DNA of 64,000 nucleotides from Rhodospirillaceae bacterium (GTDB lineage Bacteria; Pseudomonadota; Alphaproteobacteria; Rhodospirillales; Rhodospirillaceae), in contig JAVJSV010000012.1 of the NCBI GenBank assembly GCA_040219235.1, positions 558,001 through 622,000 on the forward strand, given 5' to 3'. Below the pieces are notes generated by a model. It saw only the letters and a program-made list of their open reading frames with translations, did no database searches and was not told the origin of the DNA. Below, in pieces: positions 1-64,000 of this stretch. Position 1 is the first letter of the stretch. Each line of letters begins with the position of its first letter. The position numbers and the translations under genes are program-made.

Positions 1-445
1 CACAAGAGCCGAAGCCGACGCGAAACGCACCGCGCCATCCGTCTGCGGGTGCGGTTTTGAAGGTGAAGGGCGGGAGGTCTTCTTGATAGTCATCCGGCTG
101 ACCTTCAATGATCAGGCGATAGTAATAGGCGGTGTTGGGTTTGAGACCGGTCACCACAACCCGCACCGTATGGTCGTCTTCCGGTTTGGCGGTGACGGCG
201 GCACTTATCTGGGATGTTTCCAGCAAGGGCGTGTCGCCGTATTCCACCTGAACCTTCAGGGGATCACTGACCCGCGCCCATACCATGATGGATGTGGGGG
301 TGACCGCACCCAGCATAGGGCCTTGCATGACCCGGCGCTTGCCGGTGCTGCTTTGGGCTGCAGCCTGTTTTCCGGTGTGCAGACCGGACCCGACCAAGGT
401 CACGCCGGTGTATTTCAGGAACGTCCGTTTACTGATGTGCGGCAT
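1..445 (-). CDS. PhoD-type alkaline phosphatase, N-terminal part (cut by window edge)
   Basis: The gene reads leftward from an ATG at 445 and runs off the window, leaving about 148 residues. The start has an AGGAG about 10 nt upstream. Residues 1-31 look like a Tat-type leader (KRTFLKY, a short hydrophobic stretch, then KQAAAQSS). Next comes a fibronectin-like beta domain (MVWARVSDPLKVQVEYG, TGLKPNTAYYYRL), which is the usual N-terminal domain of PhoD-family phosphatases. The visible part ends at VGFGSC, where the metallophosphatase core normally begins, so no catalytic metal ligands can be seen. It diverges from phoX, suggesting periplasmic release of phosphate from organic esters. Family confidence is good; substrate cannot be judged. 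Confidence 0.8.
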   Translation of the reverse strand, partial: MPHISKRTFLKYTGVTLVGSGLHTGKQAAAQSSTGKRRVMQGPMLGAVTPTSIMVWARVSDPLKVQVEYGDTPLLETSQISAAVTAKPEDDHTVRVVVTGLKPNTAYYYRLIIEGQPDDYQEDLPPFTFKTAPADGWRGAFRVGFGSC

Positions 446-553
446 GCCTTTATGACTCCTGTGTGACGCGGCAAAGATTCACTGTCGTGCTGTAATCCGG
501 CATAAGCGGCGGCGGCAAGAGGCACAGGGCAAGCGTCGCAAAAACTTCACGAG

Positions 554-571
554 ACGGATGTGAAACGGATG
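554..571. promoter_or_regulatory. Direct repeat with 11-bp period between divergent phosphatase genes
   Basis: ACGGATG occurs at 554-560 and again at 565-571, separated by TGAA. This 7-4-7 layout is the geometry of a PhoB-type box, although the bases do not match the usual CTGTCAT half-site. It lies about 50 bp before phoX and about 110 bp before the phoD-like start. A TACAAG at 584-589 could serve as a -10 for phoX. The role is inferred from geometry and position only. Confidence 0.3.
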
Positions 572-622
572 CCTAACTAGGGGTACAAGCTTGCCCTTTA
601 TTGAGATGAGAAGTGGAGTCAC

Positions 623-2605
623 ATGACGGATACGGCCCCAAAGACAGTTTCTAAGAGTGTTCCTGAAACCAGTGACGCGCCTAAGTATTTATCTGCTCTT
701 GCGCCGAGCCCTACTCCGGCTGTGGCTCAAGACGCTGATTTTGCGACCTTGGCGCGGCGTGATTTGTTGCACGGCACGGCGGCGGCCATGGCGGTTGCGG
801 CGTTGGCCCCCGAGGCCTTGCGCAGTGCCACTGCGATGGCCGCACCCGAGGGCGAGTCGCTCTATTTTAAGGAACTCACCCATGGCATTGATGACACCCA
901 TCATGTGGCGGAGGGTTATAACGCCGATGTGCTGGTGCGCTGGGGCGATCCGTTGTTTGTGGACGCGCCCGCGTTCACGCCGGACTCTTTGACCGGAGCC
1001 GCACAACTCAAACAGTTTGGCTACAACTGCGATTTTATTGGCTATTTTCCATTGCCCCTGGGCTCGCAAAACTCAGACCACGGTTTGCTGTGCGTCAACC
1101 ACGAATACACTTCCAGCGATTTGATGTTTGGCGATGTGCGCGGGTCCAGCCCCTATCCGGCCCCGACCCGGCGGCACATGGAGGTTGAAATGGCCGCCCA
1201 TGGGCACACGGTTGTTGAGGTGAAGCGGGCCGCCAACGGCACCTGGGGCTATGTGCAGGACAGTGCCTACAACCGCCGCATCACCGCCGGTGATACGGTG
1301 ATGTCGCTCTCTGGTCCGGCGGCGGGACATGAGCGTTTGAAAACCACCGATGACCCGACGGGGCGCTCGGTCATTGGCACATTTAACAATTGTGCGGGCG
1401 GGCAAACGCCCTGGGGCACGTGCCTGATGGCCGAAGAAAACGTGCATTATTATTTCAGTGGAGATCCGCGCGGCACGGACGAAGCAGGCAACCATCTGGC
1501 CATGGGGATTACGCAAGAGTTGCGCTATTCCTGGAGCACATATATCGACCGCTTTAATGTGAAGAAGGAACCCCATGAGCCGAACCGCTTTGGTTGGGTG
1601 GTGGAGTACGACCCTTACGATCCCAATTCCCAACCTGTAAAGCGCACCGCCCTGGGCCGGTTTAAACATGAAGGGGCCACCACGGTCATCAGCAAAGACG
1701 GGCGCCTGGTGGTGTACACCGGCGATGACCAGTTGTTTCAATATATCTATAAGTTTGTGTCCCGCCGAAAAGTTGATCTCGAAAACCGCGATGCCAATCG
1801 TGATCTTTTGGATGACGGTGTTTTGTATGTGGCGCGTTTTGAAGAAGACGGCACTTTAGAATGGCTGCCGCTGATCTGGGGCGCTGGCCCGCTGACGCCG
1901 GACAACGGCTTTGCCGATCAAGGCGATGTGCTGATCGAAACCCGCCGGGCGGCGTCGTTTATGGGGGCGACCCCCATGGACCGGCCCGAGGATGTGGAAA
2001 CCAATCCGGTCACCGGGTCGGTGTTTGTGGCGTTAACCAAGAACCAGTTCCGTGCGCCCTTCCGGGTGGATGCCGCCAATCCCCGGGCGCGCAATCGGGC
2101 CGGTCATATTATCGAGATGATCCCGCCTGGCGGAGAAGGTCCGGACGCAGATCATACGGCAAGCACGTTTTCCTGGAGTATCTTCCTGCGCGCTGGGGAT
2201 GCGTTTGATGCCAAAGTGGGGGCGCACTATCACGCCGATGTCACCAAGAATGGCTGGCTGGCAAACCCGGACAATGTGGCGTTTGATCCGCAGGGTCGGA
2301 TCTGGATTGCCACGGATGGTGCCCCGGATTTTGGCACCGCAGATGGCATCTGGGCGGCCACTGTGCGCGGCGCGTCAACGGCCTTAACCAAATACTTTTT
2401 CAAATGCCCGGTTGGGGCGGAACTGTGCGGACCGGCCTTTACGCCCAACGGTGAAACTCTGTTCTGCGCGGTTCAGCATCCAGCGCAAGGTGATGACTCG
2501 ACCTATAATACGCCGTTAACGCGCTGGCCGGATTTCAAGGAGGATACACCACCCCGGCCCTCGGTTGTGGCGATCACCCGGGCGGATGGCGGAGCGATCG
2601 GTTAA
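623..2605 (+). CDS. phoX: PhoX-family alkaline phosphatase (DUF839), Tat-exported
   Basis: 660 residues. The ATG is preceded by GGAG at 615-618. A twin-arginine signal follows an unusually long N-terminal extension: RRDLL at residues 45-49, then an alanine-rich hydrophobic stretch to about residue 73. Family hallmarks include TPWGTCLMAEEN from residue 262 and MDRPEDVETNP from residue 452, plus several Asp/Glu-rich loops expected to bind Ca and Fe in the PhoX beta-propeller. PhoX enzymes hydrolyse phosphomonoesters outside the inner membrane and are usually induced by phosphate starvation. The neighbouring divergent PhoD-like gene supports a phosphate-scavenging locus. No clear terminator was found after the stop. 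Confidence 0.88.
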   Translation: MTDTAPKTVSKSVPETSDAPKYLSALAPSPTPAVAQDADFATLARRDLLHGTAAAMAVAALAPEALRSATAMAAPEGESLYFKELTHGIDDTHHVAEGYNADVLVRWGDPLFVDAPAFTPDSLTGAAQLKQFGYNCDFIGYFPLPLGSQNSDHGLLCVNHEYTSSDLMFGDVRGSSPYPAPTRRHMEVEMAAHGHTVVEVKRAANGTWGYVQDSAYNRRITAGDTVMSLSGPAAGHERLKTTDDPTGRSVIGTFNNCAGGQTPWGTCLMAEENVHYYFSGDPRGTDEAGNHLAMGITQELRYSWSTYIDRFNVKKEPHEPNRFGWVVEYDPYDPNSQPVKRTALGRFKHEGATTVISKDGRLVVYTGDDQLFQYIYKFVSRRKVDLENRDANRDLLDDGVLYVARFEEDGTLEWLPLIWGAGPLTPDNGFADQGDVLIETRRAASFMGATPMDRPEDVETNPVTGSVFVALTKNQFRAPFRVDAANPRARNRAGHIIEMIPPGGEGPDADHTASTFSWSIFLRAGDAFDAKVGAHYHADVTKNGWLANPDNVAFDPQGRIWIATDGAPDFGTADGIWAATVRGASTALTKYFFKCPVGAELCGPAFTPNGETLFCAVQHPAQGDDSTYNTPLTRWPDFKEDTPPRPSVVAITRADGGAIG

Positions 2606-2763
2606 GGATGGCGAGGGTCTAAAGATGGCGGGGTTGCCCTGAATTCCCTGAGAGTCGTGGCTTTTTGCCTGATTCCTGTTGAAACCGGGCGTTAAACCCA
2701 CGATATAAGCGGTAGAATGTCGGCGCTTTTATGCGCCAGTCTGTCCGTTGATTGGAGTCTGCC

Positions 2764-3978
2764 ATGTACCTGGAAGAAAAAGCCTCGGGAGAGCCTTTAA
2801 TCCCCTCTATCGATAGCTTCGCCCAACCCACCCATGACGAAGCGTCGCGCCAAGGGTATGTGGCCCAGATGCGTAAAGTGATCATGGCGGATATGGCGCA
2901 GGAGATGCGCGCCGTCTACGAAAAATCTGTTGCGCCTGCGGTTAAAGCCAAAACGGGAAAGTCCCCTGAGGATGCCGTGGCCGTGCGCAAGGCGATGGAA
3001 GACAACACCTATTATCAGGTGTGGTCGTCGATGCGTTATAACGCCCAGGAAATGGTCTGGGGCTCCGTGCTGGAAGAGGTTGAGCGCGATCTGCCAAAGA
3101 TGATTGAGATCGCCGATCAGGCGGAAGAAAAGTTGCCGGCCGGTGGCACGCTGCGTCTCAATCCTGGTCTGGAAATTCCCAAGGCTGTGAGTTCGCTGGA
3201 TATTCACCTGATGCCCGGGTGTTTTCATACGGAGTTTACCGACAAAGATATTTCCGTCGGCGCGGTTTATGCGCGCGGCACCAACGTGTTCTCCGGTGGA
3301 CTGAGAAAAAAGAAAAACCCCGGCAAAGGTGGCGTGGCCGATTCCATCGCCCATTACCTGCGTCTGAAGTATCCCAATTTTAAGCCCAAGCGTATTCTGG
3401 ATTTAGGCTGCACCATTGGCGCCAACCTGCTGCCCTATCAAAAGGCGTTTCCGGACGCTGAACTATATGGTGTGGACGTTGGCGCACCGGTGCTGCGCTA
3501 TGGCCATGCCCGCGCGCAATCCCGCGGGATGCCGGTGCACTTTTCGCAACAGAACGCCGAGTCCATGGATTTTGAAGACAACAGTTTTGACCTGGTGGTC
3601 TCCAGCTTCTTCTTCCATGAAATTGCGGTACCCTCGACCAAGAAAATCCTGGCCGAGATTCACCGCATTCTGGCCCCGGGTGGCGTCACCATTCATATGG
3701 AACTGCCCCCGTCCAACGCCATGGACCCGTATTACAATTTCTTCCTGGATTGGGACGCCTACCACAACCACGAGCCCCATTACGCGGCGTTCCGCAAGCA
3801 AGACCCGATTGAATTGCTGGCGGACGCCGGGTTTGCCAGGGACGCCTCCAGTCTGGTGCGCATCCCAGATCGCGGGGGGGTGACGGATCAGGAGTTTGAG
3901 GATTTCGCCCAGGGCAAAGGCGAAGCGCCGCAGCACAGCAATTTCTCCAGCTATTACCTGTTTGGCGCGAGCAAGTAG
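2764..3978 (+). CDS. Class I SAM-dependent methyltransferase, copy 1
   Basis: 404 residues from the ATG at 2764, chosen because GGAG (2754-2757) sits 6 nt upstream; an in-frame TTG 12 nt earlier overlaps that site. The N-terminal half is an uncharacterised helical region containing WSSMRYNAQEMVW. The C-terminal half is a Rossmann methyltransferase: motif I ILDLGCTIGAN, the acidic motif II end in YGVDV, and SFDLVVSSFFFHEI as motif IV. The motif I glycine pattern is GCTIG. The next gene is a clear paralog of the same length and domain order, so the pair is a tandem duplication. The substrate is unknown. The phosphatase neighbours would allow a link to phosphate stress, but that is only proximity. 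Confidence 0.75.
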   Translation: MYLEEKASGEPLIPSIDSFAQPTHDEASRQGYVAQMRKVIMADMAQEMRAVYEKSVAPAVKAKTGKSPEDAVAVRKAMEDNTYYQVWSSMRYNAQEMVWGSVLEEVERDLPKMIEIADQAEEKLPAGGTLRLNPGLEIPKAVSSLDIHLMPGCFHTEFTDKDISVGAVYARGTNVFSGGLRKKKNPGKGGVADSIAHYLRLKYPNFKPKRILDLGCTIGANLLPYQKAFPDAELYGVDVGAPVLRYGHARAQSRGMPVHFSQQNAESMDFEDNSFDLVVSSFFFHEIAVPSTKKILAEIHRILAPGGVTIHMELPPSNAMDPYYNFFLDWDAYHNHEPHYAAFRKQDPIELLADAGFARDASSLVRIPDRGGVTDQEFEDFAQGKGEAPQHSNFSSYYLFGASK

Positions 3979-4024
3979 CCTGCTGTGGCTGCTGACGTCT
4001 GTTCAGCAGGGCCTGTTCAGCAGG
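3979..4024 (+). repeat. 12-bp direct repeat and inverted repeat after methyltransferase copy 1
   Basis: CTGTTCAGCAGG is present at 3999-4010 and again at 4013-4024 (14-bp period). CCTGCTG at 3979-3985 is the reverse complement of CAGCAGG at 4004-4010 (and of the second copy), so alternative hairpins can form directly after the stop codon. No T-run follows, so this is not a convincing intrinsic terminator. Confidence 0.45.
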
Positions 4025-4108
4025 AGAAGGTTGTGCCAACCCCCCTTGCGCGGCCTGGGGCTGGGCGAGATACTTGTGCTTATAACAGTCTGAGAATGGA
4101 GAACGGCC

Positions 4109-5296
4109 ATGAATGCTATTCGTGACATCGACAGCTTGGTTGATCCGACCCATGACGAATTGGCGCGCCAGGGCTTTGTCTCGCGGTTGCGCAAGCACAT
4201 TATGAAAGATGTCGCGGAGGATATGCGGCAAGCCTACGAGGGCGCAGTGAAACCCGCTTTTGTGGCGGCAAACGGACGTGAGCCCGAAAGTGGCGAAGAA
4301 GTCCGCGATGCCATTGAAGGTAACACCACCTATAAAATGTGGAGCAGCTTGCGCTACAACGCGCAGGAAATGGTGTGGGACTCTGTGCGTGAAGAAGTCG
4401 AGCGCCAGTTGCCGGGGATGATTTCCATCGCCCGCCAAGCCTCTCACTCCAACTCTCACGGCGGCTCACTGACGCTGAATCCTGATCTTGCCATGCCGGA
4501 TTACGTCGATACGCTAGACGTGCATTTGATGCCGGGGTGCTGGCAAGACGAGCATATTGAAGATGATGTGGCCCAGGGCGCGATTTATGCCCATGGCGGC
4601 CTGGTGTTTCGCGGCTCACTGCTGCCCAGTAAAACCCGCAGCGGAGTCGCGGCCTCAGTCAGTAAATGGCTGTCGATTAAGTATCCAGCGTTTAAGCCCG
4701 AGAAAATTCTGGAGACCGGCTGCACCATCGGCAACAACATGTTCCCCTATCACGATATTTATCCCGATGCTGAACTCTACGGCGTTGATGTGGCGGCGCC
4801 GTGCTTGCGCTATGCCCACGCCCGGGCTGCAGCGCGCGATATCAGCGTCCACTGGTCACAGCAAAATGCCGAGAAGATGACCTTCGCTGACAACAGTTTT
4901 GATCTGATTGTCTCCAGCTTCTTCTTCCACGAACTGTCCGTTGAAGCCACGAAACGTGTGCTGTCCGAGTGCCGCCGTTTGCTCAAACCCGGTGGCATGA
5001 TGATCCATATGGAGTTGCCACCCGCCTCGCAGGTGGATGCCTATTATAATTTCTATTTGGACTGGGACAACGAGCACAACAACGAACCCCATTATCGGGA
5101 CTTCCGGGCGCAAGAGTCCGTCGACCTGATGACCAGCGCGGGATTTGAAGCGCAAGAATGCTTCACAACCTCCATTCCAGATGTGGGCGGCGTTGATGCG
5201 GAGCATTTTCGTAAGGTCGCCTTGGGCGAAGTCCCGCCACCGGCCCATGGCAACTACACGTCCTGGTGCTTGTTTGGAGCCACCAAAAGCACGTGA
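4109..5296 (+). CDS. Class I SAM-dependent methyltransferase, copy 2
   Basis: 395 residues. The ATG is 6 nt after GGAGA at 4098-4102. It is a full-length paralog of the preceding gene: near-identical blocks include WSSLRYNAQEMVW, the PTHDE start region, ILETGCTIGNN (motif I), DAELYGVDV and the SSFFFHEL segment. Motif I has Glu-Thr where copy 1 has Asp-Leu, which hints at diverging cofactor-pocket detail. The unusual GCTIG form is kept in both, so both copies are probably active. About 130 nt separate the two genes. Substrate and pathway are not recognisable from sequence. Confidence 0.75.
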   Translation: MNAIRDIDSLVDPTHDELARQGFVSRLRKHIMKDVAEDMRQAYEGAVKPAFVAANGREPESGEEVRDAIEGNTTYKMWSSLRYNAQEMVWDSVREEVERQLPGMISIARQASHSNSHGGSLTLNPDLAMPDYVDTLDVHLMPGCWQDEHIEDDVAQGAIYAHGGLVFRGSLLPSKTRSGVAASVSKWLSIKYPAFKPEKILETGCTIGNNMFPYHDIYPDAELYGVDVAAPCLRYAHARAAARDISVHWSQQNAEKMTFADNSFDLIVSSFFFHELSVEATKRVLSECRRLLKPGGMMIHMELPPASQVDAYYNFYLDWDNEHNNEPHYRDFRAQESVDLMTSAGFEAQECFTTSIPDVGGVDAEHFRKVALGEVPPPAHGNYTSWCLFGATKST

Positions 5297-5324
5297 GGTC
5301 TTGGTATTCAGACCCTGATTTTTT
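5297..5324 (+). terminator. Candidate intrinsic terminator after methyltransferase copy 2
   Basis: GGTCT at 5297-5301 pairs with AGACC at 5310-5314 across an 8-nt loop. A run of six T follows at 5319-5324. The stem is only 5 bp and is 4 nt from the T-run, so termination would be weak. Its position directly after the stop codon supports the call. Confidence 0.42.
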
Positions 5325-5349
5325 AGCGAGATGACACTCAGGCGGAGGA

Positions 5350-5448
5350 CTTGCTCCTGATCTTAATACAGTTCTGGGGGGGATTCTGAGCCAGACGCCC
5401 GGGGGGAGGCGTGTCTGAGGGGTCAGAGAACTGAAGATCAAGAGCAAG
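5350..5448. repeat. 99-nt long imperfect inverted repeat / structured RNA candidate
   Basis: Three outer segments pair in order: 5350-5356 with 5442-5448, 5358-5364 with 5434-5440, and 5369-5375 with 5427-5433. That is 21 pairs interrupted by one C/A mismatch and an AATA bulge. Inside, CTGA (5386-5389) pairs with TCAG (5423-5426), CAGAC (5392-5396) with GTCTG (5413-5417), and GCC (5397-5399) with GGC (5408-5410). It lies downstream of the 32-residue ORF on the minus strand and after the methyltransferase terminator on the plus strand. It could be a small RNA, a 3'-end structure or a small palindromic repeat. Confidence 0.6.
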
Positions 5449-5525
5449 CCTGTTAGGCCTTTTGGGCGCCGATGCTGACGCTCTCTTTATTATTTGGTGT
5501 GCGTTTTAGGAAACAACCACTGAAT

Positions 5526-5624
5526 TTAGAGAAGCGTGACAGCACTGGACGCAAAGATAATACCTGTGAACAGCACAGTCGAAATCACGACGGTGATGTG
5601 CAGGTAGTTCGATAAGCGATCCAT
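5526..5624 (-). CDS. Small single-pass membrane peptide, 32 residues
   Basis: Found by reading the minus strand. ATG at 5624 is preceded by a strong AAGGAG seven nt upstream, and the frame ends in TAA at 5526-5528. The product begins MDRLSNYLHITVV and ends FASSAVTLL. Residues 9 to about 27 are a continuous hydrophobic stretch (ITVVISTVLFTGIIFAS) fit for one membrane helix, with the charged residues at the N-terminus. Upstream DNA is AT-rich and contains a palindrome at 5745-5761; downstream lies the 99-nt hairpin. No family is recognised. The strong ribosome site and helix argue that it is real, possibly an accessory peptide of a membrane complex. Confidence 0.55.
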   Translation of the reverse strand: MDRLSNYLHITVVISTVLFTGIIFASSAVTLL

Positions 5625-5744
5625 GTCTTTTCTCCTTAACCGCGTCGCCAACTCATTATGTGTTGGTCTTCATTGCGGTATATGGACGAAATAATGTTTC
5701 GGACCTACGAAATAAATGAACGTTTATGCAGGGCAGTCATGCTA

Positions 5745-5761
5745 ATGCTGCATAGCAGCAT
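5745..5761. promoter_or_regulatory. Palindrome in AT-rich intergenic DNA
   Basis: ATGCTGC and GCAGCAT flank an ATA centre, giving a 17-bp dyad. It lies about 120 bp upstream of the 32-residue ORF and just downstream of the DUF2794 gene, both on the minus strand. No T-run follows on either strand, so an operator or RNA hairpin is more likely than a terminator. Confidence 0.3.
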
Positions 5762-5804
5762 ATTTTGAAGTCTGTTTTAAAAACAATACCTTATAAAATG
5801 ACCT

Positions 5805-6167
5805 TCAGGCTTTAACTGAAACAAGTTTGGTTTTCGTGTCGAAAACCTGCAGGGCGTCCAAAAGGCTATGAGACTGCCGCAGAGTGCGGTGCCGGTTGGA
5901 CACCACATAACGCCCTTTTTTGGCCTGAGCACTTTTGGCTTTGCCGGTGGTCGCGAGCTTGGTGATGGTGAAGAGAGGTTCTTCATGGCTGCTGCGATAG
6001 ATGCAAAAGCGGGCAAATCCTGGGGATGCGCCGATGGAGTAATCGCGCCATTCGCCGCGGGACACGCGGGTCGAATACACGCCAAGCAGCTGGGTTAACT
6101 CAGATCGGTTAAAATGGAGGGCCGAAGGCCGCCGCCGGTAATCGGTAATACGTACCAACTGAGTCAC
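5805..6167 (-). CDS. DUF2794 family protein
   Basis: 120 residues from a GTG at 6167. The pattern FNRSELTQLLGVYSTRV, then GEWRDYSIG, then a run of short strands (ARFCIYRSSHEEPLFTITK) matches the small DUF2794 family, which is widespread in alphaproteobacteria and has no assigned function. Length is normal for the family. No signal peptide or membrane helix is present, so it should be cytoplasmic. The ribosome site is weak, so the exact start is uncertain. Upstream lie the 26-bp tandem repeats and then a small lipoprotein gene on the same strand. Confidence 0.75.
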   Translation of the reverse strand: MTQLVRITDYRRRPSALHFNRSELTQLLGVYSTRVSRGEWRDYSIGASPGFARFCIYRSSHEEPLFTITKLATTGKAKSAQAKKGRYVVSNRHRTLRQSHSLLDALQVFDTKTKLVSVKA

Positions 6168-6210
6168 AGGTCAGTGTTTCTCCGCGCATCGTAAAGAGAG
6201 TTATATCTTT

Positions 6211-6290
6211 TCACTGATTTTCCGAGCCTGCAAGGCTCACGGATTTCCCGGCCCTGCAAGGCTCACGGATTTCCTGGCCCTGCAAGGCAG
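6211..6290. repeat. 26-bp tandem repeat, about 3 copies, each with a small hairpin
   Basis: CCTGCAAGG recurs at 6227, 6253 and 6279, a strict 26-bp period. The first two full units differ only near the end of the unit (CCCGGC against CCTGGC). A degenerate partial unit precedes them from about 6211. The first copy contains a perfect hairpin, GAGCCT-GCA-AGGCTC at 6224-6238. The array fills the gap between the lipoprotein and DUF2794 genes. The 26-bp period is not a codon multiple, so it is unlikely to be coding. Confidence 0.75.
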
Positions 6291-6322
6291 CGCGGGAGAG
6301 AAGCAAAGTCTGGCCTTTGTAT

Positions 6323-6592
6323 TTACCCGCCTGAACCCAGCGGCTGATTATTGCGGTCCGGGTCTGGCCGGTCGAAGCAGTTCACCCCGCCGAGGGTTTT
6401 GTAACAATATCGGCTAAGCGCCGGGCTGTTTTCCGGTGTGCCCGAGCAGAAAAACCCGCCGACAGCGCCTTCTGCGGCGGTGCAGTCGTATCCTGCGGCC
6501 TGGCGCATCATGAGGTCGCCATCGGTGCCGCACCCGGTCAAGCCCGCAGCCGAGGTGATAATAAGAGCGAAATATAGAGCAAAACGGACCAT
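6323..6592 (-). CDS. Small lipoprotein of unknown function
   Basis: 89 residues from the ATG at 6592, chosen over an upstream in-frame start because GGAG lies 8 nt before it and it places the hydrophobic segment at the N-terminus. Residues 1-20 form a lipoprotein signal ending in the lipobox LTGC. The mature part has further cysteines, including a segment reading RYCYKTLGGVNCF followed by a Pro/Asp tail. I recall similar small Cys-containing lipoproteins in alphaproteobacteria but know no function. It is expected to be envelope-anchored. Confidence 0.62.
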   Translation of the reverse strand: MVRFALYFALIITSAAGLTGCGTDGDLMMRQAAGYDCTAAEGAVGGFFCSGTPENSPALSRYCYKTLGGVNCFDRPDPDRNNQPLGSGG

Positions 6593-6865
6593 GGTGCGGG
6601 CTCCGGCGACAAGGAAGAGACGTTTAAGAGAATCCAATTCTGACCTTGAGCGCTTAAGAAAAGCTGAATCTTAAGAAGTTCCCAGGCTATAAATGCAGAT
6701 CAGTCGTTCGGTGGTTTATCAAACGGCTCATAACAACGTGGACGTGCTCGATTTATCTTGAAATCCCAGCCTCATATCGCGAATTGCAACCGGCAAGCGG
6801 CCTAGGTAAGGTACCGCCCGATTCGTCTACTCTTGCTCCGGTGCGCCATGTTCTGGTGAGCACCG

Positions 6866-7648
6866 ATGGAGATCCAATCAGTGACCAATAAAAAGGGTGG
6901 CGACCGTGCCGTCGCCAAACCGAAACGAAAGAAGAGTGATCCGCTTACGCCTGAAGAAGAGGCGGAAAAGGCCACGGATGCGTTTTTGACGGAGGTCGAG
7001 GCCGACCTGCGTGATGAACAAATCAAACAGCTCTGGAACACCTATAGCGGCTGGCTCATGGGAGCTGCAGCCGCCATTATTCTGGCTGTCGCTGCCTATC
7101 AATATGTCCAAGGCCAAGAGGCTGATCGTTTGGCCGCGCAGGCAGATGCCTTTGCCCGGGCCACAGAGCAACTGGCTGACGGCGATCAAGAGACGGCGCT
7201 CAACACTCTTAGCGGAGTTTCGCAGCAAGGCGGCGCCTATGGCGCGCTGGCGGAATTGCAACGCGCCGGCGTTCTGATAGAGCAGGGCGATAATGCAGGT
7301 GCTGTGGCGATTTACAAAGCGGTCAGTCAAGACGCCACCATAGAATTGGTGTTTAACGATGTGGCGACGCTGCTGTGGGCCATTCATGGCCTGGACAGCG
7401 AGAATCCTGCCGAGCTTGAAGCGGCCCTCGCGCCCCTCACTGATCCCAGCAACGCGCACAGTTATTCGGCTTTGGAATTGATGGCTCTGTTGGCGGTGCG
7501 GCAGGACCGGCCCGATGAGGCCAAGGCCATTTTGGCTCAGCTTATTGAAGATGCGAATACACCGGTTGGTTTGCGCAGCCGCGTGGTCGAGTTGAGTGCC
7601 GTGATCGGCGGTGCAGGCGGCTCCAGTTCTCAGGTGGATGCCCCGTGA
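6866..7648 (+). CDS. YfgM-like tetratricopeptide membrane protein
   Basis: 260 residues: a charged, Lys-rich cytoplasmic N-terminus, one membrane helix at about residues 63-80, then an Ala-rich helical periplasmic region with TPR-like spacing. This layout matches YfgM-type proteins (TPR_21), which associate with the Sec/periplasmic chaperone network. The gene is followed at once by bamB and der, the usual context of yfgM. The start could be the ATG at 6866 or a GTG at 6881 with GGAG 9 nt upstream. The stop overlaps the bamB start, implying translational coupling. Confidence 0.75.
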   Translation: MEIQSVTNKKGGDRAVAKPKRKKSDPLTPEEEAEKATDAFLTEVEADLRDEQIKQLWNTYSGWLMGAAAAIILAVAAYQYVQGQEADRLAAQADAFARATEQLADGDQETALNTLSGVSQQGGAYGALAELQRAGVLIEQGDNAGAVAIYKAVSQDATIELVFNDVATLLWAIHGLDSENPAELEAALAPLTDPSNAHSYSALELMALLAVRQDRPDEAKAILAQLIEDANTPVGLRSRVVELSAVIGGAGGSSSQVDAP

Positions 7649-8988
7649 TGACTTTCAGCGCCTTTGGCCGGGTTGCGGCGGTGCTTTGGGCAGCGGTGCT
7701 GATCTCCGGCTGCGGCAGCCTCAATCCTTTCAGCGGCGGCGATGACGACGATATTTTGCCGGGCACGCGGGTGTCGGTGTTGGCGCTGGAACGTGCCTTG
7801 CGCCCTGATCTGAATGCGGTCGGCACCGACATTGTTTTGCCCGCGCCGGAAGATACGGAGACGTGGAGCCAGGCCGGCGGATTGTCGCATCATGCCATGC
7901 ATCACATGGTGATTGGCCCTGCGCCGCGCGTGGTGTGGCGGGTCAGTGCCGGGTCTGGATCCGGTAAGCGCAACCGCACGCTGGGCGAGCCGGTTGTTGC
8001 CGGTGGCCGTGTTTTTGTTCTGGATGCCAAGTCCTATGCGTCGGCCTACAATGCCAATAATGGGGATCGGTTGTGGCGACGAGAACTGGTTTCTAAGAAA
8101 GAAGATGACGGCCATTTTCTTGGTGGCGGCATGGCCTATGAAGAGGGCTTGGTGTTTGCCACCACCGGCTTCGCCGAAGTGGTTGCGTTGGACGCGGCCT
8201 CCGGGCGTGATGCCTGGCGGGCCAAGGTGGATGCACCTGTGCGCTCTGCCCCAACGGTGAACGGTGGGCGCGTTTTTGTGACCACCGTTGATAATCAGGT
8301 CTTTGCGCTCTCCGCGGCTGATGGTCGGCGGCTGTGGACGTATTCTGGTGTGAGTTCTCAAACCATTTTGTTGGGCGGCGGCAGCCCGGCTGTCGATGGC
8401 GGTGTGGTGATTGTGCCCTTTACCAATGGTGAAATTGCGGCGTTGCGGGTGGACAATGGTGCGGTGCTGTGGAGCGACTCAGTCATCGCCGTGCGGCGCA
8501 CGGAAGCGGCGGCCAGTTTGACTGATATTCGTGGACGTCCGGTGATTGACCGTGGCCGTGTCTATGCGGTTGGGCACTCGGGTATTTTGGTTTCCATTGA
8601 TTTGCGCACCGGGCAACGGGTCTGGGACGTGCCTGTGCCAGGCGTGTATCAGCCCTGGATTTCAGGAGATTTCCTATACGCAACGACGATTGATTCAGAG
8701 GTGGTCTGTATTGACGTGCGCACGGGTCAAATTATGTGGGTGACCCAGCTGCGCCGGTTCGAAGATGAAGACGATCAGGAAGACCGTATTATTTGGACCG
8801 GCCCGTCTTTGGCCAGTGATCGCATACTCTTATTCAATTCTTTTGAGCAAGCGTTGTCGTTATCGCCTTACAACGGTGACGTTCTGGGTGAGATGAAACT
8901 GCCGGCGCCGGTGACCATTTCACCGGTATTCGCAAATTCAACCATGTATGTTTTTGATGATGCGGGCGATCTGCTGGCGTATCGCTGA
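7648..8988 (+). CDS. bamB: Outer membrane protein assembly factor BamB
   Basis: About 446 residues. The start is either the ATG at 7648, sharing a base with the upstream stop (TGATG), or the GTG just before it. A lipoprotein signal ends in LISGC. An Asp-rich linker follows and then a PQQ-type beta-propeller, seen as repeats such as GRVFVLDAKSYASAYNANNGDRLWRRE and VVALDAASGRDAWRAKV. BamB is the propeller lipoprotein that helps BamA insert outer-membrane beta-barrels. The neighbours (yfgM-like upstream, der downstream) are conserved. Length is slightly above the enterobacterial protein because of the N-terminal linker. Confidence 0.9.
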   Translation: MTFSAFGRVAAVLWAAVLISGCGSLNPFSGGDDDDILPGTRVSVLALERALRPDLNAVGTDIVLPAPEDTETWSQAGGLSHHAMHHMVIGPAPRVVWRVSAGSGSGKRNRTLGEPVVAGGRVFVLDAKSYASAYNANNGDRLWRRELVSKKEDDGHFLGGGMAYEEGLVFATTGFAEVVALDAASGRDAWRAKVDAPVRSAPTVNGGRVFVTTVDNQVFALSAADGRRLWTYSGVSSQTILLGGGSPAVDGGVVIVPFTNGEIAALRVDNGAVLWSDSVIAVRRTEAAASLTDIRGRPVIDRGRVYAVGHSGILVSIDLRTGQRVWDVPVPGVYQPWISGDFLYATTIDSEVVCIDVRTGQIMWVTQLRRFEDEDDQEDRIIWTGPSLASDRILLFNSFEQALSLSPYNGDVLGEMKLPAPVTISPVFANSTMYVFDDAGDLLAYR

Positions 8989-9054
8989 CTTTTAAACCAA
9001 GAGATTCGTTCTCAAACTAAGAGCTTCACCCTTAAACCTCATGGCCTGTGCCTG

Positions 9055-10539
9055 ATGTCTTTTACTTTGGTTATTGTCGGACGCCCCAATGTGGGTAAGT
9101 CCACGCTTTTTAACCGGCTGGTTGGCCGGCGCTTGGCGTTGGTGCATGACCGGCCTGGTGTGACTCGAGACCGGCGCGAGGGTCAAGGCCATTTGGCTGA
9201 CTTGACGTTTCGCGTCGTCGACACCGCCGGTTTAGAAGACAGTGAAAGCGGCACATTGGAAGGCCGTATGCGCGAACAGACCGAGCGTGCCGTGGCAGAA
9301 GCGGATGTGGCTTTGATGGTGATTGATGCCCGCGTTGGTATCACGCCAATTGATGAATATTTCGCCGATCTGTTGCGGCGCAGTTCTACGCCGATCATTC
9401 TGGCGGCGAATAAATGCGAGGGTAATGCGGCGCAAGCCGGGCTGTTTGAGGCATTTTCTCTCGGTCTCGGTGATCCCATCGCTTTATCGGCTGAACATGG
9501 CCAGGGCCTGGATGAGCTGTTTGAGGCGCTGCTGCCGTTTGAAAAAGAAACTCCGAAAGAGGAACAGTTGATCGCCTCAGAACATCGGGGCCAGGGTTCT
9601 GTGCCGGATCACGGCGCACCCGGTGACGATATGTCACTGGTTGACGACGACAGCTTTGATGACGACCTGATTGAGCTTGAAGACGGCGAGACCTTTGAGG
9701 AAGAAGACGGAGATGGCGACGATAAGGGCCGTCCTTTGCAGTTGGCTATTGTTGGGCGTCCGAACACGGGCAAATCGACGCTGGTTAACCGGCTGCTGGG
9801 CGAAGACCGTGTTCTGACCGGCCCTGAGCCCGGCGTGACTCGCGATGCCATTCCCATCGACTGGGACTATAATGGGCGTCCTGTTCGTCTGGTTGATACG
9901 GCGGGTCTGCGGCGCAAGGCGAAGGTCAGCGACGTGGTTGAGAAACTCTCCGCGCTGGATACCTTGCGGGCCGTTGATCTTGCCGAAGTGGTTGTGTTGG
10001 TGCTGGATGCGGATGCCATTCTCGACAAACAAGATTTAACGATTGCATCGCGTGTGATTGAAGAAGGCCGGGCGCTGGTCATCGCGGTTAACAAATGGGA
10101 CATCGCCTCCGATCGTCAGGGATCTATTCTAAGATTGCGTGAAAAGCTTGAACAATCCCTTACACAGGTGAAGGGGGTGCCCACAGTGACGTTGTCTGCT
10201 AAAACCGGTCACCGGGTTACAGATCTCATGGAGACTGTGTTCAAAGTCCATGCGACGTGGAACAAACGCATACCGACGGCGGCCCTGAACAAATGGCTGG
10301 ATGACACAACGCAACGCCATCCCCCACCGTTGTCAAAACAAAAAAGACGCATCCGTATTCGCTACATGACTCAGGTGAAGGCCCGGCCACCGACCTTTGT
10401 CATGTTCACCTCTCGTCCGGTTGATTTGCCGAGCAGTTATCACCGTTACTTAATGAATGACTTGCGAGAGACCTTTGATTTTGACGGTGTGCCCTTGCGC
10501 TTGTTTGTGCGCAAACCGGACAATCCCTACGATCCATAA
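9055..10539 (+). CDS. der: Ribosome-associated GTPase Der (EngA)
   Basis: 494 residues with two tandem GTPase domains. Domain 1 has GRPNVGKST near the N-terminus, DTAGLED and NKCE. Domain 2 begins near residue 228 with [16 protein letters not shown] and NKWD. A C-terminal KH-like domain follows ([24 protein letters not shown]). Der acts in 50S subunit maturation. The inter-domain linker (about residues 172-225) is long and very acidic, with runs such as DDDSFDDD and [10 protein letters not shown], which explains the above-average length. It is the last gene of the yfgM–bamB–der run. Confidence 0.96.
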
Positions 10540-10580
10540 AACAATACTCGTTGAGGGTGCGCTAAGCCTGCTGTGTGATT

Positions 10581-11318
10581 TTACTGGTTAAGGCTAATCC
10601 GCTGTCCTGTTTTTTCCTGTGCTGGGTCGGCCAGATCCACAAAGCTGTCTGTAATATCTTCGGGCTTATTGAGTTTGGCCTGGTCTTCTCCAGGGAAGGC
10701 TTTGAGCCTGAGGGCCGTTGCCACTGGGCCAGGGTCGATCAGATTGGCGCGGATAGACGTTTCACTCATCTCCGCCGCATAAATTTTAACCATCTGTTCC
10801 AGCGCGGCTTTCGATGCGCCATATGCGCCCCAAAAGGGGAGCGGCAGAGCGCCTGAACTGCAGGTCACAAAAATGGCGCGTCCTGCATCAGACTGGCGCA
10901 AGAGGGGGTCGACGGATCGCAGCAAGCGCCAATTCGCTGTCATGTTTAAGGCGAACACCTGGTCCCAGGTTTTTGGCGGAATATGCCCAACCGGGGAGAG
11001 TTGCCCCAAGGTCGCCGCTGCACCGACCACGATGTCGAGTTTTTTGTAACGCTCGAATAGGGCCAGGCCCACCTGGTCGATGGTTTCAAACTTGCTCAGG
11101 TCCTCGTCCACCAGCACAGCAGCTTGGCCCGTCGCGGCTTTGATCTCGTCGTCCAGGGTGAGAAGTTTTTTCTTGCTGCGGGCGATGGCTATGATGGTCG
11201 CGCCTTCGTTGGCAAACCGTTTTGCCACCGCGCGGCCAATGCCTTGAGAGGCCCCTGTGACAAGCGCAATACGTCCGGCCAGGCGTCCGGTTTTACTGTC
11301 ACCGCCCGTGACGCTCAT
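10581..11318 (-). CDS. Short-chain dehydrogenase/reductase (SDR)
   Basis: 245 residues from the ATG at 11318; an in-frame TTG lies directly before it. The classical SDR cofactor motif TGASQGIG is at residues 21-28, and the catalytic YGASK motif follows the Ser-containing strand FVTCSSGALPLP. The region after the active site (IDPGPVATALRL) is typical. It starts 5 nt after the purF stop, so it is probably translated with purF. The substrate cannot be deduced. It converges with der across a 41-nt gap that holds no clear terminator. Confidence 0.85.
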   Translation of the reverse strand: MSVTGGDSKTGRLAGRIALVTGASQGIGRAVAKRFANEGATIIAIARSKKKLLTLDDEIKAATGQAAVLVDEDLSKFETIDQVGLALFERYKKLDIVVGAAATLGQLSPVGHIPPKTWDQVFALNMTANWRLLRSVDPLLRQSDAGRAIFVTCSSGALPLPFWGAYGASKAALEQMVKIYAAEMSETSIRANLIDPGPVATALRLKAFPGEDQAKLNKPEDITDSFVDLADPAQEKTGQRISLNQ

Positions 11319-11323
11319 CAATC

Positions 11324-12850
11324 TTACGCCCGGCCTTCTGTCAGGAGGGACAACTGATGCGGCAGGGCTTCTGCATTGAGGTCCGTCAGGGGTGATGGAT
11401 AATCGCCGGTAAAGCAGGCATCGCAGTATTGTGGATTGTCCATGTTGCGTTTTGCTTCGCCAACCGCGCGGTACAGGCCATCGACCGAAATGAACGCAAG
11501 ACTATCAACGCCCAGACGCTTGGCCATGCCATCAACATCAAGCTGGGCGGCGAGTAATTGTTCCCGCTCCGGCGTGTCGATGCCGAAATAGCAGGGGTGG
11601 GCGGTCGGCGGTGATGAAATGCGTAAGTGCACCTCGGTGGCACCAGCTTGGCGCACCATATCAACAATTTTGGTCGAGGTTGTACCGCGTACGATGGAGT
11701 CATCGACGAGAACAACGCGTTTGCCCTCGATCTGGGCGCGGTTGATGTTGTGTTTGCGCTTCACACCCAGGTGCCGGGTTTTATCGGTGGGCTGGATGAA
11801 CGTGCGTCCGACATAGTGATTACGGATGATGCCGTATTCAAAGGGGACTTTGACCGCAGACGCGTAGCCCAGCGCTGCGGGCACGCCGGAGTCCGGCACA
11901 GGAACCACCACATCGCAAGGCACGTTGCTTTCTTTGGCCAGTTCTACGCCGATGCGTTTGCGGACTTCGTAAACACTGGAGCCTTCGCACACGCTGTCGG
12001 GCCGGGCAAAATAAATAAATTCAAAGATGCAGAACCGTGGATCGGACTTCGGGAAGGGCCGCACCGAACGCAGGCCGTCTTGATCAATAATGACCATTTC
12101 GCCGGGTTCAACGTCGCGGACAAATTCAGCACCGATGATGTCCAGGGCGCAGGTTTCAGAGCACAGAATGTAAGCTTTATCCAATTTGCCGATGACCAGA
12201 GGGCGCACGCCCAGGGGGTCGCGCACACCGAACATGGTTGTGTTCGACATTGCGACCATGGAGTAGGCCCCTTCAATCTGTCTGAGGGCGTCAATAATCC
12301 GCTCTTCGAGGGTCGCTTTACTGCTGATGGCGATGAGGTGAATCACCACTTCTGTATCGGAGGTGGACTGGAAGATACAGCCACGGCGCACAAGCTCCTG
12401 CCGGACAGTCAGGGCGTTGGTGAGGTTGCCATTATGGCCAAGGGCGAAGCCGCCAAATTCTAAATCTGCAAATAAGGGCTGAACATTGCGCAGGATGGTC
12501 TCGCCGGTGGTGGAATAGCGATTGTGTCCCAGCGCCATGTTGCCTTTGAGGCGCGACATCACCCGCTCTGATTTGAAATTGTCAGAGACATGACCAAGCC
12601 CACGATGGCTGTGGAAGTGCTTCTGATCGAAACTCACCAAACCCGCGGCTTCCTGGCCACGATGCTGCAAAGCATGGAGACCGAGCGCTGTATGAGAAGC
12701 GGCGTCTGCATCCCCGTATATGCCGAAGACCCCGCATTCCTCGTGCAAAGTATCGCCGTCGCAGTCCGCGTCTCGGATCTGATCCGATGCGTGCTCGCTG
12801 CTGGTGGTGTGGAAGGGGTGTGTTGTCAGAGGCGGGTCAAAGGAGGTCAT
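11324..12850 (-). CDS. purF: Amidophosphoribosyltransferase
   Basis: 508 residues. PurF makes 5-phosphoribosylamine from PRPP and glutamine, the first step of purine synthesis. A leader of about 38 residues precedes the catalytic Cys39 (EECGVFGIYG), so self-processing is expected. The glutaminase part has GHNRYSTTG and GHNGN; the PRPP site is VVLVDDSIVRGTTSTK. C-terminal cysteines (YCDACFTGDYP) fit the Fe-S-containing B. subtilis-type enzyme. It starts 3 nt after the cvpA stop, the classic cvpA–purF arrangement. Confidence 0.96.
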   Translation of the reverse strand: MTSFDPPLTTHPFHTTSSEHASDQIRDADCDGDTLHEECGVFGIYGDADAASHTALGLHALQHRGQEAAGLVSFDQKHFHSHRGLGHVSDNFKSERVMSRLKGNMALGHNRYSTTGETILRNVQPLFADLEFGGFALGHNGNLTNALTVRQELVRRGCIFQSTSDTEVVIHLIAISSKATLEERIIDALRQIEGAYSMVAMSNTTMFGVRDPLGVRPLVIGKLDKAYILCSETCALDIIGAEFVRDVEPGEMVIIDQDGLRSVRPFPKSDPRFCIFEFIYFARPDSVCEGSSVYEVRKRIGVELAKESNVPCDVVVPVPDSGVPAALGYASAVKVPFEYGIIRNHYVGRTFIQPTDKTRHLGVKRKHNINRAQIEGKRVVLVDDSIVRGTTSTKIVDMVRQAGATEVHLRISSPPTAHPCYFGIDTPEREQLLAAQLDVDGMAKRLGVDSLAFISVDGLYRAVGEAKRNMDNPQYCDACFTGDYPSPLTDLNAEALPHQLSLLTEGRA

Positions 12851-12853
12851 GCG

Positions 12854-13540
12854 CTATTGATCGTCCTGATTGGTTTGGAATAGGCGGTCCATCCCACTGC
12901 GTTGATCGTCTTCATAGGCGCCATCTGGTGTTTTTGGCGCATCTGGATCACTGCCTGGCGGCGGCTGAGTCAGTTTATCCAGGGTCTCTTTCAATTCGAT
13001 CGCGTCCTTGGCGGTGTCTGACGCATCTTTAGCAGCATCTTCCGCAGCCATAAAGGCTTCAGGTGCGAGTCCAATCATGAAATCTGCTGTTGCTTCAATG
13101 ATCGGTACGGTTTTGGCGTTGTTTACCCAGGTGGGGCGCTCATCGCCCGCAATCACCCAATCTAATATAAGTAAACCCAGAGCAAAAACGATCACCCCGC
13201 GCAGTAGCCCGAAGATAAACCCGAGCGAGCGGTCGAGGTTGTTAAGCGCGCTGGCCTGGATTGATTTCGACAACATTTTTGTCAGAATCGAAAGCACCAC
13301 CAGGACGGTCAGAAAAATGACAACACTCGTCACGCCATCTGCAATCAGGGTGTTGGGGATGATGTCGCGGGCAAAATGACGGAGTTCTGGTACGCCATAA
13401 ATCACCGCAAACACAGCCCCAATCCATCCGGCGACCGACAGCACTTCGTGGACAAAGCCACGCATAAACGCCAGAAGACCGGATAACATCATGATAATGA
13501 CGACGGCCAAGTCCAACCCGTTTATGGGAAAGCCTTCCAT
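12854..13540 (-). CDS. cvpA: CvpA family membrane protein
   Basis: 228 residues with four hydrophobic segments in the first 130 or so: LAVVIIMMLSGLLAFMRG, a Gly/Ala-rich second helix, VVIFLTVLVVLSIL and VIVFALGLLILDWV. The conserved FMRGFVHEVLSVAGW pattern identifies CvpA, a protein family named from colicin V production and linked to envelope stress. The last 70 residues are an acidic, Ala/Asp-rich cytoplasmic tail longer than in E. coli. It lies directly upstream of purF on the same strand. Confidence 0.9.
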   Translation of the reverse strand: MEGFPINGLDLAVVIIMMLSGLLAFMRGFVHEVLSVAGWIGAVFAVIYGVPELRHFARDIIPNTLIADGVTSVVIFLTVLVVLSILTKMLSKSIQASALNNLDRSLGFIFGLLRGVIVFALGLLILDWVIAGDERPTWVNNAKTVPIIEATADFMIGLAPEAFMAAEDAAKDASDTAKDAIELKETLDKLTQPPPGSDPDAPKTPDGAYEDDQRSGMDRLFQTNQDDQ

Positions 13541-13566
13541 TTAATGGTGTGTTCCAAATGTTGGCG

Positions 13567-14940
13567 TCATGATGAAAATTTTTCGACCAAGTCTTGAACG
13601 TGCCCCAGCGATGTCAGTGTGACACCGTTTGGCGTGTCCATGTTTGATGTGCGACGTCCTGCATTTTTGGGCATCCATGCGTCGGTGAACCCTAGCTTTG
13701 CTGCTTCCCGCAGGCGTTGATCCATTTGTGTGACGGCCCGGAGTTCCCCGGACAGCCCAATTTCGCCGAACACAACCGCTCCTGGCGGCACCGGAGCATC
13801 CCGCAAAGAGGACACCAGCGCCGCCGCGACAGCCGCATCGGCCGCCGGCTCAGAAATCCGTAAGCCACCGGCCACGTTCAAATAAATGTCATGCCCGCTC
13901 AGTGCAAGGCCGCATCTTGCTTCGAGGACGGCAGCAATCATCGAGAGGCGGCTTGAATCCCATCCAACGACCGTGCGCCGGGCGGTGCCGAGGCTGGTGG
14001 GGGCCACCAGGGCCTGGATTTCAACCAGCATGGGACGGGAGCCTTCGAGACCTGCGAACACACAACTGCCCGAGACATTGCCCCGCCGCTCGGCCAAGAA
14101 GAGTGCCGAGGGGTTCGGCACTTCGGCCAGGCCCGCATTTGCCATTTCAAACACGCCAATTTCATCAGTCGCGCCAAAGCGGTTCTTGACCGCGCGCAGA
14201 ATACGAAAATGATGACCGCGCTCGCCTTCGAAATACAGCACCGTATCTACCATATGCTCCAGCACGCGGGGTCCGGCCAGGGTGCCTTCTTTGGTGACAT
14301 GCCCCACAAGAAACAAGGTAAAACCGCGCTTTTTTGCGATGCGGATCAATTCGTGGGAACAGGTGCGGACCTGGGTCACGGTGCCCGGTGCAGAATCAAT
14401 CGCATCTGTATACATGGTCTGGATGGAATCGATGACCACCAAGTCAGCCGCGCCTTTGGTGTCGAGAGTGGCAGCAATATCTCGGACATTGGTGGCGGCG
14501 GCCAACTCAACGGGGGCGTTTTCCAGCCCAAGACGAGCAGCTCTTAAGCGCACTTGGTCCACCGCTTCTTCGCCGGTGATGTAGAGACACTTTGCATTGG
14601 CCGCCAAAGCGCCACAGGCTTGCAGCAGCAGGGTTGATTTGCCGATGCCCGGATCGCCGCCGACCAGGACCGCCGATCCTGCGACCAAGCCACCGCCACA
14701 GACGCGGTCGAGTTCGGCAATGCCGGTGTGCAGGCGCGGCGGTGCGGCGGTTTCGCCTTTGAGGGGAACAAAGGAAATCGCGCGCCCACCTTTGCCACCA
14801 CTAACGCCTTTCGGCAGAGTGGCGGACCCGGCTTCTTCGACGAGGGTGTTCCATTCGTTACAGGCTTCGCATTTTCCGGCCCATTTCGGGAAGTGCGCGC
14901 CGCAGGACTGACAGACGAATTCTGCTTTTGATTTTGCCAT
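13567..14940 (-). CDS. radA: DNA repair protein RadA
   Basis: 457 residues. An N-terminal zinc finger uses C10, C13, C24 and C27. The RecA-like ATPase core has the Walker A GGDPGIGKST and the RadA-specific KNRFG motif; the C-terminal part is Lon-protease-like. RadA helps process recombination intermediates and promotes branch migration. The zinc finger, both nucleotide motifs and the length are all intact. It is 26 nt upstream of cvpA on the same strand and 18 nt downstream of the mlaF-like gene. Confidence 0.96.
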   Translation of the reverse strand: MAKSKAEFVCQSCGAHFPKWAGKCEACNEWNTLVEEAGSATLPKGVSGGKGGRAISFVPLKGETAAPPRLHTGIAELDRVCGGGLVAGSAVLVGGDPGIGKSTLLLQACGALAANAKCLYITGEEAVDQVRLRAARLGLENAPVELAAATNVRDIAATLDTKGAADLVVIDSIQTMYTDAIDSAPGTVTQVRTCSHELIRIAKKRGFTLFLVGHVTKEGTLAGPRVLEHMVDTVLYFEGERGHHFRILRAVKNRFGATDEIGVFEMANAGLAEVPNPSALFLAERRGNVSGSCVFAGLEGSRPMLVEIQALVAPTSLGTARRTVVGWDSSRLSMIAAVLEARCGLALSGHDIYLNVAGGLRISEPAADAAVAAALVSSLRDAPVPPGAVVFGEIGLSGELRAVTQMDQRLREAAKLGFTDAWMPKNAGRRTSNMDTPNGVTLTSLGHVQDLVEKFSS

Positions 14941-14958
14941 TGATGCTGTTATCGGCGC

Positions 14959-15732
14959 CTACCGGCGAAGCTCCATCTGAATCGGCCCCTCGGCGCGGCC
15001 ATGAACGAACTGGTCAACATAATCGTTACCCGAGTTATCAACATCAGTGGCTGGTCCGACCCAGATCAGTTTGCCGTGATAGAGCATGGCGATGCGGTCG
15101 GCGATTTTCCGGGCTGAGGCCATGTCATGCGTGATTGATATGGCGGTAATGCCTTGGTCTTTCACACAGGTCACAATGAGATCGTTGATGACGTCGGCCA
15201 TAATGGGATCGAGGCCGGTTGTGGGTTCGTCAAAGAACACGATCTCAGGAGAACGGGCAATGGCGCGGGCCAAGCCGACACGTTTTTGCATGCCGCCGGA
15301 CAGTTCTGCAGGTGACAATGCGCCCACGTCCTCGGACAGCCCAACTTTTGTAAGGGACTCAAGCGCGTGTTCCTTGGCATCGGCCCGACTCAAATGCCGC
15401 CCTTGAATCAGACCGAAGGCGACATTTTCCCAGACCGGCAGGCTGTCAAACAGGGCGCCGCCCTGAAACAACATGCCGAATTTTTCATTGGTTTCATCCC
15501 GGTCATTAGCGGCGATCTTGGTGACATCTGTGCCATCGACTTCAATGGTGCCGGAGTCGGCGAGCATGAGCCCGATGATACATTTCAGCAGAACAGACTT
15601 CCCGGTGCCCGAACCGCCAATGATCACAATGGACTCGCCCTGTGCCACATCGAGATTTACCCCGGTCAGAATTTTTTTAGGGCCAAAGCTCTTGCACACA
15701 TCGGCAAGGTGAATTTTGGGTGGCTGGCTCAT
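14959..15732 (-). CDS. mlaF: MlaF-type ABC transporter ATPase
   Basis: 257 residues: Walker A GGSGTGKSVLL, signature LSGGMQKRVGLARAI, Walker B EIVFFDEPTTGLDP and the switch histidine in SITHD. The sequence is of the MlaF/TTG2A class, which powers phospholipid traffic between the membranes. The ATG overlaps the mlaE stop (ATGA), so the two are coupled. No MlaD (MCE-domain) gene follows; the next gene is radA. Confidence 0.88.
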   Translation of the reverse strand: MSQPPKIHLADVCKSFGPKKILTGVNLDVAQGESIVIIGGSGTGKSVLLKCIIGLMLADSGTIEVDGTDVTKIAANDRDETNEKFGMLFQGGALFDSLPVWENVAFGLIQGRHLSRADAKEHALESLTKVGLSEDVGALSPAELSGGMQKRVGLARAIARSPEIVFFDEPTTGLDPIMADVINDLIVTCVKDQGITAISITHDMASARKIADRIAMLYHGKLIWVGPATDVDNSGNDYVDQFVHGRAEGPIQMELRR

Positions 15733-16502
15733 ACGGCGAAGAACAATTCGGTAATGATGTAATTAAAGATCAGGATCAGAATTGAGGACGACACAACCGC
15801 ATTGGTGGTGGCACTGCCAACGCCCTGCGCACCGCCTTTTGAATGAAAGCCGTTGTAGCAGCCCATCAGCGTAATGATGAAGCCGAAAGCGGCGGCTTTG
15901 ACCAAGCCTGAAATCACATCCAGAGGTTCTAGAAAATCTATTGTGTTGGAGATGTAAACGTTCGGGTTAAAGCCGAGTTTAAAGACGCCGACGAGGTATC
16001 CGCCGAAGACACCAATGATATCGGCGATCAAGACTAACAGCGGCAGCATCAATACACCGGCGATTAAACGTGGCGCGATGAGATACTTATAAGGGTTGGT
16101 GGACAGTGTGGTCAGAGCATCCACTTGCTCTGTGACCCGCATGGTGCCGATTTCGGCCGCCATCGACGCGCCAATGCGCCCCGCCACCATCAGGCTGGCA
16201 AGAACCGGTCCCAGTTCGCGGGTCATGGACAGAACGACAACGTTGGCGACAGCGCTTTCTGCATTGAAGCGCGCAAAGCCGGTGTAGCTTTGCAGCGCTA
16301 AAACCATGCCGGAGAAAATCGCGGTCAGGCCGACGACGGGCAGGGAGTAATAGCCAATGTCGATCATTTGCCGCCCGATCAAGCGGGGGTAAATGGGGGG
16401 GCGGACACAGTGAGAGAGGGAGGTCAGCGTAAAGAGGGTCAAGCGGCCAATTTGTGCGACGAAGCGCAAGACCACGCGGCCGATCACGGCGAGGAAATTC
16501 AC
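15729..16502 (-). CDS. mlaE: MlaE-type ABC transporter permease
   Basis: 257 residues from a GTG that overlaps the alr stop by 4 nt. Family features are the amphipathic N-terminus, then PVVGLTAIFSGMVLALQSY, LGPVLASLMVAGRIGASMAAEIGTM (the EQ-loop/coupling region) and several further membrane helices. MlaE permeases work with MlaF in retrograde or anterograde phospholipid transport. The position between alr and mlaF is common in alphaproteobacteria. The substrate-binding MCE subunit is not in the window. Confidence 0.88.
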   Translation of the reverse strand: MNFLAVIGRVVLRFVAQIGRLTLFTLTSLSHCVRPPIYPRLIGRQMIDIGYYSLPVVGLTAIFSGMVLALQSYTGFARFNAESAVANVVVLSMTRELGPVLASLMVAGRIGASMAAEIGTMRVTEQVDALTTLSTNPYKYLIAPRLIAGVLMLPLLVLIADIIGVFGGYLVGVFKLGFNPNVYISNTIDFLEPLDVISGLVKAAAFGFIITLMGCYNGFHSKGGAQGVGSATTNAVVSSSILILIFNYIITELFFAV

Positions 16503-17686
16503 GATGTCAGCCCAGGAACGTTGGCCGGAAGATATCGGCGGGCATAGCGCTGGCCCAGACTGGTGAGGATCTCGTAACCGATGGTGCCGGCTTCTTCGGC
16601 CAAGTCATCAACCGTGTGCGCGTGAAACAGAACGTCAATCATCGCGCCGACCCGGGCGCTGGAGTCTGGGACGTTGGTGATGTCGAAGGTCAGGAGATCC
16701 ATGGAGACTGTGCCAGCCACTTTAATTGGGATGCCGTCTAACGTTGCGGTTCCGGTGTTGCTCAGTGAACGCAGAACGCCATCGGCATAACCTATTGAAA
16801 CTGTGGCCAATTTTGTTCCATCAGCGGCCTTGAAGGTGGCACCGTATCCAACGGTCTGGGTACTGTCAACGCGCCGGAGCTGGAGGATTCTGGCCTGCAA
16901 GCGAACCACCGGCAGCATGGGGTTGGCCCCACCCGGGTGCGGGTTGATGCCATAGAGGGCGGCTCCGGGCCGCAGGTAGTCGTAGTGCCAGGCTTCTCCT
17001 AAAAAGACACCCGCGCTGTTGCTCAAAGAGGCTTTGACGTCAGGATACTTGGTGCGGAACGCGCTTAAGGTGCTGGTGAAGCGTTCCAACTGCATTTTAT
17101 TGTAGGGATGCTCTGGTGTGCTGGCGCAGGCAAGATGGCTCATCAGCGCAAGCGGTGTCAGCCCCTGTAAGGCGTCCGCGTCATTCAGATGGTCTGTGAA
17201 CTCCCGCTCACTGAGGCCGAGCCGGTTCATGCCTGTGTCGACCTGAACAATGGTTTCTTGAAGGACATCGGCATTCGTCGCAAAGGTACGCCAGGACGCA
17301 ATTTGTTCTGGTGTGCTGAGAACGGGGATCAAGCCGTGTCGAAACACCTCGGGTTCCAGACCAGGATTCACGCCGTGCATGACCACGATGCGCGGGCCGC
17401 GTCCCAACACTTTTCGGAGTTCTATGCCTTCGTTGAGGTGCGCCACATAGAAGGTCTCGCATCCTGCGCCGGCCAAAGCTGCGGCCACATTGTCAGCGCC
17501 TAATCCGTAAGCATCGGCTTTAATCACCGCGCCACAGTCTGCGTTTGGTTTAAGTTTGCGTTTTAGGAGCCGCCAGTTTTCGCAGATCGCCGCAAGGTCA
17601 ATGGTGAGAACCGCACCCGCCCGCTCGACCGAGGCCGGTATTGGAGAGGGCGTCGCAGAACCGGGTGGCACAAAATTGGTAGACAC
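16499..17686 (-). CDS. alr: Alanine racemase
   Basis: 395 residues from a GTG. This PLP fold-type III enzyme converts L-alanine to D-alanine for peptidoglycan. The PLP lysine is K56 in AVIKADAYGLGA, and the catalytic tyrosine lies in TVGYGATF. The C-terminal beta domain includes SMDLLTFDIT. About 20 residues precede the first conserved strand, slightly longer than usual. It starts 6 nt after the dnaB stop and overlaps mlaE by 4 nt, so it belongs to the same minus-strand run. Confidence 0.95.
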   Translation of the reverse strand: MSTNFVPPGSATPSPIPASVERAGAVLTIDLAAICENWRLLKRKLKPNADCGAVIKADAYGLGADNVAAALAGAGCETFYVAHLNEGIELRKVLGRGPRIVVMHGVNPGLEPEVFRHGLIPVLSTPEQIASWRTFATNADVLQETIVQVDTGMNRLGLSEREFTDHLNDADALQGLTPLALMSHLACASTPEHPYNKMQLERFTSTLSAFRTKYPDVKASLSNSAGVFLGEAWHYDYLRPGAALYGINPHPGGANPMLPVVRLQARILQLRRVDSTQTVGYGATFKAADGTKLATVSIGYADGVLRSLSNTGTATLDGIPIKVAGTVSMDLLTFDITNVPDSSARVGAMIDVLFHAHTVDDLAEEAGTIGYEILTSLGQRYARRYLPANVPGLTS

Positions 17687-17692
17687 GGGGCG

Positions 17693-19225
17693 TTAGCCCA
17701 TTTCTTCCGGCAGGTGACTTGCCTCGGCAAGATCGTCGAAGTGGGTGAAGCTGGGCTCGAACAGGAGCTTCACGGTGCCAATGGGGCCGTGACGCTGCTT
17801 GCCGACAATAGCTTCGGCAACGTTGTGCACGGCTTCCATATCGTCTTGCCACTTGAGCATCTTTTCTTGGAATTTGTCTTCTGATTCATAGCCCTCACGC
17901 TGCGGCTGTTTGCGCTCCAAATAATACTCTTCCCGATAAACAAACATCACCACGTCAGCGTCTTGCTCGATGGACCCTGATTCACGCAGGTCAGACAGTT
18001 GCGGGCGCTTGTCCTCGCGTTGCTCGACCGCACGCGACAACTGAGACAAAGCCAACACAGGCACATCAAGCTCTTTGGCCAGCGCTTTAAGGCCACGGCT
18101 AATGGCGGAAATTTCCTGCACGCGGTTTTCACTCGCCTTGCCGGTTGATCCATCCAAGAGTTGCAGGTAATCGACCACGATCAACCCCAGGCCATTGTGT
18201 TTTTCTGTTCTGGCTTGCCGGGCCAAGCGGCGGCAGCGCGTACGCATGGCCGAGATGGTGATGGCGGGGGTGTCATCGATAAACAGCGGCAGGGCATGTA
18301 ATTCCTGGCTGGCGGAGACCAATTTGCCGAAATCTTCATGGGCCAGACGTCCGGTGCGAATATCGTGGGAGCTGAGGCGTGAGCGCTCGGCCAGAATACG
18401 TGTGGCGAGCTGCTCTGAACTCATTTCCAGCGAGAAAAAGGCGACCAGTTTTCCGCGTTCTAGGTCGTTGTCGGTATTCTGAAAATGTTGTGCGGCGTTA
18501 AAAGCAATGGTGGTGGCGAGCGCGGTTTTGCCCATGGCAGGGCGACCGGCCAAGATAATAAGATCGGACGGATGCAGCCCTCCGAGCTTGGCATCCATGT
18601 CACGCAGACCTGTGGTGGTGCCGGACAGAGCTCCGTCCCGGCGATGGGCGGCTTCTGCCATATCAATGGCATTGGTCAGCGCGATTTCAAATCGTTCAAA
18701 CCCGCCTTCCGTTGCGCCCTTGGACGACAAATCAAACAGCTTCTGTTCTGAAACCTCAATCTGACTCAGTGCCGTTTGATCAAGATCGGAATCAAAGGCT
18801 TCGTTGACCATATCCTGGCCAACGTTAATCAGTTCCCGGCGCAAGTGTAGGTCATAGATCAGGCGGCCATAGTCTGCGGCGTTGATGATGGTGACGACCG
18901 AATTCACCAAGCCGGTGAGATAGGCCATGCCGCCAGACTCTTGGACCAGGGGATCTTGTTCCAGATAGGTCTTCAGGGTGATGGGATTGGCCTGGTGGCC
19001 TTGTTCCAACAGTCGGGATGCCGAGTCGTAGACTTTGGCGTGGACCGGATCGGAAAAGTGTTCGCCCCGCAGGTAATCGGATACCGCTTCATAGGCGCGG
19101 TTGTTTAGCATAATGGCGCCCAGCAAGGCCCGCTCGGCCTCCAGGTTGTGGGGCGGCGAGCGAAACAGACCGGATTCTGAGGAATCTGAGGAAATAATGT
19201 TTGAAGCTGGCAAGTTCATGGGCAC
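17693..19225 (-). CDS. dnaB: Replicative DNA helicase DnaB
   Basis: 510 residues; the start is GTG at 19225 or ATG at 19219, and no strong ribosome site decides. The N-terminal domain (PHNLEAERALLGAIMLN) and the RecA-like helicase domain are both present: Walker A GRPAMGKTALA, DYLQLLDG, and the RESGSIEQDADVVMFVYR motif. DnaB unwinds the fork and recruits primase. No intein is present. The usual rplI–dnaB–alr order is kept, with a clear terminator between rplI and dnaB. Confidence 0.96.
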   Translation of the reverse strand: MPMNLPASNIISSDSSESGLFRSPPHNLEAERALLGAIMLNNRAYEAVSDYLRGEHFSDPVHAKVYDSASRLLEQGHQANPITLKTYLEQDPLVQESGGMAYLTGLVNSVVTIINAADYGRLIYDLHLRRELINVGQDMVNEAFDSDLDQTALSQIEVSEQKLFDLSSKGATEGGFERFEIALTNAIDMAEAAHRRDGALSGTTTGLRDMDAKLGGLHPSDLIILAGRPAMGKTALATTIAFNAAQHFQNTDNDLERGKLVAFFSLEMSSEQLATRILAERSRLSSHDIRTGRLAHEDFGKLVSASQELHALPLFIDDTPAITISAMRTRCRRLARQARTEKHNGLGLIVVDYLQLLDGSTGKASENRVQEISAISRGLKALAKELDVPVLALSQLSRAVEQREDKRPQLSDLRESGSIEQDADVVMFVYREEYYLERKQPQREGYESEDKFQEKMLKWQDDMEAVHNVAEAIVGKQRHGPIGTVKLLFEPSFTHFDDLAEASHLPEEMG

Positions 19226-19320
19226 ACCGTATCAAACATTCACGCGGAGCGGCACCGTCCATCTCGTGTGAAACAGGTGGAACATGGGGATAAAAGCGAG
19301 TCGGTTAAAGTTAGGCCGAC

Positions 19321-19364
19321 AAAAAGAAACGCCGACCCCCAGTTTATCACCAGGGATCGGCGTT
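19321..19364 (-). terminator. Intrinsic terminator of the rpsF–rpsR–rplI operon
   Basis: On the minus strand AACGCCGA pairs with TCGGCGTT (19357-19364 with 19328-19335), further extended by C/G pairing near the loop, and is followed by TCTTTTTG. The 8-bp perfect outer stem and the T-rich tail make this a strong Rho-independent terminator about 25 nt after the rplI stop. It separates the ribosomal operon from dnaB. Confidence 0.88.
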
Positions 19365-19387
19365 GCTATAGGTATACAAAGCAGAAC

Positions 19388-19984
19388 TTAACCGGCGGAA
19401 CCATCAGCCTGGCGGGCATCGGCTTCCGTATCGAGTTCTTCATCGCGGGCCTGCTCAGCTTCTTGTTCATGAGCAACAGCTTTAGCCGCGTCTTCTTCCC
19501 GCTCAAGCAGGTTCGAGGCAGCGTCGATGTCAGCCTGATCTTTCGACCGAGATACAGTCACCGTGATGTCCACAACCACTTCAGGGTGCAGTTTAACCGG
19601 CACCGTGTATTGGCCGAGTTCCTTAATGGCGGCGTTCAGTTCAACCTGACCGCGGTCCATTGTGACACCTTCTTCTTTAAGGCTGTCTGACACGTCGCGT
19701 GCTGTGACGGAGCCATAGAGCTGACCCCCCTCACCAGCTTGACGCACCAATACCAGATGCAAGCCCACCATCTTCTTGGCAACGGCTTCGGCTTCGCCGC
19801 GACGCTCCAGGTTGATGGCTTCCAACTCGCTCCGGCGGCTTTCGAAATAAGCCCGATTGGCGTCTGTCGCCCGAAGAGCTTTTTTCTGCGGCAGCAGGTA
19901 GTTACGGGCATAGCCGGTTTTTACACCGACGACATCACCCATTTGACCGAGCTTGTCGATCCGCTCCAATAAAATTACGTCCAT
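19388..19984 (-). CDS. rplI: Ribosomal protein L9
   Basis: 198 residues. The N-terminal domain opens [32 protein letters not shown], the L9 signature, followed by the long central helix and the C-terminal rRNA-binding domain. A tail of about 45 extra residues beyond the usual 150 is rich in Ala, Glu and Asp. L9 binds 23S rRNA at the base of the L1 stalk and limits frame slippage. It is the last gene of the S6–S18–L9 operon. Confidence 0.97.
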
Positions 19985-20003
19985 GATGTTCTCCTTTGCC
20001 CCT

Positions 20004-20240
20004 CTACTCGCTTAGCACGTAGGGCAGCAAAGCTAAGAAGCGGGCGCGTTTGATGGCGCGCGCCAATTCACGTTGTTTCTTTGCTGAGACCGCAGTGATC
20101 CGGCTGGGCACAATCTTGCCACGCTCGGAGATGTATCGCTGCAGAAGCTTGATGTCTTTATAGTCAATCTTCGGTGCATTTGACCCGGTAAACGGGCAGC
20201 TTTTGCGGCGGCGGAAAAAGGGTTTACGTGTCATCGCCAT
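20004..20240 (-). CDS. rpsR: Ribosomal protein S18
   Basis: 78 residues, normal length. The basic N-terminus ([13 protein letters not shown]) and [50 protein letters not shown] identify S18. The ATG at 20240 shares a base with the rpsF stop (TAATG), and GGAG from the end of rpsF lies 7 nt upstream, so translation is coupled. S18 pairs with S6 on the 30S platform. Confidence 0.97.
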
Positions 20241-20692
20241 TAGCTTTCTCCTCTAGGAGCAGCACTTGCATTGTCGTCACGCGGGGGGCGACCGCGACCG
20301 GAGTCAAAACGACCACCGCCTCCGCCACCACCGCCACCCGTGCCACCTTCACGGCGTCCGGCAGGACGGCCTTTGTTGGTCAGAATGGAGGATTGACCTT
20401 CTTCGTGCTCTTCCACACGAATGGTCAGGTAACGCAAAATGTCTTCGTTGATGCGCATCCGGCGTTCGTATTCGCTGACCGCTGCGGGCGGTGCATCGAC
20501 ATTGAACAGCACGTAATGGCCTTTGCGGTTTTTCTTGATGCGGAACATCAGGCTGCGAAGGCCCCAATGCTCGCGCTTGGCGACTTTGCCGCCGTTTTCT
20601 TCTAAAATCTGGGTCAGTTCGTCTGCCAGAGTATCGACTTGAGCTGCCGAAATATCCTGACGCGCAATGACCACGCTCTCGTAGAGTGGCAT
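20240..20692 (-). CDS. rpsF: Ribosomal protein S6
   Basis: 150 residues. The ferredoxin-like core starts [15 protein letters not shown] and contains [28 protein letters not shown]. From about residue 110 there is a Gly/Arg-rich low-complexity tail with nine consecutive glycines, longer than the E. coli tail, which is instead extended by glutamates. S6 and S18 form a heterodimer that in many bacteria also represses its own mRNA leader. The upstream leader here contains two hairpins. Confidence 0.97.
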
Positions 20693-20726
20693 GTATATGC
20701 TCTCCTTTTGGCTTCTCTCGTCCCAA

Positions 20727-20764
20727 ACATCACATGATGTCCAGGCATAGCCAGCTTGGCTGGC
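20727..20764 (-). promoter_or_regulatory. rpsF leader with two hairpins
   Basis: Between the rpsF promoter and start codon, GCCAGC (20750-20755) pairs with GCTGGC (20759-20764), and ACATC (20727-20731) pairs with GATGT (20736-20740). The position suits an S6:S18 autoregulatory leader, known in many bacteria, but I cannot match the conserved core of that element with certainty. Confidence 0.35.
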
Positions 20765-20784
20765 AAGGAGCTATGAAGTCGCGG

Positions 20785-20812
20785 AATATACACATTTACT
20801 GCGGGTCAGCAA
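20785..20812 (-). promoter_or_regulatory. Candidate sigma-70 promoter for rpsF–rpsR–rplI
   Basis: On the minus strand TTGCTG (20807-20812) and TATATT (20785-20790) are separated by 16 nt. Transcription would start near 20778 and give a leader of about 85 nt containing two hairpins. The rest of the 345-nt gap to fabD holds the fabD upstream region, where TTGACA at 20954-20959 has no good -10 partner, and a 22-codon ORF at 20864-20932. Confidence 0.5.
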
Positions 20813-20863
20813 GGCAAGTTTCTTGATCATCCTGCGTTCGTCCTAAAGCTTAAGAGGCGAAAA

Positions 20864-20932
20864 ATGAGGGCGTTGTGCAAGACAGTGTTTCGTCATTCAC
20901 CCGAAAAAATCGCGGTGTACTGGGATCTATAA
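20864..20932 (+). other. Possible 22-codon leader ORF upstream of fabD
   Basis: An ATG follows AAGAGG by about 6 nt and reads 22 codons (MRALCKTVFRHSPEK...) to a TAA about 105 nt before fabD. The ribosome site is the only support. It may be a chance ORF. Confidence 0.18.
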
Positions 20933-21037
20933 GAGATATGACGTTGCGGTTGCTTGACAGCGCTGCTGATTCCTGGCCTTAAACCGTTAGCTAAGATGCA
21001 GATTTAGCTGCGAAAACAAGCAGTTCAGGGGGTGCAC

Positions 21038-21982
21038 ATGAGTTGGGCATACGTTTTTCCAGGGCAAGGATCTCAGGCCGTTGGCATGGGCAAAGAGCTA
21101 AATGATACTTTTGCAGAGGCCAAAGAGGTCTTTCAGGAAGTTGATGAAGCGCTGCAACAATCTCTCTCAAAGTTGATGTTTGAAGGGCCAGACGATGATT
21201 TGACCCTCACTGAAAACGCTCAACCAGCGCTGATGGCCGTCAGTCTGGCAGTGATCCGGGTGCTGGAGCGTCAGGGCAATGTCTCTATTAAAAGCACCGC
21301 CCGCTATGTGGCGGGGCATTCGCTTGGGGAATACTCTGCCCTTGCAGCGGCTGGTGCTTTGTCATTGTCTGACACCGCGCGTCTACTGAAAATACGGGGC
21401 CAGGCCATGCAACAAGCTGTGCCCGTTGGCGAAGGGGCTATGGCGGCTTTGATTGGCCTTGATCTGGATGTGGCGCAAGAAGTGGCTTCAGAGGCTGGGC
21501 GCAATGGTCAAGTGTGCGCGGCGGCCAACGATAATGCGCCCGGCCAAGTGGTGGTCTCAGGTCATGCGGAGGCTGTGGAGCGGGCCGTTGAACTGGCGAA
21601 GGCGAAAGGGGCCAAGCGCGCATTAATGCTGACCGTCAGCGCGCCATTTCATTGTTCTCTGATGCAGCCGGCGGCCGATGCTATGGAAACGGCTTTGGCG
21701 GCGGTGGACGTTAAATCTCCTGTGGTGCCTTTAATCGCCAATGTAACAGCGGCCAGTGTGATTGACCCTGACGATATTCGCCGTCTGCTGGTTGCCCAGG
21801 TCACCGCCATGGTCCGCTGGCGGGAGAGTGTCGGGCTCATGCGTGAAGCCGGTGTTGATACGCTTATTGAAGCTGGTGCCGGCAAGGTTCTGACGGGCTT
21901 GGCAAAGCGGATTGATCGCGACATCACGGCGGTTAGCTTGCAGACTCCGGGCGATATCGAAGATTTTCTGAAGACCATTTAA
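21038..21982 (+). CDS. fabD: Malonyl-CoA:ACP transacylase
   Basis: 314 residues from the ATG at 21038, 6 nt after AGGGGG; an in-frame GTG two codons earlier overlaps that site. The N-terminal FPGQGSQAVGMG and the nucleophile elbow GHSLGEY (catalytic Ser95) are typical, as is the downstream AAANDNAPGQVVVSG segment. FabD loads malonyl groups onto ACP for fatty-acid elongation. It is first in the fabD–fabG–acpP–fabF–mltG run and diverges from rpsF, a common alphaproteobacterial layout. Confidence 0.96.
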   Translation: MSWAYVFPGQGSQAVGMGKELNDTFAEAKEVFQEVDEALQQSLSKLMFEGPDDDLTLTENAQPALMAVSLAVIRVLERQGNVSIKSTARYVAGHSLGEYSALAAAGALSLSDTARLLKIRGQAMQQAVPVGEGAMAALIGLDLDVAQEVASEAGRNGQVCAAANDNAPGQVVVSGHAEAVERAVELAKAKGAKRALMLTVSAPFHCSLMQPAADAMETALAAVDVKSPVVPLIANVTAASVIDPDDIRRLLVAQVTAMVRWRESVGLMREAGVDTLIEAGAGKVLTGLAKRIDRDITAVSLQTPGDIEDFLKTI

Positions 21983-22007
21983 AACGTTCGGGTTTACGGG
22001 AGCGGTT

Positions 22008-22745
22008 ATGTTTGATTTGACAGGTAAGACAGCCCTGGTGACGGGGGCGACAGGCGGGATCGGTGGGGCTATCGCGCGATCTTTGCATGCACAAGGCGCG
22101 ACGGTTGTGGTTTCTGGAACCCGCGAGCCACTGCTTGCTGAGTTGGTCTCGGCCCTTGGCGCGCGGGCCCATGCTGTGCCCTGCAATTTGTCTGATAAGG
22201 ACGCGGTTGAAGCGCTGATTGGCCATGCGGAGTCTGCCGCTGGGCCTTTGGATATTCTGGTCAATAATGCCGGCATCACCCGTGATGGCTTGATTATGCG
22301 CATGAAAGATGAAGACTTCACGGATGTGATTGGTGTCAATCTTGAGGTTGCATTCAGGCTGGCGCGCTCAGTTGTGAGAGGCATGATGAAACGTCGCTCC
22401 GGGCGCATCATTTCTATCACGTCTGTGGTTGGCGTGACTGGTAATGCGGGGCAGGTGAACTATGCCGCCTCTAAAGCTGGCCTGATCGGTTTTACAAAAT
22501 CGCTTGCCCAAGAAGTGGCCAGTCGCGGCATTACGGCAAACTGTGTGGCGCCCGGGTTTATTTCAACGGCGATGACAGAAGCGCTGAGTGATGCCCAACG
22601 CGACACCATGATGGCGGCGATTCCGGCGGGCCGATTTGGTGAAAGTAAAGATGTGGCCGCAGCCGTAGCGTACCTTGCCTCAAACGAGGCCGCTTATGTG
22701 ACCGGTCAGACTCTGCATGTGAATGGCGGAATGGCGATGGTTTAA
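22008..22745 (+). CDS. fabG: 3-oxoacyl-ACP reductase
   Basis: 245 residues; GGGAG precedes the ATG. This classical SDR has TGATGGIGGAIA at the cofactor site, NNAGITRD, a catalytic Ser in ISITSVVG, and YAASK. The C-terminus (YVTGQTLHVNGGMAMV) is the FabG signature. It reduces 3-oxoacyl-ACP with NADPH. It lies 25 nt after fabD and about 230 nt before acpP. Confidence 0.96.
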   Translation: MFDLTGKTALVTGATGGIGGAIARSLHAQGATVVVSGTREPLLAELVSALGARAHAVPCNLSDKDAVEALIGHAESAAGPLDILVNNAGITRDGLIMRMKDEDFTDVIGVNLEVAFRLARSVVRGMMKRRSGRIISITSVVGVTGNAGQVNYAASKAGLIGFTKSLAQEVASRGITANCVAPGFISTAMTEALSDAQRDTMMAAIPAGRFGESKDVAAAVAYLASNEAAYVTGQTLHVNGGMAMV

Positions 22746-22841
22746 CGCTTTGCAGCGATGGTCTAAAGCCGTCGAGAGCCAGTTTTTTCCCAGATTGAGC
22801 GGATTTATGAAAAGATTTTTGCTGGTTTGAGGGGGTTTCTG

Positions 22842-22896
22842 AGTGGCTTTCGTAGACCTAGCGTTCCCAATTGAAGTATGCTACCTAACCGCCACT
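22842..22896 (+). promoter_or_regulatory. Potential long hairpin in the acpP leader
   Basis: AGTGGC (22842-22847) can pair with GCCACT (22891-22896), and inside it GTAG (22852-22855) with CTAC (22881-22884). The hairpin would sit just before a 14-codon ORF (22917-22961) that has GGGAGGGAAGG upstream and ends at the acpP ribosome site. Function is unproven. Confidence 0.25.
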
Positions 22897-22916
22897 TCGG
22901 GAGGGAAGGCCACATT

Positions 22917-22961
22917 ATGGGCTCTCTTTCACGTTTAACTACAATCCCTAGGATAATGTGA
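22917..22961 (+). other. Possible 14-codon leader ORF ending at the acpP ribosome site
   Basis: ATG at 22917 lies 7 nt after AAGG within GGGAGGGAAGG and reads [14 protein letters not shown] to a TGA at 22959-22961. That TGA overlaps the start of the acpP Shine-Dalgarno sequence (AGGAAGG). Such a layout could couple or attenuate acpP translation, but chance is not excluded. Confidence 0.25.
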
Positions 22962-22972
22962 GGAAGGACGCC

Positions 22973-23209
22973 ATGAGTGACGTCGCGGATCGCGTAAAGA
23001 AAATTGTTGTCGAACATCTCGGCGTTGAAGAAGCCAAGGTGACAGAAACCGCCAGCTTCATTGATGACCTGGGGGCTGACAGTCTTGATACCGTTGAATT
23101 GGTGATGGCCTTTGAAGAGGAATTTGGGTGCGAAATTCCTGATGATGCCGCTGAGAAAATCCTGACGGTTAAAGATGCCATTACCTTCATCGAAGCCAAC
23201 GCATCTTAA
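22973..23209 (+). CDS. acpP: Acyl carrier protein
   Basis: 78 residues from the ATG at 22973, preceded by AGGAAGG. The phosphopantetheine attachment serine is in [18 protein letters not shown], and the protein is short and acidic with the usual four-helix pattern. It carries growing acyl chains in fatty-acid synthesis. It stands between fabG and fabF; the 123 nt before fabF contain a 27-bp tandem repeat that itself reads as a small ORF. Confidence 0.97.
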
Positions 23210-23249
23210 GGCTTTGACTGCCCCCCTATTGCGGGTGCAACAAAGCGAT

Positions 23250-23330
23250 ATGGGCATAGGTTTTGGCCATGAAAACATAGGCATTGGTTTTGGCCATGAA
23301 AACATGGGCATGGGTCTTACCATGATCAGA
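23250..23330. repeat. 27-bp tandem repeat between acpP and fabF
   Basis: Two near-identical 27-bp units occupy 23250-23276 and 23277-23303, differing at two positions. A third, diverged unit runs from 23304. The array ends 3 nt before the fabF start codon. Confidence 0.85.
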
Positions 23331-23336
23331 TCATGA
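23250..23336 (+). CDS. Small repeat-encoded ORF overlapping the fabF start (28 residues)
   Basis: ATG at 23250 opens a 28-codon frame whose TGA (23334-23336) overlaps the fabF ATG (23333-23335) in an ATGA junction. The product is three 9-residue repeats: MGIGFGHEN, IGIGFGHEN and the diverged MGMGLTMIR. The DNA repeat has a 27-bp period, so it keeps the frame. There is no good ribosome site before it; in-frame GTG (23235) and TTG (23229) are alternative starts. fabF has no ribosome site of its own, which makes translational coupling attractive. It may still be a non-coding repeat. Confidence 0.35.
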   Translation: MGIGFGHENIGIGFGHENMGMGLTMIRS

Positions 23337-24595
23337 CACGGATTGTTATCACTGGCCTTGGCCTGCTCACGCCGCTTGGCCGCGGCGTCGAGGGCAACTG
23401 GAAATCTTTGACAGAGTCGAAGTCCGGTATTCGGGCTATTGATGCGTTTGATGTTTCAGATTTGCCCTGCCGCATTGGTGGACAAGTTCCTCAGGAAGAG
23501 GGGCATCCCTATCGGTTTGATGTTGATTCTCTGATCTCGCCTAAAGAACGTAAGCGGATGGATGATTTTATCGTCTTTGGCCTGGCGGCTGCGGACGATG
23601 CCATTGCTGATTCTGGTTGGGTGCCTGAGACCGATCATGACCGCGAACGGACCGGTGTTATCATCGGGTCGGGGATCGGCGGTCTTCAAACCATTTACGA
23701 GAACTCTCTGACGCTGTTGGAAAAAGGGCCGCGGCGGATTTCGCCGTTCTTTATTCCATCAAGTTTGATCAATTTGGTCTCCGGTCAGGTTTCTATTAAG
23801 CACGGCTTTAAAGGCCCAAATCATGCCATTGTAACGGCGTGCTCTACGGGGGCGCATGCCATTGGTGATGCTGCCCGTATGATCAAATACGGTGACGCTG
23901 ACGTGATGGTCGCAGGTGGCGCAGAGGCGGCCCTCTGTCGCCTCGGGCTTGCTGGGTTTGCCGCCGCAAAGGCTTTGTCGACGGGCTATAATGACACCCC
24001 AGAAAAAGGCTCCCGCCCCTGGGATAAAGGCCGCGATGGTTTTGTCATGGGCGAAGGCGCTGGTGTTGTGGTGGTCGAGAGCTATGAACACGCCAAAGCG
24101 CGTGGGGCAAAAATATATGCCGAAGTGCTGGGCTATGGTTTGTCTGGCGATGCGTATCATATTACCGCACCAGCGGATGATGGGGATGGTGGGTTCCGGG
24201 CTATGCGCGGGGCCATTGCTGATGCTGGTTTGACACCAGGCGATATTGATTATGTGAACGCCCATGGCACTTCGACGCCAAAGGGAGATGAGATTGAACT
24301 TGGCGCTGTGAAACGCCTGTTCGGCGATCAAGCCTATAAACTCTCTATGTCCTCTACTAAATCGGCCATCGGCCACTTACTGGGCGCCGCGGGCAGCGTG
24401 GAAGCCATCTTCTCGGTGTTGGCGCTCAAACATCAGATGGCTCCGCCAACCCTGAACCTCGACGACCCGTCGGACAGTTGCGATATCGATTTGGTGCCAC
24501 ATACCGCCAAGTCCCGAGATATTCGCTTCGCGCTGTCTAACTCTTTTGGGTTTGGCGGCACGAATGCCTCCCTGGTTCTTGGCCCGGCCCCGTAA
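23333..24595 (+). CDS. fabF: 3-oxoacyl-ACP synthase II
   Basis: 420 residues. The condensing-enzyme triad is complete: Cys in TACSTGAHAIG, His in NAHGTSTPKGD and His in SAIGHLLGAAG. The C-terminus NSFGFGGTNASLVL is characteristic. FabF elongates acyl-ACP with malonyl-ACP. The start codon has no recognisable Shine-Dalgarno sequence because the 27-bp repeats run up to it. The start is instead overlapped by the stop of the repeat ORF. Confidence 0.96.
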   Translation: MTRIVITGLGLLTPLGRGVEGNWKSLTESKSGIRAIDAFDVSDLPCRIGGQVPQEEGHPYRFDVDSLISPKERKRMDDFIVFGLAAADDAIADSGWVPETDHDRERTGVIIGSGIGGLQTIYENSLTLLEKGPRRISPFFIPSSLINLVSGQVSIKHGFKGPNHAIVTACSTGAHAIGDAARMIKYGDADVMVAGGAEAALCRLGLAGFAAAKALSTGYNDTPEKGSRPWDKGRDGFVMGEGAGVVVVESYEHAKARGAKIYAEVLGYGLSGDAYHITAPADDGDGGFRAMRGAIADAGLTPGDIDYVNAHGTSTPKGDEIELGAVKRLFGDQAYKLSMSSTKSAIGHLLGAAGSVEAIFSVLALKHQMAPPTLNLDDPSDSCDIDLVPHTAKSRDIRFALSNSFGFGGTNASLVLGPAP

Positions 24596-24621
24596 CGGCG
24601 CCTTAAGCGCCGCCGTCTGAC

Positions 24622-25605
24622 ATGAAACGTTTTTTTGCCGTTTGCGGTCTTGCGGTGGTTTTGGGATTGGCCGCGATTGGTGGTGGATGGATCTGGTTAC
24701 AAAACCAGGTGCAATCTCCAGGGCCGTTAAAGAATTCAAAAGAGGCGGTGATCGCAGCGGGCGCAGGCCTTGGGCAGATTGCAACCCAGTTGCAGAGTGA
24801 CGGAATCATAGAGTCGGATCTCGTTTTCCGAATTCAGGCGCGCATCACAGGGTTGGCCGGCCAATTGAAGGCTGGCGAGTACCGCTTCTCGGCGGGTGCA
24901 AGCGTGTCGCAGATTCTGGCGAAGATTGTTGCACACGATGTGATCGTGCGATTTTTGACCATTCCTGAAGGTTTGACGTCATCGCAAATTCTGCAACTTG
25001 TGGAATCTGCTGACGGTCTGACTGGCCCTGCGCCGTCAGATATTCCAGATGGCACATTGCTTCCTGAGACGTACGGGTATGAACGTGGGGAAACGCGGGC
25101 GGCCCTCGTGCAGCGTATGGCAGCCGCAATGTCTCAAGCTCTCGAAGATCTTTGGTTCGGGCGCGCCGCAGACCTTCCTTTTGACTCCCCTCAAGAGGCC
25201 CTTATTCTGGCCTCAATTGTCGAGCGTGAAACATCGGTACCGTCAGAACGCGCGCGTGTTGCCGCGGTTTTCGTCAATCGTTTAAACCGGGGTATGCGGT
25301 TGCAATCTGATCCCACGGTTGCTTATGGCGTTGATCCCTCGGGTCCGTTAGGCCGACCCTTGCGGCGCTCGGATTTGGATCAGGAAACGCCTTACAACAC
25401 CTATCAAATACCCGGATTGCCTCCCGGTCCGATTTGTCACCCCGGTCGGGAATCCATTGCGGCTGTCTTGTCGCCAGCCCAGACCGATGATTTGTTTTTT
25501 GTCGCCGATGGCAGCGGCGGGCATGCGTTTGCAAAGACGTTGAGGGAGCACAATCGCAATGTGGCCGCATGGCGTCGGATTCAGCGTGAGCGCGGGGACC
25601 GTTAA
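24622..25605 (+). CDS. mltG: Endolytic transglycosylase MltG (YceG)
   Basis: 327 residues. One N-terminal membrane anchor (FAVCGLAVVLGLAAIGGGWIWL) precedes a LysM-like region and the catalytic domain with ASIVERETSVPSERARVAAVFVNRL, where the Glu of ERET is the family's catalytic residue. QSDPTVAYG and the CHPGRESIAAVL segment are conserved. MltG cleaves nascent glycan strands at the inner membrane. In many alphaproteobacteria yicC follows directly; here a 5.7-kb signalling cassette intervenes. Confidence 0.94.
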   Translation: MKRFFAVCGLAVVLGLAAIGGGWIWLQNQVQSPGPLKNSKEAVIAAGAGLGQIATQLQSDGIIESDLVFRIQARITGLAGQLKAGEYRFSAGASVSQILAKIVAHDVIVRFLTIPEGLTSSQILQLVESADGLTGPAPSDIPDGTLLPETYGYERGETRAALVQRMAAAMSQALEDLWFGRAADLPFDSPQEALILASIVERETSVPSERARVAAVFVNRLNRGMRLQSDPTVAYGVDPSGPLGRPLRRSDLDQETPYNTYQIPGLPPGPICHPGRESIAAVLSPAQTDDLFFVADGSGGHAFAKTLREHNRNVAAWRRIQRERGDR

Positions 25606-25632
25606 GGCAAGCGACTCGTTTTTTGAAGGTGA

Positions 25633-27882
25633 TTAGGGGACTGCGGACTCTGCTGTGCATGCGGGTGAGGCATGGTCGATTTTCGATTTTGGAACAGTGA
25701 TGACGAAGGTTGTACCGACACCTGGTGTACTCTCAAATTCTAGCCGGCCTCCGAACCGTTTGATGATGTCTAAAGAGATCGACAATCCAAGGCCGCTTCC
25801 TTTGCCAGCTTTTTTTGTCGTGAAAAAAGGTTCGAACAGTCGGCGGCCAATGTGTTTAGGAATGCCGCATCCGGAATCAGAAACCGAAATGAAGATGTTG
25901 TCGCTGTCCTGATCGGCGTCGATAGATATTGTTTTGCTGTCTGATGTTTCAACCGCGTGGCTGGCATTGATCATAAGGTTCAGTACGATCTGTTCCAAAG
26001 CATCAGCACTGATTGCAGCCAGGGGCAGTGAGCTTTTGACGTGGTTCTCAAACATAATGCCGGCGGTTTGATAAGAGGATGCCGTTAAACTCGACGCGCG
26101 ATCCAGGGCGTCATTGACGTTGGCATGGGCGCTCAAGTCTTCTTTGAACCGTGAGAAAGACAGCATGTCCTGGACAACGCGGATGACCCTTTTGATTTCG
26201 GACTCGGCTTTCATAAGAGCCTCTCTGGCGCGGGCATTCTCCGTTTTGCGGAGGGCATACGCCACATAGTTGACGCACCCCATGAGCGGGTTATTCAGTT
26301 CGTGGGCAAACCCGGCCGACAGCGTGCCAAGGGTTGATAGTTTCTCTGCCCGGCGCCGTTCGGTGACATCTTGGTTGATGCCGATCATTAGCGTTTTTTC
26401 CGCTTGCGGGGCTTTAATCACGCGGGCTTTGCCGTAAATCACACGAACGGTACCGTCCGGTTTGAGAATGCGGAAGTCCTCTTCAAAATCGCCATATCCA
26501 TTTAGGGCATGATTTACAGCCTGTTCAACGCGCGGCAGGTCTTCCGGAAGAACGACTTTTTTAAAGGACTCGTATGTTCCCTGAAATGTCTGTGATGTGA
26601 AGCCAAACAAGTTGAGGCTTTGTTGGTCAACATCTAGTTGTCCGGTTTCGGGATCCAAATGCCAAGTTCCTGTTCCACCCGCGCTGAGCGCGAGATCCAA
26701 GCGCTCCCGGTCGGTGGTGATCACGGCCTCTGTTTTGCGGCGTATAACGATTTCTCTTTCTAGGGCGTTCTGAACCTGCTGTCTGGCATTTACCTCTGCT
26801 TCCAGTTGGGCGTTGGCTTTGGCCAATGCTCTGGATCGTTTGAGGCTTGTTTGCACTGTGAGGACGGAACTGTAGAGCAGAAGGGTCAGAATGACCCCAA
26901 GGGTGACGGCGATGTGAGGAAGAAAACGGCTTGCCCCGTTCAGCAAGTTCTCAGTCTTTGTGGCTGTAACGGTCCATTCTACTGCGCCGGACTTAATCGT
27001 GACCTGTGTTTGCAAAGCGTTGGATATGTCAGGCAACTCATTATCGTAGACGGCCCCGGTGCTATCTGTGACGACGATACCTATGGCTTGCTCTGCACTC
27101 TTAACTTGAGCGCCATAAAGCGCACTTCCTGTAATCCCGCTGACCGTTAACCCGGCGATAAGCAGGCTCAGTGCCAAACTGGTATAAGTCCGTTGTCTTG
27201 CGCTGTTGTCCGACCCCAACACGACGTTAATCATCCCAAGCCCCAGCAGTACGATAGCGAAAGATGTCATCAGGCTCATCGGGACCGCCATCGACCAGGC
27301 ATAGGTGTAAGGAATGCCTGTGATGTAACCGGTCAAGGCAATCAGTCCGAGGGTTGCAGTTGCGGCCCCGGACACAGCCGGAATGTATCGCTTGGCGATG
27401 CGGCGCGTTGCCAACTGGTCTGCGCCTGTGCGAATACCTGTTCCTAGGGCAAAAATAATGAGTGCAAGGCCCACATTCGGCGGCATGAGGACATAGCTAC
27501 CAAGCTCAACCGGCCACCTCCCCCCCATAACAAAGACAGCGGGTAAACTCCCGAGTATCGCAATGGTGGCTATTATTACACTGAGTGCCAAGGAGATGCG
27601 GCGTGATGCGCGGAGGAGTGTTTTAAAGGATGACAGCAGAAGGCTGAGCCCGCACAAGACGAGACCCAAGGTGGTCCCGGTCTGGAGGGGTAAAGCTGTG
27701 ATCGAATTATAGGTCTCAATCACTGTCAGGCCGGCAAAGAATATGGTGATGAGCGCGCAGATTGCAGTTGATGCATGTATCGCCGACAGCCAGTTAGACA
27801 GCTCGGGACCTGCGGTGGGGAATGCTCTGGCGCTCTTTACCCGTGGTGCCGAGCGGCGCAAATATGATGTGATTGCCACCAT
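25633..27882 (-). CDS. Multi-TM PAS sensor histidine kinase, third gene of a KaiB operon
   Basis: 749 residues. The first 345 hold about eight hydrophobic helices with an extracytoplasmic stretch near residues 255-325. A short coiled region follows, then a PAS domain (about 395-510, with DLALSAGGTGTWHLDP and a PAC-like end), then HisKA with the phospho-acceptor H527 in AGFAHELNNPLMG. The HATPase part has the N-box NLMINASHAVE, G1 DSGCGIP and G2 GKGSGLGLSI, all intact. It begins 12 nt after the kaiB-like stop and is last in the receiver–kaiB–kinase operon. It has no C-terminal receiver, so the separate receiver is the likely partner. It converges with mltG over a 27-nt gap. Confidence 0.9.
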   Translation of the reverse strand: MVAITSYLRRSAPRVKSARAFPTAGPELSNWLSAIHASTAICALITIFFAGLTVIETYNSITALPLQTGTTLGLVLCGLSLLLSSFKTLLRASRRISLALSVIIATIAILGSLPAVFVMGGRWPVELGSYVLMPPNVGLALIIFALGTGIRTGADQLATRRIAKRYIPAVSGAATATLGLIALTGYITGIPYTYAWSMAVPMSLMTSFAIVLLGLGMINVVLGSDNSARQRTYTSLALSLLIAGLTVSGITGSALYGAQVKSAEQAIGIVVTDSTGAVYDNELPDISNALQTQVTIKSGAVEWTVTATKTENLLNGASRFLPHIAVTLGVILTLLLYSSVLTVQTSLKRSRALAKANAQLEAEVNARQQVQNALEREIVIRRKTEAVITTDRERLDLALSAGGTGTWHLDPETGQLDVDQQSLNLFGFTSQTFQGTYESFKKVVLPEDLPRVEQAVNHALNGYGDFEEDFRILKPDGTVRVIYGKARVIKAPQAEKTLMIGINQDVTERRRAEKLSTLGTLSAGFAHELNNPLMGCVNYVAYALRKTENARAREALMKAESEIKRVIRVVQDMLSFSRFKEDLSAHANVNDALDRASSLTASSYQTAGIMFENHVKSSLPLAAISADALEQIVLNLMINASHAVETSDSKTISIDADQDSDNIFISVSDSGCGIPKHIGRRLFEPFFTTKKAGKGSGLGLSISLDIIKRFGGRLEFESTPGVGTTFVITVPKSKIDHASPACTAESAVP

Positions 27883-27894
27883 GCCAGCCCGGCC

Positions 27895-28203
27895 TCAAGA
27901 TACCATGCCGAGAAGGAGTCCAACCTCTACTTTTTCGACTGAGGAGAGGTCGCCAATCAATCGTCGCTCCTCGCCTTCACCTATTTTTATCAAAGTTGGT
28001 GTGGCAAAAACGTTGTCGACAACAGCCGCTTGCGGATCTGCAAGTACATCAATCACCTGAAGGTGCAAGTCTGCACGGTTTTGCGTTTCGATGAGCTTCT
28101 GTAATGCGCTTCTTGCACGCATAGCACTCGGTGTGCGCCCTGTGACGAACAATTTCAGGATGACCCCTGGCCCTGTTTCAGTTCTGAGGCGAGGATCAGC
28201 CAT
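27895..28203 (-). CDS. kaiB: KaiB family protein
   Basis: 102 residues. The thioredoxin-like KaiB pattern is complete: LKLFVTGRTPSAMRA at 16-30, VIDVLADPQ at 50-58, the cis-Pro loop FATPTLIKI at 66-74, and IGDLSSVEKVEVGLLLG at 83-99, which aligns with the fold-switching end of cyanobacterial KaiB. There is no CxxC, so it is not a redox thioredoxin. It lies between a receiver gene (3-nt gap) and a histidine kinase gene (12-nt gap). In cyanobacteria KaiB binds KaiC and displaces the kinase SasA; no kaiC is in this window. The role here is inferred as a partner of the adjacent kinase. The family call is firm; a clock function is not implied. Confidence 0.87.
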   Translation of the reverse strand: MADPRLRTETGPGVILKLFVTGRTPSAMRARSALQKLIETQNRADLHLQVIDVLADPQAAVVDNVFATPTLIKIGEGEERRLIGDLSSVEKVEVGLLLGMVS

Positions 28204-28206
28204 GGT

Positions 28207-28590
28207 TCAAGCTTGTGCTTTCGTTGCACCGACGACGCTGTCGACGATGGCTCTGATTTCATCCAACGCCAAAGGCTTGCGCGCGAGGTCAAAGGGAATG
28301 CCTTCATCTTGAATGGCACGCAGGGGCTCCAAGAATTCACCGTAAAAGGCGGTGACAATGTAAACTGGGATGCCAGGGCAGTTTTTATGGAGCTCGCGTA
28401 ACGTTTCAACGCCATTCATTCCGGGCATTTTCAGATCAAGGAGAATTAGATCGGGTTGGTACATACGGGCCAGTTCAAGACCCGTTTGCCCATCTTCTGC
28501 TGAAACGACGTCATAGCGCGTGTCTTCAAGCGCCATACTGAAGGCGTCACGGACTCCATGGTCGTCATCTATGACTAAAACACGTCCCAC
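28207..28590 (-). CDS. Stand-alone CheY-like response regulator receiver
   Basis: 127 residues from a GTG at 28590, 9 nt after AGGGA; an in-frame TTG at 28611 is the alternative. All receiver residues are present (numbered from the GTG): acidic D8-D10 (VIDDD), phospho-acceptor D52 (LLDLKMPGMNG), T80 and K105 (ARKPL). There is no output domain, so it acts by protein contact or as a phosphate relay. It is first in the operon with the KaiB protein and histidine kinase, and it diverges from a GGDEF-EAL gene. Confidence 0.9.
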   Translation of the reverse strand: MGRVLVIDDDHGVRDAFSMALEDTRYDVVSAEDGQTGLELARMYQPDLILLDLKMPGMNGVETLRELHKNCPGIPVYIVTAFYGEFLEPLRAIQDEGIPFDLARKPLALDEIRAIVDSVVGATKAQA

Positions 28591-28683
28591 GGTCTCAATT
28601 CCCTTGCCCAATTTCTCGCGTGTTTACCTTAATTAACGAGACGTATTCTTCGGTCTTTATGGTTGTTGTTGACGCTGACCATC

Positions 28684-28689
28684 TATAAT
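28684..28689 (+). promoter_or_regulatory. -10 box of the GGDEF-EAL gene
   Basis: A perfect TATAAT lies in AT-rich DNA between the divergent receiver and GGDEF-EAL genes. A plausible -35 (TTGTTG, 28663-28668) is 15 nt upstream. An ATG at 28688 overlaps this box, which argues that translation starts later, at 28751. Confidence 0.45.
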
Positions 28690-28750
28690 GTTTCGATTAA
28701 ATACAATATACACTCAAAACAAAATAACAACATACATTTGGGATGGGACT

Positions 28751-31162
28751 ATGAATACGGACGCACGCACTTTTGAGCCAGCTAGCAGCGCGTTTGAAAA
28801 GTCTATGGGGCTCAACCTCCTGGATTGTGTCTTAAGTGGAACCACGGTTGCTGCTCTGGTGATTGATGAGTCCCACAAAGTTATTTGGGCCAACCGTGCG
28901 TTCGAAAAACTGACCGGATTTGGGGCTGCAGCGACTCTGGGCCATTCAATAGAACGCTTTGGCGCTGGCCGCGGAACACCGACCATTGCTGACTGTGCTT
29001 GGAGCGCTAGCCAGTTGGGACGAACAGCGGCCTGCAAAATTTATTTACCGACCGCCGGTGGCGATGACGTGCCTGCGCTGTTGGAAATGTCTTCTTTGAC
29101 AAATTTTTCTGGGCAAAGTTGTCTTGTCGCGACGCTCACGGGTGACTCAAAAGCTAACAGCGCCGCATCTGATCGAGACGCAAGCGCCGTTCATGACATC
29201 GTAGCGAAATGTCAGGACGGTTTGCTGGTGATCGACAAGCGCGGTGCGATCGCATTTTGCAATGCCTCTGCAGCGGCTTTATTCGGTCGCAGCGAACAGG
29301 GCATGGTTGGTACACCGTTTGGATTTCCGTTCACCACTGGGGATGAATGGACGAGTCTTGAAATGACGCGCCGGGGTAAGCCCGTTTATATCGATATGCA
29401 GACCAGGGCTGTATCGTGGCAAGGCGATGATGCGACTTTAGCCACCTTAAGGAATGTGACGGAGCGACATGAAGTAGAGGTCATCGTCGCGATGCAGTTA
29501 AAAGCAATGGAAGCGACGGCGAACGGTATCTTTATCACAGATGCAAAAGGACGGATGAAATGGGTCAATGATGCGATCACTCGTATATCGGGATACGGAC
29601 GCGAAGAGTTGATCAGTCAGCCGGCGGATCTTTTGAGGTCAGACACACATGACACTGCGTTTTTCGAGGACATGTGGGCCAAGATAACATTAGGTCAAAC
29701 GTGGCGTGGACAGATCACAAACCGTCATAAAGAGGGGCACACATATACAGCCGAGCAGAGCATCACTCCTATTCATGATAAGGCGGGTCGTTTAACTCAC
29801 TTTGTCGCCATTCAAGAAGACGTGACAGCGAAGCTTAAGGCGCAGGAAGATATTGTACGGCTGGCTGAAATTGATTCACTCACCAATCTGCCGAACCGGG
29901 ATTTGTTTATGGATCGTGTTGGCACAGCGCTTGAGCGTGCGGCACGTAGTGATCGTCAGGTTGCTGTTATCGTGATGGACCTTGATCACTTCAAAGACAT
30001 TAACAACACGCTGGGCCACGATGTTGGCGATGACATAATTATTAGTGTGACCAAGCGTGTCAAAGATCTGATGCGCACGACAGACACGATGGCCCGCCTA
30101 GGTGGCGATGAATTTGGCGTTTTGATTGAAGACTTGGAGAATATGAATGCTGCTAGCCGAATGGTGAGACGCATTCTTGACACCTTTGACGAGCCGCTTG
30201 TCATTAATCAGAGAGTTATAAAATTGACGGCGAGTATAGGCATTTCAGCTTATCCAGAAGATGACGTCGATCCTCTTAATCTGATGCGTCATGCTGAACT
30301 TGCGATGTATAGATCAAAGGCAGATGGGGGGCACGCGTTCCAGTATTTTGATCAGGCTATGGATGATGAGATTCGGTCTAGGGTTAGTCTGGAACGCGAC
30401 TTAAGAGAGGCCATTAAAGAACAACAACTCTGGCTCGCCTATCAGCCCCAAATTAATCTGAAGACTGGAGAAGTGATTGGCGCGGAAGCGTTGTTGCGCT
30501 GGTCCCATCCTCAACTTGGATTTATTTCGCCTGGCGCGTTTATTCCTATTGCAGAAGCCTGCGGTCTTATTTTGCCGATTGGGGATTGGATTATAGAGGA
30601 AATTTGCCGCCAGACTTCAGTTTGGCGCGCTGCGGGCATGCCGCACATACAAATTGGTATCAATATTTCTGGTCACCAATTTAAGCAGCGGGAGTTGGCT
30701 ACACAGGTGTTGGGGCAGTTGAGTCGTAAGGGCCTTGATATCGATGCTGTTGATCTTGAAATTACAGAAACCGTTGCAATGGAACGCACAGAACAAGTTA
30801 CGCGCAATGTCGATCAGCTTGTGGAGGCTGGTATCAGCATTTCTATGGATGATTTTGGAACCGGGTATTCGTCGCTCTCAAATCTTCAGGCATTTCCTGT
30901 GCGGCGTCTAAAAGTTGATGGGTCATTTGTGCGTGGAATTGGATCCCATCAAGGCGATGAAAAAATCATAGAGGCTGTTGTTGGGCTCGGACACTCAATG
31001 GGACTAACTGTCATCGCCGAAGGTGTGGAAACAGAAGAACAAGTCGCGTTTCTCAAAGACCGGGCGTGCGATGAAATACAGGGGTATTTGATCAGCAAGC
31101 CGCTGCCAGCTGTTGAGTTTGAGGCTTTTCTAGCAAACCGCACTCAACACGCGGTGCATTAA
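28751..31162 (+). CDS. PAS-PAS-PAS-GGDEF-EAL cyclic-di-GMP enzyme
   Basis: 803 residues from the ATG at 28751; the upstream ATG at 28688 overlaps the -10 box. Three PAS-like domains begin near residues 35, 157 and 258. The GGDEF motif is intact at 451-455, preceded by an inhibitory-site pattern R442-T-T-D445. The EAL domain is intact: E579-A-L-L-R-W, NIS, DLEITET, DDFGTGYSS, KVDGSFV and AEGVET. Both synthesis and breakdown of cyclic-di-GMP are therefore possible. No membrane helix is seen, so it is cytoplasmic. It is divergent from the receiver–KaiB–kinase operon and shares its AT-rich control region, suggesting joint function. Confidence 0.92.
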   Translation: MNTDARTFEPASSAFEKSMGLNLLDCVLSGTTVAALVIDESHKVIWANRAFEKLTGFGAAATLGHSIERFGAGRGTPTIADCAWSASQLGRTAACKIYLPTAGGDDVPALLEMSSLTNFSGQSCLVATLTGDSKANSAASDRDASAVHDIVAKCQDGLLVIDKRGAIAFCNASAAALFGRSEQGMVGTPFGFPFTTGDEWTSLEMTRRGKPVYIDMQTRAVSWQGDDATLATLRNVTERHEVEVIVAMQLKAMEATANGIFITDAKGRMKWVNDAITRISGYGREELISQPADLLRSDTHDTAFFEDMWAKITLGQTWRGQITNRHKEGHTYTAEQSITPIHDKAGRLTHFVAIQEDVTAKLKAQEDIVRLAEIDSLTNLPNRDLFMDRVGTALERAARSDRQVAVIVMDLDHFKDINNTLGHDVGDDIIISVTKRVKDLMRTTDTMARLGGDEFGVLIEDLENMNAASRMVRRILDTFDEPLVINQRVIKLTASIGISAYPEDDVDPLNLMRHAELAMYRSKADGGHAFQYFDQAMDDEIRSRVSLERDLREAIKEQQLWLAYQPQINLKTGEVIGAEALLRWSHPQLGFISPGAFIPIAEACGLILPIGDWIIEEICRQTSVWRAAGMPHIQIGINISGHQFKQRELATQVLGQLSRKGLDIDAVDLEITETVAMERTEQVTRNVDQLVEAGISISMDDFGTGYSSLSNLQAFPVRRLKVDGSFVRGIGSHQGDEKIIEAVVGLGHSMGLTVIAEGVETEEQVAFLKDRACDEIQGYLISKPLPAVEFEAFLANRTQHAVH

Positions 31163-31373
31163 CGAATTTTTCCATGTATTGCGAATAACGGGAGCGTGAG
31201 CGTTGATGGTCGTTCATTAGCAATTTCGTAGCGGGTTTTAGAGTTGGGCCCGTGCGACAGGCGCCTGCGCCGGTCTTAATATAGGTCTGAGCACAAAAGC
31301 TGTGAGCAGACTGGCATGATTGCGCCTGAGCCCCTATAAAAGTCCGTTTTTTGAACTTCAGCAGGGGTGACCG

Positions 31374-32276
31374 GTGGGCATCAACAGTATGACCGGATTC
31401 GCGCGCAGCGAGGGTGTCGCCCTGGATGGCGCTTTGTCTTGGTCCTGGGAGGTCCGCAGCGTCAATGGTAAGGGGCTTGATGTCAGATTGCGTTTGCCAT
31501 CCGGTCTTGAAGCTTTGGAGCCTGCCGTCCGCAAGGGCGTCGCCCAACATCTGACCCGTGGCAATATCAATCTCACGCTCTCGGCGACATATACGGATGA
31601 GTCCTCCGGTTATCAGGTTAATGAAGCTTTTCTGGATGCCCTGATTGACCTTTCTGCCCGTAAGGTTGCGGCGCATGAGAATAAAGTCCGTGTGGCTTCT
31701 ATTGATGGGCTTTTGGCGGTGAAAGGTGTTGTTGAGGCCGCTGATCAGGATCTCAAGTCAGAGCGTGACCGTGCGGCGCGATCTGAGGCCCTGTTGTCAG
31801 GGTTGTCCAGCGCCTTGAGTGCCGTGGTGGACGCGCGGGCCGCGGAAGGAGCGCACTTGGGTGCACTGCTGAATGATCAACTTGACCAGATTGATGCTTT
31901 GGTCGTCCGGGCGACAAATCTTGCTGCGGTTCAGCCGGCTGCGCTGAAGGCGCGCCTCAAAGCCCAGGTGGATGCGCTCTTAGAAGCGTCCCCTGCATTA
32001 TCTGAAGAACGCCTTACACAAGAAGCAGCGTTGTTGGCAGCGAAAGCAGACATCAGAGAAGAACTGGACCGCCTCGTCGGACATGTGGCCCAAGGGCGTG
32101 ACATGCTGGCAAAAGGTGGCGCCTGTGGGCGCCGCTTGGAGTTTTTATCTCAAGAGTTCAATCGTGAAGCCAACACGTTGTGTGCTAAGTCGTCGGACTC
32201 TGATTTGACCAACCTCGGCCTGGAGTTAAAGGCTGTGATTGATCAATTTCGAGAGCAGATACAAAATGTTGAATAG
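31374..32276 (+). CDS. yicC: YicC family endoribonuclease-like protein
   Basis: 300 residues from a GTG, with AGGGGTGA just upstream. The N-terminus MGINSMTGFARSEG and the C-terminal RRLEFLSQEFNREANTLCAKSSDSDLTNLGLELKAVIDQFREQIQNVE are the YicC hallmarks. E. coli YicC is linked to stationary-phase survival and to RNA cleavage (RyhB turnover). It is followed by gmk, the usual partner. The 210-nt gap upstream holds no clear terminator for the GGDEF-EAL gene. Confidence 0.93.
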   Translation: MGINSMTGFARSEGVALDGALSWSWEVRSVNGKGLDVRLRLPSGLEALEPAVRKGVAQHLTRGNINLTLSATYTDESSGYQVNEAFLDALIDLSARKVAAHENKVRVASIDGLLAVKGVVEAADQDLKSERDRAARSEALLSGLSSALSAVVDARAAEGAHLGALLNDQLDQIDALVVRATNLAAVQPAALKARLKAQVDALLEASPALSEERLTQEAALLAAKADIREELDRLVGHVAQGRDMLAKGGACGRRLEFLSQEFNREANTLCAKSSDSDLTNLGLELKAVIDQFREQIQNVE

Positions 32277-32302
32277 ACCAAGGGCAGGGGGATTCAGCCA
32301 CA

Positions 32303-32941
32303 ATGGCACAGTCACCTATCGAACATAGGGGCCTCATGTTGGTTCTGTCTTCACCCTCTGGTGCCGGCAAGAGCACCATTGCCCGTGCGCTCTTGGAGCG
32401 AGAAGACGACCTATATATGTCTGTCTCTATGACCACCCGTGCAGCACGGCCCGGGGAAGAGGAAGGGCGCGACTATTTCTTTGTCTCTGAGGACGATTAT
32501 AAGCGCAAAGTAGAGGCCGATGACTTGCTGGAACATGCAGAAGTGTTCGGTAACTTTTACGGCACACCGCGCAGCTTGGTTGAAAACCACCTTGTGGCTG
32601 GCAATGATGTCATGTTCGATATTGATTGGCAGGGGACGCAGCAGTTGCGTGAATCCGCACGCGACGATGTGGTCAGTGTCTTTGTATTGCCGCCATCCTA
32701 CGAAGAGTTGGAAAAGCGTTTAACGGGACGCGGTCAAGATTCAGAAGAGGTCGTGCGCAAGCGCATGGCAAAAGCTTACGACGAGATGAGTCATTGGCCA
32801 GAATATGACTACGTAATCGTCAATGACGTGATAGAAGAAAGCATCCAAAATGTGCAGGCCATCTTAAAAGCGGAGCGGTTACGGCGTTCGCGCCGCCTTG
32901 GTTTGGGTGACTTTGTAAATTCCATGCGGCGTAACGGATAG
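32303..32941 (+). CDS. gmk: Guanylate kinase
   Basis: 212 residues. The P-loop is LSSPSGAGKSTIAR, followed by SVSMTTRAARPGEEEGRDYFFVS (GMP site) and ENHLVAGNDVMFDIDWQGTQQL. It phosphorylates GMP to GDP. The yicC–gmk pairing is standard in alphaproteobacteria, and length is normal. Confidence 0.97.
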   Translation: MAQSPIEHRGLMLVLSSPSGAGKSTIARALLEREDDLYMSVSMTTRAARPGEEEGRDYFFVSEDDYKRKVEADDLLEHAEVFGNFYGTPRSLVENHLVAGNDVMFDIDWQGTQQLRESARDDVVSVFVLPPSYEELEKRLTGRGQDSEEVVRKRMAKAYDEMSHWPEYDYVIVNDVIEESIQNVQAILKAERLRRSRRLGLGDFVNSMRRNG

Positions 32942-32972
32942 AGCGTGCCTGGGTGCGCTGGAAAGTGGCTTG

Positions 32973-34046
32973 ATGACTCGATTAATAATTATAGGTGTTT
33001 TGGCTGTCGCATTAATAGGCACAGCCTATGTCTATTTAGGGGACGGTGGCGGCGATGACCGTGTTGGACGCCCAACGGGTCCACGCCCTGGTGTGCCCGT
33101 TGAGATGATGACCGTCACGACACAACGCTTCATTGAACTCGAGACGGCTGTGGGCTCCCTGGCCTCTGATGAGGCGGTAATCCTTCGTTCTGAGATTGCG
33201 GGACGGGTGGAAGAGATTGGCTTTATCGAAGGTCAACCGATTGCCAAGGGCGATTTGATTATCACCATTGATGACGATATTTATCGCGCCGAGTTTAACC
33301 AGGCAGAAGCACGGCTCAAGTTGTCGCAGGCCAATTATGATCGTGCGGTAGACCTGGAAAACAGAGGTGCAGGCACGCAGCGCGCTTTAGATGAAGCGTC
33401 GTCAAAATTACAGGAAGACCGTGCCACACTTGATTTGGCCAAGGCCCGTCTTGAGCGAACAGAAATTCGGGCGCCGTTTTCTGGTGTGATTGGCATTCGC
33501 CGCGTCAGCCCGGGGGATTATCTCACCGCAGGGCAAGAAATCGTCAATCTCGAGGCGATTGACCCCATTAAGGTGGCCTTTGCGTTGCCCGAGGTTTTGT
33601 TGTCGGTGGTGCAACCAGGTCAAAGCGTGCGTGTCTCTGTTGATGCTTTTCCCGATGAGACGTTTGAGGGTGAAGTCTATGCCATTGATCCCCGGATTGC
33701 CGCTTCAGGGCGCAGTGTTACCTTGCGCGCGGTCGTCCCGAACCCGGACGGTCGTTTGCGCCCAGGTCTTTTTGCGCGGATTGCGATTATTTTTGGCACG
33801 CGCGAGAACGCGATTATGATTCCAGAAAGAGCTTTGGTGCCTGTTCAGGGTCGTCAAACACTTTTTGTGGTCGAGAACGGCGTGGTCAGTTTGCGCGATG
33901 TGGAAACGGGCAGTCGCCGCAATGGTCAGGTTGAAGTGACCTCAGGTCTTGAACCAGGGGAGCAAATCGTGACGGCAGGTCAACTTAAATTGCGCGAGGG
34001 TTCGCCCGTGGTCGATGTCAGCGCCATGACGGAGTCTGGGGCATGA
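32973..34046 (+). CDS. RND efflux periplasmic adaptor (HlyD/MFP family)
   Basis: 357 residues from the ATG at 32973 (a TTG codon precedes it). One N-terminal hydrophobic anchor is followed by a lipoyl/barrel-sandwich domain split by a helical hairpin (SQANYDRAVDLENRGAGTQRALDEASSKLQEDRATLDLAKARLERTEIRAPFSGVIG), then beta-barrel and membrane-proximal domains. It links an inner-membrane RND pump to an outer-membrane channel. Its stop overlaps the pump gene by 4 nt. No TolC-like gene is in the window. Confidence 0.92.
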   Translation: MTRLIIIGVLAVALIGTAYVYLGDGGGDDRVGRPTGPRPGVPVEMMTVTTQRFIELETAVGSLASDEAVILRSEIAGRVEEIGFIEGQPIAKGDLIITIDDDIYRAEFNQAEARLKLSQANYDRAVDLENRGAGTQRALDEASSKLQEDRATLDLAKARLERTEIRAPFSGVIGIRRVSPGDYLTAGQEIVNLEAIDPIKVAFALPEVLLSVVQPGQSVRVSVDAFPDETFEGEVYAIDPRIAASGRSVTLRAVVPNPDGRLRPGLFARIAIIFGTRENAIMIPERALVPVQGRQTLFVVENGVVSLRDVETGSRRNGQVEVTSGLEPGEQIVTAGQLKLREGSPVVDVSAMTESGA

Positions 34047-37000
34047 GCCTCACGGAGCTTTGCATACGGCGTCCCGTTCTGGCGACGGTCATCAATCTGG
34101 TGATCGTATTGATCGGATTAATCTCGTTGCAGTCGCTGTCGATCCGTGAGTACCCAAATATTGATTCTCCGGTGGTGACCGTCTCCAGTTTCTATCCCGG
34201 TGCCAGCGCAGCGATTATGGAAACCCAGGTGACGAATATCCTGGAGGATGGGCTCTCTGGTATCGAAGGCGTAGACTATGTGAGTTCGATCAGCCGGTCT
34301 GAGCAAAGCCAAATCACTATTCGGTTTTTGTTGGATCGCGATCCCGATGCAGCCGCGTCAGATGTGCGCGACCGGGTGGGTCGCGCGCGCGGCTTACTCC
34401 CGAGTGAGGTTGATGAACCTGTCATTGCCAAGGTTGAGGCCGATGCCAGCCCGATCATTTATCTCGCATTCTCAACAAACCGGCACTCAGCCCTGGACTT
34501 AACCGAGTTCATCGAAACTTTGGCTGTGGATCAGGTGCAGGCATTGCCAGGTGTTGCAAACGTCCAGTTGATTGGATCACGTCGTTACGCGATGAGGATT
34601 TGGTTGGACCGGGCACGGATGGCCGCCTTTAGTGTAACAGCGCAAGACGTCGAGCAGGCGCTGCGAGAGCAGAATATTGAGGTGCCGTCTGGGCGCATTG
34701 AAAGTATCGACCGCGAATATTCTGTTGTTGCTCAGACAGACCTGACAACACCGGATGAGTTTTCGCAAATCATCTTGCGGGATGCCAATGGATATCTGGT
34801 ACGTTTACAAGACGTTGCACGCATCGAACTTGGCCCAGAGGAAGAGCGACAGTACAGCCAAATCAATGGCCGTCAGGCCGTCGCCTTTGGGGTCGTCAAG
34901 CAATCTACGGCAAACCCGCTTGATGTGAGTAAGGTCGTCACAGAAGCGCTTCCGGATATTCTTGCTGGCATGCCAGAAGGCGTGGACGCGCGGATTGGGT
35001 ATGACACGACCGTCTTCATTACAGAGTCGATCAAAGCGGTGTATTTTGCGATTGCAGAAGCCATCGTGCTGGTGTCGATCGTCATTTTTGTGTTTTTACA
35101 CACCGCCCGTGCGACGATTATCCCACTGGTCACGATTCCTGTTTCCCTGATTGGCTCAATGGCGATCATGAGCTTATTTGGTTTTAGTATTAATACGCTG
35201 ACCTTGTTGGCCTTTGTCTTGGCGATTGGTTTGGTGGTGGATGATGCCATCATCATGCTGGAAAACATTCACCGTCAAATTGAACGTGGCATGGCGCCTT
35301 TTGAAGCGGCGGTAAAGGGCTCGCGCCAGATTACTTTTGCCATCATTGCCATGACCACAACGCTTGCGGCAGTGTTTTTTCCCGTCTCATTCGCGTCGGG
35401 TACGATTGGGAAGTTGTTTACAGAATTTGCGCTGACTCTCGCCGGCGCGGTTTTGGTGTCGGGCTTTACGGCGTTGACGCTCACCCCGATGATGTGCAGC
35501 CGCCTTTTGCGTCCTGAAAAAGAAAAAGGCAGGGTTGTTGGTTATTTTGAATCCGCAATGAATGGTATGTCGGCAGCCTATCGGTCGTCATTGTCACGCG
35601 CGCTCAAAGCGAGAGTTTTGGTGGTGATCACGATTGCGGTGATTGCGGCTTCGGGCGGGTTTATGTTTTTGAATCTCAAGCAGGAACTTACGCCAATTGA
35701 GGATCGCGGCCTGATGATTATTGCGCAAGTTGGGCCGGAAGGAGCAACGCCGGATTATATGTCGCGTAACGCGCAGCATGTTGAAGACATCGTAAAAGAT
35801 ATTCCAGAAATTGAGAATTTCATGACGATGGTTGGCTTTCCGGTTTCAACCATCACGTCGACCTTCTCGACCTTAATTCCTTGGGATCAGCGCGACCGGA
35901 AGAGTTACGAGATTTCCGAGATTGTCAGCCCCCAGGTTTTCGCCATTCCAGGCATTTTTGCTTTTGCCACCGTGCCGCCCACCTTTGGCTCAGGTGGTGG
36001 GGGAACAAAACAAATTGAACTCGTGGTGCGCACCACAGGCACTTATCAAGACCTTGATCAGTTGTCTAATGATGTGATTGCCCGGCTTGGGCCTGGATCT
36101 GGAATTCGTGACCTGGAATCGAACTTAAAACTCAATAAACCTGAATTAAAAACCACCGTTAGCCGTGACAAAGCTGTCGATGTTGGAGTCTCAGTGGCAA
36201 CGATTGGCCGCACGCTTGAAACCCTTTTGGGCGGGCGTGATGTGACCCGGTTCAAGCGGGCCGGAGAGCAGTACGACGTTATTGTTCAGGTTGAAGAGTC
36301 GGAACGGGCTGACCCTCGTGACTTGGCGCGATTGTTTGTGCGTGGCAACGATGATGCCATGATTCCTCTAGCCAATTTGGTGCAGTTTGAAGAGACCGTC
36401 GCGCCACGCGAGTTGGTGCACTTCAATCGGCTGAGGGCGGTGACCCTCTCCGCCAACGTTGATCCGACTCTCAGTCTTGGAGAAGCCTTGACCTTGATGG
36501 AAAGCACCGTGCGTGATGTGGCTCAGGTCCCTGTGCAGATTGATTATAGTGGAGTTAGCCGTGAGTTTAAGGATGCTTCAGGTCGTTTGGCCCTCGTGTT
36601 TATCTTGGCGATTGCTTTTATCTATCTTGTGCTCGCAGCTCAGTTTGAAAGCTTCGTAGATCCCTTCATTATTCTGATCACGGTCCCTTTGGCTATCGCC
36701 GGCGCCTTGCTGACATTGACGCTGACCAATGGATCGCTCAACGTTTACAGTCAGGTTGGGTTGATTACCCTCATTGGTTTGATTTCTAAGCACGGCATTT
36801 TGATTGTCGAGTTTGCGAACTCCCGGCGCGCCCAGGGTATGGATAAAATGGAAGCCGCCCTTGAAGCGGCTGTGTTGCGTTTGCGGCCCATTCTTATGAC
36901 CACAGGGGCTATGGTTTTGGGGGCTGTACCGCTTGCTCTGGCGACTGGCGCGGGCGCTGAAAGCCGGCAACAAATCGGTCAGGTGATTGTGGGCGGGCTG

Positions 37001-37126
37001 TTGTTCGGGTCTTTCTTCACACTCTTTGTTGTGCCCGTTGTCTATACGTTCTTGTCGCGTGAGCGACGTAACCTAGAAGGCCATGCGACGGCTCCTCTCG
37101 CTCAGCAGGGTGCGCCCGCGGAGTAA
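34043..37126 (+). CDS. RND family efflux pump permease
   Basis: 1027 residues, typical of AcrB/MexB-class hydrophobe-amphiphile pumps. Twelve helices are expected. The proton-relay Asp pair is in AIGLVVDDAIIMLENI; the first helix region is RRPVLATVINLVIVLIGL; a glycine loop reads GSGGGGTK. The large periplasmic loops carry porter-domain patterns such as YPGASAAIMETQVTNILED. Substrates cannot be read from sequence. The gene overlaps its adaptor (ATGA). Placement after gmk looks like a lineage-specific choice. Confidence 0.93.
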   Translation: MSLTELCIRRPVLATVINLVIVLIGLISLQSLSIREYPNIDSPVVTVSSFYPGASAAIMETQVTNILEDGLSGIEGVDYVSSISRSEQSQITIRFLLDRDPDAAASDVRDRVGRARGLLPSEVDEPVIAKVEADASPIIYLAFSTNRHSALDLTEFIETLAVDQVQALPGVANVQLIGSRRYAMRIWLDRARMAAFSVTAQDVEQALREQNIEVPSGRIESIDREYSVVAQTDLTTPDEFSQIILRDANGYLVRLQDVARIELGPEEERQYSQINGRQAVAFGVVKQSTANPLDVSKVVTEALPDILAGMPEGVDARIGYDTTVFITESIKAVYFAIAEAIVLVSIVIFVFLHTARATIIPLVTIPVSLIGSMAIMSLFGFSINTLTLLAFVLAIGLVVDDAIIMLENIHRQIERGMAPFEAAVKGSRQITFAIIAMTTTLAAVFFPVSFASGTIGKLFTEFALTLAGAVLVSGFTALTLTPMMCSRLLRPEKEKGRVVGYFESAMNGMSAAYRSSLSRALKARVLVVITIAVIAASGGFMFLNLKQELTPIEDRGLMIIAQVGPEGATPDYMSRNAQHVEDIVKDIPEIENFMTMVGFPVSTITSTFSTLIPWDQRDRKSYEISEIVSPQVFAIPGIFAFATVPPTFGSGGGGTKQIELVVRTTGTYQDLDQLSNDVIARLGPGSGIRDLESNLKLNKPELKTTVSRDKAVDVGVSVATIGRTLETLLGGRDVTRFKRAGEQYDVIVQVEESERADPRDLARLFVRGNDDAMIPLANLVQFEETVAPRELVHFNRLRAVTLSANVDPTLSLGEALTLMESTVRDVAQVPVQIDYSGVSREFKDASGRLALVFILAIAFIYLVLAAQFESFVDPFIILITVPLAIAGALLTLTLTNGSLNVYSQVGLITLIGLISKHGILIVEFANSRRAQGMDKMEAALEAAVLRLRPILMTTGAMVLGAVPLALATGAGAESRQQIGQVIVGGLLFGSFFTLFVVPVVYTFLSRERRNLEGHATAPLAQQGAPAE

Positions 37127-37156
37127 GGAGTCTCGTGAGAAGAATCAGGGCGTGTT

Positions 37157-37924
37157 CTAGAAGTTGTCTTTGCGCTGCCGGACTTCGGTAAAAACGTCGA
37201 CAGGGCTGGCACCCACCATGCCGATGGCCTGCTGCAAATCAGCTTGATCTGCGCGTAAAAACGGGTTCACCGCGACTTCGTTGCCCAAGAGCGATGGGAC
37301 AGTGGGTTGGCCTTTGTCGCGCTTGGTTTTCACCTCAGCTTCGCGCGCTCTGAGTGCCGCGTTGTCAGGGTCTACACTGACGGCAAACTTGATGTTGCTT
37401 TGCGTATATTCATGGGCGCAGTACACACGGGTTTGCGGCGGCAACGCGCGCAATCGACTAAGGCTTGACCACATTTGATCCATGGTGCCTTCAAATACGC
37501 GACCACAGCCTACTGAAAACAATGTGTCGCCACAGAACAGCGCGTCAGAGTCCTCAAACCAATAAGCAATATGACCTCGGGTGTGGCCGGGCACAAAAAA
37601 GATCTGCGCCACGCTATCGCCAAACGCGAAGGTATCAGTATCGTTGACTTCAATGTCGATCCCCGGGATGCGATCTTTGTCATGCCCAGGGCCAACGATG
37701 GTGCAATTGGTCTTAGATTTAATTTCGAGATTAGCCCCGGTGTGATCACCGTGATGATGGGTATTAAAAATGTGAGTGATGACCCAACCCAGATCATCTG
37801 CCTGCTTTAAAACCGGAGTCGCAACGGCGGGATCGACGACGCCGACCTTTCCGCTGTTTTGATTTCTGATCAGATACACGTAATTATCATTCAGAACGGG
37901 GATCTGATGAATATCCAAAGGCAT
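37157..37924 (-). CDS. gloB: Hydroxyacylglutathione hydrolase (glyoxalase II)
   Basis: 255 residues from the ATG at 37924, 6 nt after AGGAG; an in-frame ATG 15 nt earlier contains no ribosome site of its own and reads through AGGAG. The metallo-beta-lactamase metal motif is FNTHHHGDHTGAN, with further ligands in VPGHTRGHIAYW, FCGDTLFSVGCGR and the CAHEYTQSN substrate region. It splits S-D-lactoylglutathione to D-lactate and glutathione. It converges with the RND pump gene. Confidence 0.94.
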   Translation of the reverse strand: MPLDIHQIPVLNDNYVYLIRNQNSGKVGVVDPAVATPVLKQADDLGWVITHIFNTHHHGDHTGANLEIKSKTNCTIVGPGHDKDRIPGIDIEVNDTDTFAFGDSVAQIFFVPGHTRGHIAYWFEDSDALFCGDTLFSVGCGRVFEGTMDQMWSSLSRLRALPPQTRVYCAHEYTQSNIKFAVSVDPDNAALRAREAEVKTKRDKGQPTVPSLLGNEVAVNPFLRADQADLQQAIGMVGASPVDVFTEVRQRKDNF

Positions 37925-37953
37925 GTGTGACTCCTGCATGTCGGTGCTTAAGG

Positions 37954-37971
37954 TGTGTGGTCAACCACACA
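37954..37971 (-). promoter_or_regulatory. Perfect dyad in the gloB promoter region
   Basis: TGTGTGG (37954-37960) and CCACACA (37965-37971) are perfect inverted copies around TCAA. On the minus strand TTGACT (37971-37976) abuts the dyad and could be the -35 of gloB, placing the dyad in the promoter spacer. The -10 (about 37947-37953) is weak. A repressor operator is a reasonable inference. Confidence 0.4.
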
Positions 37972-38090
37972 GTCAAGTAAGTCTATCGCGTCTTCAGATA
38001 ATAAAACCAGCATCGGATAGCCCATGCTCTAAACACCGGTTTTTTTTGTGACGTTTGCAGATTAGTGGCCACTTGGTTAGGTTTACCTCT

Positions 38091-39089
38091 ATGCGCAGCT
38101 TTATTTTTGTCTTCGTCGCACTGTGTTCTATTGGACCCGCTGCGGCTTGTGAACTCAATCGCCCTATCGTGTTCGCGGGCATGGATTGGCAATCCAACGC
38201 GTTTCATACCGCTGTCGCCCAGTTTATTCTTGAAGAGGGCTATGACTGTGAAACTGATGTTTTGCCGGGCACAACGATTCCACTTCTGCAGGGCGTTGCC
38301 CAGGGCGATATCGATATCGTTATGGAAGTCTGGAAAGACAACGTCACTGAAGTGTGGAATCGCGGGTTACGCCGTCGTCAAGTGGTTGAGGTTGGCACGA
38401 ATTTTCCAGATGCGGTGCAGGGGTGGTATGTCCCACGCTATCTGGTGAGCGGCGAAAACGCTCCCGCGCCCGGCTTAATAGATGTGTCTGATCTGCCCAA
38501 CTACAAGGCGCTGTTCTCTGATCCCGAGGAGCCAGACAAAGGACGCTTTTACAATTGCATCGCAGGTTGGAATTGCGAAGTGATCAACAGTGCGAAGTTA
38601 AAAGCCTATGATCTTGAAGAGCACTACACAAATTTCCGACCAGGCACGGGCGCTGCTTTGGCGGCAGCCATTGCGTCGGCCTATCTGCGTCAGCAGCCCA
38701 TTTTGACATATTACTGGGGCCCAACTTGGGTGCTTGGGAAGTACGATATGGTCCAACTGAGCGAACCTGCCTATGACGCGGAGGTTTTCATGGCTTTGGC
38801 GACGGATGCGCAACCGACTCAAGCCACGGCTTACCCGGTTGTGGAGGTGGCCATTGGTGCCAACCGCCGGTTTTCTGAGTCTGCCCCAAACGTGATCGCC
38901 TTTTTAGAGCGTTATGAAACAGATTCGGCGCTGGTCAGTGAAGCGCTGGCCTATATGGAAGAGACCGGTGGACGTGCGGGGGACGCAGCGGAGCGCTTTC
39001 TGCGCACGCGTTCAGACGTGTGGTCAGAATGGGTAGACGCCGCGCGTAAAGCAAAAATTGACGCGGCACTATCTGACTCTGCCAGCTAG
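38091..39089 (+). CDS. proX: Glycine betaine/choline-type ABC substrate-binding protein
   Basis: 332 residues from the ATG at 38091. Residues 1-19 are a signal peptide (FIFVFVALCSIGPAAA). The mature start PIVFAGMDWQSNAFHTAVAQFILEE, then DIDIVMEVWKDNV and later the ILTYYWGPTW segment, match OpuAC/ProX-type binding proteins. These use Trp/Tyr residues to cage quaternary ammonium groups, and such aromatics are present here. A permease and ATPase follow. Ligand choice among betaine, choline and related compounds cannot be settled, so the symbol is by family. Confidence 0.8.
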   Translation: MRSFIFVFVALCSIGPAAACELNRPIVFAGMDWQSNAFHTAVAQFILEEGYDCETDVLPGTTIPLLQGVAQGDIDIVMEVWKDNVTEVWNRGLRRRQVVEVGTNFPDAVQGWYVPRYLVSGENAPAPGLIDVSDLPNYKALFSDPEEPDKGRFYNCIAGWNCEVINSAKLKAYDLEEHYTNFRPGTGAALAAAIASAYLRQQPILTYYWGPTWVLGKYDMVQLSEPAYDAEVFMALATDAQPTQATAYPVVEVAIGANRRFSESAPNVIAFLERYETDSALVSEALAYMEETGGRAGDAAERFLRTRSDVWSEWVDAARKAKIDAALSDSAS

Positions 39090-39165
39090 TTCAGACAGTA
39101 TTTCGCATATTCAGATGTTTTCGTGCACACTGTGCTTCTGATTTAATTGCGGCATATAGGGCATC

Positions 39166-40023
39166 ATGTTCCCAGATTTCTTTGAAATCTCCATTGCACC
39201 GCCGATCAACGCGTTCGTCGATTGGTTGATCATCAATTATGGCGATGTTTTTGAGGTGTTCGCTGATGGTCTGCTCGGCCTGTTAGTGGCCTTCGAAAGT
39301 TTTTTTCGCGACGCGCCTTGGTGGTTTGTATTGCTGCTCATCGGTTTATGCGCCTATGGGGCAAGCCGCAGTCTGAGATTGGCAATCGGGTTAATGGCTC
39401 TGTCATTTTTAATGGGTGTGCTGGGGCTGTGGGACGAAGCTATGCAAACCCTGGCGCTGATGATTGTGGCAACCACTTTAGCCGTCATTATTGGATTGCC
39501 CGTTGGCGTGCTGCTGTCCCGGTCCAATAAAGTCAGGTTTATTGGCTTACCGATTTTAGATGCCATGCAGACCTTGCCAAGTTTCGTATATCTGATTCCG
39601 GCTCTAATGTTGTTTGGTCTTGGCAAAGTGCCAGCCATTATTGCGACTGTTATCTATGCTGTGCCGCCGGTTATTCGTCTGACAGACCTTGGTTTGCGTC
39701 AGGTCAATAAAGAGGTGCTCGAGGCGGCGAATGCCTTTGGGGCAACCCCCGGTCAACGCCTATGGAAAGTCGAGTTGCCGCTTGCACTGCCATCTATTAT
39801 GGCCGGGATTAACCAGGCGACGATGATGGCTTTGTCTATGGTTGTTATCGCCTCAATGATCGGTAATCGCGGGTTAGGTCAGGAAGTGCTGCTGGGAATT
39901 AACACGCTTGATGTCGGACGGGGGGCTGCAGCAGGTCTCGCCATTGTGGCAATGGCCATCGTGTTGGATCGTACGACGCAGGCTTATGCTCGCCGCATTC
40001 AAATTCATCGCGGCGCTTCATGA
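39166..40023 (+). CDS. proW: ProW-type ABC transporter permease
   Basis: 285 residues with about seven membrane helices. The binding-protein-dependent transport signature includes PSFVYLIPALMLFGLGKVPAIIATVIYAVPPVIRLT and the EAA loop EVLEAANAFGATPGQRLWKVELPLALPSIMAGINQ, placing it in the ProW/OpuAB family. The N-terminal segment resembles the extended tail of ProW. It overlaps the ATPase gene by 4 nt. Confidence 0.9.
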   Translation: MFPDFFEISIAPPINAFVDWLIINYGDVFEVFADGLLGLLVAFESFFRDAPWWFVLLLIGLCAYGASRSLRLAIGLMALSFLMGVLGLWDEAMQTLALMIVATTLAVIIGLPVGVLLSRSNKVRFIGLPILDAMQTLPSFVYLIPALMLFGLGKVPAIIATVIYAVPPVIRLTDLGLRQVNKEVLEAANAFGATPGQRLWKVELPLALPSIMAGINQATMMALSMVVIASMIGNRGLGQEVLLGINTLDVGRGAAAGLAIVAMAIVLDRTTQAYARRIQIHRGAS

Positions 40024-40841
40024 CGCTGATCACGTTAAATCACGCCTCTAAAGTATTTGGAAAAGATGTCGAGCAGGCATTGGCCTTGAGCCGTGATGGT
40101 GTGGAGGTTGCAGATATTCGTGAGCAGACCGGCTCCACGGTCGCTTTGGCAGAGACCTCCCTGCGTATCAGTGATGGCGAGGTCTTTATGATTATGGGGC
40201 TATCCGGCTCTGGCAAGTCCACTTTGTTGCGCCTCATCAATAGATTGATCTCGCCGACCAGCGGCACGGTATCCATTGACGGCGTCGATTTGACCACCCT
40301 GTCTTCCGCTGATCTCCGGGCTTTGCGCCGGAAACGCCTGGCGATGGTGTTTCAGGGGTTTGGCTTGCTCCCGCATCGTTCTGTTCTTGAAAATATTGGT
40401 TTTGGATTAGAAATCCAGGGATGCGGAAAAGCGGAACGGCTGTCTAAAGCCGAGACCTGGATTGAGCGCGTTGGCCTTACAGGATTTGCCGAGTCTCTGC
40501 CCCATCAACTGTCTGGCGGAATGCGCCAGAGGGTTGGCTTGGCGCGGGCGCTGGCGTCGGGTGCAGATATTTTGCTGATGGATGAGCCGTTCTCGGCTTT
40601 AGACCCTCTCATTCGCCGAGAAATGCAGGACCTGCTGTTGGAACTGCAACGGGACCTAAACAAAACCATCGTGTTTGTGACTCACGATCTGGCGGAAGCT
40701 GTAAAGGTGGGAACGCGAATCGCCATTCTTCGCGATGGGTCAATTGTCCAAATTGGGTCTGGGCGGGATATTATAGATCATCCTGCAGATGCCTATGTGC
40801 GCGCTTTTACTGATGACCTTCGGCTGCCGGTCACGCCGTAG
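40020..40841 (+). CDS. proV: ProV-type ABC transporter ATPase
   Basis: 273 residues: Walker A GLSGSGKSTLLR, signature LSGGMRQRVGLARALA, Walker B DILLMDEPFSALDP and the switch His in VTHD. The N-terminus carries the family insert EQALALSRDGVEVADIREQTGSTVAL. E. coli ProV has a CBS pair after the ATPase that senses ionic strength. Here the protein ends shortly after the ATPase core, so that osmosensing module is missing. Confidence 0.9.
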   Translation: MTLITLNHASKVFGKDVEQALALSRDGVEVADIREQTGSTVALAETSLRISDGEVFMIMGLSGSGKSTLLRLINRLISPTSGTVSIDGVDLTTLSSADLRALRRKRLAMVFQGFGLLPHRSVLENIGFGLEIQGCGKAERLSKAETWIERVGLTGFAESLPHQLSGGMRQRVGLARALASGADILLMDEPFSALDPLIRREMQDLLLELQRDLNKTIVFVTHDLAEAVKVGTRIAILRDGSIVQIGSGRDIIDHPADAYVRAFTDDLRLPVTP

Positions 40842-40949
40842 CCCGCTCTGGCAGCTTTTTTGAACCTTTTAAGCCGAAATAAAGCCACGTTTGAGGCGCA
40901 GGTATGTTATGTGACCTTAGCAACATAGAAATGGACACTTCAGAAAGCG

Positions 40950-42047
40950 GTGCACACCATAAGCTTTACTCTCCGGCAACATTATAGCTGGGCCACGCTG
41001 GCCTTAGCCGCCTTTGCCGTGACTCTGGCCCTAACGATGATCGCGCCCGGCCCGTCTAAGGCGCAAGACCTCAACATCGTCCGCATTGGAACCGGCTCGA
41101 CGGCTGGAACATATTTTCCAATCGGCGGCCTGATCGGAAACATCATTTCTAACCCGCCCGGGTCGCGACCCTGTGAAAGGGGTGGTAGCTGTGGCGTGCC
41201 TGGGTTAATCGCTGTGGCGCAGTCAACCGGCGGATCCCTCGATAACATCAAGGCTATTGATGCCGGCACGATGACGATGGGGCTGTCACAAGCGGATGTT
41301 GCTTACTGGTCTTATTATGGAACGGGTGCATTTGTAGATGAAGCCCCTCGAGGCTCAATCAGAGCGATTGCCAATTTGTACCCTGAAAATATTCATCTTA
41401 TTGCGCGCGCGGATGCGGGCATAGACACGGTCGCTGATTTGAAAGGAAAACGCGTTTCCATCGGTGGCCCCGGTTCAGGCTCTCAAATCAATGCCCGCCT
41501 GATCCTCCAGGCTTTTGGTGTTCGGTTTGAGGATGTGAAACTCTTAAACCTAAACCTTGAACCTTCGACCGGGGCCTTAGTGGCCGGCGATATTGATGCG
41601 TTCTTTCTGGTGAGTGGCGCTCCGGCCCTGGCTATTCAGGATCTTGCGGAGCGTGTCCCACTTTCATTCGTGGCTATTGATGGGCCAATCGCCGAACAAC
41701 TGGCTAGGATTTTCCCCTTTTACTCTATGGGAACTATTCCTGAAGGTATCTATGGCGACAACCCTCCGACAAAAACTCTTGATGTTGGCGCCGTGTTGCT
41801 CGTGAAAGACGATATGCCAAACGAACTGGCGTATGGGATCACGCGTGCGATCTGGCATCCTAATACGGTGCCTTTGCTGGCAAACAGTCATCCCCGAGCA
41901 CGATTGATGGATATCTCGCGCGCCATCAAAGGGATTGGCTTTCAAATACATCCTGGCGCCCGACAATATTATATCGAGCAGGGCACTCTGGTAGGCCAGG
42001 CCGCTGATGCGACCGCAGACGCTGAATCTCTGCGTTCCATACGGTAA
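40950..42047 (+). CDS. TAXI-family TRAP transporter solute-binding protein
   Basis: 365 residues from a GTG. The signal peptide runs to about residue 38 (LALTMIAPGPSKAQ). RIGTGSTAGTYFPIGGLIGNII and LKGKRVSIGGPGSGSQINARLILQAFG are TAXI receptor hallmarks. A Cys-containing insert (CERGGSCGVPG) follows the first motif. TAXI receptors normally feed a fused DctQM-like membrane component, but none is nearby. The preceding genes encode an unrelated ABC importer. The ligand is unknown. Confidence 0.88.
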   Translation: MHTISFTLRQHYSWATLALAAFAVTLALTMIAPGPSKAQDLNIVRIGTGSTAGTYFPIGGLIGNIISNPPGSRPCERGGSCGVPGLIAVAQSTGGSLDNIKAIDAGTMTMGLSQADVAYWSYYGTGAFVDEAPRGSIRAIANLYPENIHLIARADAGIDTVADLKGKRVSIGGPGSGSQINARLILQAFGVRFEDVKLLNLNLEPSTGALVAGDIDAFFLVSGAPALAIQDLAERVPLSFVAIDGPIAEQLARIFPFYSMGTIPEGIYGDNPPTKTLDVGAVLLVKDDMPNELAYGITRAIWHPNTVPLLANSHPRARLMDISRAIKGIGFQIHPGARQYYIEQGTLVGQAADATADAESLRSIR

Positions 42048-42120
42048 ATGTGCTTCGCTTCACACCAGGTTTATATAGCGGATTCATAAAGCGGTTTATT
42101 AAAGAAGGACGTTTGACCAC

Positions 42121-43518
42121 ATGATACATCTTCCTCTTGTTGAGGCGGCCTCTCAGGCTGTGCCCGTCACCGCTGTTACATCCGAAGGTTTAGAGGCTTG
42201 GAAAAATACTCAGCCAGAGTCTGTAAAGGCGTGGCTGACGACGATGTCTTTTAACGCCGATGCAGGACAAGTCTGCGTTATCTCTAGTGCTGAAGGTACA
42301 TTGGCCCGGGCTCTTGTCGGGCTTGGCAATGGGCAAGACGGTTGGGCCGCTGGCCGGTTATCGACGGCCTTGCCAGTCGCGACATATTCTCTGGATGAGA
42401 TTGCTGGTGTTGACCAGGACCGGAAATCTTGGGTTGCAACATGGCTGGCTCTGGCATGGACTCTCGGTGCCTATCGCTTTGATCGGTATAAATCGAAAGA
42501 CGCCGAAAAATTGGCAGAGCTTGTGTGGCCGGAGCACGCAAACCGCGCCTATGTGGAAGGGGCGGCCTACGCCGCTATTTTAACGCGCGATTTGGTGAAT
42601 ACGCCGGCGGAAGATATGGGGCCTGGCGCGCTCGCCGCCGTTGCGAAAGATTTGGCAGATACGTACGGCGCTGAGCTTGAGGTTACAGTTGGTGACGACT
42701 TGCTCTCAAAAAACCTGCCGGCCATACACGCCGTGGGTCGGGCGGCTAATTTCGCTCCACGGTTGATCGACCTGACGTGGGGTGATGTGACGGCCCCAAA
42801 GGTGACGCTAGTGGGCAAAGGGGTATGCTTTGATTCCGGTGGTCTAAATATTAAGCCGAGCAGCGGTATGCGCCTTATGAAAAAAGATATGGGCGGCGCG
42901 GCGACGGTTCTTGGTCTGGCCGATTGGATCATGCGTGCACAGTTGCCCGTTCGCCTGCGCGTTCTGATTCCTGCCGTTGAGAATGCTATTTCCGGGAATG
43001 CGTTTCGGCCTGGTGATGTTGTCGCCACGCGTTTGGGGCCGACCATTGAGGTTGGAAATACAGATGCGGAAGGGCGCGTTGTGCTGGCGGATGCTTTGGC
43101 CTTGGCCTGTGAAGACTCTCCTGACGTGATTATCGACTGTGCGACGTTGACAGGGGCGGCACGCGTGGCGCTTGGTGCTGAACTTCCGGCACTCTTTTCA
43201 TCTGACGATACGCTTGCCCGAGACCTTATAGAGGCGGGTACACGCACTCATGATCCCATGTGGCAGTTGCCCTTGTGGAGTAATTATCAGAGATTGATTG
43301 AGAGTAAGATCGCTGACGTTAGCAATTCAGGCGAATCGGGTTTAGCCGGTGCCATTACGGCGGCGCTCTTTCTTAAGACCTTTGTCAAAGACGATGTATC
43401 ATGGGTCCATCTGGATTTGTTCGGATGGAATCCAGACGACAAGCCGGGTCGCCCAGTTGGTGGAGAAGCCTATGCCCAGCGCGCCATTTTCGATGTTTTT
43501 CAACAGCGTTATGGCTGA
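42121..43518 (+). CDS. Leucyl aminopeptidase family (M17) metallopeptidase
   Basis: 465 residues. The M17 signature NTDAEGRVVLADAL is intact, as are the metal and catalytic residues around GKGVCFDSGGLNIK (Lys, Asp) and MKKDMGGAA. The N-terminal domain is short and divergent, as in the alphaproteobacterial PepB/LAP-like subgroup. These enzymes remove N-terminal residues from peptides in the cytoplasm. It converges with gltB across 27 nt. Confidence 0.92.
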   Translation: MIHLPLVEAASQAVPVTAVTSEGLEAWKNTQPESVKAWLTTMSFNADAGQVCVISSAEGTLARALVGLGNGQDGWAAGRLSTALPVATYSLDEIAGVDQDRKSWVATWLALAWTLGAYRFDRYKSKDAEKLAELVWPEHANRAYVEGAAYAAILTRDLVNTPAEDMGPGALAAVAKDLADTYGAELEVTVGDDLLSKNLPAIHAVGRAANFAPRLIDLTWGDVTAPKVTLVGKGVCFDSGGLNIKPSSGMRLMKKDMGGAATVLGLADWIMRAQLPVRLRVLIPAVENAISGNAFRPGDVVATRLGPTIEVGNTDAEGRVVLADALALACEDSPDVIIDCATLTGAARVALGAELPALFSSDDTLARDLIEAGTRTHDPMWQLPLWSNYQRLIESKIADVSNSGESGLAGAITAALFLKTFVKDDVSWVHLDLFGWNPDDKPGRPVGGEAYAQRAIFDVFQQRYG

Positions 43519-43545
43519 TGCGCTGGGATAACTCAGTCTTGGTGT

Positions 43546-46500
43546 TTAGGCTTTTTTCTTATCTTCTTTTGTATGCGGCGCATCGCGATTCACCGGAACC
43601 TCGAGTTTATTAAGCATCTCTTTTGGTACGACTTGCCAAAAATTCCGCACTTCGCGATCCCAGTTGACGAGGATTTGTTCCGCCCAGGCTGAAGCGGTTT
43701 CTTTGTGATGCTCAGTGACGAGATTTCTGAGCAAAGCTTCGTAATGTCCGACTTCAATGCGTTGGTAGATTACTGAATCCGTATTGACGCGATGCTCAAA
43801 GTCTTTGTTGCTATCGTATACGAACGCCATGCCGCCGGTCATGCCCGCGCCAAAGTTCGGTCCGACGGGGCCAAGAATAACAACCTGGCCGCCGGTCATA
43901 TATTCACAGCCATTGGATCCACAACCTTCAACCACTGCAATTGCGCCTGAGTTGCGCACACAAAAGCGTTCAGCGGCTTGTCCAGAAGCAAAGAGTTTAC
44001 CCGAGGACGCGCCATACAACACGGTGTTACCGATGATGGTGTTGAGGTGTGAAGGGAACGTTGAGGAGGTCGTCGGCCGAATCACAATGGTTGCACCCGA
44101 CAAGCCTTTGCCGACGTAATCATTGGAATCACCGAGCACTTCAAGCTTCAGACCTTGAACACCAAACGCGCCAAGAGATTGCCCACAACTGCCACGCAGG
44201 CGTACCGTAATATGGCCCGGTTGTAAGCCGGTCATGCCATACTTGGTTACGATCTTATGGGACATCTTTGTGCCAATGGCGCGCTGCGTATTGTTGACGT
44301 TGTAGGTCAACTGCATTTTTTCACCATCTTCAAGCGCCGGTGCCGCATCCCGGATCATCTGTGCATCCAGGGTTTCTGGAACCTCATTGCGCCCTTTGGT
44401 CATGTTGCGTGTTGGCAACCCGCCGGAGTCTGGCCTGACCAACAGAGGGTTCAAATCCAGATCGTCCAGGTGGGCTGAGCCGCGGCTGACTTGCTGGAGC
44501 AAATCTGTGCGGCCGATGATTTCGTCCAAAGTCGAGAAACCAAGCTCACCCAATATGTCGCGCACTTCTTCTGCCAGGAAAGTCATCAGATTGACAACCT
44601 TTTCTGGTGTGCCCGTAAACTTCTTACGCAACTCGGTGTCTTGTGTGCAGACCCCAACAGGGCAAGTGTTGGAATGGCACTGGCGCACCATAATGCAGCC
44701 CATGGCAATCAAAGAGCTGGTGCCGATGCCAAACTCTTCAGCCCCCATCATGGCCGCCATGACAATATCGCGTCCAGTTTTGAGGCCGCCATCGGTGCGC
44801 AATAGCACGCGGTGGCGCAAGCGGTTGAGCGTCAGAACCTGGTGGACTTCTGTTAGCCCCATCTCCCAAGGAAGACCTGCAAATTTGATAGAGGTTTGGG
44901 GACTGGCACCGGTTCCGCCTGAGTGACCGGAGATCAAAATGACATCAGCATTGGCTTTGGCAACGCCAGCGGCAATGGTGCCGATGCCTGTGCGTGAAAC
45001 GAGTTTAACGGTCACGCGTGCTTTCGGATTGATTTGCTTTAGGTCGTAAATGAGCTGTGCCAAATCCTCGATGGAATAAATATCGTGGTGCGGTGGTGGC
45101 GAAATCAACATCACACCGGGCGTCGCATGTCTCAGTTCTGCGATTTCCAAAGTGACTTTAAAACCGGGTAGTTGCCCGCCTTCTCCTGGCTTTGCGCCTT
45201 GGGCAACCTTGATCTCAATCTCGCGGCATTGGTTTAAGTATTCTGCCGTCACACCAAACCGGCCCGACGCAATTTGTTTGATCGCGGAATTTGCGTTGTC
45301 GCCATTTGGAGCTGGTTTGTAGCGTTTACGGTCTTCGCCCCCTTCGCCAGAGTCCGACTTTGCCCCGATCCGGTTCATGGCAATATTCAGTGTGCCGTGT
45401 GCCTCGGGTCCAAGGGCTCCCAGCGACATGCCTGGGGTCACAAACCGTTTGCGAATTTCTGTTGTAGACTCCACCTGTTCTGGGGGGACGGGCTCATTGA
45501 TGCGGCGAAAATCGAGCAGATCTCTCAAACTGATCGGCGGGAGTTTTCTAAGACCTTCGGAATAACGCTGGAATATCTGATAGCTGTCTTTCTCAACAGC
45601 AGCTTGCAGCGTATGGATGAGGCGTCCGTCGAAACTGTGGGCGTCGCCGGACTGCGCGCGATAGCGGTAGAACCCCCCTACGGGCAGAGTAATAACACCT
45701 GGCTGATACGCTTTTCTATGCTGGGCTTTGATCTTCTTCTGAATGCCGGGCATCCCGATTCCAGAAATTCTGGAGGTCATGCCAGGGAAGAATTCAGCGA
45801 CCAAAGATCGAGATAACCCGACCGCTTCGAAGTTGTAACCACCGCGATATGAACTGATGACCGAGATGCCCATCTTGGACATGATTTTTCTCAGGCCTTC
45901 ATCAATGGCTTTTTTGAATCGCGCCATGGCTTCAGCCAGCGGTATATCGCCAAACAAGCCTTTGCCGTGCCGGTCTACAATCGCTTCTTGTGCCAGATAG
46001 GCGTTAACGGTTGTGGCCCCAACGCCAATGAGGACGGCAAAATAATGGGTGTCGAGACATTCCCCTGAGCGCACATTCAATGACGTGAAGGTTCTGAGTT
46101 TTTGCCGGGTCAGATGTGTATGCACGGCACCGGTTGCCAAAATCATGGGGATCGGTGCTTTGTCTTGTCCAATATTGCGATCAGACAGCACAACGTAAGT
46201 GCTGCCTCCACGGACGGCATCTTCCGCTTCTTTTTGAATGCGGGAGATCGCTTTACGCAGGGCGTTCTTGGTTTGACCTGTCGCGTCGAATGAGCATTCA
46301 ATATCGACGGCCTTGTCGCCCATGTGCTCACGCAGCACTTTGTACTGACCATTGGTCAGGACGGGGCTGGGAAGCTGCAATACATCACACTGACTTGGGT
46401 CTTCATCAAGGATGTTGCCAAGATTCCCAAGGCGCGTGTTCAAGGTCATGACCCTGGTTTCACGCAGGCTGTCGATGGGTGGGTTTGTTACCTGACTGAA

Positions 46501-48156
46501 GTTCTGCCGGAAGAAATTGTGCAGACCACGGTAATTGTCTGACAACACAGCTAATGGTCCATCGTCGCCCATAGACCCCGTGGCTTCCTTGGCATCCATT
46601 ACCATCGGATGCAGGATGAGCTCTAGGTCTTCCATGGTCATGCCATAGGTGACTTGGCGACGACGTAACTCTTCGATTGTCATCTCACCTGTTTCAGGCG
46701 CGTCTTCTGTGACTTGTGTGTCGAGTAATTTGGTTTTTTTGATCCACTCTTGATAGGGATTGGCAGCGGCCAGCATGTCTTTCAGTTCGAGATCACCAAA
46801 AAACTTTCCTTCTTGCAGATCGACAGCAATCATTTCGCCAGGTCCGACGCGGCCTTTTTCTTCAATCTCAGCATTTGGAACGCGTACCATGCCGGTTTCC
46901 GATCCCACAATCAGAAGACCGGTTTTGGTGAGGGTGTAGCGCATCGGGCGCAGACCGTTACGGTCCATACCGGCGATAACCCACCGACCGTCTGTGGCGC
47001 AAATCGCGGCTGGGCCATCCCAGGGCTCCATCACGGCATTACAATACGCAAACAAAGCACGGTGGTTGTCTGGCATGACAGCATTCTGGCTGATGCTTTC
47101 AGGTATCAGCAATGACTTGGCCATCGGCGCACTTCGCCCGGCGCGGCAGACCAATTCGTATACGGAATCAAGAGCGGCAGAATCCGAACTGCCGCTTTGA
47201 ATGATCGGCTTTAAGTCTTCAATGTCATCTTCGAAAAGGTCTGATTCTAAACGGCATTCATGGGCTTTCATCCAGTTGACGTTGCCGATCAAGGTATTGA
47301 TTTCACCGTTGTGGGCCAGCATCCGGAACGGTTGGGCCAGCCGCCAAGTGGGGAAAGTGTTGGTGGAATACCGCTGGTGATAAATCGCAAAGGAAGACAC
47401 AAAACGTTCGTCGAGAAGATCTGGATAGAACGTCGTCAGTTGTTCCGCGAGGAACATGCCTTTGTAAATGATCGAGCGGCAGGATAACGAGCAGATATAA
47501 AAGTCATTTGTTGCTTCGTCCTTGACGCGCTTTTCGATTCTGCGGCGCACGACAAACAAATCGCGCTCAAGTGCTTCCGTATCCATGTCACGTGGATTGG
47601 ACAACATGATTTGTTCGATTTCAGGCCGCGTTGCGTTGGCTTTTTCACCGATAACCGAGATTTCGACGGGGACCTGACGCCAGCCATAAATGGTATAGCC
47701 CGCGGCTAAGACTTCGCTTTCAACTATGGTGCGGCAGACTTCTTGCGCCCCTAGGTCAGATTTAGGTAGGAACACCATGCCGACGGCTAGTGTTTCGTCT
47801 TCAGCCAATTCATGACCGGTGCGGACAATATGTTCGTGAAAAAAGTCCTGCGGAATTTCAACGTGAATCCCGGCACCATCGCCGGTTTTACCGTCGGCAT
47901 CCACAGCGCCACGGTGAAACAACACTTTAAGGGCTTCAATACCGGCAACCACAACTTCGCGTCTCGGTTTACCATCTATGGCGACCACCATGCCGACGCC
48001 GCAGTTGTCGTGTTCCCAGGCGGGGTCGTAAGCGCCTGCTTGCTGCAAAATCTTGGCGTTTTCTGTCCAGTTGCGAACGAAGTCTGCGCCGGACTCTAAG
48101 CCGAATTTTGCGGTGGAGAAGTTTTGAATGCTGTCTTTAGGGGCCATGTCGGTCAT
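43546..48156 (-). CDS. gltB: Glutamate synthase large subunit
   Basis: 1536 residues. The class II glutaminase nucleophile is C52 (HDNCGVGMV) after a propeptide. The central and FMN domains follow (SGHSGGTGASPQTS). The 3Fe-4S cysteines are in the pattern C-x5-C-x4-C (CIMVRQCHSNTCPVG), and the C-terminal GXGXG-type domain is present. With GltD it makes two glutamates from glutamine and 2-oxoglutarate using NADPH. The start is the ATG at 48156, 2 nt after gltD, or the ATG at 48147 with GAGG upstream. Confidence 0.97.
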   Translation of the reverse strand: MTDMAPKDSIQNFSTAKFGLESGADFVRNWTENAKILQQAGAYDPAWEHDNCGVGMVVAIDGKPRREVVVAGIEALKVLFHRGAVDADGKTGDGAGIHVEIPQDFFHEHIVRTGHELAEDETLAVGMVFLPKSDLGAQEVCRTIVESEVLAAGYTIYGWRQVPVEISVIGEKANATRPEIEQIMLSNPRDMDTEALERDLFVVRRRIEKRVKDEATNDFYICSLSCRSIIYKGMFLAEQLTTFYPDLLDERFVSSFAIYHQRYSTNTFPTWRLAQPFRMLAHNGEINTLIGNVNWMKAHECRLESDLFEDDIEDLKPIIQSGSSDSAALDSVYELVCRAGRSAPMAKSLLIPESISQNAVMPDNHRALFAYCNAVMEPWDGPAAICATDGRWVIAGMDRNGLRPMRYTLTKTGLLIVGSETGMVRVPNAEIEEKGRVGPGEMIAVDLQEGKFFGDLELKDMLAAANPYQEWIKKTKLLDTQVTEDAPETGEMTIEELRRRQVTYGMTMEDLELILHPMVMDAKEATGSMGDDGPLAVLSDNYRGLHNFFRQNFSQVTNPPIDSLRETRVMTLNTRLGNLGNILDEDPSQCDVLQLPSPVLTNGQYKVLREHMGDKAVDIECSFDATGQTKNALRKAISRIQKEAEDAVRGGSTYVVLSDRNIGQDKAPIPMILATGAVHTHLTRQKLRTFTSLNVRSGECLDTHYFAVLIGVGATTVNAYLAQEAIVDRHGKGLFGDIPLAEAMARFKKAIDEGLRKIMSKMGISVISSYRGGYNFEAVGLSRSLVAEFFPGMTSRISGIGMPGIQKKIKAQHRKAYQPGVITLPVGGFYRYRAQSGDAHSFDGRLIHTLQAAVEKDSYQIFQRYSEGLRKLPPISLRDLLDFRRINEPVPPEQVESTTEIRKRFVTPGMSLGALGPEAHGTLNIAMNRIGAKSDSGEGGEDRKRYKPAPNGDNANSAIKQIASGRFGVTAEYLNQCREIEIKVAQGAKPGEGGQLPGFKVTLEIAELRHATPGVMLISPPPHHDIYSIEDLAQLIYDLKQINPKARVTVKLVSRTGIGTIAAGVAKANADVILISGHSGGTGASPQTSIKFAGLPWEMGLTEVHQVLTLNRLRHRVLLRTDGGLKTGRDIVMAAMMGAEEFGIGTSSLIAMGCIMVRQCHSNTCPVGVCTQDTELRKKFTGTPEKVVNLMTFLAEEVRDILGELGFSTLDEIIGRTDLLQQVSRGSAHLDDLDLNPLLVRPDSGGLPTRNMTKGRNEVPETLDAQMIRDAAPALEDGEKMQLTYNVNNTQRAIGTKMSHKIVTKYGMTGLQPGHITVRLRGSCGQSLGAFGVQGLKLEVLGDSNDYVGKGLSGATIVIRPTTSSTFPSHLNTIIGNTVLYGASSGKLFASGQAAERFCVRNSGAIAVVEGCGSNGCEYMTGGQVVILGPVGPNFGAGMTGGMAFVYDSNKDFEHRVNTDSVIYQRIEVGHYEALLRNLVTEHHKETASAWAEQILVNWDREVRNFWQVVPKEMLNKLEVPVNRDAPHTKEDKKKA

Positions 48157-48158
48157 CC

Positions 48159-49649
48159 TCAGCTTGCTTTACGAAGGGGTGCAGTCGCGCCCGCGCCCGC
48201 TTTTTGTTCAGTTAGATACTTGGTGATGCTGGCCGCGACGTCGCGGCCATCTCGGATCGCCCAGACCACCAGAGATGCACCACGCGCGATGTCGCCACCC
48301 GCGAAAACGCCGTCCATGTTTGTCATCAAAGTCCGGTAATCGATTTTGAGTGTGCCCCAACGGGTAACGCCCAACTCCGGCTCGCCGAAAAGGTGCGGTA
48401 AATCTTCAGGATCGAAGCCAAGCGCTTCAATAACCAAATCGGCAGGGATCACGAATTGAGATCCCTCAATGACTTCAGGTTTGGCGCGACCGCTGGCGTC
48501 CGGGGTGCCGAGGCGCATCCGCACAGCGCGAACGCCTGTCGCCACATTGTCTTGATCGTGGAGCACGGCTTCGGGGGCCGAGAGCCAGACAAATTCAACG
48601 CCTTCTTCAATAGCGTTGCTCACTTCGCGCTGTGATCCGGGCATGTTGTCGCGGTCGCGGCGGTACAAGCATTTCACCGACTTCGCACCCTGGCGAATGG
48701 CGGAGCGTACGCAATCCATGGCGGTGTCACCACCGCCAATAACCACAATATTTTTGCCTGCTGCGTCCAAAGTGCCATCTTCGAAGGCAGGCACGGAATC
48801 GCCCAATCCTTTGCGGTTGGAGGCGGTGAGATAGGTCATGGCCGGGAACACGCCGTCTGCGCCCACACCTGGGACGTTGAGCGCGCGGGCCTTATAAACG
48901 CCTGTCATAACAAGAATCGCGTCATGTTTCTTGCGCAGGTCTGCGAAACTAATGTCTTCGCCGACGTTGACGTTCATGTGGAATTTCACACCGGAGTCTT
49001 CGAGCAGTTTTACGCGGCGCTGGACCACTTCTTTCTCAAGTTTGAAGTTGGGGATGCCATAAATGAGTAGACCGCCGACACGGTCGTATCGGTCATAAAT
49101 CTCAACCGCATACCCGCGTTTACGCAGTTCTTCAGCGGCGGCCATGCCACCCGGGCCAGCACCGATAATGCCGACACTTTGATCAAGTTCCTGAAGTGGT
49201 TGAACTGGTTTAACCCAACCATTTTCCCAGGCGGTATCGGTGATGTACTTCTCGACAGACCCAATCGTAACGGTGCCATGCTTGGATTGTTCTAAGACAC
49301 ACAAGCCTTCACACAGTCTGTCTTGCGGGCAAATCCGCCCGCAGATCTCTGGCATATTGTTGGTTTCAGAGGAAACGGCATAGGCTTCTTCAAGGCGGCC
49401 TTCAGCTGTGAGTTTCAGCCAGTCTGGAATGTTGTTCTGAACGGGGCAGTGAACCTGGCAAAATGGAATGCCGCACTGCTCGCACCGCGAAGCCTGATCA
49501 GCAGCTTCATCATCCGAAAACTGGTCGTAAATTTCGCCGAAGTCTTGGCGGCGGGTTTCTGGGGGCCTCTTGTCAGGAAAAGCCTGATTGAGATTTATAA
49601 ACTGAAGCATCGGCCTGGATTTTTTCTGGTTCGATTTTTTCTGGCTCAT
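48159..49649 (-). CDS. gltD: Glutamate synthase small subunit
   Basis: 496 residues; GGAGG lies 9 nt before the ATG. N-terminal cysteines for Fe-S clusters are in CEQCGIPFCQVHC and CGRICPQDRLCEGLC. The FAD site is GAGPGGMAAAEELRKRGY and the NADPH site GGGDTAMDCVRSA. It passes electrons from NADPH to GltB. gltD is first and gltB second in transcription. A good promoter lies about 150 nt upstream. Confidence 0.96.
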   Translation of the reverse strand: MSQKKSNQKKSRPMLQFINLNQAFPDKRPPETRRQDFGEIYDQFSDDEAADQASRCEQCGIPFCQVHCPVQNNIPDWLKLTAEGRLEEAYAVSSETNNMPEICGRICPQDRLCEGLCVLEQSKHGTVTIGSVEKYITDTAWENGWVKPVQPLQELDQSVGIIGAGPGGMAAAEELRKRGYAVEIYDRYDRVGGLLIYGIPNFKLEKEVVQRRVKLLEDSGVKFHMNVNVGEDISFADLRKKHDAILVMTGVYKARALNVPGVGADGVFPAMTYLTASNRKGLGDSVPAFEDGTLDAAGKNIVVIGGGDTAMDCVRSAIRQGAKSVKCLYRRDRDNMPGSQREVSNAIEEGVEFVWLSAPEAVLHDQDNVATGVRAVRMRLGTPDASGRAKPEVIEGSQFVIPADLVIEALGFDPEDLPHLFGEPELGVTRWGTLKIDYRTLMTNMDGVFAGGDIARGASLVVWAIRDGRDVAASITKYLTEQKAGAGATAPLRKAS

Positions 49650-49803
49650 GGTCGAATACCTCCTCTCGGCTGGTCACGAAGACCAAGCCGGTTACCGCCA
49701 TGTTCGGATATGGCGCTTAACTTTGAACTGTGGATCGAACGCTGGCCGATTCTCGGCCTGTCCCTTGTGAAGGTCTGTTACGTCAGACTTTTATATTGTG
49801 ATG

Positions 49804-49832
49804 ATTATAATGGGCAGAATGGCGTTTGGCCA
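49804..49832 (-). promoter_or_regulatory. Candidate sigma-70 promoter for gltD–gltB
   Basis: On the minus strand TGGCCA (49827-49832) and a perfect TATAAT (49804-49809) are separated by 17 nt, giving a start near 49797 and a leader of about 150 nt. Confidence 0.55.
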
Positions 49833-49847
49833 TGAAAAAGCCACCCA

Positions 49848-49870
49848 TTAAGTCAGCTTTATTGACTTAA
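49848..49870. promoter_or_regulatory. Dyad upstream of the gltD promoter
   Basis: TTAAGTCA (49848-49855) and TGACTTAA (49863-49870) are perfect inverted copies around a 7-nt centre. For gltD this lies at about -50 to -75, the usual place for an activator dimer. No gene ends here on either strand, so it is unlikely to be a terminator. Confidence 0.45.
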
Positions 49871-49921
49871 TTATCATGAGGCCGCCGGAGGATGGGCATT
49901 TTCAAGGGTGAGTTCTTGCTT

Positions 49922-49956
49922 TTGGCACTCTATTTAGTAAACATATGATTACTAAA
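49922..49956 (+). promoter_or_regulatory. uppP promoter with an operator-like dyad over the -10 box
   Basis: TTGGCA (49922-49927) and TATGAT (49944-49949) are 16 nt apart, a good sigma-70 match, ending about 73 nt before the uppP start. The perfect dyad TTTAGTAA (49933-49940) / TTACTAAA (49949-49956), with an 8-nt centre, covers the -10 box. This is a classic repressor layout. The rest of the 371-nt gltD–uppP gap holds the gltD promoter and dyad. Confidence 0.5.
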
Positions 49957-50021
49957 GTGGTGCTGTTTGGCGAATCGAGCCCATGCTATAAGAATCCAAT
50001 TGCCTTAACTCCGAGTATGCC

Positions 50022-50825
50022 GTGGCTCTGACCCAAATTATCGTACTGGCCATTGTCCAGGGCATAACAGAATTCCTGCCGATCAGTTCGTCGGGACATT
50101 TGGTTTTGGTGCCTATCCTTGCGGGCTGGCCCGATCAAGGGCTTATGCTGGACGTGGCCGTCCATGTCGGCACGTTGGGCGCGGTTATGATCTATTTTTG
50201 GCAAGATCTTATGGCCATGATCACGGGCGTTTTTCGCCTGTTCAGAGGGCGTCGTGACCCCGGCGCGCGTCTTGCGGGCCAAGTCATCGTCGCGACACTT
50301 CCTGTGCTACTCGCTGGTTATGTTTTTGATCAGTATGTGGGTGAGGGGCTGCGGTCGATCCAGGTGATAGGATGGGCCACGCTTGGTTTTGGCCTCTTAT
50401 TATATGTTGCAGACCAAATGTGTATGACAGTCAAACGCCTGGATCATTCTACGTATCTTGATGTGGTCATCATTGGTGTAGCGCAGGTGCTGGCGCTGAT
50501 CCCTGGCACCAGTCGCTCTGGCATTACAATGACGGCGGCCCGCTTTCTTGGGTATGAACGGTCTGAAGCCGCGCGCTTTTCAATGTTGCTCTCCATTCCA
50601 ACCATTGCAGCCTCAGGGCTGTGGTTAGGCTTGACGTTACAGAAGGTCGACGACGTCCAGATGACCCAGGGCGTTGTCGCCGCAGCGGGCCTCTCCTTTG
50701 TGGTCGCAATATTCTCAATCACGGTACTTATGGCTTGGTTACAGCGGGCATCGTTCACGCCGTTCGTGATCTATCGTGTGATTTTAGGTCTCGCGCTGTT
50801 AGCGGTTGCCTATGGTTGGGTCTAA
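50022..50825 (+). CDS. uppP: Undecaprenyl-diphosphatase
   Basis: 267 residues from a GTG. This BacA-type integral membrane enzyme has both active-site motifs: QGITEFLPISSSGHLVL near the N-terminus and PGTSRSGITMTAARFLG in the middle. It recycles the lipid carrier by removing a phosphate from undecaprenyl diphosphate, which supports peptidoglycan and LPS synthesis and gives bacitracin resistance. The promoter appears to carry an operator dyad. The end overlaps the next ORF. Confidence 0.95.
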   Translation: MALTQIIVLAIVQGITEFLPISSSGHLVLVPILAGWPDQGLMLDVAVHVGTLGAVMIYFWQDLMAMITGVFRLFRGRRDPGARLAGQVIVATLPVLLAGYVFDQYVGEGLRSIQVIGWATLGFGLLLYVADQMCMTVKRLDHSTYLDVVIIGVAQVLALIPGTSRSGITMTAARFLGYERSEAARFSMLLSIPTIAASGLWLGLTLQKVDDVQMTQGVVAAAGLSFVVAIFSITVLMAWLQRASFTPFVIYRVILGLALLAVAYGWV

Positions 50826-51444
50826 GAAGAGGGTTGCATTCTTTTTTGGAATTGGTAGCCGATACTCTTACATTGCCGCCACTCAGATGCCGAGGCTTCA
50901 GAAGGAAACCGGGGTAAACATTGCGTGGCACCCAGTTATGAGTTCCTGTTTAGTTCCTTCAAACGACTATGCCCCATTTAAGTGGGATAATGCTGCTGAA
51001 GATTGGTGGGGTGCCCGTGTGTCAGGTCACTATAAAGAGAGCTATAGGCAGGCAGATTTGGCCCGCTGGGCCGACTTTTACACTGTTCGTTACAATGAGC
51101 CCAAGCCTCCCTTAATGTTGGCGACACGGAGAACGCTTTATGCGGTGGCGGCGACAATGCTAGGAGTAGGCGAACAGTTCAGTTTGGCACTTTTTGATCA
51201 CATCTATGTTCAAGGCGTCGCGACAGCAGAGGATGACTGTCGTGCTTTGGCGCGTAATCTAGGAGTGAACCTAATAGATCTCGCGGATTTACTTGAATCG
51301 GGTTCTGCTCAGGCAATGCATGACGATTGGGTTAAGGCCGCAAAGCAAGCTGGTGTTTTCGGCGTCCCATCTTTCACGCTCGCTCAAGAGTTTTACTGGG
51401 GTGTGGATCGATTGCCCCTTCTCGAAGTTGCCCTAAAAAGTTAA
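50812..51444 (+). CDS. DsbA-fold protein of the 2-hydroxychromene-2-carboxylate isomerase family
   Basis: 210 residues; the ATG at 50812 lies inside the uppP end (14-nt overlap). FFFGIGSRYSYIAATQMP matches the N-terminal HCCA isomerase/kappa-GST pattern, with S16 at the place of the glutathione-contacting serine. The C-terminal GVFGVPSFTLAQEFYWGVDRLPLLE, with its cis-Pro VPSF, completes the thioredoxin fold. There is no CxxC, so it is not a disulfide oxidase. The substrate is unknown; no naphthalene-degradation genes are nearby. Its TAA and the next gene's stop overlap at TTAA. Confidence 0.82.
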   Translation: MVGSKKRVAFFFGIGSRYSYIAATQMPRLQKETGVNIAWHPVMSSCLVPSNDYAPFKWDNAAEDWWGARVSGHYKESYRQADLARWADFYTVRYNEPKPPLMLATRRTLYAVAATMLGVGEQFSLALFDHIYVQGVATAEDDCRALARNLGVNLIDLADLLESGSAQAMHDDWVKAAKQAGVFGVPSFTLAQEFYWGVDRLPLLEVALKS

Positions 51445-52421
51445 CGGGCGTTTAGCCTGATCTTCTTAAGCTGCTGATAGGGCCGAAAACGCCGAAGGTA
51501 TGTCGGCACAATGGATTCTACAGTTTCTGGTGCGATGCCAAAAGCCTCCAAGCCGGGCTTGCTGCCGTCTGCGATGTTATCAACCCTTAATAGTTTAACT
51601 TGGTCTGGCGTGAGTAGGGGGGTGGGCAAAAGCTGCAAGAAGACCGCCTGAATCCGTGCCACCCAGAACGGCAGTCCACATATCCAAGTGGTGCGGTCCG
51701 TGTAGCGGCAGATCATTTCAAGAATTTCGCGCATGGTATAAACGGTCGGCCCAACCAACTCGTATGTCTTGCTTTCGTAGCCATTCTCCGTGAGGGCGCT
51801 AACAGCGGCTGCCGCAACATCGCCCACATATACGGGTTGAAACTTAGTGCCGCCGCCGCCTTCTGCATGGGGCACAATAGACGTGAAGTAAGGCAAAACA
51901 GGCGACATACGCGCTAGTTCAGCAAACATATTAAAAAAACCATCTTCCGGTCCGAATATGACACTCGGTCGTAAGAGTGTTGCTTTAGGGAAAGCTGCCA
52001 GAACGGCCTGTTCGCCAGCCGCTTTCGAGCGCGCATAGGCGGATTTAGACTCTGCATCGGCCCCTAAAGCTGACAGCTGAACAAATCGCTGTGCACCTGC
52101 TGCTTTTGCCGCCTTGGCCACGCGCGCAGCCCCGTCGACATGAATGGCGTTGAAAGATCGGGCGCCCCGTTCAAATAGGATGCCAACACAGTTGACCACA
52201 AAATCAGCACCATCGACGGCTCGGTTCACTTCGGTGTCTGAGGTAATGGATGCTGGAATGAAACTGATTTGGCCCAGATCACCGCATGTTTTCAGAAAAT
52301 CAGCCTCTTCCGTGTCGCGCACGGCCACGCGCACGCGCGCTCCGGCCGCGGCTAAGCGCTGGACGATATACCGTCCGACAAATCCAGAGCCTCCAAAAAC
52401 CGTGACCAATCGGTTCTTCAT
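51441..52421 (-). CDS. NAD(P)-binding reductase, complex I NDUFA9-like family
   Basis: 326 residues. The atypical-SDR cofactor loop is TVFGGSGFVGRYIVQRLAAAG. The family segment VVNCVGILFERG, the YARSKAAGEQAV motif (Y-x3-K) and LRPSVIFGPEDGFFN match the NDUFA9-like reductases common in alphaproteobacteria. In mitochondria the relative binds NADPH in complex I; the bacterial role is less clear. No nuo genes are near. It converges with the preceding gene with a 4-nt overlap. Confidence 0.85.
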   Translation of the reverse strand: MKNRLVTVFGGSGFVGRYIVQRLAAAGARVRVAVRDTEEADFLKTCGDLGQISFIPASITSDTEVNRAVDGADFVVNCVGILFERGARSFNAIHVDGAARVAKAAKAAGAQRFVQLSALGADAESKSAYARSKAAGEQAVLAAFPKATLLRPSVIFGPEDGFFNMFAELARMSPVLPYFTSIVPHAEGGGGTKFQPVYVGDVAAAAVSALTENGYESKTYELVGPTVYTMREILEMICRYTDRTTWICGLPFWVARIQAVFLQLLPTPLLTPDQVKLLRVDNIADGSKPGLEAFGIAPETVESIVPTYLRRFRPYQQLKKIRLNAR

Positions 52422-52583
52422 TGCGGGTCCTCTCCGACTTCAGCCAGCACGTTATTATACGCCTTTCCAGCCGTGTTTCTATGATGCTGGAAGCTCGCAT
52501 AATTGCTCGGTAATGGCAATGAATCCGCGCGAGACTCATGCCAAGCATAAGTGCTCTTCAGAGCAGACAGAGCAAGGGTTTCG

Positions 52584-52611
52584 TTGACAAAGGCTGGGAG
52601 ATGGCTATATC
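52584..52611 (+). promoter_or_regulatory. Promoter of tRNA-Leu
   Basis: TTGACA (52584-52589) and TATATC (52606-52611) are separated by 16 nt, predicting a start near 52618 and a pre-tRNA 5' leader of about 40 nt. Confidence 0.65.
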
Positions 52612-52632
52612 CCTTCCCGCTCAAAGTCCGGA

Positions 52633-52648
52633 CGTCCATGCATGGACG
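52633..52648. repeat. Perfect 16-bp palindrome in the tRNA-Leu 5' leader
   Basis: CGTCCATG and CATGGACG are perfect inverted copies with no spacer. The palindrome lies between the predicted transcription start and the tRNA, ending 9 nt before it. It could be a protein site or part of the RNA removed by RNase P. Confidence 0.5.
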
Positions 52649-52657
52649 CTCGTCTGT

Positions 52658-52744
52658 GCCCAGGTGGCGGAATTGGTAGTCGCGCTGGCTTCAGGTGCCA
52701 GTGGCCGCAAGGTCGTGGAAGTTCGAGTCTTCTCCTGGGCACCA
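52658..52744 (+). tRNA. tRNA-Leu (anticodon CAG)
   Basis: 87 nt including an encoded CCA. The acceptor stem GCCCAGG (52658-52664) pairs with CCTGGGC (52734-52740). The anticodon stem CTGGC/GCCAG encloses the loop TTCAGGT, giving anticodon CAG for CUG codons. A long variable arm and the GTTCGAGTC T-arm fit a class II leucine tRNA. A good promoter lies upstream; no terminator follows before RNase D. Confidence 0.96.
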
Positions 52745-52814
52745 TTTTGGGGCATCCGATGCCGCACCTGTTGGAAAGCCGGTGCATCTCAATACTTCAC
52801 CGCCGGGGGCGCTT

Positions 52815-53423
52815 GTGGCCAATCATGTACATCAAGGTGACCTACCGTCTGACATTACTTTTTCTGGTGCCGTTGCGGTCGATACGGAAACCATGGGCCT
52901 CAGTATTGCCCGAGACAGGCTGTGCGTTGTGCAATTGTCTGCGGGCGATGGAGAGTGCCATCTGGTGCAAGTACGCGCGCCCTATGATGCCCCAAACCTC
53001 AAGGCGATTTTTACCGACAAAAGCCTGACAAAGATCTTTCATTTTGCGCGCTTTGATCTGGCTATGATCCTTAAACACTTGGGTGTGCGATGTGAACCGG
53101 CCTTTTGCACCCGCACAGTGTCCAAGTTGTGCCGGACAAACACGGACAGGCACGGGTTGAAAGACCTCTGTCGCGATTACCTTGGGATTGAAATCTCAAA
53201 ACAACAGCAGTCTTCGGATTGGGCCGCAGAGACGCTCAAACCAGAGCAGATCGAATATGCGGCGGCTGATGTTCTATATCTCCACAAATTAATGGCTGAA
53301 ATGAATTATTTGCTTGATCGTGAAGGCCGTCGTGATCTGGCAGAGGCGTGTTTTCGGTTTTTGCCTGATCGGGCGGCTTTGGACGTGGCGGGCTGGCCAG
53401 ACGAAGACATATTTGCCCATTAA
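52815..53423 (+). CDS. rnd: Ribonuclease D, short form
   Basis: About 202 residues from a GTG at 52815; a GTG at 52782 is also possible, and the frame stays open back into the tRNA, where no start is credible. The DEDDy exonuclease motifs are present: VDTETMG, HFARFDLAM and YAAADVLYLHKL. There is no C-terminal HRDC domain, as in the short alphaproteobacterial form. RNase D trims tRNA 3' ends, and here the gene directly follows a tRNA gene without a visible terminator, so the two may share a transcript. Confidence 0.88.
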   Translation: MANHVHQGDLPSDITFSGAVAVDTETMGLSIARDRLCVVQLSAGDGECHLVQVRAPYDAPNLKAIFTDKSLTKIFHFARFDLAMILKHLGVRCEPAFCTRTVSKLCRTNTDRHGLKDLCRDYLGIEISKQQQSSDWAAETLKPEQIEYAAADVLYLHKLMAEMNYLLDREGRRDLAEACFRFLPDRAALDVAGWPDEDIFAH

Positions 53424-53447
53424 TTAAAACTCCTTCAAAGCCTTGCG

Positions 53448-53476
53448 TTGACCGGATTCTGTCGAGTCGCCATACT
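53448..53476 (+). promoter_or_regulatory. Candidate promoter for the kdsD–lpt operon
   Basis: TTGACC (53448-53453) and CATACT (53471-53476) are 17 nt apart, about 130 nt before kdsD. Confidence 0.4.
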
Positions 53477-53607
53477 CTTATCCTGAGTTCAACGATTAGG
53501 TGTGTTGGTCAGTCTTTGACAGAACGGTCTTGGTGCCCCACATCAATCTCTTGGATCTCTTAATTGACGGGTCAAACGTCTCGCATGCATCGTAATCGGA
53601 CCGCCTA

Positions 53608-54606
53608 ATGGCTTCTCCCACATCTAAACGCACAACACCTGAGACTGTTGATCCTGGGGCCAGTGATCTCGCTGTTGCCCGGCGTGTCATTGCGCAAGCA
53701 GTTACAGGCTTGTCGGCGATGGCAGCAGACCTGGGAGACGAGTTCGCTCAGTGCGTCACGTTGATCGCATCACTCAAGGGTCGCGTGATCGTGTCGGGCA
53801 TGGGAAAGAGTGGCCATATTGGTCATAAAATCGCAGCGACGCTCGCCTCAACGGGCACGCCAGCTTTTTTTGTACACCCTGCCGAAGCCAGTCATGGCGA
53901 CCTTGGTATGATCTCAGATATTGATGCCGTTTTGGCGTTGTCAAACAGCGGTGAAACGGCTGAGTTGTCCGATCTGGTCTCCTATACACGCCGGTTTGGT
54001 ATTCCGTTGATCGGCATAACGGGGAAGCGTGAGTCGACCCTGGCAGAGCAATCGGACATCGTTTTGTGTTTGCCAGATGTTGAAGAAGCCGGGCCGCACG
54101 GCGCGCCAACAACATCGACAACACTGATGATTACACTCGGCGATGCGATTGCCGTTGCCTTGTTGGAAAGCCGTGGTTTTACAGCCGACGATTACAGGGT
54201 CTTTCACCCAGGCGGTAAATTGGGCAAAAGTTTACTCAAGGTCACTCATATTATGCATACGGGGGATGACATTCCTTTAACGCATCCGACGTCGCTGATG
54301 AGTGATACCATCATCACTATGACCAATAAAACGTTTGGTATCGCTGGCGTGGTTGATGACACTGGCGTGCTAGTCGGTATCGTCACAGATGGTGATTTGC
54401 GCCGGCACATGGCGGATCAGCTTATTGGTATGGCGACCGTCGATGTTATGACCACAAAGCCAAAGACCATTAAGTCAACAACACTTGCGGCAGAAGCCTT
54501 GCGTCTCATGAACGAATGGAAAGTCACATGCTTGTTCGTTGTCGATGACGGCAAGCCTGTGGGTATCGTGCGTATGCATGACGTTCTCCAGGCAGGTGTT
54601 GTATGA
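53608..54606 (+). CDS. kdsD: Arabinose-5-phosphate isomerase (KpsF/GutQ family)
   Basis: 332 residues: an SIS sugar-isomerase domain with SGMGKSGHIGHKIAATLASTGTPAFFVHPAEASHGDLGM, then two CBS domains (about residues 210-330). It converts ribulose-5-phosphate to arabinose-5-phosphate, the first step to KDO for LPS. No kdsC phosphatase follows; lptC starts directly at the stop (ATGA overlap), linking KDO supply to LPS export. Confidence 0.94.
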   Translation: MASPTSKRTTPETVDPGASDLAVARRVIAQAVTGLSAMAADLGDEFAQCVTLIASLKGRVIVSGMGKSGHIGHKIAATLASTGTPAFFVHPAEASHGDLGMISDIDAVLALSNSGETAELSDLVSYTRRFGIPLIGITGKRESTLAEQSDIVLCLPDVEEAGPHGAPTTSTTLMITLGDAIAVALLESRGFTADDYRVFHPGGKLGKSLLKVTHIMHTGDDIPLTHPTSLMSDTIITMTNKTFGIAGVVDDTGVLVGIVTDGDLRRHMADQLIGMATVDVMTTKPKTIKSTTLAAEALRLMNEWKVTCLFVVDDGKPVGIVRMHDVLQAGVV

Positions 54607-55307
54607 CGACGGATGGCCCTCAAACGACGACAAGTCCACAGTCGCGCGAGGGGAAAACCTCTCGTCGCGCATGGCCGGCTCAAGCCACAGACATTCGCGC
54701 GTCCGTTGAGAAATACAGCCGGTTCGTCACGACGATGAAGATTGTTTTGCCGACCGTCGCTGTTTTGCTATTAGCGCTTGTTATTATTCTCCCCCAGTTG
54801 CGTAGTAAGCCGGAACAAATCGCTGCTGAACTTGATATTTCCAGCGATGCCTCTGGCACCACCCTCAGCCTTGTCAATGCCCGCTATTTTGGCACGGATA
54901 CATCGGGGCAGCCGTTTTCAGTGACGGCTCAATCCGTGCGTGAATCGCCGTCTGATAAAGACAATATTAATTTAGATGCACCGCAAGCGGACATCAGTCT
55001 TAATGATGGTTCCTGGTTGATGGTGGGCGCTGATACCGGACTCTATCATCGCAAAAACCAAACCTTAGATTTATCCGGTGCTGTGAATTTATTTCAGGAT
55101 CAAGGCTACGAACTGCACACTGAGTCTGCGACCATTATGTTGGAACAGGGCAGCGCGACAAGCTCCTCCCCCGTTCGCAGTCAGGGGCCCTTTGGGGTGC
55201 TGGAATCGCAAGGGTTTGAATTGGAAGAAAAAGGCAAGACCGTGCACTTTACCGGCCCGGCCCGCTTGGTGCTCAACACTGGTGGTGGAAGTGCACGCAT
55301 ACCATGA
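54603..55307 (+). CDS. lptC: LPS export protein LptC
   Basis: 234 residues. A charged N-terminus is followed by one membrane helix (VLPTVAVLLLALVIILPQL, about residues 47-65) and a beta-jellyroll region. The family is weakly conserved, but the topology, length and position between kdsD and lptA identify it. LptC joins the LptBFG transporter to LptA in the periplasm. It overlaps both neighbours by 4 nt. Confidence 0.9.
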   Translation: MTTDGPQTTTSPQSREGKTSRRAWPAQATDIRASVEKYSRFVTTMKIVLPTVAVLLLALVIILPQLRSKPEQIAAELDISSDASGTTLSLVNARYFGTDTSGQPFSVTAQSVRESPSDKDNINLDAPQADISLNDGSWLMVGADTGLYHRKNQTLDLSGAVNLFQDQGYELHTESATIMLEQGSATSSSPVRSQGPFGVLESQGFELEEKGKTVHFTGPARLVLNTGGGSARIP

Positions 55308-56155
55308 GGCCAATTTTTAAATACATTTCAGTCCTGTGTTTACTTCCGTTGGTAGCGCAGGCGCAAACACTTTCATTTAAGTCGGATGACCCTGATAAGC
55401 CAATTGAGGTGGTCGCTGAACGCGGCATTGAATGGCGTCAGGATGAAAAGCGATTTATCGCTCGCGGTGACGCCCGCGCCACCCAAGGTGATGTTGAAGT
55501 GGTGGCAGACGAGTTGATCGCCCATTACCGTGAGACCGATAATGGCGGGACAGATGTTTACCGGGTCGATGCAATTGGGTCTGTGACCATTACCTCGGCT
55601 GGCGAAACGGCAACGGGGTCTGCTGCTGTCTACGACTTTGAGCAGGCGGTTCTTGTGATGGAAGGATCCCCCGTTCGGTTGGAAACATCCGATGGTGTGG
55701 TCACAGCTTACGATACCATTCAATACTGGGAGCAGGAAAATGTCGCTGTCGCTGAAGGCAATGCGATGGCCGTGCAAGGTGGTCAAAAGCTCACGGCAGA
55801 TACACTAACCGCGCGCTTTAAGGAGCCTGTCAGTGGTACTGGCGCTGTTGCGCCGCGCAGCAGTGAATTGTCACGTATAGAAGGTTACGGCAATGTCAGA
55901 CTGGAAAGTAAAGGCGACATCATTCTTGGTGATCGCGGTCGCTATGACCTTGCCAGTGGTATTGCCACATTGGATGGAAATGTTCGCATTACCTCAGATC
56001 GAAATCAGTTGAGCGGCGGCTTTGCCGTGGTCGATACCAAAAAGGGAACAAGTACCTTGTTTGCTAATGCGACAGAAGCCGGGGTGCCGGGGCCGGGTCC
56101 CGGGCCGCGTGTGAGGGCCTTGTTGGTGCCGCGTCCAAAAGGGGTCACAGACTGA
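55304..56155 (+). CDS. lptA: LPS transport periplasmic protein LptA
   Basis: 283 residues with a signal peptide (ISVLCLLPLVAQA). Repeated OstA-like strands include IEWRQDEKRFIARGDARATQGDVEVVADELIAHY and NVRITSDRNQLSGGFAVVDTKKGTS. LptA forms the periplasmic bridge for LPS. It is longer than E. coli LptA (185 residues), as is usual in alphaproteobacteria. The C-terminus has a Gly/Pro-rich stretch. It lies between lptC and lptB. Confidence 0.9.
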   Translation: MRPIFKYISVLCLLPLVAQAQTLSFKSDDPDKPIEVVAERGIEWRQDEKRFIARGDARATQGDVEVVADELIAHYRETDNGGTDVYRVDAIGSVTITSAGETATGSAAVYDFEQAVLVMEGSPVRLETSDGVVTAYDTIQYWEQENVAVAEGNAMAVQGGQKLTADTLTARFKEPVSGTGAVAPRSSELSRIEGYGNVRLESKGDIILGDRGRYDLASGIATLDGNVRITSDRNQLSGGFAVVDTKKGTSTLFANATEAGVPGPGPGPRVRALLVPRPKGVTD

Positions 56156-56186
56156 GCGAATTCAGACTAGACTGTAAAAAATAATA

Positions 56187-56206
56187 CCATTCGATTATCC
56201 GAATGG
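56187..56206 (+). promoter_or_regulatory. Inverted repeat between lptA and lptB
   Basis: CCATTCG (56187-56193) and CGAATGG (56200-56206) are perfect inverted copies around 6 nt, ending 15 nt before the lptB start and just upstream of its ribosome site (GAGGAAG). No T-run follows. It may tune lptB translation. Confidence 0.35.
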
Positions 56207-56221
56207 CAGAGGAAGAATTTT

Positions 56222-57013
56222 ATGGCGCCGGATACGGTGGAGAACAGCGAGACCCAAGAGGCGCAGGCGGATGGTGCAGAGCCGTCAGCACAGGAAGGTC
56301 TCAGAGTAGATGATCTTGGCAAGTCCTTCAAAGGACGTCCGGTTCTTAGGTCTGTCAGTTTATCGGTTCATCGCGGTGAAGCGGTCGGACTGCTTGGTCC
56401 CAATGGGGCTGGTAAAACGACGTCTTTTTATTGTGTGACAGGGTTGATCAGTCCTGATGAAGGGCAAATCTATCTTGACGGTGAAAACATCACGCCCTTG
56501 CCGATGTATCGGCGGGCCCGCCTCGGGATTGGGTATCTTCCGCAAGAAGCCTCGATTTTTCGCGGCATGACCGTGGAAGCCAATATTCGCGCGGTTGCTG
56601 AAGTGATCGAGTCAGATAAGTCTGCCCAGGATGAGTTGGTGGAATCGCTGCTTGAGGAATTCAACGTCACGCACCTGCGTCAATCACCTGCCATTGCGTT
56701 GTCAGGAGGGGAGCGCCGTCGGGTTGAAATTGCCCGTGCGTTGGCGTCGCGCCCGAGCTTCTTGCTGCTGGATGAACCCCTTGCCGGTATTGACCCCATT
56801 GCGGTTGCCGATATTCGTGATCTGGTGTCGCACCTGAAAGACCGCGGATTAGGTGTTCTGATAACCGATCACAACGTACGCGAAACCTTGGACATTATTG
56901 ATCGCGCTTATATCCTTCATGAAGGCACAGTACTGATGGAGGGCGCGCCTTCAGAAATCGTCGCTCATGAAGGTGTGCGACGGGTGTATCTTGGAGAGCG
57001 GTTCAGCCTCTAA
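56222..57013 (+). CDS. lptB: LPS export ABC transporter ATPase LptB
   Basis: 263 residues with an acidic N-terminal extension of about 28. Walker A is GPNGAGKTTSFY, the signature ALSGGERRRVEIARALA, Walker B FLLLDEPLAGIDPIAV and the switch H in ITDHNVRETL. The LptB-specific GYLPQEASIFRGMTVEANI is present. It powers LPS extraction with LptFG, which are not in this window. It is followed by rpoN, the usual order. Confidence 0.95.
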   Translation: MAPDTVENSETQEAQADGAEPSAQEGLRVDDLGKSFKGRPVLRSVSLSVHRGEAVGLLGPNGAGKTTSFYCVTGLISPDEGQIYLDGENITPLPMYRRARLGIGYLPQEASIFRGMTVEANIRAVAEVIESDKSAQDELVESLLEEFNVTHLRQSPAIALSGGERRRVEIARALASRPSFLLLDEPLAGIDPIAVADIRDLVSHLKDRGLGVLITDHNVRETLDIIDRAYILHEGTVLMEGAPSEIVAHEGVRRVYLGERFSL

Positions 57014-57032
57014 CGGAGGACCCCTTGACGCC

Positions 57033-58550
57033 ATGGCCATCGGCCCTCGCTTAGACCTCAGGCAAACACAAAGCCTCGTGATGACACCGCAGCTGCAGCA
57101 GGCTATTCGCCTGTTGCAGCTCTCGGCGGTTGAGCTTGTGGAATATGTGGATCAGGAGCTTGAAGCAAATCCCCTGCTGGATCGTGATGACTCTGGGGGC
57201 GATGGCACTCTCAAAGAAGCCATGGGCAATGAAGATGATCGCTCAGAGGATGGTATGAGCGTGGTCGATTCTGTTGATAACCAAAGCGACGCGCCTATGG
57301 ATATTGACGCTGGCTTTACGGAAAATGATGCTGCGTTTGACACGCACGCCGACGCTCTTGGCTCGTCTGCTGGATCAGACTCTTCAGGAATGACAAGTGG
57401 TGGTGGCAGCTTTGATGAGATGCGCCCGGATTTGGAACAGACGCTGTCTGAAGCCCAAGACCTCAGAAGCTATTTAGAGGAGCAACTGAATTTATCTGTG
57501 ATGGCCGGTGGAGATCGTCTCATTGGCCGTGCACTCATCGATTGTATTGATGAAAGTGGCTATGTTGTTGGTGGCCTTGATTTGCTTGCAGATCAGCTTG
57601 GGGCTGACGTGCAGGCTGTGACCAAGGTGTTAGAGGTCCTTCAAACATTTGACCCTCCTGGCATATTCGCCCGCGACCTTAAAGAATGTCTGGCACTACA
57701 ACTCCAGGATCGTAACCGTTACGACCCAGCCATGGCCGCTCTTGTTGAAAACCTTGAGCTGCTGGCAAACCATGATTTTGAAAAACTTAAATCTATTTGT
57801 GGTGTGGATGGGGAAGACTTAACAGAAATGGTCGCTGAAATCAGGGCGCTTGACCCTAAGCCAGCCCTGAAGTTTGAGCGTTCTGTCAGCCAAACAGTTG
57901 TTCCTGACGTGATCATGTCGCCGGCACCGGAAGGAGGGTGGCGCGTCGAGTTGAGTTCCGACACGTTGCCGCGTGTACTTGTGAACAATCAATATTATGC
58001 TGAACTCAACAGCCCTACGGCTGATAAAGCACAAAAGACATTTGTGGCCGAGCGGTTTCAATCTGCAACGTGGCTTGTACGTGCCCTTGAGCAGCGCGCG
58101 ACCACTATTCTGAAAGTGTCAATTGCGCTGGTTCAGAAACAAGACGCTTTTTTTCGCAAAGGGATCGCGCATTTAAGGCCTCTCGTTCTGCGTGATATTG
58201 CCGAAGCGACAGAGCTTCATGAAAGTACGATCAGTCGCGTCACGACAAACAAGTTCATCGCGACGCCGCGCGGAATCTATGAACTGAAGTATTTCTTTAG
58301 TCATGGGTTGTCCCAGGCGGGCGGTGGAGAGGCGACATCGGCTGAGTCTGTGCGCCATAGGATTAAGCAGTTGGTTGATGAGGAAGCCTCTGACGCGGTT
58401 CTTTCAGACGATCAAATCGTCGAATTATTGAAAGCTGAAGGTATTGCGGTGGCCCGGCGAACAGTTGCTAAGTATCGGGAATCATTGAAAATTCCATCAT
58501 CGGTGCAGCGCCGTCGTCAAAAGGCTCGCAACCTTTCTGTGATCTCTTAA
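57033..58550 (+). CDS. rpoN: RNA polymerase sigma-54 factor
   Basis: 505 residues from the ATG at 57033; GGAGG lies 13 nt upstream, a long spacing. Region I is Gln/Leu-rich (LRQTQSLVMTPQLQQAIRLLQ), followed by an acidic region II, the core-binding region and an HTH. The RpoN box ARRTVAKYRE is near the end. Sigma-54 directs nitrogen and other regulons with enhancer-binding proteins. The next gene is ptsN; the hpf/raiA gene often found between them is absent. Confidence 0.96.
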   Translation: MAIGPRLDLRQTQSLVMTPQLQQAIRLLQLSAVELVEYVDQELEANPLLDRDDSGGDGTLKEAMGNEDDRSEDGMSVVDSVDNQSDAPMDIDAGFTENDAAFDTHADALGSSAGSDSSGMTSGGGSFDEMRPDLEQTLSEAQDLRSYLEEQLNLSVMAGGDRLIGRALIDCIDESGYVVGGLDLLADQLGADVQAVTKVLEVLQTFDPPGIFARDLKECLALQLQDRNRYDPAMAALVENLELLANHDFEKLKSICGVDGEDLTEMVAEIRALDPKPALKFERSVSQTVVPDVIMSPAPEGGWRVELSSDTLPRVLVNNQYYAELNSPTADKAQKTFVAERFQSATWLVRALEQRATTILKVSIALVQKQDAFFRKGIAHLRPLVLRDIAEATELHESTISRVTTNKFIATPRGIYELKYFFSHGLSQAGGGEATSAESVRHRIKQLVDEEASDAVLSDDQIVELLKAEGIAVARRTVAKYRESLKIPSSVQRRRQKARNLSVIS

Positions 58551-58839
58551 CCTGCCTTCCTTGACTTGAGATTTCCTGCTGCATAAGGTGCGGCGCATCA
58601 GGCTAAGAGAATGGCAAAAGCACTGGAAAACCGGTGTATAAATAGGCCGAATGCGACCTTGTATAGAAGCGCAGTGCTAGAGCAACGCGAACCTAATTCG
58701 TTAGTCCCTAACTTAATTCAGCCGGGAGATTTCCCATCGAATAAAACATACAACGACAGCCAGGCTTTCATTCCGCTCTTGTGAGTGGCCGAATAAAAGT
58801 CGTGTGTTGCGAGTGGTGTTCGATGGGATAAGTTCATAT

Positions 58840-59298
58840 ATGGAAATTAGTGATCTGTTGCAATCGGACTCGGTTGTGATCTTAAAAGCATCAAGTAAAA
58901 AACAGGTGCTGCAAGAGCTTGCCAAGAAGGCTGCGTCTCTGACCGGTCTGAGCGAACGGAAAGTTTTTGACACGTTACTCGAACGTGAAAGATTGGGAAC
59001 CACAGGGGTCGGCAATGGCATTGCCATTCCTCACGGAAAGTTGCCTGAACTTAAAAGTCTGCACGGTGTGTTTGCACGCCTTGAGAAGCCGGTTGATTTT
59101 GAAGCTATTGATGACCGGCCCGTTGATTTGGTTTTTCTGTTGCTTGCGCCCGAGCAGGCTGGTGCAGATCATCTTAAGGCTTTGGCCCGCGTCTCGCGTT
59201 TATTGCGCGATTCCGATAACTGCGAAAAATTACGTGGTGCTGTAAACACAGATGGGCTTTATATGTTGCTCATTCAAAATGAGGCGCAAGCGGCTTAG
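58840..59298 (+). CDS. ptsN: PTS IIA-like nitrogen regulatory protein PtsN
   Basis: 152 residues from the ATG at 58840 (MEISDLL), which gives the family's usual length; the ribosome site is weak. The phospho-histidine is in GNGIAIPHGKLPEL. EIIA-Ntr is phosphorylated by the nitrogen PTS and controls K transport and stress responses. It follows rpoN after 289 nt that contain no gene; a TTGACT/TAAGGT pair at 58561-58589 (17-nt spacing) may be its promoter. Confidence 0.93.
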   Translation: MEISDLLQSDSVVILKASSKKQVLQELAKKAASLTGLSERKVFDTLLERERLGTTGVGNGIAIPHGKLPELKSLHGVFARLEKPVDFEAIDDRPVDLVFLLLAPEQAGADHLKALARVSRLLRDSDNCEKLRGAVNTDGLYMLLIQNEAQAA

Positions 59299-59341
59299 CT
59301 TTGCACGGGATGGTTGCGGGCTTTTTATCGCCCTGTGTTCT

Positions 59342-59953
59342 TTATTTCCCTCTGCCAAACGCGACGTATGCCTGAGCAATACGCATGCCCACTGTGATCC
59401 AACACAGGGCCATGAAAATGACTGAGGCTGGTACAAACCAATCTGGCCGGAGGCAAATAACGCCAAAAAACAAAATGGTCTCTGTGCCTTCGGCAAGTCC
59501 GCCGGAATAAAAGAAAGATTTTTGACCCCGGGTTGTCGTTTCCACACCCCGTTTTGCGGCCACAATGGCGTAGCCTAAGAATGAGGTGCCTGTGCCGATA
59601 AAACTGGCCAGCAGCAGCAGTGAGATCACGGTATTGTCTTCATCAAACAAGGCAAAGCCAACTACAACGGCGGCGTAAAAGATAAAATCCAATACAATAT
59701 CGAGGTAGGCACCAAAGTCTGTGGGGCTTGAGGCCCGGGCCACGGCACCGTCCAAGCCATCAAAGATGCGGTTGAGCACAATAAACGCTAAGGCCGAGGT
59801 TGGCGCTTGCAGAGCCAGGGCGGGAAGAGCGCACAGACCGAGGGTAAAACCCAGCACCGTTATGCTGTTGGCCGTCACGCCACGTTCCGCCAGAGTGCGC
59901 CCTAAGCTGTTGATCGGAGGCGCAATCAGACGCACCATTAAGGGGTCAAGCAT
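59342..59953 (-). CDS. CDP-alcohol phosphatidyltransferase family protein
   Basis: 203 residues from the ATG at 59953. About six membrane helices. The catalytic motif is FDGLDGAVARASSPTDFGAYLDIVLD, with all aspartates of the D-x2-D-G-x2-A-R-x7-G-x3-D-x3-D form; the middle spacing is one residue shorter than the commonest form. Such enzymes join CDP-diacylglycerol or a similar donor to an alcohol. The acceptor cannot be told. It converges with ptsN. Confidence 0.88.
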   Translation of the reverse strand: MLDPLMVRLIAPPINSLGRTLAERGVTANSITVLGFTLGLCALPALALQAPTSALAFIVLNRIFDGLDGAVARASSPTDFGAYLDIVLDFIFYAAVVVGFALFDEDNTVISLLLLASFIGTGTSFLGYAIVAAKRGVETTTRGQKSFFYSGGLAEGTETILFFGVICLRPDWFVPASVIFMALCWITVGMRIAQAYVAFGRGK

Positions 59954-59976
59954 AAGCAATCCAGGATATTGAGAAC

Positions 59977-60714
59977 GTGAGAGACAAATCCTACACTAAC
60001 ACAAGGCCCACCATCTGCTTTGTTCTGTGTTTTGTTGTGTTACTTTTCGACGGTGTTCGCGTTGAGGCGCAAGACCTTCAGTTCAAGCCCGACCTCAAGG
60101 CGGCGGGGTGGAAAATACATACGCCACGCGGCAAAGCCGCCGCTCAATTTGAAGTCCTCGAAGAGGGCAGTCTTAAGATTACGGCGCGTCAAGCTGTCGC
60201 GTTTTTGTACCGCTTCATCTCCAAAGATCAAGGTGCCGCTAGTTCACTGAGTTGGGACTGGCGCATCAGTCAGTCTTTTCCTGCGACGGATCTTTCCCGT
60301 CCGGGACAAGATGACAGACCGCTCGCCATTCATGTGTATTTTACGGATCAGGACGTAGGTGTGTTGAGCCGTCTCGGCAGTGGCCTGGCCGGATTTTTCG
60401 GTGTGCCTGTGTCTGGTCGGGCGATCACCTATGTATGGGGCGGGCTGCAACCAGAGCAGACCATACTTCCCAATCCATTTATGGATGAGGGAGACGGCGT
60501 TCTTGTTATCCGCAAATCAGGACTGCAGATCGTCACAGATGAATGGGTTACAGAAACCGTTGACCTGGCTGCTGACTATGAACAAGCGTTCGGTGAGGCA
60601 GTGCCACCGGTGAGTGTTATAGCGGTGTCTGCAGATACTGACGATACGGGCGCAACCTCACAAGCGTTGGTCCGCCACGTGCGATTGACGCCAGCGCCTA
60701 TTTCGGGGCGTTGA
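59977..60714 (+). CDS. DUF3047 family exported protein
   Basis: 245 residues from a GTG. The signal peptide includes ICFVLCFVVLLFDGVRVEA. The mature part has LSWDWRISQ, DDRPLAIHVYF, ITYVWGG and VVIRKSG-like segments in the order seen in DUF3047 proteins, which have no known function and look beta-rich. It is divergent from the phosphatidyltransferase gene and overlaps the end of the next gene by 17 nt, tail to tail. Confidence 0.75.
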   Translation: MRDKSYTNTRPTICFVLCFVVLLFDGVRVEAQDLQFKPDLKAAGWKIHTPRGKAAAQFEVLEEGSLKITARQAVAFLYRFISKDQGAASSLSWDWRISQSFPATDLSRPGQDDRPLAIHVYFTDQDVGVLSRLGSGLAGFFGVPVSGRAITYVWGGLQPEQTILPNPFMDEGDGVLVIRKSGLQIVTDEWVTETVDLAADYEQAFGEAVPPVSVIAVSADTDDTGATSQALVRHVRLTPAPISGR

Positions 60715-61582
60715 GCGCCCAATCGTAGTCTGTCTTTATAAGCCCGATGCGCTGGTTAATGTTGCGCGCCAATGGCTTGCGTGCATATTGCAGGATGTGC
60801 TCAAGCACGCCTTCATCCGTCCCACCAAAATCTTCATCATACCATTCATAAATTTTTGACAGCGTCACACGCCCGCCAACAACAGTAACGCCGCGACCGG
60901 CATTGATGTATTTTGTTGCGGCAGCATCTAAAGCCGCATCCATGTTGTCCGGTGTGAACACGTCTGGCCACAAATCGGGGCAGCCCATGGAAGCGCAGTT
61001 CACGCCGTAATGGATACGGTTGTCATTCCAGATCGGGCGCAAAATACGATGCTCAATGTCATCTAAACTGAGGTCTACACCTTCCACTGTGACCAGCTTT
61101 TTGCCCCAAGGCCCTGACGAAAAGAATCCAGGTGAAATTTTGATGTCTCGAATGCTCCGCACCGGGTAGTGATCCAGCACGGTTTGCACGGTCAAAGCAT
61201 TGTAAAAATTGATCCAGTAGGCTTTTTGTTCGTTTCGGTTGTAGGAGGTGATGGCCATGGCTTCGAGGCTTGCGATGTAGGCGTCCAGGCTGGCCCGATC
61301 TTCGCTTGATACGGCACCGTAGCGAAATAGGTTGGGCTCTTGATCGTCTGAAATCAAATAGGCATCGAGCAAGCTTTGCCAGCGATTATGACCAATGGTC
61401 TCGCGTGATTGGGGGTTTGAGCCTTCAAACTCTGTCATCAGGTCTGGCTTGGCCGCGAACCGTGAGTCCAGTGTGCCCGTAAATGCTGTGGCACTGCTCA
61501 CCCAGACAAAGAGTGTGAGGAAAGTGGGTATAAGGCCGGCGAGCGCACCACCCGTGAGCGTAAGACTGCGGATAGAGGACAT
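60698..61582 (-). CDS. DUF547 family exported protein
   Basis: 294 residues; GGAG lies 6 nt before the ATG. A hydrophobic N-terminal signal (GGALAGLIPTFLTLFVWVSSATAF) precedes the DUF547 domain: QKAYWINFYNALTVQTVLDHYP, LSLDDIEHRILRP, and the Cys-containing IHYGVNCASMGCPDL. The function of DUF547 is not established; the conserved Cys and His suggest an active or metal site. It diverges from a small exported protein gene. Confidence 0.82.
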   Translation of the reverse strand: MSSIRSLTLTGGALAGLIPTFLTLFVWVSSATAFTGTLDSRFAAKPDLMTEFEGSNPQSRETIGHNRWQSLLDAYLISDDQEPNLFRYGAVSSEDRASLDAYIASLEAMAITSYNRNEQKAYWINFYNALTVQTVLDHYPVRSIRDIKISPGFFSSGPWGKKLVTVEGVDLSLDDIEHRILRPIWNDNRIHYGVNCASMGCPDLWPDVFTPDNMDAALDAAATKYINAGRGVTVVGGRVTLSKIYEWYDEDFGGTDEGVLEHILQYARKPLARNINQRIGLIKTDYDWALNAPK

Positions 61583-61704
61583 GAAGGTCTCCGGTCTTTG
61601 TGATTTTGAGTATTAAGCATATGGTCTGACAGAGGGCAGGCCAACCCTTTGGCATAAGCTGAAACGTGACCCTACCATATCTGAATGAATCTGGAGCGAT
61701 TCTA

Positions 61705-62016
61705 ATGTATCTAAGAGCCAGAATTCTAGGCGTTTCTGCGGTGGCCATCGCGCTGGGTTGGTCGGTTACCCCTGCGCACGCGCAAGGCAATCCCCTCGAG
61801 GCGATCTGCCAAGGGTTCTTGTCGTCATCGGGGGTGCCGGCTCCCGGCAATGCAAATATCTTGTGCTACTGCTTGGCGCAGGAAGTGCAGTCCAATCTCA
61901 CCCGGACCGAAATGCAGTCGTATCAATCCTCGGTCGAGGCTGGCCGCCCTCTTCCCAAAGCGCTCGAAACCAAAATTATGGCAGTTGCGGCATCATGTTT
62001 GACGCAGGCTCAATAG
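61705..62016 (+). CDS. Small exported Cys-containing protein, unknown function
   Basis: 103 residues from the ATG at 61705, 9 nt after GGAG. Residues 1-26 are a signal peptide (ILGVSAVAIALGWSVTPAHA). The mature part of about 77 residues holds four cysteines (AICQGF, ILCYCLAQ, ASCLTQAQ), enough for two disulfides, and is otherwise helical. No family is recognised. The end abuts the convergent VOC gene with one base between the stops. Confidence 0.6.
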   Translation: MYLRARILGVSAVAIALGWSVTPAHAQGNPLEAICQGFLSSSGVPAPGNANILCYCLAQEVQSNLTRTEMQSYQSSVEAGRPLPKALETKIMAVAASCLTQAQ

Positions 62017-62017
62017 G

Positions 62018-63007
62018 TTAACGCGTCGGCTGAAACAGTTCGTATAAAACACCATCTGGTGTTTTGACACTGCACATCAACACAGCCCCATAGGGATGAA
62101 GAGTCACGGTTTGTGGGAGGCTGTTGAGAAGATATCCAGCTTCAGTAATCCGTTTTGCAGCAGCGTTCACATCATCCACCACCCAGCGCAGACCCATGTG
62201 ACCGAGGTTCGGAGGTGTGGCGCGCTCTGATAGGTCGCGTCCCTCTAGGACACCCCATTCGATCAGTTCGACGCGGCCATTTTCGCGTACTTTTGCACCT
62301 GGTATGCCGCGCGGATGCATGATCGCGGCCTTGGTTTCTATTTCGGTCGTCAGATTGCGTGGAAACCCAAAGTTACTGTCGTTGGGTTCCGCATTACGGG
62401 TGTCGTTGTCCACAAAAGCTGTAAACCCAAGGGCGTCACGGTGGAAGTTGCGGGCTTTATCTCTGTTGCGCACAATCTGCATACAGTTGAACGGCTGGCT
62501 CATACGCGAGATGTGGTTCCAACCCGTCAGCGGCGGATCAACCCGCTCATACATACCAAAGGAAATGCCATCAGGACCTCTTAGTATGACGTTCGACAAA
62601 ATCAGATCATTGTAGCCAAAGGTCAGCGGGTCCGCGATGGCTGTCCAACCATGGTCTAATGCCGTCTTAAAAACGCTTTGCAAATCTTTGGACCGGACCA
62701 TCAAAGAAAAAATGCCACCCGTATCCCAGGGCATGGCCCCGGCCCGTATACGCTGCGGCTTGCCTGCGTTGTTAAGGCTGATAAACCTCACAAATCCCTG
62801 GGCTTCGTCGCCACAGTGAAACAGCGCTTCCTCGCCCGTTGACCTTGCGGGGAGATTCCAGACCGATAATACGCTTTGATCGACCGCGCCGCGATGGCCC
62901 AGAGTCCAACCGCACACGTTTTCGGCCAGGGAGCACCACAGATCTAAGTTGGACACGAGTGTGATGGCCTCTTTCCAGCCCCCGCCTACATCTAGCGATG
63001 TATCCAT
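62018..63007 (-). CDS. Two-domain VOC (glyoxalase/dioxygenase-like) protein
   Basis: 329 residues with two vicinal-oxygen-chelate modules. The first has SVWNLPARSTGEEALFHCG and ILRGPDGISFGMYERV; the second has ISRMSQPFNCMQIVRNRDKARNFHRDALGFTAFVDND, NLGHMGLRWVVDDVNAAAKRITEAG and SVKTPDGVLYELFQPT. The His/Glu pattern suggests a metal site, but the reaction cannot be named. Confidence 0.78.
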   Translation of the reverse strand: MDTSLDVGGGWKEAITLVSNLDLWCSLAENVCGWTLGHRGAVDQSVLSVWNLPARSTGEEALFHCGDEAQGFVRFISLNNAGKPQRIRAGAMPWDTGGIFSLMVRSKDLQSVFKTALDHGWTAIADPLTFGYNDLILSNVILRGPDGISFGMYERVDPPLTGWNHISRMSQPFNCMQIVRNRDKARNFHRDALGFTAFVDNDTRNAEPNDSNFGFPRNLTTEIETKAAIMHPRGIPGAKVRENGRVELIEWGVLEGRDLSERATPPNLGHMGLRWVVDDVNAAAKRITEAGYLLNSLPQTVTLHPYGAVLMCSVKTPDGVLYELFQPTR

Positions 63008-63137
63008 AAGTCTCTATCCAATTTTCTTGTTCCGGCTAGTACCAATCTCAGTGTGCCTTGAGAGATGCAGGGGATCGACCTTTTTTATCTCCACGAGTGT
63101 CTGGTAGAGTGGTGTGTACAAAGTTAGGTTTTTCAAC

Positions 63138-64000
63138 GTGCCTCCTAAGTCCTCTCAGTCTTCACCAATGCTAGACGAACAACCTCCGTTATCCCGTGAT
63201 GGTTTTAAACCCATTGCAATGTCGCTTGGCGTCGGTGCGATCGGCGGGGCTATTTTTTCGGTGATTGGCGTTCCCTTGGCTTGGATGCTCGGGCCGATGA
63301 TTGTCAATATTATCGCCTCTGTGCGGGGCGCGCCGGTTTTGGTGCCGCATGGGGCCCGCGTTGTCACCTTATGCATCATTGGCGTTTTTCTTGGCGGATC
63401 GTTTTCACCGGATCTTTTGTCTCGTGCCGGTGAGTGGGGCTTAAGTCTCAGCCTGATGGTTGTTTTTATTCCGCTGATTACCGTGGTGGCCGGGTACTAT
63501 TACCGAAGGTTTGCGCAGTTCGATGGACCGACAGCAATGTTTTCTGGAGCACCTGGAACCTTAACGGCGATGGTCATTATTGGCGGCGAGTCCGGTGCAG
63601 ATGAACGCATGATCGCGTTGACCCAAGGTTTGCGTGTCGTCGTCGTCGTGTTTCTCATGCCTTTGATTGTGACGGTTGCCACGGCGGTAGGCCCGATGTC
63701 GGGATCAGTACTGCCAGATGGTGGGCCTTTTCAATGGCGTGATGGTGGGTTGCTTATGGCTGCGGCAGGGCTTGGATTTGCGCTGGCGCATGTCTTTCGT
63801 CTGCCGGCGTCTGCAATGACCGGTGCGATGTTGGCGTCAGCGGCCTTGTATCTGTCAGGGCTTGTGTCCTGGCGTCCCCCCGATGCCGCCCTTTGGGTGT
63901 GCTTATGGATTTTAGGATCAGCGATCGGCTCACGCTTTTCAACTGTGACCGCCCAAACCTTTTTCCGGGTGAGTCGTCACGCTTTTGCGGCCACTGCTAT
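63138..64000 (+). CDS. AbrB-family membrane protein (cut by window edge)
   Basis: 287 residues are visible from a GTG at 63138 (an ATG at 63168 is an alternative), and the frame is open at the window end. There are eight or more hydrophobic helices. GVPLAWMLGPMIVN and, in the second half, RLPASAMTGAMLASAALYLSG are the internally repeated pattern of the AbrB duplication family (formerly called putative ammonia monooxygenase). Function is unproven; a transporter is likely. It is divergent from the VOC gene. Confidence 0.82.
   Translation, partial: MPPKSSQSSPMLDEQPPLSRDGFKPIAMSLGVGAIGGAIFSVIGVPLAWMLGPMIVNIIASVRGAPVLVPHGARVVTLCIIGVFLGGSFSPDLLSRAGEWGLSLSLMVVFIPLITVVAGYYYRRFAQFDGPTAMFSGAPGTLTAMVIIGGESGADERMIALTQGLRVVVVVFLMPLIVTVATAVGPMSGSVLPDGGPFQWRDGGLLMAAAGLGFALAHVFRLPASAMTGAMLASAALYLSGLVSWRPPDAALWVCLWILGSAIGSRFSTVTAQTFFRVSRHAFAATA

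Follow-up and report, generated by a model that had tools for sequence, protein, structure and literature searches.

A KaiB-family protein paired with a lone receiver in mostly KaiC-less genomes of the Rhodospirillaceae

In a bacterium of the family Rhodospirillaceae we found a gene encoding a KaiB-family protein directly behind a gene encoding a lone response receiver, in a genome without KaiC. The locus lies in a 64,000 nucleotide stretch of contig JAVJSV010000012.1, hereafter called the window. A search of all 73 family genomes in the collection returned 22 with a KaiB of this type, at one locus each. In all 22 the receiver gene immediately precedes that of KaiB on one strand, and 20 of these genomes lack KaiC. 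The KaiB family itself is already known; what is new here is its setting free of KaiC. The pairing suggests that KaiB has a role outside the clock.

Organisation of the locus

The genes of the locus are listed in Table 1. The receiver, KaiB and kinase genes are all encoded on the minus strand, with gaps of 3 nt between KaiB and the receiver and 12 nt between the kinase and KaiB, which agrees with the tight packing described in the first-pass annotation. Loci assembled on stretches long enough to show their flanks share the genes fabD-fabG-fabF-mltG and yicC-gmk.

Table 1. Features of the receiver-KaiB locus, with positions counted from the first nucleotide of the window
Feature	Position and size	Strand	Basis
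Lone receiver (RR)	28207..28590	minus	Response_reg Pfam match; phosphotransfer residues kept
KaiB-family protein, RR-linked subtype	27895..28203, 102 aa	minus	PF07689; clade of 22 rows
Membrane PAS histidine kinase	25633..27882, 749 aa	minus	PAS_3, HisKA, HATPase_c
PAS-GGDEF-EAL c-di-GMP enzyme gene (predicted), divergent	28751..31162, 803 aa	plus	Pfam PAS, GGDEF, EAL
Genus-conserved non-coding stretch	28690..28732		DNA alignment, 4 genus loci

The receiver matches Pfam Response_reg with 78.2 bits and carries no output domain, and the best solved match of its profile is Spo0F (77.1 bits). The phosphotransfer residues D8-D10, D52, T80 and K105 are invariant in all 17 aligned receivers, that of the window and 16 others. 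Its GTG start (28590) agrees with the starts of the two closest homologs in the genus; an alternative TTG start is located upstream at 28611. The adjacent kinase has a single PAS domain and seven TM-like segments in a simple hydropathy scan, and it carries the H, N, G1, F and G2 motifs, in line with the intact catalytic residues first described for both proteins. Its two orthologs (864 and 888 aa) have over 100 more residues between the last two TM-like segments.

The opposite strand carries the PAS-GGDEF-EAL gene, which had been overlooked in the first-pass annotation. Of the 73 genomes, exactly the 22 with the receiver-KaiB pair have an ortholog of it. Both its GGDEF and EAL motifs are intact, and c-di-GMP activity is predicted. 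The start is probably the ATG at 28751, as in G251, a member of the same genus; a longer open reading frame begins at 28688. The conserved non-coding stretch directly upstream of this start may be a promoter or a regulator site.

Conservation of the receiver-KaiB pair

The receiver profile (A2) gave at least 197 bits in exactly the 22 genomes (E 1e-25), and the N-terminal 391 residues of the GGDEF-EAL reading frame gave at least 182 bits in the same 22, the next best score being 124. The other 51 genomes of the family passed neither threshold. Receiver and KaiB are separated by -31 to +60 nt, with 20 of the 22 gaps between -31 and +17 nt. The GGDEF-EAL gene is divergently adjacent to the pair in 21 of the 22 genomes; in the exception, G287, they fall on two separate contigs, close to an end of each. 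No natural fusion of receiver and KaiB was found among the reading frames scanned in the fetched KaiB loci, and a search of the viral_contigs collection with the receiver returned no matches.

The gene behind KaiB is far more variable. A kinase is found there in three of the 22 loci (the window, G295 and G695), all from the genus of the window. Of the 73 genomes, in each of which up to 14 candidates were scored, 3 have a match to this kinase at E 1e-60 or better. G251 has kept the receiver-KaiB pair with no kinase beside KaiB. By our reading of the neighbourhoods, a short-chain dehydrogenase (SDR) gene replaces the kinase in 11 loci, and both of the two that were tested matched Pfam adh_short. 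Neither gene is present in the remaining eight. The survey of receiver-kaiB-kinase gene order proposed in the first-pass annotation thus returned a conserved order for the first two genes, and the kinase was rejected as the defining partner of KaiB. Likewise, the earlier suggestion that KaiB acts on the kinase or on the receiver is favoured by these data for the receiver and disfavoured for the kinase.

Remnants of the locus were found in related genomes. In G679 a 54 aa piece of KaiB adjoins a 60 aa piece of the GGDEF-EAL protein, with no receiver match; a 59 aa piece of the receiver is left in G242; and G269 shows no match between yicC and mltG. We count these three as losses, leaving out G266, the fourth genome of the genus without KaiB, whose fetched stretch gave no matches. 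Each may be the result of a single deletion, and the losses are therefore weak evidence of a shared function.

The KaiB-family protein

The 102-residue protein of the window scored 64.5 bits against Pfam PF07689 (cut-off 27), a profile matched by all 17 members of our KaiB alignment (A1), and this confirms its original assignment to KaiB. It falls below the cut-offs of the NCBIfam equivalogs TIGR02654 (74.8 against 145.3 bits) and NF006798 (77.9 against 110 bits). Judged by these scores it is a member of the KaiB family outside the canonical clock type. The eight solved structures that match it best are all KaiBs (64–67 bits), and a genome-wide search returned it as the single KaiB match.

The receiver-linked (RR-type) KaiBs were typed by their gene neighbourhood and by profiles in which 17 of the 22 members were included. 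The KaiB profile gives at least 118 bits for the subtype and at most 101 for every other KaiB in the scanned loci. The five genomes outside profile building (G690, G691, G693, G694 and G695) scored 118–138 bits with the KaiB profile and 197–218 bits with that of the receiver. In a tree of 191 rows and 92 columns, in which many forks are unresolved and the bootstrap is still unsettled, the 22 RR-type rows form one group with a support of 100/91.

Residues were numbered by alignment to KaiB of T. elongatus, for which the lateral contact in the KaiB ring has been described to involve R23, K26, E84 and D91 (PMC6769508). Among the 22 RR-type KaiBs, R23 is found in 13 and E84 in 16, K58 in one, and D91 or a basic residue at position 26 in none. 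KaiBs encoded beside high-scoring KaiCs have K or R at position 58 in 21 of 25 cases and D91 in 13 of 25, and the remaining KaiC-linked KaiBs have Q at position 58 in 106 of 137. Furthermore, KaiB of R. sphaeroides is described as binding KaiC without lateral contacts (PMC10076222). Because KaiC-linked KaiBs vary at the same sites, we did not take the missing contact residues to show that KaiC binding is lost.

AlphaFold models from 11-row alignments reached a pLDDT of 55.8 for the KaiB of the window and 59.4 for a canonical KaiC-linked control, with the switching half of low confidence in both. The study introducing AF-Cluster, which predicted fold states for 487 KaiB variants, describes the roles of bacterial KaiBs as incompletely understood (PMC10808063).

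Within the genus, dN/dS was 0.07–0.19 for KaiB (three of six pairs computable) and 0.012–0.034 for the receiver (four of six), values to be read with dS above 1 in six of the seven. The RR-linked KaiBs look to be under purifying selection.

Distribution of KaiC

The window genome is 99.85% complete and encodes two proteins of the KaiC ATPase family PF06745, which we read from their translations as RadA and RecA. A search of the whole genome with the full-length KaiC model TIGR02655 matched the RadA locus only (21.7 bits) and revealed no KaiC. By both models, the lack of KaiC that had been noted near the gene extends to the entire genome.

KaiB is found above the cut-off in 37 of the 73 genomes of the family, 22 with the RR-type, one with a fragment (G679) and 14 with other types. 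KaiC is present in 17, with best matches of at least 124 bits, the best match in the next genome being 25 bits. All 14 genomes carrying only other intact KaiBs encode KaiC, as does G167, in which KaiB is absent. Two RR-type genomes, G080 and G285, also have KaiC, each with separate KaiBs beside it. The association between KaiC and KaiB type is strong by Fisher's test (p = 3e-8), counted over related genomes that are not independent. Among the 20 KaiC-less RR-type genomes, 13 combine a completeness of 90% or more with a contamination of 5% or less. The first-pass annotation had allowed that KaiB serves a KaiC encoded elsewhere; since KaiC is absent genome-wide, this fails in 20 of the 22 genomes, that of the window among them.

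Outside the family, KaiB was found together with KaiC in most cases. In a sample of the order (297 genomes), 28 of the 29 KaiB-bearing genomes from other families encode KaiC with at least 179 bits. In a sample of the class (385 genomes), 13 other genomes exceeded the KaiB cut-off, all with KaiC in the fetched neighbourhood. A sample of the phylum (398 genomes, 37 above the KaiB cut-off) had KaiC nearby in 15 of the 19 loci fetched, one per genome from 19 genomes, with G849 represented by a weaker match. The loci without KaiC nearby are L192 and L193, plus L195 and L208 on short contigs; the highest receiver score in the phylum loci was 67 bits, and therefore none of them is RR-type.

The best 80 loci from the genome_contigs collection comprise 67 with KaiC nearby, 10 of the RR-type and three with neither. 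By their length, these 10 are contigs of family members already counted, deposited under the labels Rhodospirillaceae (six), Alphaproteobacteria (two), Rhodobacteraceae (one) and Ca. Marinimicrobia (one). The KaiB of the window, used as a single-sequence query against the same collection, returned no matches. With the RR-type found in genomes of the family alone, the module is restricted to this one family among the samples searched.

In the survey of Schmelling et al. 2017, KaiB is stated to occur only alongside full-length KaiC, and the filter used there is stated to have lost kaiC-less cyanobacteria (PMC5520375). The exception in our order sample, G046 from another family, encodes a KaiC-less KaiB outside the RR-type clade. 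Its gene is located 27 nt upstream of a gene encoding a PAS-PAS-HD-GYP protein with an intact HD-GYP motif, followed by motA and motB. This is one further KaiC-less case, short of proof.

Proposed role of the pair and alternative explanations

We propose a KaiC-independent KaiB module, the conserved unit of which is the tightly linked receiver-KaiB pair, back to back with the PAS-GGDEF-EAL gene. By analogy with the pseudo-receiver of CikA, KaiB most likely binds the receiver directly, tuning its phosphorylation or its availability. KaiB travels with one phosphorylatable receiver and needs no KaiC, so direct action of KaiB on the receiver is the simplest reading. The co-occurring divergent GGDEF-EAL gene points to a c-di-GMP output, and the neighbouring enzyme may be the output of the pair. 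In the genus of the window, the membrane PAS kinase has joined the operon and, to judge from the gene order, probably phosphorylates the receiver; most simply, it is the phosphodonor there. Family members outside this genus would need a phosphodonor encoded elsewhere.

The full combination, a KaiC-independent KaiB-receiver pair with a kinase recruited in one genus and a c-di-GMP output, is our preferred explanation, held tentatively and at slightly less than even confidence. Several observations speak against it: the co-occurrence concerns neighbouring genes within one family, and the related genomes are not independent; the losses in G679, G242 and G269 may each stem from one deletion; the explanation does not account for the SDR gene behind KaiB in half of the loci; and KaiC is present in two of the RR-type genomes.

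KaiB could instead act directly on the adjacent kinase, in the manner of a SasA sensor domain that has become a separate protein, with the receiver as no more than the ordinary substrate of the kinase. The close spacing of the two genes in the window and their linkage in G295 and G695 fit such an action, as does the order of KaiB followed by a kinase both in KaiC operons of the family (e.g. L042, L044 and L048) and in L192 and L193. The kinase is, however, missing behind KaiB in 19 of the 22 loci, including that of the congeneric G251, and its rarity among the 73 genomes argues in the same direction; we regard this explanation as rather improbable. A somewhat better, still unlikely, alternative is that the neighbours have separate functions, KaiB being a thioredoxin-fold adaptor for some other protein and the linkage reflecting inheritance as one locus. 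In its favour, every sign of association comes from the order of the genes and from their co-occurrence within a single family, and single deletions could explain the losses. Against it, receiver and KaiB have stayed adjacent on one strand in all 22 loci, although a kinase, an SDR gene or neither may follow KaiB.

The two remaining explanations are both very improbable. An ordinary split Kai system, in which KaiB serves a KaiC encoded elsewhere or missed, would be in line with G080 and G285, where the pair coexists with a separate KaiC and its own KaiBs, and with the many surface residues common to window-type and KaiC-linked KaiBs. Against it stand the absence of KaiC from most RR-type genomes and the contrasting presence of KaiC wherever a family genome carries only other intact KaiBs. 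Decay of an earlier KaiBC system, with KaiB as its relic, is consistent with the fragments in G679 and G242 and the clean loss in G269, which show that the locus can decay. The reading frames are nevertheless intact in 22 genomes, dN/dS is low where computable, and the RR-type forms a clade distinct from the KaiC-linked KaiBs that the family also has. The relic is judged unlikely from the intact frames and from dN/dS, for which most dS values exceed 1 or were not computable.

If the preferred explanation, direct action of KaiB on the receiver, is true, the binding of KaiB to a receiver known from CikA would be a free-standing signalling principle and not an accessory of the clock. The 20 genomes with an intact KaiB of the conserved subtype and no KaiC make the action of KaiB on a receiver alone testable, and the small pair could separate the receiver-binding role of KaiB from its role with KaiC. 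KaiB as a direct, wholly KaiC-free regulator of a phosphorylatable, c-di-GMP-controlling receiver in one alphaproteobacterial family is a claim we consider possible, though more doubtful than not.

Comparison with known systems

Searches of the open-licence literature, covering titles and the beginnings of abstracts, returned no description of the receiver-KaiB pair among the papers listed. A close parallel is CikA of cyanobacteria, whose pseudo-receiver is reported to bind KaiB through its alpha1-beta2-alpha2 surface (PMC12632262, citing Tseng et al. 2017) and whose phosphatase activity is reported to be raised by fold-switched KaiB variants (PMC6378743). In both systems, by prediction in that of the window, KaiB meets a phosphorelay protein of the receiver fold. 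In CikA, however, KaiB acts from a complex with KaiC and the pseudo-receiver has no phospho-accepting Asp, whereas the window genome has no KaiC and its receiver keeps the Asp.

The KaiBC systems described in R. sphaeroides and R. palustris (PMC10076222, PMC4794148) likewise have an alphaproteobacterial KaiB that is often adjacent to a kinase, but KaiC, absent here, is at their core. SasA, described as a kinase with a KaiB-like sensor domain (PMC6769508, PMC6378743), also couples a KaiB fold to a histidine kinase. In the window, KaiB and kinase are separate proteins and the kinase is not conserved; KaiB scored only 23.9 bits against the NCBIfam model for KaiB-domain histidine kinases. Spo0F-type receivers share with the receiver of the window the single-domain architecture lacking an output domain, but the latter differs from them in its constant pairing with KaiB.

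KaiB neighbourhoods outside the receiver–KaiB loci

In G046, a genome from another family of the order whose KaiB falls outside the receiver-associated clade, a gene for a PAS-PAS-HD-GYP phosphodiesterase starts 27 nt downstream of KaiB, followed on the same strand by motA and then motB. A search of this genome for KaiC gave zero matches. In two genomes of the phylum sample, G865 and G868, KaiB and a short histidine kinase gene share a 4-nt overlap, and KaiC is absent from the 12-kb stretch around KaiB in both.

Coordinates of KaiB-associated features, within the fetched stretches
Feature	Genome	Location	Also
KaiC-less KaiB, PAS-PAS-HD-GYP, motA, motB	G046	L210:8485-12352	L071:4343-6352
KaiB, short histidine kinase gene	G865	L192:4937-6336
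KaiB, short histidine kinase gene	G868	L193:4983-6391
Remnant of receiver–KaiB/GGDEF-EAL locus	G679	L105:6114-6457

Variation among the receiver–KaiB loci

The window kinase (25633-27882) falls short of its two orthologs by more than 100 residues, the gap lying between the last two TM-like segments, and its sensor may therefore be partly lost. Upstream of the GGDEF-EAL start, the non-coding stretch 28690-28732 is well conserved across four genomes of the genus, unlike the receiver side of the same intergenic gap. In the G679 remnant the receiver is missing, and a 54-aa piece of KaiB adjoins a 60-aa piece of GGDEF-EAL. A short-chain dehydrogenase gene takes the place of the kinase behind KaiB in L049, L051, L059, L062 and seven more loci with a receiver directly upstream of KaiB, often with TerC-family membrane protein genes farther along, past the dehydrogenase gene.
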